From contig JAVTVY010033665.1 of assembly GCA_036873755.1 (NCBI GenBank), positions 62,001-126,000 of the forward strand: a stretch of 64,000 bases of DNA. Direction: 5' to 3'. Positions within the stretch are counted from its first letter, which is position 1; the number at the start of each line of letters is the position of its first letter. Below, piece by piece: positions 1 through 64,000 of this stretch. Both the position numbers and the translations under genes were made by a program. Under the pieces are notes generated by a model. That model saw only the letters and a list, made by a program, of their open reading frames with translations, had not been told where the DNA came from and ran no database searches. Source of the DNA: Hanleya hanleyi. Lineage: Eukaryota; Mollusca; Polyplacophora; Lepidopleurida; Hanleyidae.

Positions 1-207
1 TAGGGGATTGTTACCAGCAAGTTCTGAGCTGACCTACTTTTGATGAAAATTTCTGGTGATTTTTGATGAAAATCACTGGTGATTCTGACTTAATATAGGC
101 AGGATTTCAACTTGGGATGGGGATTTCCAAGCGTTCAGTTCGCGTCGCAGTCCTAATGCCTACCCTACTTCGAGGTCCTGTGACGTTAGTCACACTGCCA
201 TGTAATT
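1..207 (+). repeat. Family A inverted arm, left copy
   Basis: This segment is repeated in reverse complement at 14215-14443. Matching landmarks are the TTACCAGCAAGTTCTGAGCTG start, the block with CTGGTGATTTTTGATG, and the GTGACGTTAGTCACACTGCC end. The left copy lacks about 20 bases present on the right. It may extend beyond the window start. The two arms are 14 kb apart with no coding sequence between them, so a single large transposon is not supported. Confidence 0.8.
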
Positions 208-223
208 ATATTGCTCATCCAAT

Positions 224-272
224 TAGTGGGTGAGTAGGATTTTAACGTCTGTTTTAGCAATTTTGCAACCAC
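224..272 (+). repeat. Short-repeat end, GTGAGTAGGATTTTAACGT type
   Basis: The string GTGGGTGAGTAGGATTTTAA is the degenerate, reverse-oriented end of the SINE-like repeats also seen near 23725, 27035 and 52690. This end type is one of the signs that the host is a vetigastropod (inference). Confidence 0.45.
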
Positions 273-299
273 ATCACGACTTAAAGCCTCCCCAATTAC

Positions 300-1500
300 T
301 TATGTTTCATTGGGCATTATGCACTTTCAATCGATCCTCTAAACGAACAATAATTATTAATTTATTGTATTATCTTATAATGGTGGCCTCATTATCTTTT
401 CATAAATTGGATCTATATTAAAGACTCAAAAACTAATTGAAACCATTTGCAAAAACAAATGAATAAAATACATGGTGACAAATATCTGTCAAGGGTAGAC
501 TTGTATGTCATGTCAACAAATCAACCAGTAGAATGTATGGATTTCTTGGCGACTTCGAAACATTGACCCACGGAAATTTCAAATATTTTGGGGTGTGGCT
601 GCGTTATTTCCCAAATTCCCCGTGAATGAGTCTTTTCGACCAATGTAAAGAAATATAAAATTCATTCCGAGTGTTTCTAATTCATTGACATAATCACAGA
701 CGAAAGTGGAAATAAAACTTTGAATATCCAAGGAAGTGACATATTCCAATAGTCTCATCAAGATAGGTCACAGACTAGTCTTTTGTGTTAAATGCCGTCA
801 TTATCATCTGACGACTATACAGCTCGCCAATGTCCAATGTACGAGTTGTCACAGCGAAACAGCTCACCAATTACCAGTATACGAGTTGTCAGAGCATTTC
901 CATCACAGCTCTCTAGATTTGTATCTAATACCGCTTATGCCGGTGCTAGGGGCCGTGTGGTCATATCGTCCATGTTGCCACATGAACAGGTACAATAAAA
1001 GCGTACCTGAGATACAACACATATCACGGTATGTCTTGGTATGTGCTTTAGAATAGGTTAACCTGAAGACTATACTGTGAAGTCATGTGGCTCTGTCAGT
1101 ATGTCGGCACCTCTTCCCACTTCCCTTATATGTGTTGTAATGGAACAAGCGGGGTCTATCCTGCCATACGCTTTGCTTCCTCAATTCATATGAATGTAAG
1201 GGATGAAGCAAGTCTTGTTGTAATCCAAAACTGGTTCCATGAAAATCGGTTCCATGCAGTGAAATGAAGAGTAAAAATTTTAAAATTACTGTAGAATCTT
1301 TCAAACGGATATATCTCGAAACTATGATGCCAGGAAAATAATATGTAATATCACATAATATCACATAGGTATTATCCAAACATTGCCACTAGCAGTCTCT
1401 TAACTTGATCTGCTACTCGCAGATGCGTGTAAAGACGTTACTTGTCTTCTTTAATCAAGGGGCGAATTTGGGATGTGAAAAAGTCATGTCACCAGGTCAT
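300..1500 (+). repeat. Family B dispersed repeat, interrupted by a family C element
   Basis: Positions 300-770 and 1142-1500 together match the reverse complement of 18590-19420. The right-hand copy is uninterrupted, while this one is split by 771-1141. Shared landmarks include the GGAAGTGACAT..CCAATA block, ATCAAGATAGGTCA, and the ATGAAGCAAGTCTTG block. No reading frame of note is conserved, so this is a non-coding repeat. Confidence 0.75.
771..1141 (+). mobile_element. Family C short element inserted in a family B copy
   Basis: The unit runs from CAGACTAGTCTTTTGTGTTA to TTATATGTGTTGTAAT. It is absent from the matching position in the inverted B copy near 18960, so it behaves as an insertion. 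Other copies lie at 8785-9272, 26130-26660 (-), 28385-28602 and 38960-39640. Sub-blocks are bounded by ATACAACACATAT and ATATGTGTTGTAT, like short terminal inverted repeats of a MITE. No coding capacity. Confidence 0.7.
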
Positions 1501-1684
1501 GAAAATTTACTCTTTGAATTGAATTAAATTGAACAGAATTCAAAGTTTATTCACTAGATTTAATAATATACGTGTATATATCCCTATATTGTTAGGTTGA
1601 TATTCCATAGATATCAACATACAGATCAAATCAGCAAGACTAGTCCCAGCCACAATGGTGGGTGCATTAGTAAACAATTGAAAA

Positions 1685-2000
1685 CTTCAACAGAACAGTG
1701 TATTTCTGATAATTCGATTGGTTCTTGAGACTCTTTCTTTCAACTTTTCTTGAATCCCCGAACGATTACCTGTTTGAAAATTGGAAAAGCCACAGACTGT
1801 TACACCTGCTGCCAGGTGAACAAACATTAAAACATCATAACAGATAATCAGAACGTAATTCTGCAGTTGAGACATTTTTTTCAGGTTAACTTTCATGCAC
1901 CTCTCAGTTCAGAAATAAACAATCAAGTATATAATTATAGATGCCCGAGTTCATGTTTTCCATAGTTCATGTAGCTAATGTTGATCACTGAGACTCATTT
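1685..2000 (+). repeat. Family D fragment
   Basis: Matches 3225-3480 and 9650-9930. Landmarks are a CCACAGACTGTTA block, the CAATCAAG..ATAATTAT block, and TTCATGTTTTCCATAGTTCA. Non-coding. Confidence 0.7.
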
Positions 2001-2009
2001 ACCATATTT

Positions 2010-2300
2010 CTAAAAAGTATGTCTGATGTCAGTGTGTGTTATCTCCACAGGGCATTTTGATCTGACAAGTACTTTCGTCGGTGCAATCTCCTCAAAGTGA
2101 CCGCACTGATCTTGAAAATCCAAGACACCGTTTGAAAGGAGAACATCTCTGGCCTGTTCATTTTTTAGTGTCGCAATCCAGAGATCCTTTGTCACCTGTG
2201 CTAATCCATCAAGGACTTTCGGCCCTGATCCGACAGACTCTTTTAAAGCACGCCAAATATCAATCGGCTCAGCGGCATGCCCAAACGTCTAAGGCTCAGT
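2010..2300 (-). pseudogene. Fragment of a retroelement ORF1/gag-like protein
   Basis: On the minus strand, 2010-2195 reads as a 61-residue open frame with pieces such as DLWIATLKNEQARDVLLSNG and KCPVEITHTDIRH. The frame can be followed upstream to about 2300 with interruptions. The pattern (aromatic-hydrophobic strand, a helix with LLxxG, then CPVxIxxTDIRxxF) is like the RRM-type ORF1 proteins of non-LTR retrotransposons. It is short, lacks an N-terminus and has no neighbours to form a gene. The family assignment comes from pattern recognition only. Confidence 0.4.
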
Positions 2301-2323
2301 GGCCTCTCTAGCAGTTTGTTTGC

Positions 2324-2745
2324 CATAGCACTAACAAATAATTATAGACTCCCACCCAGGGAGCTGCAGAAAAAAATCATTCCAACAAACAAACAAACAA
2401 TAAAATAATAACAGTTGTCAACAGTTTAACAAATAGCCCGCGCTATATATTAACACGGTGCCTCCAAAGACCCAAAAGCCCCGTATGACAGTGTTACATT
2501 CAATTGAGCGCCATCTACTCACACAAAGAAAATGGTGAACTCTCAGTTTGATTGTCATAGCACTAAAATTAATTATTAATTTTAGACTCCCACCAATTCG
2601 AACAAACACGAAAATAATAACAGTTGTCAACAGTTTACAAATAGCCCGCGCTATATATCAACAGCGCCTTCAAAGACCCAAAAGTCCCGTATGACATTCA
2701 ATAGAGCACCATCCACCTACACAAAGAAAATGGTGATCTAGGTCA
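2324..2745 (+). repeat. Two tandem copies of a ~200-bp repeat
   Basis: The block ATAATAACAGTTGTCAACAG, then AAATAGCCCGCGCTATATAT, then CACAAAGAAAATGGTGA occurs at 2405-2535 and again at 2605-2735. Each copy is preceded by a TAGACTCCCACC string. Non-coding. Confidence 0.75.
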
Positions 2746-2999
2746 ACCCAAATGAGCTGACCAAGACAAACAAAACCTGCCGCGATCAGCGAAAATCTGA
2801 TTAATCAACTCAACATTTCTCCATGCACAGATGCCAGAAAGGTTCACGAAAAATACTACACAGAAATCTGAAATAATACTAGCTTAAAACCCCAGAAATA
2901 ACCAAAATAACGGAGACGAAATTGCACGAGCAAACCACTGTCTGACTACATCCTGGAACTATCCAGACCAAAATGTGTGATTACTGACAACGGAAAGAC

Positions 3000-4975
3000 A
3001 TGTTAATATATGGTGACGGGTTAGGTGATGGATAGGAACGCTAGAATAAGTGTATTTCTAATGTTATTTGATTGGCATCGATAATCCGAAGACAGCTTTG
3101 CGCATGCCAATAGTGGTCAAACGACTACAACACCACGTGTTGGCAGATGCATGAATAGGAGGTTTGTGATTTAATTGCCTTTCTGAATTCGCTTGATGGC
3201 AATATGGTTGAGTTGTGTGCGCATCACAGATTGTTTGTTTGAAAATTGCAAAGGTCACAGACTGTTATACCAGTTGCAAGGTGAATAAACATTAAAACTT
3301 TATAACAGGCAATCAGGACGTAAATCTGCGGTAATAAAAAATGGATAATCAGAACGTAATTCCTTTCAGGTAAAAATTTTTGTACCACGCAGCACAAAAA
3401 TAAACAAAACAATCAAGGATATAATTATGATCACCCGAGTTAATGTCTTCCATAGTTCATGCAGCTAATATTGAGCACTGAGACTCATTCTTCTTTTTCT
3501 TCCTGAGGTTGTCGCCTCAAACTGTGCTCGAAGTGAAGATTGCCTAAAACTGGAAACATGCGGAGTTTCCTAGTCCAAAGACACTGCAGTCTCGAAACCG
3601 GACATCTTTGGTTCAATATATATCGAGTATGACTTTCACATGAACAGGTACAATAAAAGCGTACCTGAGATACAACACAATCACGAATCGTTAGATTCTT
3701 GGTATGTGCTTTAGCATAGGGTAACCAGAAGACTATACTGTGAAGTCATGTGGCTCTGTCAGTATGTCGGCACCTCTTCCCATTTCCCTTATATGTGTTG
3801 TAATTCCATAACTGGGTCGTGTGCTCACAGTTAGAGAAGGCGAAAGTGATTGAAGTACAGGTCAGTTCACGTGGATAAGTAGCTAAAAGTGGATTGACAG
3901 AGTTGCACCATTGATTATATGGAGAGGGTACCTAGAGAGATCAGGCCAACGTCTTCAGACAGGGCTGAGAGCACTCAGATTGACTGGGCAACCTGTAACC
4001 ATCTCGGTCATCTATACGCGGTAAGACTGACCTGGGATCTTGTGTATCCATTTTCAGCCTACTTTCGGCAACTACAAGAGGGAATTCCCAGAAATCAATA
4101 CCACGTTACTTCGTCAGCCAATCAGCAAAAGTTTACCGACGTAACCCCAGCGTAACTCGCCATTTTCGAGTCATGTGATGTCCTACTTGTTCAAAATTAC
4201 CACCACACCTCTTGTATGATACGAAAGTTATTCATACCTATATATTTTGTAAGCCCAGGCAATATCTGTTTCAGAAGTGGTATGAATACCTGTAATTTAT
4301 CAGATTTCTCGAGTCTGTTCTCCGCCAGATGAAGGCCGAACAGAATCCGGTAAAACACCGGATATCGCTCCGCGATAATGGAGACACACGATTCGCAAGC
4401 CATCTTATGGATGGCGAAGTGTACGCAAATGATTGACTGGGCTCTCAATCAGATATGCTGAGATTCCCGATAATGTGTTAAAGTTTAGTCATTGGTATTA
4501 GCCTCAAGTTCTATATCTTCCGATTTCGACTCCGATCGAGTGTAGACATGTATATTCACCGGCGCGTGCTTCGTGTAATAATCAGGTGGAAATCTGGAAT
4601 GTTTAATTGATCTTCATCAGAGACCGAGCCCTGTTGATCGAGTTCGACAGAAATAATACTCGATAATTCCGTCTTATGTACGTCCGGAGGATTCGGTCGA
4701 TACAATGGTTGTGACTTGGGATTGAATCATGCCTGTGAATATTAAGCTCGTAATAGTTCAGAATACTTGACAGAATGCATCCCCCTTCACACTTTCCTTA
4801 TTCCTAGCTGGGTTAGAAGATAGGGTCCGGATACTCTTAGCCAGTGGACATTCTTAGCCTCCACACCGGCACTCAATAAACTTTAACAACAATTAATTGA
4901 AACGACTCATTCAAATCGTCATATTGAGTGGCATATATGTGCATTTTTCACATCTTTCCAAACAGACGGTGGGAT
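3000..4975 (+). repeat. Family D dispersed repeat, long copy, with a family C fragment inside
   Basis: Matches 9290-10690 in the same orientation and 53915-54857 in reverse. Landmarks are the GGATAGAAC..GTGT start, TTCTGAATTC.CTTGAT, CCATAGTTCATGCAGCTAAT, the GGTTGTGACTTGGGATTGAA block, and the end near AAACAGACGGTGGG. Positions 3643-3803 are a partial family C element. The open frames inside (60-83 residues) are not conserved between copies. Confidence 0.7.
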
Positions 4976-5165
4976 CATATAACGGCATAATCTGACAAGA
5001 AGTAAGATATATTATCTCATTTTACCTCTCGAGTATAAGCGGTAGGTGGCTCTATGGAGGTTATTCTAGGGCGCCCTGTGTGTAATTCACCTTACTCTGC
5101 TCATGCCCCTGGAAGGGGTCGCTTGGTTACGTCAAGCAAGGCGTTCGTGTGGACAGCTAAATCCA

Positions 5166-5400
5166 GACACAAATACCAGCGTCAGATCCGGCATTTATCA
5201 GTCAGTCGTCGTCCATCAAGAATTTGCGCGTCCATAATCAAATACCTCATATCATAAAACAGTACTAGTGCCAGATAATTTCCTGCAAAAGGGAAGCGGT
5301 CGGCAGTTTTCAATCACGTTCGTTTGGTCAAATCCGTATCACTGATCAGTTTTCTTAATCCAGGTGGTATTACAAATTGTTATCTGGGGTATGTTATATT
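5166..5400 (-). repeat. Family F: 3' region of the YMDD retroelement, detached copy
   Basis: The same sequence occurs at 34240-34500, where it lies just beyond the C-terminal coding part of the YMDD retroelement. It recurs at 40640-40770, 41190-41310 and 52480-52640, and reversed at 5760-5930, 28780-28925 and 50110-50240. Landmarks are GTCGTCCAT, the AAGCGGTC block and ATCAAATCCGTATC. I read it as the retroelement 3' UTR on the minus strand. Confidence 0.6.
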
Positions 5401-5489
5401 TCAACCAGACTCAATCAAAAAGATCTTCGCAACATCCGAGATCTATTCGTAATCCTTAGAAAGTTCCGTCGGTCCCATTGCAGTCAAGA

Positions 5490-5740
5490 GTTTCAGCCTG
5501 TGAGATTCATATAACTTCTTCTCAAATTAAGTCGTTCTATTCTCTCATCGTCGTTGCATGTTATCACGGGCCGACTAATGCCAAAGACTTTATTAACAAT
5601 GGATATTCCTCGCTTGGCTCTCGGAAGGAAAAGGATAAGCAAGGACTGGTTGTCCAGGTGTCAGGATGTTGTGATTGGGTCAACGTGATAGAATTGAAAA
5701 ACTGTTGAAAGCGACGTTAGTATCCTACTCACTTCGCATT
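5490..5740 (+). repeat. SINE-like tail (GTTGAAAGCGACGTTAG)
   Basis: The segment ends with GTTGAAAGCGACGTTAGTAT followed by CCTACTCACT. This matches the tail of the repeat at 23440-23615. The body upstream is not recognised. Confidence 0.45.
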
Positions 5741-5759
5741 ATCGCCTATTTAGACCAAT

Positions 5760-5930
5760 AGCCGTTATGATCCTGGAAGCCATTTTGTGTTTTTGTTATT
5801 TTTAATTTTATACACATTTGGAATTGGTGCTAACTGTGATACGAAATAGGTTTTCGATTATTTTATGAACGACGGCTGAATATCGAATGTAGGATCTGAA
5901 GCTTGCTTATTACATGCATGTTTCCCCAAC
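5760..5930 (+). repeat. Family F fragment, reversed
   Basis: Matches 28780-28925 and 50110-50240, with GGAATTGGTG, GACGGCTGAATATCGAAT and CTTGCTTATTA-type blocks. It is the reverse orientation of the copy at 5166-5400. Confidence 0.55.
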
Positions 5931-6534
5931 TGGCCATTCATTTATTCCTCACTTAAATATTCCCAAACTTTCCTATGAAACCAACGACCTTATCAGCGTC
6001 TGTGATCTCGCCTTACCTTGAGGAACATATCAAGACCTTAAACAGCGGAACAATCGGATGTGGCAACCCGGGGAAGGTCGACTCGGGATCCGACGTGAAA
6101 CTGTTAGATAATTTTCTTGATGGATTACTATTGTCAGGGATGGACAAATCTGCATAGTAACGTGAACCTTATCATTTCCCGTCTTTTTTGAAAATACTTC
6201 CTTTTTCCTCCGTCAATTGGGATTCTGTGTCAAGATTAGGAATAGAGTAGTCCTTCAACAACACAACAACAATCGAAGAATAGGTATAAAGTGACTTTCA
6301 AAAAAAGTGACAACATACGTTTTACAGATTTTACAGTTCCGAAGTTAAGTGAGCAATATGCAAACGAAAGACTCCACGGGGGAATTGCTGTGAATAATAT
6401 AATGGAATATAGATCTAAATCCTGAAGACGTTTTATCCCAGGTTTATCCCGTCATACAGCGTACATCCATGGCAATTGGCGTTTGGTTCATCTTCCTCTT
6501 CACACCCGGAAACCACACGGGAGGGGTCCTATTC
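5931..6534. other. No gene or repeat recognised
   Basis: One open frame of 60 residues (5975-6157) has no recognisable motif. Nothing else stands out. Confidence 0.5.
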
Positions 6535-7085
6535 CTTTTAACCCTACCTGGAGGGGAGGGGGGGGGGCACTTTCCGCCCCACCTGTTGTTTTTTTGCTCC
6601 TATCTCCGGAACGACAAAGAATTGAGAGCTGAAACTTCGTGACTTTTTGGATTATCATATTGGGGTCATTTTGAGCCTATTTGCATGACTACCCAAGCAG
6701 AGGAACATGGGTAAATTCAAAATTGCGGCCATTTGGAGTACCAGAAAATTGATGTTTTCGTCATATTTCTTTTTTTGCTTTTCTGTATGGAAAAGTGGGT
6801 AAAATCTATTTTTATTTCATATCAGATCATTATTTACTAATTTATCATGCAGTTTTTGCGAAGAAAAAACAAAAATAAAAAATTCGAAAATTCTGACCAA
6901 AAAATGGTCCAAAAATGCTCGTTTTCAAAATGAGTCACAGTGACGTCATTATGGCGGCCATCTTGGATTTTTTTTACATTTTCTTGTAGAGCTTGACCCA
7001 ATGATATAGTGTGGTAAGTTTCAGCCCTCTAGCTTTAGCGATAGCGAAATAATATAGGAGGGCACTTTCCGCTCATCCGGGTTTA
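6535..7085 (+). repeat. Family G repeat (G/C-run, about 0.5 kb)
   Basis: The same unit is found at 22505-22990. Shared blocks are a homopolymer G/C run, CTATCTCCGGAACGACAAA, CATTTTGAGCCT, AATGGCGGCCAT-like, ATTTATCATG.AGTTT, GACGTCAT and AAGTTTCAGCCC.CTAGCT. Non-coding; the origin is not recognised. Confidence 0.75.
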
Positions 7086-7379
7086 GTTCCATGCCATTGT
7101 AAACAAATAAGTTCAGCGTAAGTTCACCTTGGCAATGACGTCCTGCCCCGCATCATACGGCTAAAGATCCCGATCTCGGGGCGTCCCTATTATGATTAAC
7201 ACATGTACACATATGTTAAATTGCCTTCATTACAGCGAAGTATTAATTTGTGGAAGAGATCGGTAACATGTGGACGTGTACTGGCGCAAGTTGAAGAGAC
7301 AAAGAAGAGAAAAAGGCAGTAGTATCCATTTGGCGATAGTTGGAGGGAAGGGGGAATAAGTAAATGGTAAAGTCGTTTA
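7086..7379. other. No gene or repeat recognised
   Basis: AT-rich sequence with one 79-residue minus-strand frame (7196-7435) that has no motif and runs into the next repeat. Confidence 0.45.
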
Positions 7380-8720
7380 TCGGGAATTCCGGAATAAAAG
7401 CATTTGGAATTATTTACAAGATTAATTGCCCTCAAAGAAACTAAATTAGTTGAATAATTATTAACTGGACGTAACGAAATTATGCATTAGTGAACATCCT
7501 CCGGCCAATAAAATCTAACAATAGCAACATGACAGAGCTGTTCTGTTATAGTCCTTGCCTTCCACAGTAGCTTTAATCAAATCTAATAAACGACGGAAAG
7601 TAACAAGTAATTAGTAATTCAATTCACATGGGTATACCATAATCAGAATTTATTCTCATGCCATTTCTTATTATGATAGAACATGATTTGCTTCTGCGAG
7701 ATCAATTCTACGCCGCAAAAAAATATAACATTGGTGGAATTGTCAGATCCTCAACGTTCATTTGTTGGAATAATGAGCGCCAGACCAACGTACCGTCCGT
7801 TTGAATTATAGCACGTCTGAAAAATGCATCAGCACGGATTCATCCCCTTTACGGTCAAATATGATCGAAACGATGTGATTACTTACGTGCGTTCACCGAC
7901 GTTTAGTATTGATGGAAGGAATTGTGCGAGAGAGACTCGAAGAGTTCAACAGAAAAAAATGTTTGGATTCTGTAATTACGTATCATATCGTCAGTTTGAG
8001 TGAAGATGAAAATTGGCTGAAGCACAGATCAGTTCATGTGAATAAATATTGGGAAAAAGTGATATAGTTGCACCACTGGTCACACACGTCCTGAGACAGC
8101 GCTCGAAATTCTCCATACAAGCCATTCGTATGTTTGCTGTGATTAGTAACAAGGTGTTAGGGTTAATCAATTTTGACTCCACATGTTGATGCCATATGAG
8201 TGTACTATTCACGCATCCATCAGAGTTACGTTCTTTTGACAAAAATATCATACGTCATATTGTTTTTACATCCGATGGACAACATACGAGAATCGGTTTT
8301 GACTTTGGATCTTGAACTTATTCGACTTGATGGTGCGACTAATATATCACCGATAAGAATATTATAGCGGAGTCTACAGATTTTTAGCTTTATACATAAC
8401 GCCTGTCCGAAAAAAAATAGAATTCTGTCGATCGTGCGGACTATAGTTGGCGCCATTGAACATACGATCTCAAACTCCCCAAATTCTCGTTCGGCACTCG
8501 CTCATTGCTTCCTTTAATATTTATCGACATTGACTTCAGGCAGAAAATCATTATTCTGTGCATTTCTAGTGTCATTTGGATCAGTATAAAACCTTTGTTT
8601 TTTTATTTATTATGGGAAAAGATGACCTGACAAAATTGCCACTTGCAAAAGGAACTCGAAGAAAACAATCCTTAGAGATCATGATTGATGGGAAATATTA
8701 TTCAATCACGTTCTAACCCA
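7380..8720 (+). repeat. Family E dispersed repeat, copy 1
   Basis: Matches 12495-13880 along its full length in the same orientation, including AATAAAA.CATT.GG.ATTATT, TTATAGTCCTT, ATGATCGAAACGATGTGATT and GACTC.ACAT.TTGATGCCA. Partial copies lie at 11140-11320, 19560-19790, 22130-22360 and 46270-46540. Neither full copy has a conserved reading frame. Family D follows directly (with a C insertion), so E and D are probably parts of one composite of about 3.3 kb. Confidence 0.75.
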
Positions 8721-8784
8721 GGCGATAGAGACGGATATTACCGCTGTATTGTAGAATGTCTGTAACGATGAGTAGACGTTGATT

Positions 8785-9272
8785 GTTCTTCCCACTTCCC
8801 TTATATGTGTTGTAATTTTTACCTGTATATGACGAGATTCTGTTGTGGACGTTTCGTCCCCGAGGCCCGCCCCCTATACAGACCTTTTGGTCTTTGATAT
8901 ATGTTGGCATTTGTGGGAAGTTGATGCTTGATCGACATCGGGCCTTTGTGTTAAATGCCGTCATTTTCATCTGACGACGATACAGCTCACCAATATCCAA
9001 TATACGAGTTGCCAGAGCATTTCCATCATAGCTCTCTAGATTTGTATCTAATACCGCTTATGCCGGTGCTAGGGGCCGTGTGGTCATGTCATCCAAGTTG
9101 CTACATGAACAGGTACAATAAAAACGTACCTGAGATAGAACACATATCGCGAATCGTTAGATTCTTGGTATGTGCTTTAGAATAGGTTAACCAGAAGACT
9201 ATACTGTGAAGTCATGTGGCTCTGTCAGTATGTCGGCACCTCTTCCCACTTCCCTTATATGTGTTGTAATTT
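8785..9272 (+). mobile_element. Family C element, long copy
   Basis: Contains the C-specific GC-rich stretch with GTCCCCGAGGCCCGCCCCCT and GACCTTTTGGTCTTTGATAT, then the usual CTTATGCCGGTGCTAGGGGC and ACAGGTACAATAAAA blocks. It ends at CTTATATGTGTTGTAAT. It sits between the E and D parts of the composite repeat. Confidence 0.7.
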
Positions 9273-9289
9273 GTAATTTACATGATTAG

Positions 9290-10690
9290 ATAGGATGAAT
9301 GGTGATTACTGGAGAACGAAAGACACGACAAGCTTACATATGATGACGATTTAGGTAATGGATAGAAATATTGCAGTAAGTGTCTTTCTAATAATCCAAT
9401 AATAATCCAAAGTCATCTTTGATCATGCCAATAGAGACCAAACAGTGATGCCAGCAAGATTCAACGACAGTGAAGTATCAAAGGATGGATGAATCGATGG
9501 TTTGCGGTTTAATTGCATTTCTGAATTCACTTGATAACAATAGTTGAGTTTGTGCGGGTCAGAGGTAAGCGACGCTTTATATAACAAAATAAATGGTAAG
9601 ATTAAACACCAGGTTAAATTTCTAGGTCAAGTGTTTATGTACAGCGAGTGGCCTTGAGGAAACAAAGATAATTATGCAATGGCGAAATACAAAGTTTTCT
9701 GAAATACGAAAGGTCACAAATTTTTACACCGGCTGCAAGGCGAACAGACATTAAATCTTCATTACAGGAATTCGGAACGTAATTTTGCGGTTGAGACATT
9801 TCTTTCACGTTAACTTTCATGTACCGCTCAATACAAATATAAAGAAACACGGACACAATTATGATCGTCCGAGTTCATGTTTTCCATATATCATGTACCT
9901 AATATTGAGTATTGAGAGTTATTATACTGCCTAGTGAAAATCGGGTACATGAAAACAAGCGAATTTTGCCAGTCCAACAATCTTGCGCCAAAGGCCGAAC
10001 AACAATTTCGAAACCTGACAATTTTAGTTCAATATAATATTAGCATAAATTGGGCCGTGCTCCCACATCAAGAGGAGTCGAAAATTGACTGATCAGTTCA
10101 TGTGCATAAATAGTCGAAAGTGAACTGACATAGTTGGATCATTGATTATATTGAGAGGATACAAGGCGAGATCAGACGAACGACTTTAAACAGGCCGAGA
10201 GCATTCAGATTGGCAGGCGTTCCTGATAATGTATCAATGGTATTAGCATCAAGTTCTAAATCCTCTGATTTGGATTCCAAACGAGTGTGGACTTGTACAT
10301 TCACCTGTGCTTGCTTCGCGTAATAAGGATGTAGAAATTTGAAATGCTTAAGCGATTTTCACCAGAGACCTGGCCCTATGAATTGAGTCGGGAAGATTCG
10401 GTTGATGGTGTACGTCTGGAGGATTCGGTCGATAGAGTGGTTGTGACTTGGGATTGAATCATGCCTGTGAATAATAGGCTCGAAATATTTTGGGATTCCT
10501 GGATAGTGCCTTCCGTAACATCTAAGAAAATTCACGTCATCCCACTAGCCTAATTATATTGCCCTGAAATAATCAGTGCCGGTATGTATCATAACGGCAT
10601 TCGATGAACGACAATAAACTAATTATATAAGGTGACTTGTTCGAATCGTCACATTGAGTGAAAAACATGCGGATTCTCCACATTTCTTTA
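9290..10690 (+). repeat. Family D dispersed repeat, copy 2
   Basis: Aligns with 3000-4975. It has the GGTTGTGACTTGGGATTGAA block near 10440 and ends near TTTCTTTAAACAG. No reading frame is shared with other copies. Confidence 0.7.
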
Positions 10691-10739
10691 AACAGTTGAA
10701 TATCTTACCTCCAACATCATGCTTAATATTATTAGAAAA

Positions 10740-10930
10740 TCTCAGGTACGAGAACCTCACGACAGATGAAAATGAGTGCACAAACGTGAATGTATCAAAT
10801 GGCAGCGTCATATCTTCTCATCGTTCCAGCCTATGATATTATGGACATCGTTAATATTACTTTGGGAGCAATTCAAGTGATTGTCAAGGACTAATTGGCC
10901 AGGTTTACCGTATTCTGAAGATATGTGCAA
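10740..10930 (-). repeat. Family H fragment
   Basis: Reverse complement of 52745-52920: both contain AAACCTGGCCAAT, ATTAACGATG and GATGAGAAGAT-type blocks. A short piece recurs near 26790 (GGGAGCAATTCAAGTG). Non-coding. Confidence 0.6.
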
Positions 10931-11139
10931 ACCAAATATACCGGTATCATGGTGGAGAACCACGAGTGATGTGTCGGCATTCTCCAGACTCCAGGCTCCA
11001 AGGATATTTTCACGTTTTTTGTTAGTATAATTACAGATAAACAAAGAGCAAACACGATACTACAAGGTCAGATTCATTCGAGAAAAGCCTGGATTCTGTT
11101 AAGTTGATATATTACTCCCATTGTCGACATAAAATGCCT

Positions 11140-11320
11140 TGCGATAAGTACAAGCGAATAAATGGGTGGGAAGATTCCATAGGTAGTTTGACACTGGACA
11201 CTATATGTTGGCGCACAAATCAGTTCCTGTGAATAAATATTCGAAAGAAAAATAATGTCGTTGCATCATTGATTAGTATCAATCTTCAGACAGCACTTGA
11301 AACACTTGGAGTGAAAACAT
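11140..11320 (+). repeat. Family E fragment
   Basis: Contains CAAATCAGTTCCTGTGAATAA and the CGAAAGAAAA..GTTGCATCA block, matching the middle of family E at 8025-8075 and 13205-13245. Confidence 0.5.
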
Positions 11321-12494
11321 TGAAGGTATTTTCCCTGGCTTAAACTACTAGTGTCCATAGATTTCCCGCAACAAAGACACAGATTATACCAAAAGTGTCA
11401 CGTGATCAAACAGTCTCGCCGATTCTTCACAAATTATAGCCGCGTCAGCAAATATGGCTGCCGTAGGCATAGTTCTGACTGGTTGCGTCGGTGAACCTAA
11501 ACCGGTTTTATCCACGAATGCTGCACCTGATCTTGCTCCTTTTCCGATTCTTTTTTTTCTTCTGTTGACCCTCTCGATCTTCTCGTGATCATTTGCTCCT
11601 CTCTTGGCTTTTTGCTCTGATCATGAATCTTTTGTGACTCGTTTGACCCTGATCTGAAACTGAAAATAAACCCCGAGAGCTTTTTCAACTACTCCTATGT
11701 TTAATTGTTACAAATAAGACTGCGTCTTGATTAAGCATTGAACTCGGTTGCCTAAAGAGATGCTTTGCGTTCGTGACAAGCAGTAAATCTAACAAACAAG
11801 AGCCAGCCTTTCTCATGAGAAAACATTAGCACCAATCACGAAGCGCGCATATCATATATATAAACGCATGCTTTCTTGACAGTTACCATGCGGGATCAGT
11901 TATCTCCCTATGTTAGTGTGTGTCCGAAATGACATCGGACTCGTCCGTGGGACCCAAATCGGAGCAATCACATGCCTTGACTGAAGCAACACCTCCATGA
12001 GCCTAATATCGCTAAACCATTGTGGGCACCCTTGTGAATGTAATAATATAATCGATTTACCCGATACTTAATCGAAAAAGACGATCAAATCCCTCTGTCA
12101 CATTTCTTGTGAATTTGGAATATTTTCTGACAGATATTAGGCTGATTTCACAGACTGTGAAAATATGTCTTCGCCACTCTCCCGCCCCGAGTAAAGTTCT
12201 CTCCATCACAAAATGGAATTTTTACCCCCCCCCCCCCCCCCCCCCCGGTGATCTACCAATTGTTTTATTTTTTTCAAATATATTTGTCATTTGTAATATC
12301 GATCTTCATGAGAAAAACAACAAGCCATGCAAAAAAAGTGCGGGAAATCGTACCTGTGGCCTGGTCTCGTTAAACATTCCTCAATCGTGACGCAATACTT
12401 ATGGCAGCTGACATCGGACCAAATACACCGTGGATCACCTGTAATTATTTGACGAGATGTGAAATTCCCTTAGCTAGCTAAGATGAGATGGCAG
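11321..12494. other. No gene recognised; contains a 22-base C run at 12225-12246
   Basis: A pyrimidine-rich stretch at 11515-11640 gives a charged minus-strand frame of 63 residues with no domain. The C homopolymer at 12225-12246 creates a spurious run of prolines in a 93-residue plus frame. Confidence 0.5.
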
Positions 12495-13880
12495 ATCATT
12501 CCTGGAATAAAAACATTCGGTATTATTTACAAGTTTAATTTCTGTCAAAGATGAACGAAACGAAATTAGTTCAATAATGATGCTCTGGAAGTAATTAAAT
12601 TATGCATTATTGAACATCCAATAAATTATGCATTACTGAAAATCCAATAAAATCTAATAATAGTAACATGATGACGGTGATCTGTTATAGTCCTTAACTT
12701 TCATATTAGCTTTTCTCACAATTTAATTAACGATGGAACACAGGAAGCACACTGTTCTGTAATATGTAATTCAATTCACCTAGATATGCCATAATCATAG
12801 TTTTTCGCGCGCCATTTCTGGTTATTTTAGAAAATAAATTCCTCCGGAGAAATCAATTTTACGCCCAAAAAATAAAACATTAATTGGCGGCAGTCGTCGG
12901 ATCCTCGACGTTCAGTTTTCCGAAAAATGAGCACCATTTCAGCGTGCTTTCCGTTTCAATTATATCATGTCCGAAAAAATGAATTCGCAAGGATTCGTCC
13001 ACTTTTACGACCACAAATGATCGAAACGATGTGATTGGTTACGGTGTTCACTCGTGATCAGTATTGATGGAAACAATGGTGCGAGTGCCGAGTGGGCTTC
13101 TCGAACGTTGGAGATCTGAAGCTCAACATAAAACATGGCTGACTTCTGTAATTACGTCTCATAACGCCAGGGTGAGTGCAGGCGAAAATTGATTGAATCA
13201 CAGATCAGTTAATGTGAACAAATATTCGAAAGAAAACTTATTATTCTACCAATGACTCCTATTACCACACAAATTTCTTCAAACAGCGCTCAAATCACTT
13301 CATGAGATGGATTCATAGGTTTGCTGGGATTTCCGACAAGGTTTTTAGGTTGAATCAGTTCGACTCTACATTTTGATGCCAAACGAGTGTACCATTCACT
13401 TATTCATTTTAGTTACGTTGATATGATAAGAATATTGTACGCTAAGTTTTTGCTTACATGATTACCAGTCATCATCATGGTGGGCATTATATAGCATCTG
13501 TATGAATATTATAGTTGTGTTTATTGGGTGTTGGATATGCCATGTTTGCTGAATGCATAACTTTTGTCCGAAGAATAGAATTTTGAAGTCATTGGATATC
13601 CGACCTCCAAGATTCGCAATATTTATCGCCATCGAAATTACGTAGACAACTATTATCTTGGGCATTCCTAGTGTTATTTGGATCATTACAAACTCATGCA
13701 AAGTGGGAATAAAACACATGACAAAAGGTCAGTTTTCAAAGAACCATCAAGAAAGAAGACATGAAGGATCATGATTGACAATAATATAATAATGATAATA
13801 ATAATATTATTCGATCATGATATTACTGCTGAATTGCAGAATTTATGTAACAATGCGTAGTCATTGTTTGCATGTGGCAT
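12495..13880 (+). repeat. Family E dispersed repeat, copy 2
   Basis: Full-length match to 7380-8720. The block AATTATGCATTA.TGAA.ATCCA is duplicated here (near 12600 and 12625). A stretch of (AAT)n-like bases lies near 13785-13810. No conserved reading frame. Confidence 0.75.
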
Positions 13881-13922
13881 CAACTAGCTGTACAGTGATC
13901 CTTTCCATTGTTGTACACAACT

Positions 13923-13986
13923 GGGATACCCTGCCTTGCGCTTGAAATTTATATGGGATACCCTGCCTTGCGCTTGAAATTTATAT
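13923..13986 (+). repeat. Exact 32-bp tandem duplication
   Basis: The 32-base unit beginning GGGATACCCTGCCTTGCGCT is present twice in a row (13923-13954 and 13955-13986) without a mismatch, so it is recent. Confidence 0.9.
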
Positions 13987-14214
13987 GACTACTTATGATG
14001 AACGGTGATTATTATTGACAATCGAAAAACATCTTAAGCTTATATATGCTGACGCTTTATGTATTGCATAAAAATACTGACACAATTGTCATTCTAATAT
14101 TTTGTCGACTTAAACCAATAATAAAAAAACGCGAATTAATCTTCTAATACAAAATATCATTCTGAAAGCTCCAAGATTAACCTACGTCATGTTAACATAT
14201 ATGCCAAGTGACTT

Positions 14215-14443
14215 TGTACATGAGCAGTGTGACTAACGTCACAGGACCTACGAAGTAGGGTAAGCATTAGGACTCCGACTTGAACTGAACTCTTGGAAAT
14301 CCCCACCCCCAGTTGAAATCCTGCCTGTATTAAGATGGCCACTGCCCACGGCAGAATCACCAGTGATTTCCATCAAAAATCACCAGAAATTTTCATCAAA
14401 AGTAGGTCAGCTCAGAACTTGTTGGTAACAGTCTCCTAATGCG
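14215..14443 (-). repeat. Family A inverted arm, right copy
   Basis: Reverse complement of 1-207. Here the unit is complete, with the GGCAGTGGCCATCTTAAT stretch (as read on the minus strand) that the left copy lacks. Confidence 0.8.
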
Positions 14444-14444
14444 C

Positions 14445-15356
14445 CTTCATTCCAAAAATAAATAACGATCGCCGATTTAATTTTACAATTTTTTAACTAA
14501 AGGAAACAGATTGAATAATAAAAAGTTCAGTAGATTTCAGGCTTTACGTGTGAAAATACATTTACATCTCTTTAATGGTTTTCAGTGCCCTTGTCCAAGA
14601 CCAAAACAACTTTTTGAATCGCATTATTTTCCCAACAATACAACAAATTCTTATATATAGTCCTATAGTAGAAAGGTAGCATTTATGTAGTTTACGGTAA
14701 TTCAACTCAAGACCAACACCTTCTCGGCACAAGATAATAATGATTCTATGTCATTCTCCTGAGCATGACCGGTACAAAGACGAATAAATAGCATATCTAC
14801 ATCACGTTGTTATCTAGATATATGAGACAACACATTTTGGATATCGGCAATCTGATGAATGTAGAATTTGAGGATTGTACTTAGCATCTTAAATACAGCC
14901 TCTTAATACTGTAAAACATATCTGTTTAATTTCGTTTCCCATAATGTAGCAGTTACTAGTAATCAAAACATGTGTGTATATAGCAAAAGTGTGTGTCTCA
15001 AGTTAACGGCAGCTGTTCAAATGTCCCCTGGAACGGTAATAAATTAATAAAGACGTCAACATGTGAACTCATAGAATCTGCACTGTCGATGGTTTAATAT
15101 AATACCGGTACCATCCGTTGTGATATTTTTTTAACTCCCAGACAGATCTGTTTATTTTTGTCTCCCCTGCTCTGACCTCTAAGAACAATATTAACTGCAT
15201 TCTCGAATCCAAAGCCTATCAGACTGTTAGTTCTGATCTGTTTATAGGCCAATTGGGGGTGACCCAGCTACACTGCCGTGACCTCTAGCTCTCAAAACAA
15301 TTACGGATGGCATATCCCACCAGGTTTCGTACTGTGTTATATATACAGTGAAACAT
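14445..15356. other. No gene recognised
   Basis: AT-rich sequence with no open frame of 60 codons and no repeat that I could match elsewhere in the window. Confidence 0.5.
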
Positions 15357-15640
15357 ACAGCCAAGGGTTCCCATTAGGCATGACAGTGCACTCGCTGAGC
15401 TATCAATAAACAATAAAAAAAATAATTATAAATCAAATTTTCATCAGAATTCGGTCAGCTCAGAACCTGCTGGTAACAATGCCCTAATGCACGTTCATGC
15501 CAAAAAACAAGGTTCTAATGTCAACGGTTCTCCTTATTTTTCCGACGAAAGGATTCGGATGGACTGACTGACTGACTCATTACCGGACAATTTGCGATCT
15601 GTAGCCTACTTCGTAGGAATAACGATTGGCCCCGCGACCA
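15357..15640 (+). repeat. Direct repeat, copy 1 (family A related)
   Basis: The segment from ACAGCCAAGGGTTCCCATTA to GTAGCCTACTTCGTAGGAAT is repeated in the same orientation at 17098-17358. It contains the GGTCAGCTCAGAAC.TGCTGGTAAC part of family A. The spacing of about 1.74 kb fits either a local duplication or two insertions of one element. Confidence 0.8.
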
Positions 15641-17097
15641 CAAAATTCAGTACGCAGGTGTATGAGAATATGAAACGTCGAAGAATTTACATCGGCAACA
15701 AGATAAACAAGATTAAATATGACAACAATAGGACCTAACTCTGCCATGGAAGCTTTTCTTTAACTGTGTCTTTTATGTGCCGCTCGGACTACAAACATGG
15801 CAGTGTGACTAACGTCACTGGACCTACGAAATAGGATTTGAGATAATTTAAGTGTGTACTCGAGAGATGACTTGGGGGCCCTGTGTGCTACCATGAGAGA
15901 ATTTATATAGCGTCTCTAATTGACAGTGGGAACTATTAACTTTTCCAGATGTCACCGCTGGTGAGTTATTAGCGTAGCAACTATTATCGCCCTCAGTTTC
16001 TATTACCCTGGAGAATGATCAGCCCAGCAGTACAGCACAAAGTGTTGGGGGGAGAGTCCGAGAGAGCGGGGAACCCCCCCCCCCCCCCCTTCTCGGCATT
16101 ATGCGATTTTTCTTAAATTAGCGTAGGGAATGATGCTCTGTCAGAGCAGTTGAGAAGTAAATGCTTGTAGTCCTAAATAAGACAGGAAACTGGATAAGAA
16201 ACACAAATTTGAAGTGAGAAAGGTCAAGATCAGAGATTTGTTAGAATGCAAGATACAAGAATGCAATCAAATCAGGCATCACTAGAGAGCCATTCTCCAT
16301 TGATATATTTATTTGGCATTCAACCTCAAGGTACCTCATCTGAAGAGAGTACATAATAATAATCAATGAACAATAAAGCACACACGAACAAAATAAACAA
16401 GTGGTTATAGGTTACTGAATTTAAAACACAACGATGATTTTATTATTGATATAATAGGGTCATTGTTGTGTTTAAATTTAGTAATTTCTCTCATAAAATC
16501 CAGCCATTTTTTATTTCTTTTTGCGGTAGAACATTTTTTAACTAATGACTGAACTGAAGAAATGGTGCAATGTTGTATAGGCTGGATATATAAAACGTGC
16601 AGTATAACATACCTTCAATCTCAACGAAATTCCAAGACCAGCAAATGAGTGAAAACGGATAGGCCTACTATCGGAATGTGTGTGGTATCGGAATGTGTGT
16701 CAACATTACACTGCAAGTTAGGCTAAAAATAACAACCTCCATTCTCCGATCAAATGATTTGCTTCCTTCATGCATCGTGGCATATACAGCTCGCCTGACG
16801 CGAGATTCTGGTATTTCGGTAGCCTTCCGCAATACCACCGGCTAACAGCGACCAGCATGATCACGAGGGTTCCCGAATATTTCCAACAATTTACGGCAGA
16901 TGTTCGGGAAGCATGGCGTGGACTATGAGGGAAAACATGGCGGAGCTACCTTGAAACGTATAATGCCGACATATTTTGGCAAGTACCATTAAAGTTACTG
17001 ATATTTTCGAGAGCTGGGCGCATCATTTTTTTTTTTGCTTTAGTGCTGGGCGGCCGAAGTTAGTCCCAGGCGCTTAAAAGTCACAGAGAAGAATACA
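15641..17097. other. No gene; holds a family A scrap, a C run and a hairpin
   Basis: Family A sequence recurs at 15796-15840. A run of about 16 C lies at 16074-16089. A long hairpin is listed separately. No coding signal. Confidence 0.5.
16412..16484. repeat. Imperfect hairpin, stem about 25 bp
   Basis: The arm at 16412-16437 (TTACTGAATTTAAAACACAA..) pairs with 16460-16484 (..TTGTGTTTAAATTTAGTAA) with few mismatches across a loop of about 22 bases. It could be a decayed MITE or fold-back; no small-RNA evidence is available. Confidence 0.6.
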
Positions 17098-17358
17098 GCC
17101 AAGGGTTCCCAATGGGCATGACAGTGCACTCGCTGAGCTAACAATAAATAATGAAAAAAATAATAATTATAAATCAAATTTTCATCAGAATTCGATCAGC
17201 TCAGAACTTGCTGGTAACAATGCCCTAATGCACGTTCATGCCAAAAATCAAGGTTCTAATGTTAATGGTTCTCCTTATTTTGCCGACGAAAGGATTCGTA
17301 TGGACTCACTGACTCATTATCGGACAATTTGCGATCTGTAGCCTACTTCGTAGGAATA
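17098..17358 (+). repeat. Direct repeat, copy 2 (family A related)
   Basis: Second copy of 15357-15640, diverged by scattered substitutions and a shorter GACTGACTGACT run. Confidence 0.8.
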
Positions 17359-17359
17359 A

Positions 17360-18125
17360 ATAATCAAGGGCATAATTATGATCGTTCGCGTGCATGTTTC
17401 CATCAATCTGATATTTTGACATGCATTCAACAGAAGACTGAGACTCCTGTAGAGAGCGCTTTTTCTTCCTGTGCATGCGAATTTTCCCTGTCCACAATTC
17501 TTACACCATGTGCCGAACGGTGGTCTGGAATATGGTTCAATAGAAATTAAGCATGGTTTCCGTAATTGGGTGATGTTTCCACAACTAGAGAAGGCCAAAA
17601 TTGGCTGAAGTACCAATCAGTTCATGTGGATGAATATTAGAAGGTGAATTGACGTAGTTGCGCTATTCATTATATTGAGAGGATACCAGATGAACATCTT
17701 CAGACAGAGCTGAGAGCACTCAGGCTCGCTGGTATTGGCCGATAATCTGTTAAAATTTAGTCAGTGGTATTAGGGTCAGGTCAATCCTTTTAGTTCGATT
17801 CCATTGTAGAGTAGACATGCACCTGTGCGTGCTTCGCGTAATAATCAGGTCGAAACTTGGAATGTTTAATTGATCTTCACCGGGTATCTGATCACAGCGC
17901 ATTGAAAAAAATAATACCCGAAAATAATCGGTCTGGTATACGTCCGGTGGATTCGGTCTATAAACTGCTCTGTGACTTGAGATTGAATTATGCTTGTAAA
18001 TATTAAGCTCGAAAGTGTATTCTGCAAAACCCAATAATTTTCCCCGCCTGCTTAATATTGTATTGCCCTGAAATAATCAGGACCGTTTTCCATCACACGG
18101 CACTCAATAAGCCAACAAATTTAAA
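17360..18125 (+). repeat. Family D fragment, rearranged
   Basis: Contains the AAGGGCATAATTATGATCGT start, the GAGAAGGC.AAA.TGG.TGAAGTAC block, CAGTTCATGTGGAT and the ACGTCCGG.GGATTCGGTC block of family D, with deletions and a foreign stretch around 17410-17540. Overlapping open frames of 63-99 residues here are not conserved in other copies. Confidence 0.55.
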
Positions 18126-18149
18126 CGATTAACTCCCGAACATTTACTA

Positions 18150-18478
18150 AAATGAGCCAGTCCCAAGGTGTATTCCATGCCCACGAAGATCTCACAGTGA
18201 AACATATTCTTATCGACTGTATATATTTTAAGATTGCAAGAGATTGTTTTTATCGAGCGACTACTTTGGAAGATCTTTTTGGTCGGGTGAGGGAGGACTG
18301 TGTCTTAGGTTATTTGAGAGAAATCGATTTTTGCATAAGTTTTAAAGTGTGTATATGTTTGAATGTATTGGATTACTAAGTTATTAACTTGAATACTTAA
18401 AATTTTGTTTGATCGTCGCTATATAGCTGAAATATTGCTGAACGCGACGTTAAACTTTAATTCTCTCTCTCTCTCTCC
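18150..18478 (+). mobile_element. Non-LTR retrotransposon tail (I/Nimb-like ORF2 C-terminus, 3' UTR, (CT)n)
   Basis: The frame at 18152-18379 reads HEDLTVKHILIDCIYFKIAR, then a DLFGRVREDCVLGYLREI block. This is the CCHC-knuckle end of ORF2 in RNase H-bearing I/Nimb-like elements (family knowledge). It is followed by the shared 3' UTR (TATATAGCTGAAATATTGCT, GAACGCGACGTTAAAC) and a (CT)n tail. Truncated at its 5' end, as is usual for LINE insertions. Sister copies: 25465, 36640, 38186 and 41640 (+); 27828, 35176, 37495, 44440 and 52980 (-). Confidence 0.8.
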
Positions 18479-18589
18479 ATCATATTTTCTGGATATTTAT
18501 CCGCTATTCAGTTAAACATGTACAATCATATTATGCTACCCTTGATGATGTGATCTTCAATTTTAATATCCATGGAACATCAACCTAAC

Positions 18590-19420
18590 AAAAAAATTTC
18601 ATGACATTATTTCGCCCTTTGATTGAAGAAGACACGCAACGTCTCCAATCAGGGTCTTTTCTCGCATTTATTTACATTAGCTCGTTTCAGTAGCAGATCA
18701 GGTTAAGAGACCGCTGGCGGCAAAGTTTTGATTTCTTGCCATAAATCTCTGTGTTATATTCGACAACCCTATATACATGTTATTTTCGCGATTATTCCGT
18801 TTGAAAGATTGTGACAATTTCAAAATCATAACTCATCATCTCACTGCATGAAACCGATTTCCATATAACCAGTTTTGGATCAAAGGAAGACTTGCTTCAT
18901 CCCCTACATCCATGTTAATCGACGAAACAAAGCGTATAGCAGAATAGACTCGCTTGTTAGATAATTAGAATATGACCTATCTTGATGATATTATTGGACT
19001 ATGTCACTTCCTTGTATATTCAAATATTTATTTTCATTCTCGCTTGCGATTATGTCAACGAATTTGAAACACTCGGAACGAAGTATATATTCTTTACATT
19101 GGACTTTACACCGGGCATTTGGGACATAACACACCCCTAAATATTTGTAATTCCCATGGATCAATATTTCCAAGTTAACAAGCAACCCAAACATTCCACT
19201 GGCTGATTTGTTGACATGACACACACGTAATACCCTTGGCAGATATTTATCACGATATATTATAAATATTAATTTGTTTTTGGAAATGCTTTAAATGAGT
19301 GTTTAAGTCTTTAAAATTAATCCAATGTAGGAAAGGACAATGGGGCCACCATTATAAGATAATACAATAGATAATTAATTCTTGTTTGAAAGTGGATAAC
19401 GTCCACTAAAACATCAATAA
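18590..19420 (-). repeat. Family B dispersed repeat, uninterrupted copy
   Basis: Reverse complement of 300-1500 without the family C insertion; near 18945-18975 it shows the empty site. Non-coding. Confidence 0.75.
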
Positions 19421-19559
19421 TTGAGGAAGATCTAAGTCGTGACATGGCAGTAAAATTGCCGAAAGAAAGGTTAGGAAAGTAATATAAATTATATCCAAGG
19501 AAATACGCTCGATCGTACATGCACATGCGCTGAAAGGTTAATTTCCCCCAAGATATCAC

Positions 19560-19790
19560 TATAATTTTGTTCCTGGATATCTAATCAATGAACATAATTA
19601 AATTTTGCATTATTAAACATTCCCCGTCTAATAGAATTTAGCAACAGTACAATGATGGAGTAACTCGGTTATTGCTGTAGTCAATGATCACCGATATAGC
19701 GCCTTTTTCACTCAGATTAATCAACTTAATGGACACACTGTTCTCTGTACCGAACGTTCACCGTTCGATGGGAATTACGCAACGCCATTT
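19560..19790 (+). repeat. Family E-related fragment
   Basis: Shares TTTTGCATTAT..AACAT, CCCCGTCTAATA, ACTCGGTTATT, and CAGATTAATCAA.TTAATGGA with 22130-22360 and 46270-46540, and more weakly with full family E copies. Confidence 0.6.
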
Positions 19791-20640
19791 ATTTATTTAA
19801 CGAGTACCTCTAAATATTCATCCCCAATTTACTATGAGCCCTTTCGTACATCTGACAGTGCAATATCTCGCCAATGTCCCTCAGATGTATTGGCAGAGAT
19901 ATTATTACATCATTTGTTCTTCGATAATTATATATGATTCAGCTGAAGCCGGTCGTAGTAACCGTGTTGTCATTCCAGTCGATGTGTCAACATTGAACGT
20001 CTTGATAATTAAGATGTCTTTAGGGAGAACGCATTCAGACTATCGACCTGTGAGGGCATGTGGTCAGTACGACGAGATTTCCCCTTACTACCACGAAATG
20101 TTATTTCTTCATTGCCATTTAGAAACCAGGATTCTATAGCATCAATAATTGATGTATCGTCGATCAAAACACAGAGTCGACTGGAATGTGGAATATTGAC
20201 GTCTTTTATATCCGAATCGTGGTCTATTCCATTGCCTGTTACGATGACGTCACACTGGCTTCATACTTTCTTCAGGCCTTAGATTGTTACCTCAATGGTT
20301 AACTAGCTCGGTCGATTTTACTGCTTTCTCTAGAAAAACACGACTTTCTAAGGACTCCCAATGCCGCCATTTGCAATTCACCCGTGATTCACGTGACTAT
20401 AAACTATGCAAATGACACCATGAAGAATATGCAAACGGCGATTCAGCCTTGTATTTATAATTAGTGTCGCCGAGTTTGAAACCTTCGTCACGCACTGAGT
20501 GTTTGCTCCACGCATTGGATGTTTGGTATAGCACAGCCACCCCTCAAATATATTTTTCATGGGGTCATATTTTCAAACTGAAAGCATTGCTTGGCTGGTT
20601 GCTTGAGACTACACAAATACGTAGTACCTTCGGTTTTTAA
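19791..20640. other. No gene recognised
   Basis: Overlapping plus frames of 101 and 74 residues (19834-20282) carry no motif. The stretch may be single-copy host DNA. Confidence 0.4.
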
Positions 20641-21900
20641 AATGCACCAATTAGAGAATGATTGCAGTTTTAACAAGAGATCCTGAAGGATCTTGGCGCC
20701 CACCATTGTCCGATAATTGTAAGCTAATTACAAGAGGATCTTTTTGTACATTGTTACTAAGAAGAAACGTTTGATTTGTAAATTTGTTTGAGAATTTCGA
20801 ATATGAGCGAAAACGATCGAAAAAGGTTGATGTCGGTTGTCATAGTACAAGTGAAATGAGCAAAGTTAGTCTGAAAATAAATGTCCGGAAGATCCTTCGT
20901 CTTCGTTTTGTAGTATTTTTGTCACGTGTCATCATTGGGTACTGGAATGGAAGACAAATCTCTTTGACACTTTGGCATGAGCTATGAAACATACTTAAGA
21001 TTTTATAAATAAGAACGAATGCTAATTCATTTCTGTTTATTTGGGCTAGTTTGAGATATCTGTTTTACAATACCATGCTCGAAAAAGTAAGATGGTACAA
21101 AACTTAATACTGAAGGGATCCGGTCCGCGCAGTAATGTTGAAACTTCGAAAGTGTCTGAATACTGATAATCTCCCTTGGATCAAAACACGCAATAGTCTA
21201 CAGTTGTCAAGTTGTGACTTGTCACAAGAGTGACGTCTCTTCGGGTAGCCGATCCGTCGGCAGACGAAACGGTGGGGCAGTTCACTTGCAACTGCATGGA
21301 CTAAAGAAAACGGATTTAAAATTTGAAGAAATAAATTTTAATTCCGAATCATTTGAACTCCTTGAAATGGAAGGTGACGGTATGGATATTCTCTGTAGTC
21401 AATATATAGAATAGGCCCACCGTTTGATCCGCCGACTCTTGCACAACTAGACCACAAGGGTACCAGATTTGACAAAAGATCCATGTAGTAATTCCTGAGA
21501 AATCGCAATTACAATGTTTCATGGAGAAATTCAAGCTGGCCGCCTGATGACCATATTGAATTTTGGAATCGGATCAGAAAAGAAATCTTGCACGACTGGA
21601 CCACAAGGGGAACCTGTGTACCAAATTTGAGAAAGATCCATGAAGTACTTCCTGAGAAATCGCGATAACAAAGTTTCATGAGGAAATCCAAGATGGTAGC
21701 TTCGTGGCCATATTAGATTTTCGAATCGGACCAGAAAAGGTATCTTGCACAACTAGACCCCAAGAGGAACCTGTGTACCAACTGTGAGAAAGATCCATGC
21801 AGTAGTTCCTGAGAAATCGCGATAACAAGAATTGTTTGCGGACGGACTACAGACGACGACGGACCATGGACGAAAAGCGATGGTGGGCTAAAAACTAAAT
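20640..21900 (+). repeat. Dispersed repeat with an internal tandem array of ~145 bp units
   Basis: Begins near AACAAGAGATCCTGAAGGAT. From about 21430 to 21840 a unit containing TTGCAC.ACTAGACC.CAAG, AGAAAGATCCATG and TTCCTGAGAAATCGCGATAA occurs three times. It closes with a GGACGGACTACAGACGACGA-type stretch. I recognise this arrangement from other mollusc genomes (recollection, not a search). Short open frames on the minus strand are products of the repeat period. Confidence 0.65.
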
Positions 21901-22504
21901 CTGAAAGAAAATGGAAACGACAATCCTGGCCTCTCGAATCCATTCTTCAACTTACGTTGTGCATGCAGTAAGAATATTATTATGCAAAATGCAATATTTT
22001 GAACCACCACTGGCTTCGTTCCGAGACTTCAAAATGACGAGTATGCTTTCAAAATTAATAAGGTACTACATGGCAAAGGGTGAAACAACTGCGTAATGTA
22101 CATTTGCGTAGAATATATTCATTGAGACGTCAATAACTGTCGAAGTAATATCAATTGTATCGAAACAAATGCGTTCGGTCTTAGTTAATTTCTCAGATGA
22201 TAACACGATTATGTGTGGGGTTTTTTCAAGATGTCTACGGAATGAAAGTAATGAACTTTTGCATTATAGAACATCCCCGTCTAATACGATATAGCAACAG
22301 TAACACGACGCTGTATAGCTCCATTATCATCAAAGTAAACAAGCTATGGATATGATAGGTTGAAAAAGCACCCTTGCCTTCAAGATCAAACTGTACTGAG
22401 CTTGTATATCGCTATCACGATGACCTCACAGACTGGGAACATCTTTTAAGAAGACCATTATAAGAGTTTTGTCTTGATACGTACTCATTCTGCGATATCC
22501 ATTT
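21901..22504. other. No gene; family E-related fragment at 22130-22360
   Basis: The E-related part has AACATCCCCGTCTAATACGA and AGCAACAGTAACACGACG. The remainder is not recognised. Confidence 0.45.
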
Positions 22505-22990
22505 AATGCATCAGAATTAACCCTACCAGGGCTGGGGGCCATTATGCCCCCCCCCCCCCCCTCTCCCAAACCCTGTCCTATCTCCGGAACGACAAAACGA
22601 CAGAGCTGATACTCCGGGAATTTATAGCTGATCATTTTGGAGTCATTTTGAGCCTTTATGCATGACCCCCGAGCAGAGGATGATGGATAAATTCAAAATG
22701 GCGGCCATGTGGGGTTACCAGAAAAGTGATGTTCTCGTCATTTATCTTCAAATTTTCTGGAAGGGAAAGTAGGCAAAACAAAATTTTTATTTCACATCAG
22801 ACTATTATTTCCTAATTTATCATGTAGTTTAGGCGAAGAAATGACATGAATAAAAAAATAGAAAAATCTGACCGAAATATCGATCACAAATGTGATGTCA
22901 TCTCAGCGACCATGTCGGATGTTTTTTCATTCTCTGATAGAACTTGACCCAAGGGTATAGTGTGTTAAGTTTCAGCCCCCTAGCTCAAGG
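22505..22990 (+). repeat. Family G repeat, copy 2
   Basis: Aligns with 6535-7085 over its length; here the homopolymer is a C run at about 22547-22561. Confidence 0.75.
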
Positions 22991-23435
22991 TGTAAGAAAA
23001 ATATTTATGGAGGCCGAAATGATCCTCCCCCAGGCCTGGGAAGGTCCCAAATCGCCCTGGCCAGATAGCGTTAATTCTGTGATATATACGATTGCATTCA
23101 CTAATCCGAAGTTTGTAGCTTCGCTCATCTCTGCAGCTTATATGATACTGAGAATACATATGGCCATGTACAAATGGGTACACCAATTTCCCTGTAACTT
23201 TTCAACGATACGTGATGTGCTCATGAGTGTTCACAACAGAGAAAAGTTTGCTTATGCTATGACACAGTCTCTTCTCCATGGAGATGCAATTCACAGTGTG
23301 CGGGATGTTCTTACGTAGATGTTCCTTCCATGTGGAGTAAACAGAGTAGATTGGCTATCGAAGGTATTGTTACCTAGAATATTGCAAAGAGTATTCGCGT
23401 TAATAATAGAAAGATCAGAACGTCGATCATAGGCC
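22991..23435. other. Open frame of 124 codons without recognisable domain
   Basis: The plus frame 22944-23318 starts inside the family G repeat, which argues against a real gene. No motif seen. Confidence 0.35.
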
Positions 23436-23439
23436 TCAG

Positions 23440-23615
23440 CTCCTCCGACAGCTTGTCGTAAGAGGCGACTAACTGAGGGGGGTTCCCGGGTGTAAGAAGG
23501 AATAGGACCCCACCCGTGTGGTTCCGGTTGTGAGAAGTAATAGGACCCAACGTCGTGATATGACTGAAATATAGTTGAAAGCGACGTTAAATCATATTCA
23601 CTCACTCACTCATTC
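23440..23615 (+). mobile_element. SINE-like element ending in GACGTTAAAT..(ACTC)n
   Basis: Contains CGTAAGAGGCGACTAACTGA, then CGTGATATGACTGAAATATA, GTTGAAAGCGACGTTAAAT and (ACTC)4. This body-plus-tail arrangement is what I associate with abalone SINEs (knowledge of the group). A reversed tail, GAGTGAGTGAGTAGGATTTA, lies at 23727-23757. Confidence 0.6.
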
Positions 23616-23759
23616 AGCGATCTGACAAGGACGTTAACTTGGATGCGTCGGAAACAACCCGAAAGTCGCACTTGGAACGGCTCAAACACGTTCTTCCGTT
23701 ATCAACCTAGGTTGATTCGAGCGAGTGAGTGAGTGAGTAGGATTTAACGTCGTTATCAA

Positions 23760-25160
23760 CAGTTTGTCAGTCATATTACGACGATGACTACATGTGCTAG
23801 GACACGGGAGTGCGCAAAGTTCCTATTATCCCGTACACTGATCAGCCCCGGACAACACCCGGCCACCCAAGTTTCAACCGATATTATTGAGTCTGTTGGG
23901 ATAGCCCTGGGATCGTTAGGGTTTCCATACGATGAACATGGACCTATCCAGGTATAAGCTTTGAGCAAAGCTGTTATGGAACATTGCTGGTAGTTATCCC
24001 ATGTGCTAAAGTACGTCTCGAGCATAGCAGGGCGATTTAGGGTCCAACGCAGCCTCCTGGGTCAATATTTGTGCTGGAGTTAGAGGCCTGAAACTTTTCG
24101 CACGAAATAATGTTAGCACATTCTGATTGGTTGCTGTGATGAGGCCACAATAACTTTATCCAATGAAAATTGTATTTCCCTCAGCTGATTTTTGATTCAG
24201 ACTAAACTTTATCTGTTAACACAAATGAAGAGGACAGTAATCGGCATTGTAAGCAAAATAAATTCGTTTCGTGCCATCTGTGGGAAGAAAAATGCGAAAA
24301 GACAGACGAAAGTAAGAATTTTTAAATTCGCACATGGCTCTTGGTGAAAGAGATTATGCATTTGGCTATGAAATACACTTTACGGATTGGAGTTGGTCGA
24401 GAAGATTACAAAGGAATGAGAGATAATCCCACCCAGCCCCAGCCTTCACTCCAGGTCTGATGAGGTTCGTTGATATTTGACTAAACTCGGATCTAGCTCG
24501 ACCGAGGCTAGTCATTATGAACAATTCTTAAGTATATTCTATGATGTATTCAACATATTATAGAATTTTACAAAGATTTTTTGTTTTGATAATGAGTGTA
24601 TCTTCGGTGTAAACTATTGTTTTGGACAGTGTGAAGAAAGGCTTTTGTATTTTTGTACTTTTGACAGTGATTTTATCATGGTTACCTCAACATGATTAAC
24701 ACTACATCAAATAAATACGGTACCCTGTACACCATAAACATTTCTCGCCCATCATCACTCACTCCAATTTGTCCTTCTTGCGCCACAGATACACCCTGCG
24801 CCGCCATACACACAATTTGAACAATAGTTTACAACGAAGACACGCAAGTTGCGTTTATCAAGTTGCAAACGGCTGTTTTGTCTCATGTCTCGCCTCTGAA
24901 CTTTCTTGTTTCACGAAACTTCAACAATCACACCAAACTGTGAGTGACGTTAGATTTGAATAGAAATATTCCAGTGCGGGATTTTAATCGGTATGGAGAA
25001 ATTATACAATCGGCGATTTTCTCAGAAAAACACCTCTGTCAATATTTTCGAAAGCTAAATCATACGTGAAATTGATCGAATCATTTAAAGCTGACCTACT
25101 ACTATCGAGCCAAGCAAGCAGAGAGACAACATACCACGAACTTGGCATCTATTATAGCGT
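23760..25160. other. No gene recognised
   Basis: Possibly single-copy host sequence. The open frames of 84 (-) and 64 (+) residues show no motif. No repeat was matched. Confidence 0.4.
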
Positions 25161-25400
25161 CAGTTTGAATGCACAAGGTAAACCATAATCAAAGGCATTG
25201 CCGCTACCTACCTGCTTGTTTACAGGACTAGCTGAAATAGCACGCGGTTATTTGGGTGTTCGGAAATATGGAATATCATTGTTTGAGATTTTATCTGCCG
25301 CTGTGGTAAAGAGAAGTTCATTTCAAACTTGTCAAATACCTGCCAGACTGTTGACAGCTGTTTTTCCACACGTGCCTTCGTTTTTATATTCCTCTTTTTT
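25161..25400 (+). repeat. Family J fragment
   Basis: Matches 48050-48290: AATCAAAGGCATTG, CGCGGTTATTT, GGAATATCATTGTTTG-type and TGTCAAATACCTG blocks in the same order. Non-coding. Confidence 0.65.
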
Positions 25401-25464
25401 CAAGAGGCCTCAAACAAAGACTCGTGCGAAGATGATGAACTTGAAGCAAAAAGTGAAGGTAACC

Positions 25465-25718
25465 CCCATCAGTGAAACATATCCTTATCGACTGTATAGA
25501 TTGTAAGAGATTCTTTTTATCGAGCGACTACTTTGGAAGGACTATGTCTTAGATTATTTGAGAGAAATCGGTTTGTTGCATAAGTTTTAATGTGTGTATG
25601 TTTTAATGTGTTGGATTACTCAATTATTAACTTGAATACTTAGAATTTTGTTTGATCGGCGCTATGTAGCTGAAATATTGCTGAACGCGACGTTAAACCT
25701 TAATTCTCTCTCTCGCGT
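25465..25718 (+). mobile_element. Non-LTR retrotransposon tail (I/Nimb-like)
   Basis: 5'-truncated copy of the element at 18150. It starts within the KHILIDC coding block and has a small deletion in the DLFSRVRED region, then the shared 3' UTR and (CT)n. Confidence 0.75.
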
Positions 25719-25914
25719 TGTTCTGGTATGTTACCAAATAGAAATAACGACGTGAATGTGGAGACACATGACTTACCTCAGAGTTGCCACACCATTTCTA
25801 AATGATAAAAAATATATCTATTCAGCTTTGGGAGCTGTGTCATTACGATCATCAGAGGGGTACTGTATGTTCGCTTTCAAGACTACCGGTCTGCTACCTC
25901 CTATTTTTGTGGGA

Positions 25915-26010
25915 GGCCCGTTGGCCGAGTGGTTTAGATCGCCGACATACAGTGCTGGCGATTAGGTGCCTGACTCTGGGGTCGCTGGTTCGAATCCTGC
26001 ACGGGACTCG
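25915..26010 (+). mobile_element. tRNA-like sequence, probably a SINE head or tRNA pseudogene
   Basis: A perfect A box TGGCCGAGTGG (25922-25932) and B box GGTTCGAATCC (25987-25997) are spaced for a class II (Ser/Leu-like) tRNA. CCCGT at 25917-25921 pairs with ACGGG at 26001-26005 as part of an acceptor stem. The T-arm is nearly intact. The acceptor stem is short, and the anticodon arm only pairs with an oversized loop, so a functional tRNA is unlikely. Confidence 0.6.
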
Positions 26011-26129
26011 ACCAAATTTTCAGCACTAGAATTTGTGCTATTCTAAGATAGTGTTATCCCAAAATAACGAAAATACTGTTATACGATCACTTTCTAAATG
26101 ATAAAAAATATATTCTAAAGAACTTACGA

Positions 26130-26660
26130 AGAATCTAACGCTTCGTGATATGTGTTGTATCTTAGGTACGCTTTTATTGTACCTGTTCATGTGACAACTT
26201 GGATGATATGACCACACGGCCCCTAGCACCGGCATAAGCGGTATTAGATACAAATCTAAAGAGCTATGATAGAAATGCTCTGACAACTCGTATATTGGTA
26301 ATTGGTGAGCTGTTTCGCTGTGACAACTCATACACTGGGCGTTGGTGAGCTGTATCGCCGTTTGACACGAAAGACTAGTCTGTAAGGCCCGATGTCGACC
26401 CAGCATCAACTTCCCACAAATGCCAACATATATAAAAGACCAAAAGGTCTGTACAGGGGGCGGGCCTCGGGCAGAATCTCGCCATACACAGGTAAAAATT
26501 ACAACACATATAAGGGAAGTGAGAAGAGGTGCCAACATACTGACAGTCACATGACTTCACAATATAGCCTTCCGGTTAATCTATTGTAAAGCACATACCA
26601 AGAATCTAACGATTCGTGATATGTGTTGTATCTCAGGTACGCTTTTATTGTACCTGCTCA
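26130..26660 (-). mobile_element. Family C element, long copy
   Basis: Contains every family C block in reverse, including the GGGGGCGGGCCTCGG stretch, flanked on both sides by GATATGTGTTGTATCT.AGGT. A minus open frame of 170 residues spans it but is not conserved in sister copies, so I read it as chance. Confidence 0.7.
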
Positions 26661-26779
26661 GTCCATTTCATTGAATGTGTATTTAATTTTTCTGATGTAG
26701 CTACTTTTAGGTGTAAATAATATTCAACAGATCAAGTAGCGTTCTATCCTCCCTTCGGTCCAGTCTATCATAATATGGT

Positions 26780-27010
26780 AATCTTCTGAATCTCGTTCGG
26801 GAGCAATTCAAGTGTTTAATTGGTGGGTGCTAGAGGCCGCGTGGATACTCTATAATCTGCACATGAACAACTGCAATAAAAGCGAGGTTGAGATACTGAG
26901 GCTACTTCCGAGGATCCACCGTATTCTGGGATCTGAATGCGAGGTGCCGAGGGAAGCTTACCTGCGGAGTCATATGGTTACTGTTTGGTCGCTAAAATCG
27001 TCAATTTTTA
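26780..27010 (+). repeat. Family C-related fragment (diverged subfamily)
   Basis: Shares GGTGCTAGAGGCCGCGTGGA, ACATGAACAACTGCAATAAA and GAGGTGCCGAG with 30500-30625, 36030-36250 and, reversed, 31240-31470. These differ from the main C copies by a consistent set of substitutions. Confidence 0.55.
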
Positions 27011-27027
27011 CCACCTCTTGCATGTCG

Positions 27028-27195
27028 CTCCAATGAGTAGGTGAGTGAGTAGGATTTAACGTCGTTTTCAACAATTGGGGGGGGGGGGGTTGGCTTAATG
27101 TCACACTCAAGGTTGTTTTACTCATATGGCGACAGTCGGTTTGGTTGGTGGAGGAAGCCTCTGGGCCCAACGTTGCTTAACTTCGGTGATCTGAC
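27028..27195 (-). mobile_element. SINE fragments
   Basis: GTGAGTGAGTAGGATTTAAC (27040 region) is followed by a G run and a piece matching 53485-53560 (TGGCTTAATGTCACACTCAA, TTTGGTTGGTGGAGGAA). The tRNA-like head is missing. Confidence 0.5.
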
Positions 27196-27479
27196 GAGAA
27201 CAGGTGTGTCCAGCATGATATGCCCAACGGCTTCATGGTGGGATATTAGAAGTGGTCGGTTAGGCATTCTCGAAGATGATGTTAGATATCGTTTTCGTCT
27301 TTCGATAGCATAGTTTACAGACCGAACAAAGAACAAAAATGACAGAAAAACCTGGTCGACATATACTGGGGATATGCAATTTGTAGTGTTACATTTGACA
27401 ATATTGTATAAGGAGATGTGCAAAGGGTAAACCCCACGCTCATCGGGACCTCATTGAACACCTTAGCTCATTGATGATA

Positions 27480-28345
27480 TCAATCCTCCATAAAACTGGT
27501 CACCAGAATTTTAATGTCAGAAGCCATATCATTCAAGGATATCATTCTTGTAATATGTTTTTGTTAATAGAATTGCTTGAATTTCTGATACAATATCTAT
27601 GTGAAATTCGGCAATACCATATACCAAAAGCGAATAGTTATAACAATCGGTACAATTTGCTCACCACTTTTGGCAGACCTATACCTGTTCTCGTATAGAT
27701 ACGCCTAAATGCAGAAATTGTCAAAAGCCCATTCCTTCTCATTCAAACGCTATATGGACGATATCCAAGCACTGGACAATCCTTATATTAGCGACGCTGT
27801 AAGGATATTTACCCCTTCACTGGATTTGAAGGAGAGAGACAGAGAATTAAGGTTTAACTTCGCGTTCAGCAATATTTCAGATATATTAGCGACGATCAAA
27901 CAAAGTTCTAAGTATTCAAGTTATTAACTTAATAATCCAACACATTAAAACATACACACATTAAAACGTATGCAACAAACCGATTTCTCTCCAATAACCT
28001 AAGATACAGTCTTCTTTCACCCGAATAAAAAGATGGATTCCACTGAGAGCCCAAACGGATCATCGTATTTGGACCTATACCTAGTATCTCTCTTGTGAAC
28101 CGTTACAATTTTGACATAGTTAACTACCCAGTTCTGGATAGCACTATTCCAGAAGGATATACATACATATTTCGCCTGGTGGCATTTATTAGATCATGTG
28201 CAGATTTACCGAAGAAATTTGTCAAACAGGGCTATATCACCAAGCGCTTCCATTCAAATTTTCTCAAATTATTGTGATAAATATCGTGCACGGACGGCAA
28301 AATATGATCGAAGCGTGCCAGATCTCTGGCGCTACGTTTCGTAAA
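27480..28345 (+). pseudogene. YMDD reverse transcriptase retroelement, decayed and interrupted
   Basis: The plus-strand frame at 27709-27830 reads HSFSFKRYMDDIQALDNPYI, with YMDD at 27751-27762. This is the reverse transcriptase catalytic box, and a degenerate ADLYLFSYRY-like block lies upstream. It resumes at about 28040 with PVLDSTIP, a YIFRLVAFIRSCADL block and KQGYITKRFHSNFLK. The two parts are separated by a reversed LINE tail at 27828-28035. I recognise the family from many invertebrate genomes but cannot place it firmly (Penelope-like or unclassified). It is not functional here. Confidence 0.65.
27828..28035 (-). mobile_element. Non-LTR retrotransposon tail inserted in the YMDD element
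   Basis: Starts with a GAGAGAGA remnant, then the reverse of the shared 3' UTR and the YLREI..DLF coding end. It interrupts the reverse transcriptase frame, so it is younger than the host element. Confidence 0.75.
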
Positions 28346-28384
28346 CCTGAGTCTAATTCCGCTTAACCCGGGGCTAGGGACAAT

Positions 28385-28602
28385 TTGAATATCATGTGCT
28401 AGGGGCCGTGTGGTCATATCATCCAAGTTGCCACATGAACAGGTACAATAAAAGCGTACCTGAGATACAACACATATCACGAATCGTTAGATTCTTGGTA
28501 TGTGCTTTAGAATAAGTTAACCAGAAGACTAGTCTGTGAAGTCATGTGACGCAGTCAGTATGTCGGCACCTCTTCCCACTTCCCTTATATGTGTTGTAAT
28601 TT
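28385..28602 (+). mobile_element. Family C element, partial
   Basis: Runs from TGCTAGGGGCCGTGTGGTCA to CCCTTATATGTGTTGTAAT, the right-hand half of the unit. Confidence 0.7.
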
Positions 28603-28779
28603 CACATATCCATGATGTTCAAATGAACAATGATAATCGACGCGTGACTGAAATTCATAATCTGGATACAACTTGGCATTCGTCATTTGGATAAAGAATA
28701 ATGATCAGTGATTAGGGTTTTAAATATAGAGGATCATAATGTCTTGCTGACATCATTGCGCACTGTTGACCGCTTCTTT

Positions 28780-28925
28780 CTTGTAGGAAATATTTTTATT
28801 TCCTACAAATTTGGAATTGGTGCGAACTGCCATACGAAATTATTATTGACGCGAAAATTCTTCCATGGACGCGGCTAAGTACTGAATACCGGATCTGACG
28901 CTTGCAATTATTGTAATCACTGATT
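28780..28925 (+). repeat. Family F fragment, reversed
   Basis: Matches 5760-5930: GTTGACCGCTTCT, TGGAATTGGTG, GACGCGGCTAAGTACTGAAT-type blocks. Confidence 0.55.
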
Positions 28926-28929
28926 ATGT

Positions 28930-29505
28930 CCCTTGTCTCCCCGAGACATCGGGCGAGACAGAGACATAGTATGCAAAAAGAACTAGATGGCAAAGAAGAG
29001 GATATAAGATCATAGGGGGATATTCCAACAGGATTGACCCCAAAGACACCAGTGAATACAACCAAAGAGACGAGTGAATCACATACAGTACACATAAAGT
29101 ATAAACCAATGGTTGTATTTATTCACCGCACTCTCTGATAATTACTTTTTATTCCTCAACATCTCACAAACATAAATCGACGTCTTTTGTAAATGTATAT
29201 GCCTTATGTATTATGCTGGGATACCACAAGCCCCCTGGGGTTTTCTCCCGCCGATCACCATATCCTTCTTCTTTATCGACATCTGTGTATATTATCATTA
29301 CATCATGTGTTTATTTGTTTTCAGATTCTCGGTTGGTGAATAAAACAATTCAATTCAATTCAATCCCGAGTTCTAAGGAGTCCATGTTGCTAAACTACGC
29401 TTTGCTTGTCAGCGGCTATGGATTAAGAAAATGACTTTCTTTAGCGAGAATGCAAAATATTCACTTCAACGTTTGCCTCTCTTCACATTCCAACACTCGA
29501 GTTTC
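28930..29505. other. No gene recognised
   Basis: Minus frames of 99 and 61 residues at 28796-29109 overlap each other and a repeat end, and carry no motif. Confidence 0.4.
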
Positions 29506-29509
29506 GAGT

Positions 29510-29960
29510 TAAAGAGTCACATCATGCACTATTTAATTGACACAGCTTCCTGGAAAATGCATCAAATAGTTCAGTAGTGCTTATCCCGTGAAAGCTGTAA
29601 CAACAGAACTATACACCAAAATCAATCTCGGGACAAGAAATTGATACATTGCATTACGAGATCAACGATTTTATAGTTGGTTCATATAATGGTCTTTTAA
29701 CAATGATTTTCCTGTGTGTCCAAGATTTATGGAGGTGCTATGCATTCTACCCTATCTCAGTGAAGGTTAATGGCATAGCGGACCTTTTGATCAGAGCAGG
29801 TATCGCTTGGATCAAACATACCACTATCCATTTCAAACGCATTAGCTGTATTATAGCATAACCTAATGACGCATGTCTGATAAAAATGGACATAATAAAA
29901 TATCTGGAACGAAACCTGTGAGATATCACCCATACTCTCGTCTCTGTTTCACGAAATGAA
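29510..29960 (+). repeat. Family K fragment
   Basis: Shares CTTCCTGGAAAATGCATCAA, GATCAGAGCAGGTATCGC.TGG and CTAATGACGCATGTCTGATA with 39655-40330 and 49060-49770. Non-coding. Confidence 0.6.
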
Positions 29961-30695
29961 TACGAGTCAATTTTAGCATGTTTTTCGTTAGATTATTGGT
30001 CAGGGCTTCTAGATAATGTCCCATCACGACGGATAATTTCTCTTCTCGTCAAAAACAGACTGTCAGCAAGAGGATTCAATAATTGAAATTGGAATGGGAT
30101 TGAATAATTGTAATGGCATTTATGTTAAAGGGCTTACTTGATTACAAAGGCACAAGAGATGTATTCCAACTTGCGTAGTGAAGTTCTGGAAAAACATGAA
30201 CATTATGCAAGCTTCCCCCGTAACACCTCTCCCTGTGAAATCACACGCTTACTTTTTCTGAGAGACGTCAGTTTTCCCCACCCCTTGCATATCTCACTAA
30301 TTTATTATCTGTGTACGGTAGGACTCTGCTGGTGAAAGTTTAATCCCCTTGTCATATGTACATGTCGTTTGATAAATATGTGTAGGTTTATTTAGCGCGC
30401 GAAGTCGGGCATTACAGGTTAGTTTTTCTCGTTATTCTTGCATTTTCCATGTTTGTCCCATGTTGACTCCATCAGATGCCCTCGATACTCGTTCATTAAC
30501 ACCAGGTGAGATACATGAACAGCTGCAATAAAAGGGCGGCTGAGAAACCAGAGCTACGTCTTAGAATCCTCCGTATTCTAGTCTGAATGTGAGGTGCCGA
30601 GAAAGGCTTTCCTTTGATGTCACATGCTTGTTTTTTACTCGACAGACGTCGTTAATTTTTCTCCACATCTTGAATACATGTATCGCACCAATCTA
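29961..30695. other. No gene; family C-related scrap at 30500-30625
   Basis: The C-related piece has ACATGAACAGCTGCAATAAA and GAGGTGCCGAG. The rest is not recognised. Confidence 0.45.
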
Positions 30696-30697
30696 TA

Positions 30698-30772
30698 CGC
30701 CTCCAGGGATCTCCCCGCCTCCAGGGATCTCCCCGCCTCCAGGGATCTCCCCGCCTCCAGGGATCTCCCCGA
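30698..30772 (+). repeat. 18-bp tandem repeat, four units
   Basis: CGCCTCCAGGGATCTCCC is repeated four times without change. The unit is a multiple of three, so all six frames stay open, which explains the overlapping Pro/Ser or Gly/Arg-rich frames here. Confidence 0.9.
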
Positions 30773-30774
30773 CC

Positions 30775-32335
30775 ATGTTTCTGTAAATGAAAATAGTTTT
30801 CTGAATGTCGTGATTGAACTCAAAACAGCAATTAATTAGATGATGATGGAGACTTCATAGCTCATTTATTTAAATTGAGAAATATTTTAGAACATTATAG
30901 AATATATTTAAATATTTACTATGAATACTGACATTGGGTTTGTCAGGATATCTGAGTAGCAGTGAACTTCTCCCATTGAAACCATGCAATATCTTCCTGC
31001 AATATTTGATGTTACCTCAGGCGGCATTTGTCAACATACAGTGTCAAGGCATCGTGGACACATTTACAGTTATTGCTGAACGTGAAGTTCTCTAGCGATT
31101 GTAGAACGGTTAGGAAACATTGAAACCCATAATCATTTTATTATTTCAGGGTTTACTTAGAGGGTTACGCACGAATAAGTTTCCAACCCATCTTTTGATT
31201 GGCCTATGCTATTCTTTGCCATTTCTACCAGAGGAGAGAAATGTAAGAGATAGGAAAAGTTGACATCTGGCGACTAAGGATACACAGAATTCTCGGACGT
31301 AGTATGAGTATCTCAGCCGCGATTTTATTGTAGCTGTTCATGTGATGACGATGAAGTAACCACACGGCCCCAGTAGCGGTTTCGGCGGAATTAGATGCGC
31401 CAGCGCGGGAGCTGTGATGACAGATCACCTCAAATAACAACTCGTCTGATGTTAATGGCTCAGCATGAAGGGCGTCAAACCATAACATTGTATAATAGAA
31501 TATTTGTAATTAAATCCGAGGATATCAGTTTCTCTCAGCAAATAGACTGTAGGTCTACAAGGAAATTTGCTTCCTGTCTGTTCTCAGCCGAAATGAGATC
31601 ATAGCCGAAGCCTAACACCTCCTGAAAATTACTCCCGGCTCATCACTCATGACATACAACCGTGTATACACCTTTGTGCTCTTTTATAAACCGTCCCTTT
31701 TTCATGAAATAATTAAACCATTTCGAATTGGAAATCACTGCAAACCTGTATAAAATCCACCGTTTTAACACGATGAAAAAAAATCTAGACGATTAAAATT
31801 CTGTTTATGAAAGTACACACCATGGTCAGTAATATATCGCCAACGGAAGCTGCAACTAGAGCAAGGCTTGACATGCGAAATTGTCTTGTTCGAATATATG
31901 ACTGATAAAAATCACGAATGAATTGTATTACCTTTGTCTGTGTTAATTGTAGCAGTTGTAGGTGAATCCAGACATTATGAATTATTCTTCGTTCGCCTTT
32001 GGGGTGTATTATAATCACTAGGAAGCCGCATGTGTGTTCCGTAAAAAACGCAAACTGTGACGGACCAGGTCAGTCACGAAGAAAAACTTTTCCGGGCCGA
32101 GTTAATTGCATCAATTTTATACCATTCCTAGTATTTCTAACATAAACTGAGTTTTAACGGTGAAGGTAGAGAGAAATTTTGAGTATAGTTGACTAGAGAA
32201 ATATCGTTCGATTGTCAACATATTCCTCTTATTTTGCCTCCACAATCGACCGCATCGAATATTGCATTCAGTTGAAATATTGTATTGCGTTATGCTCCCA
32301 ACTTTTCTCTCTGGTATTAGTTTCACCGTAGATCT
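30775..32335. other. No gene; family C-related fragment (-) at 31240-31470
   Basis: The C-related piece has TTTATTGTAGCTGTTCATGT and CACACGGCCCCAGTAGCGG. Other open frames of 60-87 residues have no motif. Confidence 0.45.
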
Positions 32336-32339
32336 ATGC

Positions 32340-32800
32340 GGAATGTTTCCTGGCCAGTCAACAGTTTTCTATCAGGTTATGTCATGCTTTAGGTGTTAGA
32401 CTTCTTGGAATAAACGCTAACTCGACCGTCGAAAAGACTGTTTCCAATGTGTCGGCTCCTAGTTCAACACATCTAGCTTGAAGCGCGTTTGATCGTCGAC
32501 TCCTGAATTAAATTTAGATTTGGCGTTGTACGAAATGGAAATATGTCGCTGTCTGATCAGAGATAAGACGCATCGTGAAGAATATGTCTACTTGGGGTGC
32601 TCTGAAACGCAGCTTCGCAGAAATACCTCAAAGAGTTCGCCACCGCGTATCACTAAAAGGCTAGAACCGCCAAACGATACACTGAAATCAATAAGGCAGA
32701 CGGATACAATTGGATTACCCGACGACTGGTTTGTGTTGGTTCATAGAATGGCCCTTTCGTACCATTTTTTCCAGTTTATCCACGACTGATTAACGTGCTT
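32340..32800 (+). repeat. Family K fragment
   Basis: TCCAATGTGTCGGCTCCTAG, ATTAAATTTAGATTTGGC.TTG and ACACTGAAATCAATA blocks match 49195-49470 and 39740-40020. The 89-residue plus frame inside is not conserved. Confidence 0.65.
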
Positions 32801-32916
32801 TAAGCCTATATATTTCGTAGTTATGGAAATTCGAAAGTCAGCGACATTTCTGGTCAGGACAGGTATACAAGTTATATTCTTGAGGAACACCGGTTACCTT
32901 CGTAGCAAACACAATA

Positions 32917-33600
32917 ACTTTTTAACAAGAAAATATAGATTTTAGATAATAAATCCAGAAACTAAACCTACATTCTAGAATTTCTAGGAATACATGTAAA
33001 AAATATTTTCTTGCACTTTCAGAAAGACAAAGTGGTATAATAATTTACTATCCAAGAAAAGTGCCCAGAATTTGGATTATGACTTACGTATAGATATTCT
33101 ATAATTAATTTAGAATCACGTGTTTTAAATCCTTCAACATATTTTGGGACTGAAAATATTAATTCTTGTTTTGAGAAAGATAATCTCTCCGTGGGGTAAC
33201 AAATTTTTTAATCTACTATAATTAATTTAGAATCACGTGTTTTAAATTCTTCAACATATTTTAGGACTGAAAATATTAATTCTTGTTTGGAGAAAGATAA
33301 TCTTTACCTAATAAATGTTAAGGCTTGTTTAAGAAATGCAATTCTTATCCCATGGACAGAATATTTTCGTAAAGCAGGAAAAGTATATTTTATGTCCTAA
33401 ACTATTCAAGGTAATCAGAACTAGCGTTTCTACATTAAATATTGAATGTAAATATGGAAGCTATCGCCACAAGTAATTATGTTAGATAGTAAAAACTGAA
33501 AGTGCAAGAAAATATTTCCTATTTCCAGAAACACATACAAATACTAGAATATAAATCAAGTTTATAGATTTATTATCTAAAAGAGACATTTTTCTTGTTT
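32917..33600. mobile_element. MITE-like element with ~110-bp inverted ends and an internal duplication
   Basis: Left arm 32920-33055 and right arm 33475-33592 are inverted copies, sharing TTTTAGATAATAAATC and ATATTTTCTTGCACTTTCAG. Inside, a unit of about 119 bp (AATTAATTTAGAATCACGTG..) is repeated directly at about 33100 and 33219. No transposase frame. AT-rich. Confidence 0.7.
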
Positions 33601-34230
33601 GTTACCAAAAAAAAACACTTTTTTTTTACTATGTTGCGTTTCGACCTGTCGCACATCAGGAATTTCGGTCAGGGATTTTCATCTCAACATGGCAAAACCA
33701 TTGATCTCAGTCAGTGTATACTAAGTTATTTCGTTGAAAACCAGACACTAAGGAAAACACCGCCTAACATGACGCTGAATTTATTTTGCCAGAAATGCTT
33801 CATGTTCACTTGACCTCATTGAGGACGTTCACAAACCAAACGTCTAAAACTTTGATTGTATATGTAGATCGGTTGTTTTTGTGTCTACCCTCTGTCCTCT
33901 TTAGTTGACGATGGCTGAAGATCAGATGACTGGTTCATGTCCGATCATCGTTACTCTCATTATGGAGAATATGTAATCATCCGGTTTTAATCTATTCCAG
34001 ACCACTTCTATATGTACCAAGAAGCTGTATGCGTCTTTGCAGATGACATTTGAAATAGGATAGAGACGTCACGAGGTGACAGAAAGATTGGTGTAATTAC
34101 TATCTCCATGCTTCTGAACAAGGAATATTATTAGTTACATGGTTTGCCAATGACCCAATACAGAAATATATGGAGTCAGTAAAATTAATATTGGGCGAGG
34201 CGTCAGCCGCCAGGCGTTTATCCCATTGAA
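33601..34230. other. No gene recognised
   Basis: A plus frame of 72 residues at 33595-33813 begins in the MITE end and has no motif. Confidence 0.45.
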
Positions 34231-35175
34231 TTACAAGCGTCTGGTCCGTCATTCATAATTCAGCCGTCGTCCATTAGAGAATATCCGCGTCCATAATCCA
34301 AAGACCTATTCCATATTTCATATAACAGTATTGGCACCAAATTCAAAACGACAATCATAGTATACATAAACATAGGCTTGTTTCCTGCAAGAGAGAAGCG
34401 GTCAAGTTTTCAATGATGCCGGCAAGACATCATGATGTTCCAAAAATATCAAATCCGTATCGCTGATCAGCATTCTTAATCCATAATATTCGTTAAAAGT
34501 CGTCATCTAAAGAATGATGTATCTCAGTCACGCTTTGATTATGTCTGTTCATATGAGTACCATGAGGATCTTGAAGTATATGGGTTCATACGGCCCCTAG
34601 CCCCGGGTTAAGCGGAATTAGACACAAGTTAGGAAACGTAACACCATAGATCTTGAACGCTACGCTCGTATTTTGCTATCAGCATGCGATATGTATCGCC
34701 AAATTTGAGAAAGTTTGAGTGGAGGCGCTTGGTGGTGTAGCCCTGTTTTATAAGTTTCTGCAACAATGTTTTGTGACGTTGATTAAAATCGTCACATTCA
34801 ACACAGGATCTAGCAAATGCTACTAGGCGTGATATGTATACGCCATATGCAGGTCCCACTGGAATATTACTGTCCAGAAAGGGATAATTTACGACGTCGA
34901 AATTATAATCATCTCTTTTGTCATACACTCGACGAGAGAGAAGGCCCGCTTCATTTTTATAGAGATATAGGTCTAAATATGATGTGCCTGTAAGGTTATC
35001 TGTAGTTTCCTTCAAATCCAGTGAAGGTGGATATATATCCTTCACTGCGTCATTTATATAGGGATTATCCACAGCGAGAAGACCCTTTCTGAACACGCTA
35101 ATGTCCACAGGAAAAAATCTTAGAAAGGATTTCTCGTGAACAACTTTGGCCCTATGTTGCTGTTGCTCAGGAAGC
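34231..35175 (-). pseudogene. YMDD-type retroelement, C-terminal coding part and 3' region
   Basis: The minus frame 34629-35249 (206 codons) contains LLAVDNPYINDAVKDIYPPS, SYLDLYLYKNEAG, FLDSNIPVGPAYGVYISRLV and KLIKQGYTTKRLHSNFLKFG. These are the region just after the catalytic box and the conserved C-terminal domain of the family seen at 27480. The catalytic DD itself is replaced here (FRKG precedes LLAVDNP). The first ~35 codons of the frame come from an adjoining LINE tail, so the ORF is a chance fusion. Positions 34231-34560 are the 3' region (family F). Confidence 0.7.
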
Positions 35176-35560
35176 AAAAAGAGGGAGAGAGAGTTAAAGT
35201 TTAATGTCGCGTTGAGCAATATTTCAGCTATATAGCGACGATCAAACAAAATTCTGTGTATTCGAGTTAATAACTTGAGTAAACTGATGCATTAAAAACA
35301 TGTTAAATTCATCATAATTTATACAGCAACCCGATCTCTCTCAAATAATCTAAAAGACAATCTTCTTTTACTCGACTAAAAAGATCTTCCAAAGTACCTG
35401 CTCGATAAAAGTTATCTCTTACAATCTTAAAATCTGTACAGTTGATACGAATATGTTTCACCGTGAGATCTTCGTGGCATGGAATACACCTTGGGACTGA
35501 CTCTTTTTCAGCAAATGCTCGTGAGTTAATCGATTCTAAATCGTCTAATCATGGCTTGAT
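35176..35560 (-). mobile_element. Non-LTR retrotransposon tail (I/Nimb-like), reversed
   Basis: GAGAGAGAGTTAAAGTTTAA followed by the reversed 3' UTR and the coding end (LFSRVKED..YLREI, then HEDLTVKHI near 35460). Confidence 0.75.
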
Positions 35561-36029
35561 CGAAAAGTTGCATGTGAAATCACCCATATGAAGTCATTCA
35601 TAATCGCTGATTCTGATGATATACGAGCCGTTCACAAAATGAATGCTATGTAATCTAGAACTACAGCTACTGAAGCTCACCTTTATTGCAAATACTTGTT
35701 GTAAACTTCAAAATGAAGCCCGACGAGTGATCGACGCGAGTGCGTTGAGATAGGAGCTACTGTGAAGGGAGATAGCCTAGTTACTCCCCCCGAATTTCAA
35801 TCGACGGCAGTGGATGGAAAAATATCGGGCGACCATGTGACCGTGATCGCTTGTTTCCATTGGACGATTCTGTCTGAAGCGGGATAAAAATGAATATAAT
35901 ATTTAGGTAGGTTTATTGTGGGAAATGTAAGCCGTACGACGTCGGGCATCACAAGTTAGTTTTTCTGGGTATTCTTGCATTTACCAGGTTACCCCATGTT
36001 GAGGCGTTTACTCCATCAGACTCCATGGA

Positions 36030-36250
36030 CCATGCTCATCCAGTAACATTAGATGAGTTGTTCGAGCTGATTTGTCACCACAGCTCCCGAGCTAGCGTAT
36101 CTAATTCCGCTCAAGCCGGTGTTAGGGGCCGTGTGGATACTTCATAGTCTCCACATGAACACCTGTAATAAAAGCCCGGCTGAGATACAACGGCTATGAC
36201 CGAGAATCCACCGTATTCTCGGGTCTGAATATGAGGTGCCGAATGTACGG
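36030..36250 (+). repeat. Family C-related fragment (diverged subfamily)
   Basis: AGGGGCCGTGTGGATACTTC, CCACATGAACACCTGTAATA and GAGGTGCCGAATG match the subfamily at 26780 and 30500. Confidence 0.55.
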
Positions 36251-36639
36251 CAGACTAAGATGTACACAGAAACCTGACAGTGTAAACTTCATAAATTACA
36301 GCTTGCATTTCGACACATTACATGCAAGCGTGTTTATGTGAAATTGTTTCTCGATTAAAAAAATAAACGATACTGATCTAGGACATTACACCGTTCAATC
36401 AATCCCTGTATCTGTGTTGCTCTGGAAATTAATGTGCAGTATTCTACGAACCTTCCACATTGTGCATTACTAGAACCGCAGAGACATCACGCAATGCGAG
36501 CCCGCAAATTGTTATCCCATATGATGATGAATCGATACTGATTGTATTAGTACAAATAAGCAAAATGTTGTCATGATGTGCTCAATCTATTATGCTGTCA
36601 GACCAGTAGTGGGAAAGCATTCCATCAGCATCTCTGATT

Positions 36640-36885
36640 TTAAGATTGTAAGAGATTCTTTTTATCGAGCAACTACTTTAGAAGATCTTTTTAGTCGGAT
36701 GGAAGAAGACTCTATATTAGGTTATTTGAGAGAAGTCGGTTGGTTTGTTGCATAAGTTTCAATGTATTGAATTACTGAGTTATTAACTTGAGTACTTAGA
36801 ATTTTGTTTGATCGTCGCTATATAGCTGAAATATTGCCGAACGCGACGTTAAACCTTAATTCTCTCTCTCTCTCTCCTCTTTGTT
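36640..36885 (+). mobile_element. Non-LTR retrotransposon tail (I/Nimb-like)
   Basis: Begins at the FKIVRDSFYRATTLEDLF coding block (36645-36720) and ends in (CT)n at 36860-36885. Confidence 0.75.
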
Positions 36886-36889
36886 CCAG

Positions 36890-37490
36890 ACGTAATACCA
36901 ACGCATCACGAAAATATATGGCTTGGTGAATTACACATTGAACTGCGTGGTGTATAAACCGACAGGTCTGTGTTGATATATATTTTTTTTAACCCACATG
37001 AATGATGGGCGCCTAACACTGTCATGATGCTAAGAGGTCACGTCCAATTAATAGAGGAAGTTTCTCGCCCCCTTCGATAATAACCATCTAAGCTGAAACC
37101 GGTAGGGCCGAAACGGGACACGTCGATCGGCTCTCGCACACTCAGAATGTTCGGTTTTAGATATAGATGTGAAATCCATCGGTAATCTCGAAGTCCGTGT
37201 TTTGTTAACGTGAATTTGTCCATTTCTAAACCTCTTAACGCGATCAAATTGTTGAGTTCGTGTCACATTTTGAGGCCGCTCTCTGAATACGTATATCGCG
37301 CCCAAAATAGAATCCCGACAACGTAAAATAATTAGAAACGATGAAGTTTTCCGCAACATTTCACATTCCAGGCAATATTTGTCCCGAGTTGGTCTGGGGG
37401 AGGGTCACCATTATTTCAGTGTATCTCTGTTTCTTGGGAATGCTGACTTGCTTAGTACCGTACCCGAATGAGACCCATCAGGTTGTATTT
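36890..37490. other. No gene recognised
   Basis: Two overlapping minus frames of 69 and 103 residues (37038-37359) are Arg-rich but match no domain I know. Possibly single-copy host DNA. Confidence 0.35.
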
Positions 37491-37494
37491 ATAA

Positions 37495-37740
37495 TTGTGT
37501 GTACTTCAAGAACTTAATAATCCAGCACATTAAAACACACACAGATTAATACTTATGCAACAAACCAGATACACTCTTCTTTCACCCGGCTAAAAAGATC
37601 TTCTAAAGTAGCTGCTCGATAAAAACAATCACTTACAATCTTAAAATCTATACAGCCGATAAGATCTTCGTGGCGTGGAATACACCTTGAGACAGGGTCT
37701 TTGTTTAGTTAATGTTCGTGAGTTAATCGTGTATGGCCGA
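37495..37740 (-). mobile_element. Non-LTR retrotransposon tail, reversed, internal deletions
   Basis: ACTTAATAATCCAGCACATT, AAAAAGATCTTCTAAAGTAG and AGATCTTCGTGGCGTGGAAT are the reverse of the shared coding end. Confidence 0.7.
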
Positions 37741-37989
37741 GTGTGTACTTCAATACGTGTATGTGAAAAAAACCCCCACAGCTTTAGCTACTGGAGATGG
37801 AATTTGCATTCCAGACAGGCATTGTTTCACTACACAAACTGAATTGTAAAGGGTGCTGAAAATGACTCAACACCATATATGGTGTTCACTGATACGTGTT
37901 GGCCAACTCCCTTAAAGAGTGTTGGAGACATATGGTGTGGATCAAAATTCAGCACCGTTTATCGATGTAGAGCTAAACACTATTTTTTG

Positions 37990-38185
37990 GTATTATCAAA
38001 ACCATTTCCTGACAGTGTACGATATTTATCATAGACATTTAGAAACTTCAAATGGAGGCGTTTGGTGATATAGCCCTGTTTGACAAGTTTCTGCAATAAT
38101 ATTATGTGGCGTGGATTAAAATCGTCACAGTCTGCACATTATCTAGCAAATGCTACCAGGCGAGATATGTATACGCCGTATGCAG
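37990..38185 (-). pseudogene. YMDD-type retroelement fragment
   Basis: Matches 34700-34850 (TTTGGTGATATAGCCCTGTT, TTAAAATCGTCACA, GATATGTATACGCC..ATGCAGG). It is cut off by a LINE copy that starts immediately after. Confidence 0.6.
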
Positions 38186-38810
38186 GTCGTTGGCATCATT
38201 GGTAATTGTGAGGCTGAAAGAATGGCTAAGGCAGCCCTAGATGATGAAGTTGATCCTGTTGGAATCCCATATAGCGATTTCAGACCATCTATCTGTGCTT
38301 ATGTGTGAGGGCAGTTTCAATCTTTATGGGATGCTGTGAATAATAACACACATCATGAGTTCAAAAAAACTGTAGGCTATACTCATCTGAACAGCCAGAA
38401 ACGTTTCGATATCAAGCCATGATCAGGCGATGTAGAATCGGCCGTACACGATTGACTCACGACAATTTATTGAAAAAAAAGACCCAATCCCAAGGTGCAT
38501 TCCATGCCACGAAGATCTCACAGTGAAACATATTCTTATCGACTGTATAGATTTTAAGATTATACGAGATTCTTTTTATCAAGCGACTACTTTGGAAATA
38601 TTTTTAGTCGGGTGAGGGAGGACTGTGTCTTGGGCTATTGGAGAGAAATCAGTTTGCTGGATAAGTTTTAATGTGTGTATGTTTTATTGTGTTGGATTAC
38701 TAAGTTATTGGCTTGAGTACTTAGAATTTTGTTTGATCGTCGCTATATAACTGAAATATTGCTGAACGCGGCGTTAACCCTTAATTCTCTCTCTCTCTTT
38801 CTCTCTCTTC
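38186..38810 (+). mobile_element. Non-LTR retrotransposon copy with RNase H end and 3' tail
   Basis: The longest LINE copy here. It opens with VGIIGNCEAERMAKAALDDE, the C-terminal part of an RNase H domain, then YSDFRPSICAYV, the RRCRIGRTRLT block with breaks, and the KHILIDC knuckle, 3' UTR and (CT)n. The RNase H supports the I/Nimb-like placement. Frameshifts and an in-frame stop show it is dead. Confidence 0.75.
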
Positions 38811-38959
38811 TGGAATATTGCTATCCCGAAATGGGTAGATCGATCATGAACGGATCAATTTGAAGCTCTCTGTTCGTTGCCATTATTTCATCGATGCCGC
38901 TTTGCTGCAAGTTTATCGTGGTAATGAAGTCAGAATGTAGCAAAGAAAACAGCAAACAG

Positions 38960-39640
38960 AATGTGTGATACAGGTACAATAAAAGCGTACCTGAGATACA
39001 ACACATATCACGAATTGTTAGATTCTTTGTATGTGCTTTAGAATAGGTTAACCAGAGGACTATTCTGTGAAGTCATGTGACGCAGTCAGTATGTCGGCAC
39101 CTCTTCCCACTTCCCTTATATGTGTTGTAATTTTTCCTGTATATGGCGAGATTCTGCTGGTGGACGTTTCGTCCCCGAGGCCCGCCCCCTGTACAGACCT
39201 TTTGGTCTTTGATATATGTTGGCACTTGTGTGAAGTTGATGCTGGGTCGACATCGGGCCTTACAGACTAGTTTTTTGTGTTAAATGCCGTCATTTACATC
39301 TGACGACGAAACAGCTCACCAATCTCCAATGTACGAGTTGTCACAGCGAAACAGCTCACCAATTACCAGTATACGAGTTGTCAGAGTATTTCCATCATAG
39401 CTCTCTAGATTTGTATCTAATACTGCTTATGCCGGTGCTAGGGGCCGTGTGGTCATATCATCCAAGTTGCCACATGAACAGGTACAATAAAAGCGTACCT
39501 GGGATACAACACATATCACGAATTGTTAGATTCTTGGTATGTGCTTTAGAATAGGTTAACCAGAGGACTATTCTGTGAAGTCATGTGACGCAGTCAGTAT
39601 GTCGGCACCTCTTCCCACTTCCCTTATATGTGTTGTAATT
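38960..39640 (+). mobile_element. Two family C elements in tandem
   Basis: The terminal block (GGTACAATAAAAGCGTACCT to CTTATATGTGTTGTAAT) occurs at 38970-39131 and 39481-39640. Between them is a full unit including GTCCCCGAGGCCCGCCCCCT. The two share private changes (CAGAGGACTATTCTGTGAAG), so this is a recent local duplication. Confidence 0.75.
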
Positions 39641-39654
39641 TCTGGTCCCTTAAA

Positions 39655-40330
39655 TCTCTGTCCAAACTGTCTCGGTGACAGTCTATAGTTTCACCCAGTA
39701 TAGAAAAGGATTTATCAGTTAGAGAGGTTAGAATGGATGGCTGATGGAGCTACTGTTTCCAGTATGTCGACTGCTGGTTAAACACAAGTAGCTTGACGAC
39801 CGTTTGATTGACGATTCGTCGATTAAATATGGATTTAGCATTGTGCGAGATGGAAATATGGCGCTGTTTGAGGAAAGATAAGACGTGTGGTGAATAACAC
39901 GGCTCCCGGGGAGCATTGCCGCAATCAGGAAAGGCAACTTCCTAGAAAATGCATCAAAGCGTTTCTCGCCGCTTATCTCCAAAAGACTGTAACCGACAAA
40001 CGATACGCTAAAATCAATACTGGAAAATGAAAGAGGGAAACAATTGCATTACCAACCTACAGATTTGTGTTGCCTCATAAATAAGTCTCTCGAAAAAAGT
40101 CCGATTTGTCAAAGATTTATGAGGTAGCTAGGCTCATATGTTTTCTCAGGGGAGGTGTTTGGTATGGTATCGGATATTATGATCAGGGCAGACATCGCGT
40201 GGTTTAAAGCACACCACCAATATTTCAACCGCATTAGGAGTATTATTCAACGATCCAATGACGCGTTTCTGATAAAAGTGATCGCAACGATATCACCTCT
40301 TCATTTCGGTGAAGGCGTGTGTGTCAATCT
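39655..40330 (+). repeat. Family K dispersed repeat
   Basis: Best full copy: GAGCTACTGTTTCCAGTATG, GGAAAGATAAGACG, CAATCAGGAAAGGCA, ACTAAAATCAATACTGG-type and ATGACGCGTTTCTGATAAAA. Compare 49060-49770, 32340-32800 and 29510-29960. Confidence 0.65.
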
Positions 40331-40639
40331 AATCATATCCTGTTATCGACCCAAGCTTATGAATACGTTCTTGTTAAGCTAGGTAAAATGGTCTTCATCA
40401 AAGAGGGAATGTGCCAACTGGATTTGATAATGTCGAGTGGTGTTGCTGTAACATGAGGTAGCTGGCTTGTACGAAGCCTGGAAATAAAATTATAGAGGGA
40501 AGTTAACATGCGTTTAATAGTGACCGTTGCCTAAATGTCTCTATCATTGCTGAATAAAATACCACATATCACTCCTAATTAACTGGCGGTTGGTTGGTTG
40601 GCTTGAACAGATCAAGTCAGCATTTCTGGATAACCCAAA

Positions 40640-41515
40640 TTTCCTGCAAGAGCGAAGCGGTCAACAGTTTTCAATGACACCGGCAAGACATCATGATGTT
40701 CCAAAATTATCAAATCCGTATCCCTGATCTGTGTTCTTAATCCATAATACTTGTTGTAAAGTCATCATCTAGAGAATGATGTAGCTCAGTCACGCTTTGA
40801 TTTTGGCTGTTCATACGAGCACCATGAGGATCTTGAAGTACCTGGGTTCATCCGGCCCCTAGCCCCGGGTTAATCGGAATAAGACACAAGTTACGAAACG
40901 TAACGTCATAGATCTTGCAAGCTAGGCTCGTATTTTGCTATCAGCATGCGATATGTATCGCCAAATTTGAGAAACTTTGAGTGGAGACGCTTGGTGGTAT
41001 AGGCCTGATTTATAACTTTCTGAAAAAATGTTTTGTGACGTTGATTAAAATCGTCACATTTAACACAGGATCTAGCAAATGCTACTAGGCGAGATATGCT
41101 GCCCAGATCCGATTTTCAATATTCAACCGCCATCATTAAAAGAATCGAGATTCTTGATTCGTATGACAGTTATGTGTACGAAATAAAATTTTAAAAACAC
41201 AAGATTGTTTCCTACAAGAAAGAAGCGGTCAACAATGTTAAAGACATGATGATGTTCTTTAGATAAAATCCTTATCACTGACCATTATTCTTTACCCAAA
41301 TGAATTACAAGTCGTTTTCCTGATTATGTATCTGTTACGCTTTGGTTGTGTCTGTTCATTTGAACACCTTGGATATGTAAAACATGATATTCAAACGGTC
41401 TTTAGCCCCGAGTTAAGGGGAATTAGACTCAAGTTGCGAAACGTAACGCAGGAGATCTTGCAAGCTAGGGTCGTATTGGCGTTTGGTGTAATAGCTCTGA
41501 TAGGTACGAGGTGAT
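40640..41515 (-). pseudogene. YMDD-type retroelement, two partial copies
   Basis: 40640-41100 matches 34390-34870 closely, including the CCCCTAGCCCCGGGTTAA tail motif and the KRL.S.FLKFGDTYRMLIAK coding block. 41190-41515 is a second, more decayed 3' region with AGCCCCGAGTTAAGGGGAAT. Confidence 0.65.
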
Positions 41516-41639
41516 TGCACAATCTTTTTCATTAATCCGCCATTCCAGCCACTCGAGTCTCACAATTGAACGGGAAATATAATGTTTGAAACTCTTTTAG
41601 ATAACGCATATGAATGGTTCACTTTGAACACCATCTATC

Positions 41640-42109
41640 TGTGCTTATGTGAGAAAGTTGTTTCAATCTTTGTTGGATGCTATGGATAAAAACAAACTTC
41701 ACTAGTTAAAAAAACTGTAGGCTATACTCATCTGAACAGCCAGAAACGTTTCGATCAAGCCATGATTAGACGATGTAGAATCGGCCATACACGATTAACT
41801 CAGGAGCATTTGCTGAAAAAAAAGAGCCAGTCCCAAGGTGTATTCCATGCCACGAAGATCTCACGATGAAACATATTCTTATCGACTGTATAGATTTTAA
41901 GATTGTAAGAGATCACTTTTATCGAGCAGCTACTTTGGAAGATCTTTTTAGTCAAGTAAAAGAAGATTGTGTTTTAGATTATTTGAGAGAGATCGGTTTG
42001 TTTTATAAATTTTAATGTATTTTCATGTTTTTAATGCATTAGTTTACTCAGTTATTAACTTGATCGTCGCTATATAGCTGAAATATTGCTGAACGCGACA
42101 TTAAACCTC

Positions 42110-42158
<49 letters not shown>

Positions 42159-42160
42159 AA
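41640..42160 (+). mobile_element. Non-LTR retrotransposon copy (I/Nimb-like) with long (CT)n tail
   Basis: Reads RRCRIGHTRLTQEHLLKKK, then CIPCHEDLTMKHILIDCIDF and LEDLFSQVKEDCVLDYLREI in nearly one frame. Then the 3' UTR and a (CT)n run of about 45 bases at 42112-42156. Least decayed coding end in the window. Confidence 0.8.
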
Positions 42161-42312
42161 CACATGTTCAGTACTGTTAGGTCCCATACTAACGTCAGAT
42201 CCGGCATTCATTAACAAGTCGTCAGTCCGTATCATTGATCAGCATTCGCTATTTAGATAACTTGTATCTCAGACAGTCCTTGATTCCGGAGGTTCATATG
42301 ATCATGAAAATC

Positions 42313-43695
42313 CTAATTCCACTATCTACGACCCATAGTGCCGGGTTAATTCCACTATCTGCGGCCCATAGTCCCGGGTTATTTCCACTATCTACGACCC
42401 ATAGTCCCGGGTTAATTCCACTATCTACGGCCCATAGTCCCGGGTTAATTCGACTATCTACGGCCCATAGTCCCGGGTTAATTCCACTGTCTACGGCACA
42501 TAGTCCCGGGTTAATTCCACTATCTACGGCCCATAGTCCCGGGTTAATTCCACTATCTACGGCCCATAGTCCCGGGTTAATTCCACCATCTACGGCCCAT
42601 AGTCCCGGGTTAATTCCACTGTGTACGGCCCATAGTCCCGGGTTAATTCCTCTATCTACGAACCATAGTCCCGGGTTAATTCCTCTATCTACGGGCCATA
42701 GTCCCGGGTTAATTCCACTATCTACGGCCCATAGTCCTGGGTTAATTCCACTATCTACGGCCCATAGTCCTGGATTAATTCCACTCTCTACGGCCCATAG
42801 TCCCGGGTTATTTCCACTATCTACGGTCCATAGTCCCGGGTTAATTCCACTATCTACGGTCCATAGTCCCGGGTTAATTCCACTATCTACGGTCCATAGT
42901 CCCGGGTTAATTCCACTATCTACGGTCCATAGTCCCGGGTTAATTCCACTAGCTATGGCCCATAGTCCCGGGTTAATTCCACTATCTACGGCCCATAGTC
43001 TCGGGTTAATTCTACTATCTACGGCCCATAGTCGCGGGTTAATTTCACTATCTACGGCCCATAGTCCCGGGTTAATTCCGCTATCTACGGCCCATAGTCT
43101 CGGGTGAATTCCACTGTCTACGGCCCATAGTCCCGGGTTAATTCCACTATCTACGGCCCATAGCCCCGGTTATTCCACTATCTACGGCCCATAGTCCCGG
43201 GTTAATTCCACTATCTACGGCCCATAGTCCCCGGGCTAATTCCACTATCTACGGCCCATAGTCCTGGGATAATTCTACTATCTACGGCCCATAGTCCCGG
43301 GTTAATTCCTCTACGGGCCACAGTCCCGGGTTATTTCAACTATCTTCGGCCCATAGTCCCGGGTTAATTCCACTATCTACGGCCCATAGTCCCGGGTTAA
43401 TTCCACTGTCTATGGCCCATAGTCCCGGGTTAATTCCTCTACGGCCCATAGTCCCGGGTTATTTCCACTATCTACGGCCCATAGTCCCGGGTTATTTCCA
43501 CTATCTACGGCCTATAGTCCCGGCTTAATTCCACTATGTACGGGCCATAGTCACGGGTTAATTCCACTATCTACGGCCCATAGTCCCGGGTTAATTCCAC
43601 TATCTACGGCCCATAGTCCTGGGTTGATTCCACTGTCGACGACCCATAGTCCCGGGTTAATTCCACAATCTACGGCCCATAGTCCCAGGTTAAGC
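42313..43695 (+). repeat. 33-bp minisatellite, about 41 units
   Basis: The unit contains TTAATTCCACTATCTACGGC followed by CCATAGTCCCGGG. Units vary by point changes, and a few lack part of the unit. The array is flanked by family F (42180-42310) and by the reversed YMDD-element tail (TTGCGAAACGTAGCTCCAAA at 43708), whose own CCCCGGGTTAA..GGAATTA string resembles the unit. It probably arose there. The 33-base period keeps frames open, giving a 290-residue plus frame of LIPLSTAHSPG repeats and an 83-residue minus frame. Neither has a credible gene context. Confidence 0.9.
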
Positions 43696-43789
43696 GAAAT
43701 ACAGTTTGCGAAACGTAGCTCCAAAGATCTTGCACTCCAACACATTTGGTTTTGGAAAAGTATCCGACGCCTAAAATGTTTACGTTGAT

Positions 43790-44435
43790 ATGTTATACAC
43801 AAACTGCTGACCCATCCGCTTTCGCAAAACGGTTTGACTTTCCCATTTCAAAATTTTAATTTATTTATTGGTGGATTCAGAACTATCATTGTCATTCAGA
43901 AATCATAAGAAACTCTGAGTGTACAACGGATGTCAGCTGAATATCGAATCCAACACCTCTCAATGATCATGGGCAGGCCCATAGTTCATCGAAGTCATAG
44001 ATGATATTAGAAAGTCTTAAATATTACTCTTCTTTGATTCAGCGCCGAAAGATACTATCGAAAGATCCTGAAGTCTTGAAAAGTAGGTAAAGCTACAACG
44101 AACAACAATTATATTACGAACAAGCGCCAGATTCTACAATCAGGAGCCAGTCCTCGTCCGTAAAGAATATCTATATATGTATATCATCTTTCATCTATAT
44201 ATAGAAGTGTATAATTGACTAGTTCGAGAGAAAAAAGCGATCAACAGTTATCAGTGATGCCGCAAGTTGTTCAAACACGTTTTGTTTTACAACCTCGGAG
44301 TAGACATGCCTTTACGGTTCCCAGCAACGACTTGAACGAAAACGGATAGAAAATTTTGTGAGCATCAATAATAAGCGACGTTTTAGGTCAGAAAATATAG
44401 GCAATGCCTAATATGACACAATATCAATCTGGAAG
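43790..44435. other. No gene recognised; family F scrap near 44100-44260
   Basis: A piece with GTCCTCGTCCGTAAAGAAT and GATCAACAGTTATCAGTGAT resembles family F. Otherwise not recognised. Confidence 0.4.
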
Positions 44436-44439
44436 ATTC

Positions 44440-44715
44440 AATTCCGAGAGAGAGAATTACGGTTTCAGCAATATTTCAGCTATATAGCGACGATCAAACA
44501 AAATTCTAAGTACTCAAGCCAATAACTTAGTAATCCAACACATTAAGATATACACACATTAAAACTTATGCAACAAACCGATTTCTCTCAAATAACCCAA
44601 GACACAGTCCTCCCTCACTCGACTAAAAAGATCTCCCAAAGTAGTCACTCGATAAAAAGAATCTCTTACAATCTTAATATCTATACAGTCGATAAGAATA
44701 TGTTTCACTGTGACT
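44440..44715 (-). mobile_element. Non-LTR retrotransposon tail, reversed
   Basis: GAGAGAGAATTACGG, then reversed 3' UTR and the coding end; the minus frame 44559-44792 carries VKHILIDCIDIKIVRDSFYR. Confidence 0.75.
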
Positions 44716-44999
44716 AACACCCACAATACCGTACATTGGTAATGGGAACATACGATAGTATCAGCACGATTTACAAGTTGTAAACAATTCAAGCAATGCT
44801 AACCGAATTGTGTGGTGGTGAAATTCCTTTCGTGCTCTCTGGCGCATATGGTTGGAAGCAAGTATTGAACAAGCACGAATATAACTATAATTCACGACGT
44901 TTGCGTTTTCCGTAATACCTGCTATTTTAACATCCTGGTGCGTAAGTCCAAAATAACTTGAAGGCTGAAGAGAATGGATGGCACAGATGTTTTTAATTT

Positions 45000-45600
45000 A
45001 CCATGAGAAATGTGCAAAACAAACCATTTTCTTGTGGAATTCCACTATATTTCCGCGGAAGCATTTATGGAGTTAGGGTCAATACAAATCAAACATGGCA
45101 TCTGTAATTACGTATGGTGTCCACCGCTGGTGAGGACGAAAATTGGTACAGATCAACTCTACGTGTGAGTAAATACACGAAGGCAAACTGACATAGTTGC
45201 ACCGCTGATTTATAACGGAAAGATCCCACGCAAACGTCTTCAGACAGGGCCGAGAGCTCTTTACCAAATGAAGGGAAACACTCAGTCTAACTGAAATTGC
45301 GCGGAGGGGCTAAAGATGAGTCGAAGAATCGTTCCTGCCAAGTTACGTCCTCCCTGGGTGATTTCTCTCGTGTGTACACATGTACATTCACTTCTGTGAC
45401 ATGCGGGTGGCAAAACCCACAATAGTTTATGGGTGCAAGTTTGGTGCAGCAAAACTATGATCGTCCGTGAGGTGTAACTAATTATTTGTGAAGATTTGTT
45501 GATTGAATTTGAAAACAAAAATTTTCGATAATTCTGTCTGGTATACGTTCGGAAGATTAGATCGATAGACCGGTTATGACTATTACCTGTTTGCCAATGT
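45000..45600 (+). repeat. Family E/D fragment, rearranged
   Basis: Contains the E-type TCTGTAATTACGTATGG.GTC, GACGAAAATTGG and D-type CTTCAGACAGGGCCGAGAGC, TCTCGTGTGTACACATGTAC and GGTATACGTTCGGAAGATTA blocks. Confidence 0.5.
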
Positions 45601-45783
45601 TACGCTTAGGATGATGAGCCTGGATATTATACCCACTATATAGATCGTATTTTGACACCCTTGTATTCAAAATTGGCGTGGTGTGCCGTATTTCTCACCC
45701 AACTTGAAACACGAATTCTGTATTTCTATATTCCGTGACGCTGGTAAAACCTGTATGCATCTTTTTCAGATGGTCTTATTCTA

Positions 45784-45989
45784 AGGTTTAGACAGAGGTA
45801 TGCAAATAACAAATAACATTCATCGCCTTCAATTTTTCCACCTGTTTCACATGAAAGTTTCGATATATATCCAACCTAGACATCTGAGGTTTAGACAGAG
45901 GTATGCAAATAACAAATAACATTCATCGCCTTCAATTTTTCCACCTGTTTCACATGAAAGTTTCGATATATATCCAACCTAGACATCTG
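45784..45989 (+). repeat. Exact 103-bp tandem duplication
   Basis: AGGTTTAGACAGAGGTATGC.. to ..CCAACCTAGACATCTG is repeated head to tail (45784-45886, 45887-45989) with no difference seen. Confidence 0.95.
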
Positions 45990-46269
45990 CAATTTGGCAT
46001 GGTTTTTTTTCGTTATCGTTTTCACAAATGTTTATATATGTCCTAGTTTTGGAAATATCGACCTTTGAACTGATAGCCTGGAAATGTAATCTAATTTACA
46101 CAAATACCTCATTCAGTATATACATGCAGGTAATTTGAAAATAAACATACACAAATGTTAAAAACAAAGACCGATGGAAAGATAGTCACGTAATATGATG
46201 TGCTACAGTACATGGCAAGTAGTGGAAGAATTGGTCATGTATATGCCCCTCTAAAGGTACATGTTATGT

Positions 46270-46540
46270 AGATATAATGTTCACAGTGATGCCAGTAATT
46301 CGACAAGTAATATTGATTATATCCACGAAAACACGTTCAGTTATACGTGTACATATATTAAATGTCGTGTCCTTGTCTGAATGTTGGGGATGCATGAAAA
46401 AAACAAAATTCAATCGGATACAATCTAATAACATTAACTTGATGAAGCAGCTCGGTTATTACTTTTCAATTATCCCCGGTATAGCACCTTGTCCCCTCAG
46501 ATTAATCAAATTAATGGATACACTGTTCTCTGTATCCTTC
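46270..46540 (+). repeat. Family E-related fragment
   Basis: Shares CAGCTCGGTTATTACT, CAGATTAATCAAATTAATGG and ACACTGTTCTCTGTA with 19660-19755. The 104-residue plus frame is not conserved in the sister copy. Confidence 0.55.
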
Positions 46541-46639
46541 ATTAACTGGTCAGTTCTAGAGGAATCACACATCAATTTCTATCTTAGTTAGCAAATTAAA
46601 GATCAAACCTGATGAATGCCTTCTCAAAATTAGGAGCCT

Positions 46640-47620
46640 GGCTCCTACCGAAAGATTCGATCCTTGCCGAGAAGAGCCTGGAACGTTGAAATTTCGCCCC
46701 CTTTATCAGATCTACCGAGCTCCATTTTCTGAACTTGATGACATCACAGTGACATCACAAGTGGGCTTGAATCGCAGATATTGCTACCAATTATGTGAAA
46801 AAATATCCCCCAACAACCTTTTGTATAACCCAATGAAATCCCCTGATCTCTTCATCCATTTTGTTCCCCTGAAAGTGGATAAGAATTGGGAGAACTACCG
46901 TTTTAATATAATCGTCACCTTTCTTATTGGTGTGAGACTGAATTTGAACCAACTTCCAAGCAGTCTTTTGACACCCATTAATTTCTCAGTGTAATTCATG
47001 TTAATCATAGCATCCATTGTGGTACTGAACCTGATTCCTAGAACTTTAAATCCTCCCGGGTTTACTGAAGGATCCTGTGGGGTTAACCCAGATGTCTAAT
47101 AATGTGAAATACCCGGTTTCCAGTCGATTCTATAATGTGGATCAAGTTTCAGGTCGTTTCCCTTCACTTGATCAATCTACACGGCTATAGATTTATCAAC
47201 GTTCAGCCGTAAACCGCTACATTCTGAAAATTTATGTAAGAGACCGATGACATTTTCAACTGGTTTTCCGGCGAGGTGTGTTGTGTTCAGCGTATTGTTG
47301 AACTTTAATCTCAGATTTTTTTTCATGCTGTTCTTTTATCCCGTCGTCAGTGACGATACATCTGCTACAGAATAAAAAAGGTACGGGTCACCCTGCCTAC
47401 AGCCCATCTCTCTTGCAGCTGAAGAAATCTGATTGATATCCATTGTAAATATCACTGCTTAGAGCCCCATTTTGAAAAATCGTCACTGACTGTATTACAA
47501 GGGTTCCAAATTTGAAAGATAATAATGTTTTCTACACAGTAACAAGATACTTAAGAATGGTTTTTGTGCTTCATCTATAACTGAAGTTAAAAACTGACGA
47601 ATTAAAACTGACGCGATGCA
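46640..47620 (-). pseudogene. L1-like non-LTR retrotransposon reverse transcriptase, degenerate
   Basis: Minus-strand pieces in order: EMGCRQGDPYLFYS (near 47400; the conserved RQGDP of reverse transcriptases), LAGKPVENVIGLLHKFSECS followed by GLRLNVDKS (about 47190-47285), FKVLGIRFSTTMDAMINMNY (about 46970-47040), and a thumb-like VVLPILIHF (near 46900). Spacing and motifs are those of the L1 group, downstream of the catalytic region. Several stops and frame changes show a dead copy. Plus-strand frames over the same bases are shadows. Confidence 0.7.
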
Positions 47621-47624
47621 AGCA

Positions 47625-48050
47625 GAAATAATTTGTAGTCTAGTCTTTTAAACAATGAAGTAGGACTGGACGCTATTAATATATATATATTCTTATTCTT
47701 CCCTTCTTTTAGTAAATAAGAGATCAAGCCTCCCTGTTTTAGAAATGGGGACAATGACCCGGTTTCAAAATCCTGGTCTGCAGACCGTAACAAAAATATG
47801 CCGATGTCAACCCAAAAATATTTGTAAAATACATTTCGACCATTCCTGTCGGGCAGAAACCATACATTTTTAACTTACCGATGTGCTTTGTTAAACAGTA
47901 CTAAACAGCGATGCATGGGAAAGTATATACATACAATAAATCACCCTCTGAAAAATGCTTTTGATGCAAAGATAATGAAATTCGTCTTGGTTCATATTCC
48001 TTCATTTATGAATGCATGAATGAAAGTATAAATGCCAGTATGAATGCACA
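47625..48050. other. No gene recognised
   Basis: An (AT)n run at about 47679-47690. The 63-residue minus frame at 47602-47793 has no motif. Confidence 0.4.
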
Positions 48051-48300
48051 AGTTTAACACAATCAAAGGCATTGTTATCAGAAAATCTGACAAATTGACG
48101 GTAAGTAACTGCTTATTTATATTACTACTTGAAAGAACCCGCGGTTATTTTCGTTTGTTTGGAAATGTGGAATGTCATTGTTTGGGTTTGTGCGCTGTTG
48201 TACTACCGGCGTGGTAGAGGAGTTTATTTTAAACATGTCAAATACCTGACATGAGCGTTAGCAGCTGCTTTCTCTCCGTCCTTATGCGAATACGTAGATA
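48050..48300 (+). repeat. Family J fragment
   Basis: Matches 25161-25400 in order and orientation. Confidence 0.6.
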
Positions 48301-48429
48301 TTGTTCTGTGACGAGAGGTGAGGTGCTAATCTTTGGTTTCAAATATAGACACAAGCGAAATCGTGTACGCAACCGTGAAGACCGTACATTTCCTTCTAGA
48401 ATGCAACCGTATTCTGGAAGGAACCTGCA

Positions 48430-48860
48430 CAGTTGCTGTCGCTATATAGCTGAAATATTTCTGGACGCGACGTTAAACAAGAATTCCACGAAAAAGCGGA
48501 CATCGCTAAAAACAGCTCTTTTTCGCATAAAATTCACTCCACATTCTTTCGTAGACCATATATTAGCATGCTGTTTTATTCGCTTCCTATGATCTCCGGG
48601 AACATGCCAATAACAGAGAAGATGTGTTTTAATCGCGAAATATTTTTTCCGCAATTTTATAAACCTGATGAACTCAGGAAATGCGAAATTGTCAAGGAAG
48701 AAAAGTTGCATTTTACTGAAAAATATACTATTTTAAAACATCTGAAGAAAAGATATGCCTGTGACAGGAACTGTATTCATTGGCCAAAATAAGAGTTCAG
48801 AGTTTTACTTTTATACACGGTGGAATTCATGTAAACCTTAATTCTCTCTCTCTCTCTTGC
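48430..48860 (+). repeat. LINE 3' UTR scraps flanking unrecognised sequence
   Basis: TCGCTATATAGCTGAAATAT and GACGCGACGTTAAAC at 48438-48477 are the shared LINE 3' UTR, and GTAAACCTTAATTCTCTCTC at 48830 is its very end. About 350 bases between (frames of 74-113 residues, no motif) look like an insertion that split the tail. Confidence 0.5.
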
Positions 48861-49059
48861 ACAGTTCCTGTGCAATCTGTCACCAGTTCAGTTGTTCTGT
48901 GTCCAAATAACTTGTTTCTAGATTGTCTATATTCCATACGATTACCTACACATGTGTCTGAATGCTAGACTAGTAATGTCTGAACGTATACGCTAGGATG
49001 CGTATTGAAATCCCTATTTTCCTGAAATTAATCTAAATACTATGCTTAATAACTAACCT

Positions 49060-49770
49060 TCAAATACTTGCTATGGAATTTGTTTCTGTATCGCGTTATA
49101 CTCCAGATAATTTCATTTAACTGGGTTTGTGGTTTCACCTGGGATCGACCTGGGACAAGCAGCCAGATGTGTTGGCATGAGACCAACATCGACCGATGAA
49201 GCTACTGTTTCCAATATGTCGGCTCCTGGTTGTAAAGAAGCATCGCGACGAACATTTGATTGGTGCGTTGATCATTAAATTTAGATTTGGCATTGTGTGA
49301 GATGAAATTATGGCGCTGTCTGGGGAAAGATAAGACACGTCGTGAACAACACGTCTCCTCGGAGAGCTTTGACGTAATCAGGAAAGGCATCTTCCCTGGG
49401 AATGCATCGCCACTTATATCTAAACGGCTGTGTTCACCAAACAATACACTAAAATCAATACTGGGACAGGAAAGAATCAGACGAATGAATTATGTTGCTT
49501 CATAGACGGCTTTCTTGACACAATTTCAAGATTTACAGAGCTGCCAGGACAATTTCTTTCCTCGGTGAAATAGATTGGTATGGCAGTCGACCTTCTGATG
49601 AAAGACACGTATGGCGACGATCAAAGGACATCACTATCGCTATCATAACATTGGTAGTATTATTCCACAGCGTAATGATGCGTGTCTGATAAGGGTGAAC
49701 ATAATGAAATTCGAGGAACAAAACGACGATACATCTGTCACAATCATCTATTTCACAAATGAACAAATAC
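49060..49770 (+). repeat. Family K dispersed repeat
   Basis: Second long copy, aligned to 39655-40330 (GAAGCTACTGTTTCCAATAT, GGGAAAGATAAGACACGTCG, AATGATGCGTGTCTGATAA). Confidence 0.65.
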
Positions 49771-50109
49771 ACAGTTCAGCCTATCGAGTTACTGGTCTAA
49801 GGGTATGCAAGTTCTTCCGGTAAGTGCGGTTTTTCGTCTCTCGACGACAGAAGAGCTGTTGTGAACTGAATTTGATGAATTCACGTGTGATTCATGTTAA
49901 ATGGCTTAATTGACTAGAGATGCTAACGCCGTATTCTTTATAAGCATTCATCACCTGCCGTATGAACCGCCAACAATGTACCCCATCAGAATGCAACCAG
50001 GATCTGAAAAAACAATCCCAATGATCCTCTCCTGAATTGGTGATTTCGTGAATAGATTCTCCTTTCTTAAATTGTCATTACATCTATTACATCATTGATG
50101 CTAACTGTC

Positions 50110-50240
50110 TCAAGAAAAAGGTCTTTACATTATTGACGCGGACATTCTTTTGGGGACGACGGCTGAATATTGAATGACGGACCTGACGCATAGAATCTAC
50201 GTCATCAATGTTTAGTGATTATTTTGTTCGACTAAATCCA
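50110..50240 (+). repeat. Family F fragment, reversed
   Basis: GACGACGGCTGAATATTGAA, GACGGACCTGACGC and the TCAATGTTTAGTGATT block match 5860-5930 and 28860-28925. Confidence 0.55.
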
Positions 50241-52479
50241 TCTTTGCCGAGTATCTCAAAAACATATGGACAGACTCTCTCCCTTTTAACTCCATGACGT
50301 CATACAGAAACCGAAACCGAAACATTGTAAGGTTTGATTGGTGTTAGTCGAAGTTCTGTTCTGTCTTATCCTAGATTCTGGTTTCGTTACGTAAGAAATT
50401 TCCATAGTACAATGACAATGATCCTTTTGAAAATGTCAATGGAAGGCGCTTGATGTGTATGCGAACGGTGTGTATGGAATCAATCATGATAATGAGTATG
50501 CTGTAATTGAGCTATCGATTTGATTAATTTTTCGTATACCTAACACCTGATCTTGATAACTGGCATTGAGAAATAACGGGAACATGCCTAACTTTCAGTG
50601 GCTTTTGTGGATGTGTTCTGATGTTGCATGTTGAAGAGATGGGATGAAGGGACCCTGCAGACAGGGTACATGAAGGAGAATACCAGATCATTCTAACATA
50701 GAAACTGGAAAATAAAAAAATAAAAAACAATGTGTCAGTATTCTCCGAAAATTTCAGACCTGTAGTGAGCTCTGAAATTAACACACCTATGTTTCCAATT
50801 GTGGAAAGCATCATGTGGTATATCGGGCAACACACTGGCAAACAATTATTATTCGTCCGGTGTCCAGAGCAGCTTTGTACAATACTGCTTTCACGAACAG
50901 GTACACGCAATAAATTTGCAGCTTTCCCAAACAGGCATCATACTTTAGTCAACATCCAGGATTAGAGTCTCTTTTCCGGTAGTTATACATGCATACATGC
51001 CGTATTTCACAATCAACACGATATTTCATCTTAAGTTTTGAGAGTCTGCACGTTCATGCCTGTCAACGTTCCAGCCTTGGAATTGAGGTCTTTGTGGTCA
51101 TGCCTGTTTGAAACATGGGCATTGAATTCCTGCGAAGTCTCAGTACGGTTATTTCCAAACACAAACCACTATATAATTTCCTTATTGGGTCATTTTTTTC
51201 AAATTGTATTCTGGAAGACAAACAGAATCTCTCTCTCTCTGCCTTATTATCTAGTTACAATTGATTTATGTGTGTTCTTCACCGTCGAATGTTCTAGCTT
51301 GAGCTTTCTTCTTATAATTAATTATTGCTGTCAGAAATAAAGTTTTATTTTCCCAACATAGTCTTCGATGCGAGCATTTTCATTATCCAAAGCATCCATT
51401 TTTGTTCCCCGATGCATATCAATAGCTGCATCTTGATTTTCGGTCCTTTTTTGATCAAGGAACCGTTTTGGTTACAAGATTAATCAGACGAAGCAGGGAA
51501 TCATCGCCTGGCTCTCACTTGTCTATTATGGGAGCGCTGGAAAATGATTTGAAATCTACATGCGCTTTGCATTTAGTGACACAAATGAGAGAATTACACC
51601 AGCATGGAAAGATTCACTAAAACTCATTTATTCCAGAGTGGATTTTCTCCAAATGGTCTGTCCATCTGACTTGATTGAATACGGTGCCACGGACGTTCTT
51701 TTCCTATTATAACTTAAACCACGTGATGAAGTGTTCATCAATTTATCTTCTTGACGGATGTCAATTATCCGGAGACGCGAAGTCCTGTATTTAACACGAT
51801 GCACCAAATTAAAGACATCAGGCCGACTGCCAGTCCAGGGATCGCGCATTGGATATTAATTTGATGTCTTGTTACCTGAGATAGGTGGCAAGGTAATTCA
51901 ATAGTATTATGTTCCCTACATGCCATTTAATTGCCATGGATGTACAATGTAAGATGAGATAGACCAGAGATAAAACATCAGGTTTTAGATCTATATTTCA
52001 TTATATTATTCACAGGATTTTGCCCGACAAGTCTTTTGTTTGCATATACTCACTGAACCTCGGGATTGTAAAATCTGTAAAACGTATATTGCCACCTTTC
52101 TTGAAAGCCACTTTAAACCTATTTTCTGATTGTTGTTGTGTTAAAGTACTGCCCAATTCCTAATCTTGACACGGAATCCCAACTGACGGAGGGAAAAGAA
52201 AGTGTTTTCAAAAAGACGGGAAATGTCGAGGTTCACCTTACTGTGCAGATCTGTCCATCCTTGACAATAGTAATCCATCGGGAGAATTATCTAACAGTTT
52301 CATGTCGGATCTCGAGTCGACCTTCTCCGGGTTGTCAACAGCCGACTGTTCCGCTGTTTAACGTTATGATATTTTCCTCAAGGTAAGGCGAGATCACTGA
52401 CATCACGTCATTGGATTCATAGGCAAGTTTGGAAATATTTCAATGGGGCAATGATGAAGGGCCGACTGAGGAAACATGC
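50241..52479. other. Longest stretch without a recognised repeat; no gene identified
   Basis: Open frames of 128 (-, 50524-50910) and 100 (+, 51038-51340) residues lack any domain. This is the likeliest single-copy host DNA in the window. Confidence 0.4.
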
Positions 52480-52735
52480 ATATAATAAGCAAGCGTCGGA
52501 TCAGGCATTCAATAGCCCGCCGTCGTCCATGAAAGAATCGGCGCCAATAATCGAAAACCTATTCGTATGACAGTTATCACCAATTCCAAATGTGTATGAA
52601 GTAAAAATAACTAAAAACACACGATGGCTTCCTGCAAGCTCACTCCTTCGGAACTTAACGGCTACTAGTCCAAGTAAGCGATAATATGGAGTGAGTGAGT
52701 ACGATACTAACGTCGCTTTCAACAATTATGGTACT
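52480..52735 (-). repeat. Family F fragment and SINE tail
   Basis: GTCGTCCATGAAAGAATCGG matches family F. GAGTGAGTGAGTACGATACT followed by AACGTCGCTTTCAACAATTA at 52691-52731 is the reversed SINE tail. Confidence 0.55.
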
Positions 52736-52744
52736 CCACCAGGA

Positions 52745-52920
52745 AGCCAGCATATTTGGTTTACATATATCTTTAAAATACGATAAACCTGGCCAATAAC
52801 CGTTTGGATAACACGTGGATTGCTCCAAAAGTGACATTAACGATGCCCATAGACTGGAACAATGAGAAGATTGAACGCTGCCTTGCCATACATTCACGTT
52901 CGTGTACTCATTTTCACCAG
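52745..52920 (+). repeat. Family H fragment
   Basis: Reverse complement of 10740-10930. Confidence 0.6.
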
Positions 52921-52979
52921 TCTTGAGATGGAAGGTTTTCGTACGTGAGGTTTTTCTACAATAATAACCAAGACTGTGA

Positions 52980-53460
52980 AGAGAGAGAGAGAGAGAGAAT
53001 TAAGATTTAATGTCGCGTTCAGCAATATTTCAGCTATATAGCGACGATCAAACAAAATTATAAGTATTCTAGCAAAAACAATTCAACAACGCAGCAATCC
53101 CGACATACTCAACACAACACACTAAAAGACATACACGTACATTAAAACTGATGCAACAAACCGATTTCTTTCAAATAACCTAAAATACTGTCTTATTTTA
53201 CCCGCCTAAAAAGATCTTCTAAAGTTGCTGCTTGATAAAAAGAATCTCTTACAATCTTAAAATCTATACAGTCGATCAGAATATGTTTTACTGTGAGATC
53301 TTCGTGGGATGGAATACACCTTAGGGCTGGTTTCTTTTTCAGTAAATGTTCGTGAGTTAATCGAGTATGGCTGAACGTTTCTGGTTACTCAAATGAATAT
53401 ATCCCACAGCTTTGATATTATCCACAACATCCCATAAAGATTAAAACAGCTTTCTCACAT
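52980..53460 (-). mobile_element. Non-LTR retrotransposon tail, reversed, longer copy
   Basis: (GA)n at 52981-53000, reversed 3' UTR, the knuckle region and, from 53330, the reverse of the RLTHEHLL..NSQKRF block. A 35-base extra stretch with CAACAACGCAGCAATCCC lies in the UTR. Confidence 0.75.
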
Positions 53461-53464
53461 AAGC

Positions 53465-53665
53465 ACAGGGGAAGGAAAGCGGTGGGGATTTGGCTTAATG
53501 TCACACTCAAGTTTTTTTTCACTCATATGGTGACAGTCCGTTTGGTTGGTGGAGGAATCTGGAGTGCCCGGGGAGAACCACCGCCCACTGGCAGGTAACT
53601 GACAAACTTCCACACATGGACCAGCTGGGCTCGAACCCACTCGGCCACCGAGGGCCCCTCACGTA
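53465..53665 (-). mobile_element. tRNA-derived SINE with fused A and B boxes
   Basis: Read on the minus strand, TGGCCGAGTGG (53647-53637) runs straight into GGTTCGAGCCC, so the anticodon region between the two promoter boxes is missing. The body follows with GTGTGGAAGTTTGTCAGTTA, CCTGCCAGTGGGCGGTGGTT and TCCTCCACCAACCAAACGGA. This body is familiar from mollusc SINEs (recollection). It is inserted in the LINE copy next to it: LINE coding sequence resumes at 53665. Confidence 0.65.
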
Positions 53666-53914
53666 AGCACAGATAGAGGGTCTGAAATCGCTATATGGGA
53701 TGGAGGCATTCAATCGATACTATAATCGCAGTTTTCCGTATTATTTTCATACCATGAGGTTGCTTTTACATATGGGTACGTGATCATTGGCTCTTAATTG
53801 ACCAATAAAGGTTAATGAATATTGGACTTGGCCAAGTGATTTATTATTCGGAATTTTATAAGTGGACTGATGCTTTGATATGAACCATGATTATGGAGGT
53901 AACATATATTTATC

Positions 53915-54857
53915 TGTTTGAAAAGATGTGAAAAATGCACATATTTGTCATTCAATGTGACGATTCGAATGTGTCGTTTTAATTTATTTTTGTTTAAATT
54001 TAATGTGCCGGTAAGATAGATACCGGTACTGTTTATTTCAGGTTAATAGCATTAAGCAAGTGAGAAGAAGATACATTCTGAACTATTACGAGCTTAATAT
54101 TCACAGGCATGATTCAATCCCAGGTCACAAACATTATATCGACCGAATTCTCCGGACGTACCAGACAGAATTATCGAGTATTATTTCTGTCGAACTCAAT
54201 CCACAGGGCTAGGTCTCTGATGAAGATCAATTAAACATTCAGGATTTCTACCTGATTATTACACGAAGCACGCGCTGGTGAATATACATGTCTACACTCG
54301 ATCGGAATCGATATCGGAGGATATAGATCTTGAGGCTAATACCATTGATCAAACTTTAACACATTATCGGGAATTCCAGCCAATCTGAGTGCACTCAGCC
54401 CTGTCTAAAGATGTTTGTCTGATCTCGCCAGGTACCCTCTCAATATAATCAATGATGAAACTGTCGACTCACTTCAATTGGACTATTTATCCACATGAAC
54501 TGATCTGTACTTCAACCAATTTCGCCTTCTCTAACTGTGAGAACACGACCCAATTATGGACGTAATACTGGATTTTTATTGAACCAATTCAAAAGAGCTG
54601 AGGTTTCGAGACTGCGGGATCTTTGGACTTGAAAACTTCACATGTTTCCAGTCACGCAATCTTCACTTCGAGCACAGTTTGAGACGACAACCTCGGGAAG
54701 AAAAAGAATAATAAGTCTCAGTGCTCAATATTAGCTGCATGAACTATGGAAGACATGAACTATGGAAGACATGAACTATGGAAGACATGAACTATGGAAG
54801 ACATGAACTCGGACGATCATAATTATATCCTTGATTGTTTGATTGGTACATGAAAGG
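53915..54857 (-). repeat. Family D dispersed repeat, reversed, cut at its end
   Basis: Reverse complement of most of 3360-4960. It stops at about 54857, after a GAAAGGAAT string that in the sister copy continues into ACGTTCTG. Within it, a 16-base unit CATGAACTATGGAAGA is repeated four times at 54739-54802. Confidence 0.75.
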
Positions 54858-54859
54858 AA

Positions 54860-55565
54860 TCCGAGACATTAGCCCTGCAGGATAGAAGCCCACAGGGTCA
54901 TCAGCCCCGGTGGATATTTAGGACAATATTTAGGACATAAGCCCTTCAGCATATAAATATATATGTATATAAAAAATATAAAACAATATAAAAAAATGAG
55001 GATAATGATAACTAAATTATAATTATTATAATTTCTATTTTCTCACCTACAAACTTTGGTCATGATACATTTTTTATATGGTGAAATTTTTCAAGTTTCT
55101 CTAATTGCACCTAACACTTGACTATTCAACGGCTATATTATTGTTTAATAATCCTTTAAGATGTATTTAGTAGAATGCAGTACATCTTATCTTAAACTTA
55201 AAAGTTTAATGAGACTATTGAGAAGACATTACCTGCTGTTGGTCACTCTATTAGGTTCACATAAAATGTATAGACGGTCCACCGATTGTATGACAAGTGT
55301 TTCCATATATTATTATGCTTGTAACTTTAAATTTGTCATATTTCTATATTTAGTAATTGTGCTAAAGGACAGGATTTACAATTATATCGGTTATATTTAT
55401 TGTGCAAAATCATACTTATATGATGAATATATTTTGTTCCATATGTAATGAAAATAACATCAGGCAAAATATGTTATCCCATTTTTTATTTGAATATACC
55501 ATTCAAGGGCTTTTGTCCAGAATCCAGATAAGCCTGTAGGATTTTGTCCCGAATCCAGTAAAAGT
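54860..55565. mobile_element. AT-rich segment with weak inverted ends, possible transposon remnant
   Basis: The left part has TTAGGACATAAGCCCTTCAG followed by CATATAAAT. The right part, reversed, has TCTGGACAAAAGCCCTTGAA followed by TGGTATATTCAAAT. The matching GGACAxAAGCCCTT plus AT-rich extension suggests imperfect terminal inverted repeats. The inside is about 80% AT, and its 95-residue plus frame (55161-55448) is compositionally driven. It lies between host repeat D and the virus-like locus and could mark the junction. Confidence 0.4.
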
Positions 55566-55699
55566 AGTTGTAAAATTTGTATTCACATCTTACCACATGT
55601 AATACATAAAAATTATACATGAATGATTAAGAACAATAGTAGTATACAAGGCGTAAATTGATAAAGTAGCGCTTCACTGTGCATGCGCAGAACCTTGGG

Positions 55700-55730
55700 T
55701 GACGTCACAATTGGGCGTGTGCGCATGCGT
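55700..55730 (+). promoter_or_regulatory. CRE palindrome and near-consensus NRF-1 site
   Basis: TGACGTCA (55700-55707) is the perfect CREB/ATF site. TGCGCATGCGT (55720-55730) is one base off the NRF-1 palindrome, and a second near match, TGTGCATGCGCA, lies at 55678-55689. They sit at the head of the YY1-type array upstream of the CARD/PC4 gene. Binding is inferred from motif only. Confidence 0.5.
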
Positions 55731-56510
55731 GTGTGTGTGTGGATGGTGGGTGCTGGGGTCAATGGGTACAATGTGTGGATGGTGGGTGCTGGGTACAAGA
55801 TGGCGGCGTGTGGATGGTGGGTGCTGGGTACAAGATGGCGGCGTGTGTGGATGGTGGGTGCTGGGGTCAATGGGTACAATGTGTGGATGGTGGGTGCTGG
55901 GTACAAGATGGCGGCGTGTGTGGATGGTGGGTGAAGGGGTCAATGGGTACAATGTGTGGATGGTGGGTGCTGGGTACAAGATGGCGGCGTGTGTGGATGG
56001 TGGGTGCTGGGTACAAGATGGCGACGTGTGTGGATGGTGGGTGCTGGGTACAAGATGGCGGCGTGTGTGGATGGTGGGTGCTGGGGTCAGCTGGGTACAA
56101 TGTGTGGATGGTGGGTGCTGGGTACACCAAGATGGCGGCGTGTGTGGATGGTGGGTGAAGGGGGTCAATGGGTACAATGTGTGGATGGTGGTGCTGGGTA
56201 CAAGATGGCGGCATTAATGTGGATGGTGGGTGCTGGGGTCAATGGGTACAATGTGTGGATGGTGGGTGCTGGGTACAAGATGGCGGCGTGTGTGGATGGT
56301 GGGTGCTGGGGTCAATGGGTACAATGTGTGGATGGTGGGTGCTGGGTACAAGATGGCGGCGTGTGTGGATGGTGGGTGAAGGGGTCAATGGGTACAATGT
56401 GTGGATGGTGGGTGCTGGGTACAAGATGGCGGCGTGTGTGGATGGTGGGTGCTGGGTACAAGATGGCGACGTGTGTGGATGGTGGGTGCTGGGTACAAGA
56501 TGGCGGATTG
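55731..56510 (+). repeat. Minisatellite of YY1-type motifs, about 36- and 73-bp periods
   Basis: Two alternating unit types share GTGTGGATGGTGGGTGCTGG. Type 1 ends GTACAAGATGGCGGC; type 2 ends GTCAATGGGTACAAT. AAGATGGCGGC, the classical YY1 core, occurs perfectly ten times (55797, 55832, 55905, 55978, 56052, 56129, 56202, 56277, 56350, 56423), with three one-base variants (56015, 56460, 56497). Perfect sites are mostly 73-77 bp apart. The array ends 14 bases before a TATA box, so an enhancer or promoter-proximal role is likely (inference). Open frames across it in both strands are products of the repeat. A short second block is at 60053-60236. Confidence 0.9.
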
Positions 56511-56520
56511 TAGAAAAACG

Positions 56521-56529
56521 TATAAAAGG
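56521..56529 (+). promoter_or_regulatory. TATA box of the CARD/PC4 gene
   Basis: TATAAAAGG lies directly after the YY1-type array. A possible initiator TTCATTG is about 35 bp downstream (56556-56562). The leader to the first ATG holds two copies of CTGCTTCACCTCTAG (56634 and 56649 regions). Confidence 0.65.
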
Positions 56530-56692
56530 AGTCGATTTTTAGGGTAGGGGTGTATTCATTGCACTACTTTTGCGGAGCACTGTGACTTACCTGACCTCAT
56601 CCGTCTCCCAGCCTGTCTACCTGGCTGCCTGCCTGCTTCACCTCTAGTCTGCTTCACCTCTAGCCAGTCAGCCAGCCTGCTTGCCTACTTGT

Positions 56693-57979
56693 ATGAGCTG
56701 TGGAGAACCATTTACTTTTTTTGATTTTACCAGTGCAAATTCAACAGACTATTACGCTGTGTTAGTTCCTCACCAGCCTGAGCCCGCAGTCATGGAGGCA
56801 GCCCAGCTAGCGAAGTTTCGAAAGTACCGTGTTCGCCTCATTGATGAAATACAGCATGTGGCTGAACTATGTGATTTCCTTATGCAGGAAAACATACTCG
56901 TGAAACAGGGTGTGGAAAATATCATGGCGGAGAACACACCTTCAGCACAAAACACAGCTCTCATCGACTGTTTACTGCGCCGTGGCCCTTATGCATTTCT
57001 AGTCTTGGTGGCGGGGTTGAAGATCACGGGAAATGACGAACTAGCAGATCTACTTGAAGCCGACGACGTTATACAAGATGATGATTTCTTAGTGATGGAT
57101 ACCACCGAAGAGCGTACAGCTAGCAAACGTACGCACACTAGCCCAGAGAGTACACCTGCTAAACGTGCTGGACGACCCAAACGCCCTCGACTAACACCGT
57201 TAGAAATACCTGAGTCAGTGATTGAGGCGCCAGTAGTACCCCAGCAAGTGCCTGTGAAACAAGAGGTAGAACTTCCTATGTCTGTCCAGGAGATCAATAA
57301 CCTCATCCAGGAAGCCTACCAGGCAGCCCACACGGACATTTGGGAGCTCTCACCCTATTTAACTGTGAGTGTGAAAGACGAAGAAGTGCATTTTAATGCA
57401 GCGGGCTTTAACGACAGACCCGGTAAGCATATTGCCTTGACCTTAGACACCTGGCAAAAACTGGAGACCCTTGATTACGCCATCGATGCGGTTATTCGCG
57501 ATCAGGGGAGTGACGAAGCGAAATTTCATGTGGGTGACGACATCTTTGTGAGCTGTGCTTATTTCAACGATCAGCTCCTCGTGCATATCCGTAAATGGAA
57601 AAGGCGGTTAGATACGCAAGAGCTTGTTGCTTGTCCTCAGGGTGTCACCTTGAAATTAACGGCCTGGCGGAAGTTGCAGAGTCTGGCAAGTACAATTCGT
57701 CAAGCTCTGGCCTACCAGGTGTCTCACTATATTTATCAGAAGTACATCGACACAGTCCTGGGTCTGATCAGACCTCAAATTCCACAGGACACTAGTGTAC
57801 CCTCATACGCACTGATCACTGAAGCACTACAGGTGGTGACCGAGACGCAAATTGCCCTGGCAGTGGAAGCGGCCTGTCCTTCCAAAATTCCACGTGAAGA
57901 GATTATTACCTACATTTACGTGCACCAGGGCCGGAAAGACGATGATGAATTCAAACAAGTCTTGTTGGCGAACTATTGA
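56693..57979 (+). CDS. CARD / AT-hook / tandem PC4-like protein
   Basis: Unnamed viral-type protein, 428 residues from the first ATG, or 395 from the ATG at 56792. The second has a better start context (G at -3 and +4) and may be the real one. From the first ATG: residues about 39-123 match a caspase recruitment domain, with KYRVRLIDEIQ at the start and the late helix RRGPYAFLVLVAGLKITG followed by LADLLE. Residues 157-166 (KRAGRPKRPR) form an AT-hook-like basic patch. VKQE (about 188-191) fits the SUMO consensus. Residues 218-268 hold half a PC4 fold (HIALTLDTWQKLETL), and 277-339 a complete PC4-like domain (FHVGDDIFVS, LLVHIRKW, VTLKLTAWRKLQSL). CARDs recruit caspase or innate-signalling partners; PC4 folds bind ssDNA and modulate transcription. 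A nuclear regulator that also touches CARD signalling is my inference. The frame is intact, with an AATAAA 172 bp after the stop. Neighbour 59151-59996 converges on it. Confidence 0.85.
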   Translation: MSCGEPFTFFDFTSANSTDYYAVLVPHQPEPAVMEAAQLAKFRKYRVRLIDEIQHVAELCDFLMQENILVKQGVENIMAENTPSAQNTALIDCLLRRGPYAFLVLVAGLKITGNDELADLLEADDVIQDDDFLVMDTTEERTASKRTHTSPESTPAKRAGRPKRPRLTPLEIPESVIEAPVVPQQVPVKQEVELPMSVQEINNLIQEAYQAAHTDIWELSPYLTVSVKDEEVHFNAAGFNDRPGKHIALTLDTWQKLETLDYAIDAVIRDQGSDEAKFHVGDDIFVSCAYFNDQLLVHIRKWKRRLDTQELVACPQGVTLKLTAWRKLQSLASTIRQALAYQVSHYIYQKYIDTVLGLIRPQIPQDTSVPSYALITEALQVVTETQIALAVEAACPSKIPREEIITYIYVHQGRKDDDEFKQVLLANY

Positions 57980-58150
57980 GAACAAGTGTTGAAAAACATT
58001 TACCATACACATTCATTGAAGTGGCTTGAGAGCGTATAATTGTATTAAAAAGAGTTTTTTTTACTGTTAATTGTATTAAAAAATTCAATACTCAGATATA
58101 ATTGTATTAAAATTCAATACCCTTGTGAATACGTTCATTCTATTTGTGTT

Positions 58151-58156
58151 AATAAA
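58151..58156 (+). terminator. Poly(A) signal for the CARD/PC4 gene
   Basis: AATAAA 172 bp downstream of the stop codon, in an AT-rich stretch. Confidence 0.5.
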
Positions 58157-58189
58157 AATAGTAGAAAATTAAAAAAATGCTTAGTGTTC

Positions 58190-59035
58190 ATTCTTTTTTT
58201 AATTTTTTGAAATTATTGAAAAAAATAAAAATTGAAATTATTGAAAAAAAGGATTATTTCAACCCCACACCCAGTCCATTAGATGCCCCTTCATGAATGC
58301 TTCAATTTGATACCTCACTCGACCCCATCGGGCCACTAGGGGCTCTCCTAGCTCCAAAAAGGCTATTTTCATACCCTTCGGCCACCGCGCATGCGCACAA
58401 TCACCCTAATTCAATCCCACACCCAGTCCATCAGATGCTCCTTCCTCTAAGCTTCAATTTGATACCTCACTCGACCCACTTCCTCCAAAAAAAAAAATAA
58501 AAATAAAAAAATGCGCATGCGCATTATGCCTTTTTGGAGCTAGGGGAGCCCCTAATGGTCCAATGGGGTCGAGTGAGGTATCAATGTGAAGCATTTCACG
58601 TAAGCTTCAATTTGATACCTCACTCCACCCACTTCATCCAAAAAAAAAAAAAAAAATGCGCATGCGCATTTTTTTATTTTTTTTATTTTTTATTTTTTTG
58701 GAGGTAGTGGGTCGAGTGAGGTATCAAATTGAAGCTTACGTGAAATGCTTCACATTGATACCTCACTCGACCCCATTGGACCATTAGGGGCTCCCCTAGC
58801 TCCAAAAAGGTTATGAAATTTCGTTGACCTGGACTTGTGAAGATGAAATAAGGAGCTAAAATTTTTTTGGGGGAAGTGGGTCGAGTGAGGTATCAAATTG
58901 AAGCTTAGGTGAAGGAGCATCTGATGGACTGGGTGTGGGATTGAATTAGGGTGATTGTGCGCATGCGCGGTGGCCGAAGGGTATAATTTTTTTCAATAAT
59001 TTCAAAAAAATAAAAAAAATTAAAAAAAAAAATTT
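58190..59035. repeat. Nested imperfect palindrome with four NRF-1 sites; candidate replication origin
   Basis: Two pairs of long inverted arms share one centre near 58670: 58371-58492 with 58862-58983 (about 120 bp, few mismatches) and 58528-58650 with 58685-58814. Outer AT-rich flanks (58190-58260, 58985-59035) are also roughly inverted. The 18-base string TGATACCTCACTCGACCC or a close variant occurs seven times in both orientations. The perfect palindrome core AATGCGCATGCGCATT is at 58655-58670. NRF-1 consensus (YGCGCAYGCGCR) is met at 58386-58397, 58512-58523, 58657-58668 and 58958-58969. A and T tracts flank the core. It lies between two convergent genes. An origin, a genome-end or recombination junction, or an inserted fold-back element are all possible. 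Confidence 0.85.
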
Positions 59036-59150
59036 TCTTTGGGGAAAGGATGATGGGAGTTGGTGTTAATTTTTTTGTGCTTTTGATAGAAGTTTCCACT
59101 TCCGGAAAGATGGGTGGCCCTGAAAAGGGCCTTTGAAAGTGTTACGACAC

Positions 59151-59996
59151 TTATGCGCGGTAGATTCTTTTTACTCCACCCACATGCTTCCTGCAGATTG
59201 GGCACTTGATTTTTAAATGTTGTTCGCCTGCGTCGTGGCAGTGGCACATGTCTCCTACACACGTCAGCGTGACCCAACAATCTTTACAGATACACAAATG
59301 ACCACACGGCAATACAGCGTACTGGCTCTCTTCATCTGTACAGACACTACATTGTGATTTTTTTTCTTCTTTATGGCGTTCTTTGTTCTGTCTGGAAATC
59401 TCCGCCTCCATTCCATTCATGTCTTCCCGCATGGCGTTAATCCGTTCGTTGAGGCGGGATACCTCGGCTTCGTGTTGGCATCGTTGTGGTGGAGTTTCTG
59501 CAGCCGAAATCGTTATACTGGGAGTTTCGGCAGGCGACGTTGTTGCAAGTCTATGGCTATTTAACCATGCACGGTCTTCAGCCGAAGTCGTTATACTGGG
59601 AGTTTCGGCAGGCAACGTCGTTGTTGTTGTTGTTGTTGTTGTTGCAGGTGTATGGCTATTTAACCATGCAAGGTCTTGTTCGCTTTCTCCATCAGTTATA
59701 TCACCGTCGTCGGATTCTTCTTCTACGGTCACCATCCTGCTAATTTCTTCGTCTTGTTGACTTAGCCTTTGCAATCGTCCATCTTCTTCTGCCATTACAG
59801 CTCGCCGGAGTTGTTCCAGTTCTCCTGTACTTTGTCTGATCATGGCTTCGTGTTCAATTTCCCGCTGAAAGCTTGTAACTATGGTTATTCCACCATTATC
59901 TTCACTGCTAAGCATCTCTCTGTGTTCTGTAGCCGCAGCATTTCTAGGATCTCTAGGGGGGTGGTGGGTGAACAGTGGTCGTCTTCTTGTAGCCAT
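59151..59996 (-). CDS. IAP-like C-terminal RING-finger protein
   Basis: 281 residues; the ATG at 59996 has A at -3 and G at +4. The N-terminus is basic (MATRRRP). Residues about 45-110 are charged and helical with an acidic cluster (VEEESDDGDITDGESEQD). Residues 108-168 hold an imperfect duplication, with AWLNSH and PAETPSIT each seen twice, separated by nine threonines. Residues 172-212 look like a coiled coil. The RING is C3HC4: C216, C219, C231, H233, C237, C240, C265, C268, ending CPICRKHVGGVKRIYRA, as in the RING of inhibitor-of-apoptosis proteins (family resemblance). It would act as an E3 ubiquitin ligase. No BIR domain is present, so it is not a full IAP. TATA is 45 bp upstream of the ATG, with a YY1-type block beyond. 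It converges on the CARD/PC4 gene, which suggests a shared role against host cell-death or innate signalling (inference). Confidence 0.85.
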   Translation of the reverse strand: MATRRRPLFTHHPPRDPRNAAATEHREMLSSEDNGGITIVTSFQREIEHEAMIRQSTGELEQLRRAVMAEEDGRLQRLSQQDEEISRMVTVEEESDDGDITDGESEQDLAWLNSHTPATTTTTTTTTLPAETPSITTSAEDRAWLNSHRLATTSPAETPSITISAAETPPQRCQHEAEVSRLNERINAMREDMNGMEAEISRQNKERHKEEKKSQCSVCTDEESQYAVLPCGHLCICKDCWVTLTCVGDMCHCHDAGEQHLKIKCPICRKHVGGVKRIYRA

Positions 59997-60033
59997 GATT
60001 GAATTTGTGAATAAATGACAACAGACTACACGT

Positions 60034-60041
60034 TATTTATA
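60034..60041 (-). promoter_or_regulatory. TATA box of the IAP-like RING gene
   Basis: Reads TATAAATA on the minus strand, 45 bp before the ATG at 59996, leaving a leader of only about 15-20 nt. Confidence 0.65.
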
Positions 60042-60052
60042 GTCTAGACGGC

Positions 60053-60236
60053 TTGTGGATGGTGGGTGCTGGGTACAAGATGGCGGCGTGTGTGGATGGT
60101 AGGTGCTGGGGTCAATGGGTACAATGTGTGGATGGTGGGTGCTGGGTACAAGATGGCGGCGTGTGTGGATGGTGGGTGAAGGGGTCAATGGGTACAATGT
60201 GTGGATGGTGGGTGCTGGGTACAAGATGGTGGCCGC
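60053..60236 (+). repeat. Second block of the YY1-type minisatellite
   Basis: Same units and same orientation as 55731-56510. AAGATGGCGGC is at 60077 and 60150, with a one-base variant AAGATGGTGGC at 60223. It lies just upstream of the IAP-like RING gene and so mirrors the position of the larger array before the CARD/PC4 gene. Confidence 0.9.
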
Positions 60237-60311
60237 GGGTGTGAGTCAGTGCAAGATTATGGTATCTGCTAAAAAATGGTGTGTTTTATTTTTTCCAAAG
60301 TTTTCAGGGTA

Positions 60312-60668
60312 ATATTTATAAGATTGTAAGCTGTAGTCTGGATGTATTTTTAGCCAGGAAAATCAATTTATTTTCAATGTACGGTGTTTTTCACACTTCC
60401 GTACCATAATCTTATGGGTTTAAAATGGATAAAATTCTTAAAAATAACGACATAGTCGAGCGCTAGGTTGGTAAATTTTTTAAAATATTACACTATGAAT
60501 TGGCTGAGTTTAATTGGAAATAAAATGTATACGAGCCCTGTTTTATTGTAAAATGACAGCTGTTTATAATTGTAAAAGAAACACACACACACAGATTTTC
60601 GCAGCGTCAGTGTAGCAGACGACAGAGTGTTGTCGCTACGGTCCGCGCTTTTACATTATAAATAGCGC
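60312..60668 (+). repeat. Inverted promoter repeat, left arm
   Basis: Reverse complement of 62692-63048. Matching blocks in order: GAAAATCAATTTATTTTCA, TAGTCGAGCGCTAG, AATTGGAAATAAAAT.TATAC, ATAA.AGAAACACAC and TATA followed by GCGC. It ends at the TATA box of the RING/LxCxE gene, so both arms are promoter-bearing upstream regions. Confidence 0.85.
60657..60664 (+). promoter_or_regulatory. TATA box of the acidic/RING gene
   Basis: TATAAATA followed by GCGCGC, 56 bp before the ATG at 60713. Possible initiators are TTCACAATT (60687 region) and CTCAGTG (60699 region). Confidence 0.65.
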
Positions 60669-60712
60669 GCAGTTTTTTTTCAGGCATTCACAATTAGCCT
60701 CAGTGCCCAGTC

Positions 60713-61582
60713 ATGCAGGCACCCCTGGTTGAAATCATGGATATTGACAAATCAGACTTCACCCCAAATGATGATGTACAACTGCTCGGCGACGTTATTA
60801 ATTTGGTACATGACGAACCCTGGTTGGATGCTATAATGAAAGATTTGTTTCCACCACCACCTGAACCCCGGAATTATCCCCTACCAAGTACAGCCCATTG
60901 TGAAAACCCCCCAGAAACATCGCAGCTGAGTAACTTCTTCGCTCTAGCAGCCACACCGGATGTTGACGCATACCAATGTTTTGACAACATAGATTGCATG
61001 TTAGACAGTCTGTTGACACCACAAGCTAAAGAAAAAAAAGCCGATGGAGAAATGGCACAAGAAAGCAGAAGCCAGACAACAGACACTTCAGACGAAGATG
61101 AGCAGGCGGAGAACAGGGAAGATTTAAACACGACAGTATCCCAAAAGAGGAGGAAAGATTCCAGAAGAAACAGGACAGACTACAGAAAAAATCGGAAAGA
61201 CGTGAGAACCACTCGAAATCGGCAACATGTGAGAAAAAATCCGAAGGACGTCAGAACAAACAGAGTCAGAGACAGGAAAATAAGCCAAAATGAAGACGAG
61301 ATGCGTTATGTTTGGTCGATAGCAACAACAACACTGGGGTCCAACACAGAACGTCAACACGCCTTATATTTATCCTGTGTGGAATGCACTAACCAATTTG
61401 CAAAATTTGCGATCTTCCCGTGCGGGCATCAGGCTTTATGTGAAACCTGTATTCATCGTTACACCCAGATTCCGACATGCGCAGAAGCCAACAAGCCCCA
61501 AATGTGTGAATTACTTTCCTTGACATGCCCCGTCTGTGCTGATAGAAGACAGCGTCAACAACAAACCCTGTCAACAATGTAA
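60713..61582 (+). CDS. Acidic, Arg-rich RING-finger protein with LxCxE string
   Basis: 289 residues; the ATG at 60713 has G at -3. Residues 30-50 (DEPWLDAIMKDLFPPP) and 91-101 (IDCMLDSLL) look like acidic-hydrophobic activation motifs. Residues 123-132 (TDTSDEDEQA) fit casein kinase 2 sites. Residues 145-190 are Arg/Lys-rich with DVRTxR repeats, likely nuclear localisation or nucleic acid binding. The C-terminal C3HC4 RING has C222, C225, C237, H239, C243, C246, C272 and C275. LSCVE (220-224) matches the retinoblastoma-binding LxCxE pattern but overlaps the first zinc ligand. The layout recalls small-DNA-virus early regulators joined to an E3 ligase (inference; family not recognised). It is convergent with the gene at 62080-62652, whose upstream region is an inverted copy of this one. 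AATAAA follows at 61737. Confidence 0.8.
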   Translation: MQAPLVEIMDIDKSDFTPNDDVQLLGDVINLVHDEPWLDAIMKDLFPPPPEPRNYPLPSTAHCENPPETSQLSNFFALAATPDVDAYQCFDNIDCMLDSLLTPQAKEKKADGEMAQESRSQTTDTSDEDEQAENREDLNTTVSQKRRKDSRRNRTDYRKNRKDVRTTRNRQHVRKNPKDVRTNRVRDRKISQNEDEMRYVWSIATTTLGSNTERQHALYLSCVECTNQFAKFAIFPCGHQALCETCIHRYTQIPTCAEANKPQMCELLSLTCPVCADRRQRQQQTLSTM

Positions 61583-61736
61583 TGGCTTATTACATATCTG
61601 GTTATTTTTATAACCACCCATCTTTTCCGAAAGGGGAACTTCTAATAACGCACAAAAATTAACACTAGATTCCCACACATATCCCTGTGCTATAAATTGT
61701 CAGTCCCCTTTATCATTCGAATAACTTCTCTATCAA

Positions 61737-61742
61737 AATAAA
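61737..61742 (+). terminator. Poly(A) signal for the acidic/RING gene
   Basis: AATAAA 155 bp after the stop; a second lies at 61787-61792. Confidence 0.5.
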
Positions 61743-62079
61743 TTTCAGCCCGTTATTATTCGGGTTGTAATATATCAAAATAAAAAAATAAATGTCAATC
61801 CGTTATCGTTCGGACTATTAATTAATTAATGGGAGAGAGAAAAAATCTGTGTTTATAATAGAGAGATCAGTCCTCACAAGGACTATTTGATATCGGGCAG
61901 GGGTTGTTGTTTTTTGGTGTTGCAGTTTAAAAAATAAAAAATAAAAATGGGATGGGGCTGTATGCTTTGAAATTGATGTGCCAGTTAGAAGCTTCCTCTT
62001 TCGAAGCATTGGTTCGTTCTGAAAAGAACGGTTGGTTCAATTTGATATGGTGTTTTCTTCACCAGGGGAGTTTGCCTGT

Positions 62080-62652
62080 CTACTCCCCCGTAGTCATCCT
62101 ACTGACCGAAAAGTATCTGTATGGGCTGCTGTCATCTTCATCGACGTCTGGTGTGAGGGGGTGCCCATCGACAAAGATGGCAGCAGCCATCGTAGGTGGT
62201 GGTTGTTCCCAGATAATTAGCGGTTGGTCGTCGTCGTCTTCCAGGGGGAGAGGCAGGTCTTCGAGAGGGAAGGGTGGTACATCCTCCCGGGGCTGGGGCG
62301 CTGTTGTTGCCGCCGGTGGCTGGAGGATGGCTGGTTGGGGCGTTGTTGATGCCGGAGGAGGAGGGGTGGTGTCCACTTCTGCTGTCATCACTCTTTGTAA
62401 CAAATTGAACCACCCCTCCTCGTTGATGGTAGAGTTGACGGCGTTCAACAACGCCCGAACATTGGCGGCGGTGGTGCTGTGCCTTCCTTCACCCGTTGTA
62501 AGCATCTTCTCCCAGCCTGAAAATTCCCTGGCCCAAAATTCTCTTATTACACGTTTCATCCCTCTCTTCTTTCGTCTGGATAAATTCTTCTTCCCTATGG
62601 GCTTGGTGGTTGTTGTTGACATCTTCGTTGTATTCTCTTGTTGTTGTGACAT
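62080..62652 (-). CDS. Basic N-terminal, Pro-rich, acidic C-terminal protein of unknown family
   Basis: 190 residues from the ATG at 62652 (A at -3). The frame is open slightly further upstream, but only from a TTG. Residues 17-31 (KPIGKKNLSRRKKRG) form a strong basic patch, likely nuclear localisation. The middle (about 35-90) is predicted helical, with REFWAREFSGWEKML and EEGWFNLLQRVM. A long Pro/Ala/Thr-rich stretch follows, then acidic motifs FPLEDLPLPLEDDDDQPLII and DVDEDDSSPY that look like activation domains. No domain recognised; a transcriptional regulator is plausible (inference). A TATA lies 53 bp before the ATG, in the inverted copy of the promoter region of the gene at 60713. The 241-codon plus-strand frame over the same bases (61952-62677) is Ser/Gly-rich, has no promoter context and is taken as a shadow. 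Confidence 0.7.
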   Translation of the reverse strand: MSQQQENTTKMSTTTTKPIGKKNLSRRKKRGMKRVIREFWAREFSGWEKMLTTGEGRHSTTAANVRALLNAVNSTINEEGWFNLLQRVMTAEVDTTPPPPASTTPQPAILQPPAATTAPQPREDVPPFPLEDLPLPLEDDDDQPLIIWEQPPPTMAAAIFVDGHPLTPDVDEDDSSPYRYFSVSRMTTGE

Positions 62653-62691
62653 AGTGAGTGAAAAAGATTTCGAATAATCCAAGTCCAGCGG

Positions 62692-63048
62692 GCGCGATAT
62701 ATATAGACAACGCGCGGACGTCGTTGAAATCGTTAGGATTCTGTGGTTTTCTCGGGAACTTGAACAATCGGCGTGTGTTTCTTTTTAATTTATAAAAGGC
62801 TGTTATTTGACAATAAAATGTCAGTGCCGTATATATTTTATTTCCAATTGAACTCAGATAATTCATGGTATAGTATTTAAAATTTTAGCCGTCTAGCGCT
62901 CGACTACACCGTTATTTAATGAATTTTAGCGAATTTTACACGCGTAATGTGAAAGTCCGGTAGTCTGGAAAACCCGCTACACTGAAAATAAATTGATTTT
63001 CTTGGCTAAAAATATATGAAGATTATGACTTACAACCTTATACTAGCT
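62692..63048 (-). repeat. Inverted promoter repeat, right arm
   Basis: Inverted match of 60312-60668 with moderate divergence. It carries the TATA of the gene at 62652. The divergence between arms indicates an old duplication or one maintained under different constraints. Confidence 0.85.
62697..62705 (-). promoter_or_regulatory. TATA box of the Pro-rich/acidic gene
   Basis: TATATATAT on the minus strand followed by CGCGCCCGC, 53 bp before the ATG. It aligns with the TATA plus GCGCGC of the other arm. Confidence 0.6.
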
Positions 63049-63535
63049 CGGTGAAAATTCCAGCAGGTTTATCGAAAGAGAACTCTAGAAAATTATAAAA
63101 ACAGACCCTTCATTTCACGGCAAGAAACACAATCTGCGCAGTTCGCAATCATTTTCGTGCGGTGTTTCCAACACGGATGTCGGCTTGAAAAGGGCCGGCC
63201 GGGTAATCTGTTAATAAACCAATACACAGAAATGCATGATGATAATGAATTCGGCTTGAGAGGGACCGGCCGGGTAATCTGTTAATAACCAATACATTGG
63301 TAAAAGCGTTTTGCACACCATTTTCAATGTTGTCTTCTCTCCTACCTGTGAGCTCTTAATTGTTTTTACACGCATAAATGACACATACAGATGTAGCGTC
63401 GTCGCAAATGTTCTGAAGTATATTTTATCTTGGAGCGCGCGCCTACAAAAATTGCATTGTCAATTTTAATTTTTTTTTCTAGAACAGGGTACGCGTATTT
63501 TTTTATTTACAATTTTTTTATTCAAATTAGCAAGA
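63049..63535 (+). repeat. Upstream region of the last gene, with a 71-bp-spaced direct repeat
   Basis: CGGCTTGA, then GGCCGG or ACCGGCC, then GGGTAATCTGTTAATAA and CCAATACA occurs at 63181-63225 and 63252-63296. The first contains the 8-base palindrome GGCCGGCC. The pair could be regulatory sites. The rest is AT-rich, with no gene. Confidence 0.75.
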
Positions 63536-63540
63536 ATCGA

Positions 63541-63552
63541 TATATATATATT
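63541..63552 (+). promoter_or_regulatory. TATA box of the right-edge PC4-like gene
   Basis: TATATATATATT lies 45 bp before the ATG at 63586; a possible initiator GTCATTCATC is just upstream of the ATG. Confidence 0.6.
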
Positions 63553-63585
63553 TTGCCTGGCCCGGTATTTTTGTCATTCATCATT

Positions 63586-64000
63586 ATGGCAGCGCCGGGA
63601 AAGGAACTCGCTTTCTTTCAAGTCACGTCGGATGTGATTCTCATGGTGTATGATCATGAATTGCAGCTTATCAAAGAACATCCTAGAGAAGTGAAATTAT
63701 GTTTAAGTTTACCAGGATGGGCTCTATTAACACGCTTGTTACAGGGAAAAGAACCCGAAGTGGATTTTATGCATGTGGGACTCGGTGTCTACCTGCGGAG
63801 TGGAAGAGAGGATTCTTTTTTTCCGCGGCTAGAGCTATTCTACTGCGACCGGCATTATGGCAAGCGCTGAAAGCTATTATCACCGAGGTGCATGACGTAC
63901 TGTATCCTGACAATTCTCTAGCCACCCGTACACTTACCCCGGATTGTACGCTATTATTATATCCTCAACGCGTGGAGTTGGTCGATGATGATAGCCGGTG
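63586..64000 (+). pseudogene. PC4-like protein, frame broken in a T-run, runs off the window
   Basis: Starts at the ATG at 63586 (A at -3, G at +4; MAAPGKELAFF). The first frame is open to 63870 and holds one PC4-like half (VKLCLSLPGWALLTRLL) and the start of another (FMHVGLGVYLR). Just after this, at the T-run around 63817-63824, similarity moves to a different frame. That frame stays open to the window end and contains LLRPALWQALKAIIT and TPDCTLLLYPQRVELVD, continuing the same repeating pattern (hydrophobic strand, then W plus helix). The recurring LxLxxxWxxL motif is the one in the CARD/PC4 protein, so the two are likely paralogues (inference). The break could be a homopolymer sequencing error, true decay, or frameshifting. 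The C-terminus lies outside the window. Confidence 0.65.

Follow-up and report, generated by a model that had tools for sequence, protein, structure and literature searches.

The right end of this 64,000-nucleotide stretch of Hanleya hanleyi DNA (here called the window) holds a compact, virus-like gene cluster, which raises two questions: to what kind of element do these genes belong, and how are their messages ended? The interval from 55.6 to 64 kb makes up the leftmost ∼8.4 kb of an element about 20 kb long, of the Maverick/Polinton type (adintovirus), that is integrated in the animal genome; its accessory genes here encode a CARD-PC4 protein, two RING proteins, and ORF4. Within it, three genes (RING1, RING2, and ORF4) close with a stem-loop of the histone type and, after it, a downstream element of the U7 type, as read from sequence, conservation, and covariation. 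Histone-type 3' ends are a mark of replication-dependent histone genes; new here is that three genes of a virus-like element, none of them a histone gene, carry such ends and show compensatory changes in them. For the explanation as a whole, a Polinton whose RING1, RING2, and ORF4 are run through the host histone 3'-end pathway, we estimate a probability of about 80%. The features of the locus are collected in Table 1; to their left, the ORF list of the first 55 kb contains 18 stop-to-stop frames of at least 110 aa.

Table 1. Positions of genes, message ends, and repeats in the window
Feature	Position	Strand	Basis or remark
Left terminus, begins AGTAGTATA	55638..55734		Start of similarity in 7/7 other fetched copies
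37/73-bp tandem array	55735..56506		TRF
ORF1, CARD + PC4-like protein, 428 aa	56693..57979	+	Pfam
Nested palindrome between convergent ORF1 and RING1	about 58190..59030		Repeat comparison
RING1 histone-type 3' end	59082..59131; stem-loop 59131-59116	-	Rfam RF00032 + downstream element
RING1, RING-finger protein, 281 aa	59151..59996	-	Pfam zf-C3HC4_3, 1.4e-8
Second tandem-array copy, upstream of RING1	60053..60240		TRF (60054-60233) + repeat comparison
RING2 upstream region	60317..60586		Inverted duplicate of 62773..63042
RING2, RING-finger protein, 289 aa	60713..61582	+	Pfam zf-C3HC4_3, 1e-5
RING2 histone-type 3' end	61600..61649; stem-loop 61600-61615	+	RF00032 + downstream element
ORF4 histone-type 3' end	61981..62030; stem-loop 62030-62015	-	Motif scan, covariation
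ORF4, 190 aa	62080..62652	-	No Pfam match
ORF4 upstream region	62773..63042		Inverted duplicate of 60317..60586
ORF6 (fifth ORF), partial	63586..64000	+	Coding pieces go on past window

An earlier note on this DNA had described five long, closely packed ORFs. Their packing and places are confirmed, and four are long; the fifth (ORF6) is probably interrupted in the window's copy, where its frame stops after 94 codons. Among the 10 copies whose fetched piece extends beyond the ORF6 match, 8 matches reach residue 83 only and 2 reach residue 94. The CARD and RING folds that had been proposed are also found: ORF1 contains a CARD (Pfam E value of 1.5e-10; the PDB matches are caspase CARDs), RING1 is identified by Pfam, and RING2 scores 25.6 bits, under the cutoff of 27. 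The proposed PC4 fold of ORF1 is below the cutoff in the whole protein (4.5e-5) and above it when the C-terminal part is scanned alone (8.8e-6; 25.6 bits against a cutoff of 25). ORF6 had looked PC4-like by eye, an assignment that we rejected: its comparison with part of ORF1 reached only E = 0.007, outside the PC4 stretch. For ORF1, the pooled dN/dS is 0.35 (19 of 21 copies), a protein search at E ≤ 1 returned no homologue, and a single-sequence structure model was of no use (pLDDT of 38). RING1 has relatives that are 54% (L060) and 49% (L062) identical, RING2 has relatives that are 49% (L063) and 39% (L058) identical over the RING part, and ORF4 is 44 to 71% identical in other copies. Their domains prompt the guess that the CARD and RING proteins interfere with death or immune signaling of the host.

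The message ends, which are the most unusual feature of the locus and are absent from the earlier note, were detected as hairpins with a 6-bp stem, a 4-nt loop, and conserved flanks. A motif scan of the 64 kb gave exactly three such hairpins, all in sense and 17 to 49 nt past the stops of RING1, RING2, and ORF4. Simulated sequences of 64 kb contained 0.285 hairpins on average and none of 200 contained three; the chance expectation for the three 60-nt stretches after the stops is 0.0004 hairpins. The RING1 stem-loop matches RF00032 at 34.6 bits (gathering score, 34; E = 4.4e-7), and that of RING2 matches below the gathering score (22.5 bits; E = 0.015). The ORF4 stem-loop, whose stem starts with C-G instead of G-C, is found by the motif scan only and is not reported by Rfam. 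Histone-type hairpins are absent from all 23 ORF1 gene ends (window plus 20 copies), from the element's right half, and from 5 partial Polinton loci that come from other sources.

In the window and 20 copies, the hairpin follows the gene in 19/19 ends of RING1, 14/14 of RING2, and 17/18 of ORF4 (lost in L027), with a stop-to-stem distance of 17 to 51 nt over 50 gene ends; in L025, the RING2 hairpin is present without the downstream element. Hairpins are also found in decayed copies, so part of this within-family conservation reflects recent ancestry. Histone-type ends are likewise present in the RING1 and RING2 relatives of 39 to 54% protein identity. Over 30 distinct rows, the stem is 97.8% paired. 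Relatives L050 and L051 have one stem position unpaired (at the L050 site, the upstream gene was read). Two-sided stem changes occupy 41 cells compared to 15.3 in shuffles, and none of 500 shuffles scored as high. Of five covariation measures, two do no better than the shuffles, namely, the number of pairs with a two-sided change (211 and 370 of 500 shuffles as high) and the number of further pair types (500 and 499 of 500).

The best surviving alternative is that the hairpins are a relic of captured host genes with histone-type ends, the signal now being neutral and the messages polyadenylated. AATAAA lies within 300 nt past the gene end in 14/14 cases for RING2, as such a relic would have it, and in 12/19 for RING1 and 5/18 for ORF4, in DNA that is AT-rich; in the window, RING2 alone among the three is followed by AATAAA, about 160 nt downstream. 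On these counts, the three messages may also be polyadenylated. The close likeness of the downstream element to the host type and the presence in the genome of a non-histone gene with the signal also fit a relic. Against it stand the compensatory stem changes, the retention of the hairpin in the diverged relatives, the sharing of one signal by three different genes, and the lack of any RING1 homologue at E ≤ 0.001 in the searched protein database. We consider a relic unlikely.

A somewhat less probable alternative still is that the hairpins act otherwise and without U7 cleavage, such as in RNA stability, translation, or packaging. The purine-rich element downstream of RING1, RING2, and ORF4 resembles that of a host linker-histone H1 gene (Pfam, 6.8e-21); in the H1 gene and at further sites of the host, this hairpin and purine element occur as well. 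A cluster of RF00032 matches on C35382 was rejected as histone genes, one unit read there encoding a small coiled-coil-like protein. In single-sequence folds, the purine element partly falls within a second small hairpin. Pairing with a U7 candidate (27.1 bits; E = 0.89, below the Rfam cutoff) is good for ORF4 (−12.5 kcal/mol) and H1 (−12.6 kcal/mol), moderate for RING2 (−8.7; 8% of shuffles as good), and poor for the window's RING1 (−5.1; 45% of shuffles as good). The weak pairing of the window's RING1 and the second hairpin speak for another function. Against it, the purine element matches the host's own in place and sequence, pairing with the sub-cutoff U7 candidate is good for ORF4 and for three relatives, and the second hairpin has no two-sided change.

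ORF1 matches 98 places, including the window's own, on many contigs of the 2.48-Gb animal assembly. In 7/7 other fetched copies (L002 to L008), similarity starts at 55634 to 55638, and the four left flanks inspected differ. A co-assembled virus, one option of the earlier note, is unlikely given these many places, the common terminus, and the differing flanks. The left boundary that had been drawn at 55,680 stands in substance and is moved slightly left, to about 55,638. In the left terminus, TGACGTCA and GCGCATGCGC are motifs that we take to be CRE-like and NRF1-like, respectively, and CAAGATGGCGGC, repeated in the 37/73-bp array, is presumably YY1-like. The right part of this array recurs inverted at the element's right end (92% over 150 columns; window 56413-56558 versus L010 1979-1830), forming a terminal inverted repeat. 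At the right end of the window's element, which may be truncated there, the outermost sequence of the left side was not observed. Maverick/Polinton elements are associated with a short target-site duplication. The large repeats noticed earlier are real and comprise the tandem arrays, the nested palindrome (arms of 128 nt at 96% and 123 nt at 98%), and an inverted duplication upstream of RING2 and ORF4 (pieces 77 to 85% alike). The palindrome is a possible origin or recombination hot spot. Matches to microRNA families at ∼58.5 to 58.8 kb were set aside as the palindrome fitting hairpin models, all below gathering scores.

Extension to the right, as had been proposed, revealed integrase, polymerase, capsid, and protease- and ATPase-like genes, in keeping with an integrated dsDNA virus viewed from its accessory end. 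The integrase, on the same contig, combines rve (2.1e-10) with Chromo (4.1e-6), both above Pfam cutoffs; an rve integrase with a C-terminal chromodomain is among the features given for Maverick/Polinton elements (adintoviruses) in the relevant part of the source (PMC11071296). The capsid has 2299 homologues at E ≤ 0.001 in a protein homologue search, some named "F54H12.2-like" (Liolophura, Apostichopus, and Patiria), and no sequence match of its own in Pfam, PHROGs, or PDB. A model of the capsid family (pLDDT of 84), whose first sequence (P0001) is 57% identical to the element's capsid, matches the double-jelly-roll capsids of iridovirus, PBCV-1, Sputnik, and mavirus by structure comparison. 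None of the polymerase pieces on the window's contig is itself matched by a Pfam polymerase profile; the C-terminal piece is 47% identical (E = 6e-103) to a frame of L032 that matches DNA_pol_B_2 at 2.9e-9. The polymerase frame contains two in-frame stops in the window's copy, and, as a candidate for the N-terminal OTU-like domain of such polymerases, an OTU-like stretch was seen by eye only, with no Pfam OTU match in L010:1-1842. An adenain-like frame reaches 21.2 bits for Peptidase_C5 (E = 2.6e-4), 0.1 below the Pfam cutoff. The ATPase-like frame has a Walker A motif, weak sub-cutoff Pfam matches (Pox_A32 at 5.1e-4, FtsK, and Adeno_IVa2), and a PHROGs match to terminase (8.8e-4). No relatives came from searches of viral contigs, for which ORF1, the capsid, and an alignment of capsids served as queries, nor from a search of phage records. 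Of the lineages that had been left open, the Polinton/adintovirus option is thus the one realized, while a malacoherpesvirus-like or wholly new dsDNA virus lineage, to which CARD, RING, and large palindromes known from other DNA viruses might have pointed, is refuted here, since the contig of this locus also carries an integrase, a Polinton-type capsid, a polymerase, and a terminal inverted repeat.

Taken at the sequence level, these features suggest that the element makes use of the histone pathway by which the host links expression to DNA replication. Host SLBP and the U7 snRNP would cut the RING1, RING2, and ORF4 messages after the hairpin, leaving them without a poly(A) tail, and the messages would be produced chiefly in S phase, at the time when replication by the element's DNA polymerase would take place. 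The ORF1 message, with AATAAA (at 58151 in the window, and within 300 nt in 22/23 ends) and no hairpin, would receive a poly(A) tail and escape S-phase coupling, while RING2, with AATAAA farther down, may use both kinds of end. With less assurance than for the locus itself, we lean toward the view that a group of animal Polintons/adintoviruses runs an accessory-gene set through SLBP/U7, making the proteins only during host DNA replication. If so, a virus-like element holds a cell-cycle switch in the ends of its messages, and poly(A)-selected RNA-seq can miss such transcripts, such that accessory genes may look silent though active. The conserved ends tie a Polinton to the host cell cycle in a concrete way that can be tested.

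No virus or transposon using histone stem-loop mRNA ends was found in the open-access literature searched; an EBV paper that came up for SLBP names it in the references only. Potato spindle tuber viroid is, like the element, a selfish nucleic acid with a histone-hairpin loop: its loop 27 is identical in sequence to the animal loop (PMC6827988). According to the passages concerned, however, this plant viroid lacks the extended stem, its hosts have no reported homologue of SLBP, and the role of the loop is in replication and trafficking rather than at mRNA 3' ends (PMC6827988). The element resembles the Maverick/Polintons of invertebrates and adintoviruses in its size of ∼20 kb, terminal inverted repeat, integrase with chromodomain, PolB, double-jelly-roll capsid, ATPase- and adenain-like frames, and many genomic places; it differs in the histone-type 3' ends on three genes and in that searches with ORF1 and RING1 gave no recognizable relatives outside the host genome. 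Viruses are known to encode CARD and IAP-type RING regulators, which the CARD and C3HC4 RING folds of the element resemble by profile. Unlike in such viral regulators, no BIR domain is among the Pfam matches, and the CARD is fused to a PC4-like domain. Compared with animal replication-dependent histone genes (stem-loop, SLBP, and U7 snRNP), the element's products are different, being RING and unassigned proteins, and RING2 also has AATAAA farther down; the hairpin shape, the purine element, the short stop-to-stem distance, and genes in which no introns are seen are common to both.

RING1, RING2, and ORF4, three genes at the right end of the window, are each followed by a histone-type 3′ stem-loop. 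Rfam (RF00032) places one directly 3′ of RING1, at 34.6 bits and over the gathering score, with a lower-scoring match 3′ of RING2 (22.5 bits; E = 0.015). When both strands of the 64 kb were scanned for a hairpin motif, three hairpins emerged, 3′ of RING1, RING2, and ORF4 and all in sense; the 29,113 bases that follow the window on the right contained none. Simulated sequences of the same dinucleotide composition gave 0.285 hairpins per 64 kb and three hairpins in 0 of 200 cases, figures that favor the sites because the motif was drawn up after these were known; the Rfam match is independent of this after-the-fact motif.

The hairpins are conserved among copies of the element. Across the window and 20 copies, gene-specific patterns detected them at every RING1 end (19 of 19), at every RING2 end (14 of 14), and at all but one ORF4 end (17 of 18); a general pattern detected none at 23 ORF1 ends. 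The 20 copies (168,003 bases) hold 39 strict hairpins, every one of RING1, RING2, or ORF4 type. From 50 sequences found by pattern, 30 distinct rows (8 RING1, 6 RING2, and 16 ORF4) were aligned: 97.8% of cells are paired, two-sided changes occur at four of six pairs, and shifting the partner by one to three columns lowers stem pairing to 15 to 48%. The covariation score of this alignment was reached by 0 of 500 shuffles, a comparison that kinship among the aligned sequences can inflate; two of five covariation measures (pairs with a two-sided change and pair types) were no better than shuffles for the 30 rows. All 16 distinct rows of the ORF4 hairpin are paired, and 10 two-sided changes occur among them, even though ORF4 proteins are only 44 to 71% identical between the window and the other copies.

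Across the genome, at least 74 RF00032 matches were found, 72 of them over the cutoff (75 of 360,901 candidates scored). Of the 74, 16 were read as short pieces; in every one, an AAAG(A/G)G-type purine element lies a short distance 3′ of the hairpin, and in 10 it is exactly CGAAAGAG, as at ORF4; the hairpins at two sites (L050 and L051) have one unpaired stem position each. The upstream gene was read at seven of these sites, picked to span different sequence types rather than at random: RING1 has two relatives among them (54% and 49% identical), RING2 also has two (49% and 39%, measured over the RING part), another two are related to a small coiled-coil-like gene, and one encodes a linker histone (H1; Pfam, 6.8e-21). 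Since the RING1 and RING2 relatives keep both hairpin and element, the signal has been retained in element families whose proteins are about half different. The coiled-coil-like gene on contigs C35382 and C12535 matches no Pfam family over its cutoff and, judged by the frames read, is not a histone gene; C35382 carries seven RF00032 matches, several of them spaced by ∼4.4 kb, and other contigs have similar 3′ ends.

A candidate U7 RNA, with CUCUUUC in its 5′ part, occurs at two genomic places (27.1 bits, below the cutoff). Its predicted pairing reaches −12.6 kcal/mol with the H1 element (0.6% of 500 shuffles as good), −12.5 with ORF4 (1% of 500), −9.8 to −12.4 with three RING relatives (0 to 2.8%), and −8.7 with RING2 (8%). 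RING1 pairs at only −5.1 kcal/mol (45%), a figure for the window's copy, from which most other RING1 copies differ in the downstream element.

We assign the element to Maverick/Polinton, or adintovirus in virus terms, applying the definition given in PMC11071296 (integrase with chromodomain, hexon, and PolB with OTU). The window spans bases 62001 to 126000 of a contig of 155,113 bases that belongs to an animal assembly of 2.48 Gb. In the 12 kb to its right, separate frames encode an integrase with chromodomain, a P-loop ATPase, a capsid protein, and an adenain-like protease whose Pfam score falls 0.1 bits short of the cutoff; penton-like and small basic frames were recognized by eye, and a long polymerase frame lies on the opposite strand. 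The OTU part of the polymerase was recognized by eye only; its C-terminal piece shares 47% identity with a frame on L032, a bacterial MAG contig, that has Pfam DNA_pol_B_2. The capsid has 2,299 homologues at E ≤ 0.001 (the top one 57% identical), those named including chiton, sea cucumber, sea star, and periwinkle proteins. A family model built on the best homologue shows matches to double-jelly-roll capsids (iridovirus, PBCV-1, Sputnik, and mavirus) and to adomavirus, MELD-virus, and adintovirus entries.

Read from left to right, the window's portion has a tandem array and then ORF1 (CARD plus PC4), a nested palindrome and RING1, another short array and RING2, and finally ORF4 and the beginning of ORF6; part of the left array recurs inverted beyond the polymerase frame. 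The left flanks of the four copies compared, the window's included, are unlike one another. The palindrome is a candidate origin or rearrangement hot spot, and the duplicated upstream regions suggest that RING2 and ORF4 may share regulation.

Coordinates of features in the window and at related loci
Location	Feature	Details
Window 27156–27231	5S rRNA-like match	43.3 bits; 76 bases against a model of 120 positions; may belong to a SINE
Window 42314–43693	33-bp minisatellite	42 copies; strong strand skew
Window 55634–55638	Onset of similarity	7 of 7 other fetched copies
Window, from about 55638	Gene-dense part	
Window 58190–59030	Nested palindrome, ∼840 bp	Separates convergent genes; some other copies have a different arrangement
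Window 60317–60586 and 62773–63042	RING2 and ORF4 upstream regions	Inverted duplicates
L010 (contig right of window) 5532–7502	Frames resembling Penelope-like reverse transcriptase with GIY-YIG end	Right of element; by eye
Same assembly (G000), C32679:2282–8831	Three ORF1 copies in series	∼2.6 kb apart
G000, C35382 ∼3.2–42 kb (L059) and C12535 (L057)	Small coiled-coil-like gene, ∼115 aa	Histone-type 3′ end

An ORF1 search of the genome gave at least 101 matches at 98 or more places, the window's own counted, a lower bound with 98 of 7,492 first-look candidates scored. The other matches are 90 to 97% identical, with in-frame stops at nine places and a split in two at three. Pooled dN/dS is 0.35 (19 of 21 copies; the two left out contain stops) and by part 0.21 for the C terminus, 0.31 for the PC4-like part, 0.57 for the CARD, and 0.69 for the linker, from pairs that are not independent; constraint on the CARD is therefore weak. 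In the window's copy two in-frame stops break the polymerase frame, and ORF6 is probably interrupted. RING1, RING2, or ORF4 is broken or shortened in several fetched copies; other copies contain no stop in the portions that were searched. The ORF1 series on C32679 would fit separate amplification of the left end, and two further loci (L013 and L023) hold more than one ORF1 piece each.

AATAAA lies within 300 nt past the gene end in 22 of 23 ORF1, 14 of 14 RING2, 12 of 19 RING1, and 5 of 18 ORF4 cases, and in the window itself after ORF1 and RING2 only; RING2 may therefore have both kinds of 3′ end. Beyond the documented element type, copies, signals, and conservation, we infer that SLBP and U7 would cut the RING1, RING2, and ORF4 pre-mRNAs 3′ of the hairpin, yielding messages that would have no poly(A) and would build up during S phase, and that the ORF1 message would be polyadenylated. 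The advantage would be to have accessory proteins present when nucleotides and replication factors are available to the element's polymerase. Going by domains alone, our guess is that the CARD and RING proteins interfere with cell-death or immune signaling.

Polinton capsid genes also occur on five bacterial MAG contigs (L032 to L036; two from one Escarpia tubeworm symbiont and one each from a Bathymodiolus mussel symbiont, Breoghania, and Planctomycetota), most likely as animal contamination. These partial loci are 3.6 to 21 kb long and may stop short of the accessory side; they yielded no hairpin signal and, with a best tblastn E of 0.27, nothing related to the accessory proteins. The signal, missing there, may thus be limited to this lineage.

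Mavericks in molluscs are put at 1.69 and 1.93% in two table columns of a Mercenaria paper (PMC8905726) and were found in every mollusc genome analyzed in another study (PMC10294476); since they are common in molluscs, the element itself is nothing new. It is of a known kind, and its histone-type 3′ ends are what is new: we found no work in the open-access literature joining histone stem-loops to transposons or DNA viruses, and the nearest case there is a viroid with a loop resembling the histone loop (PMC6827988).
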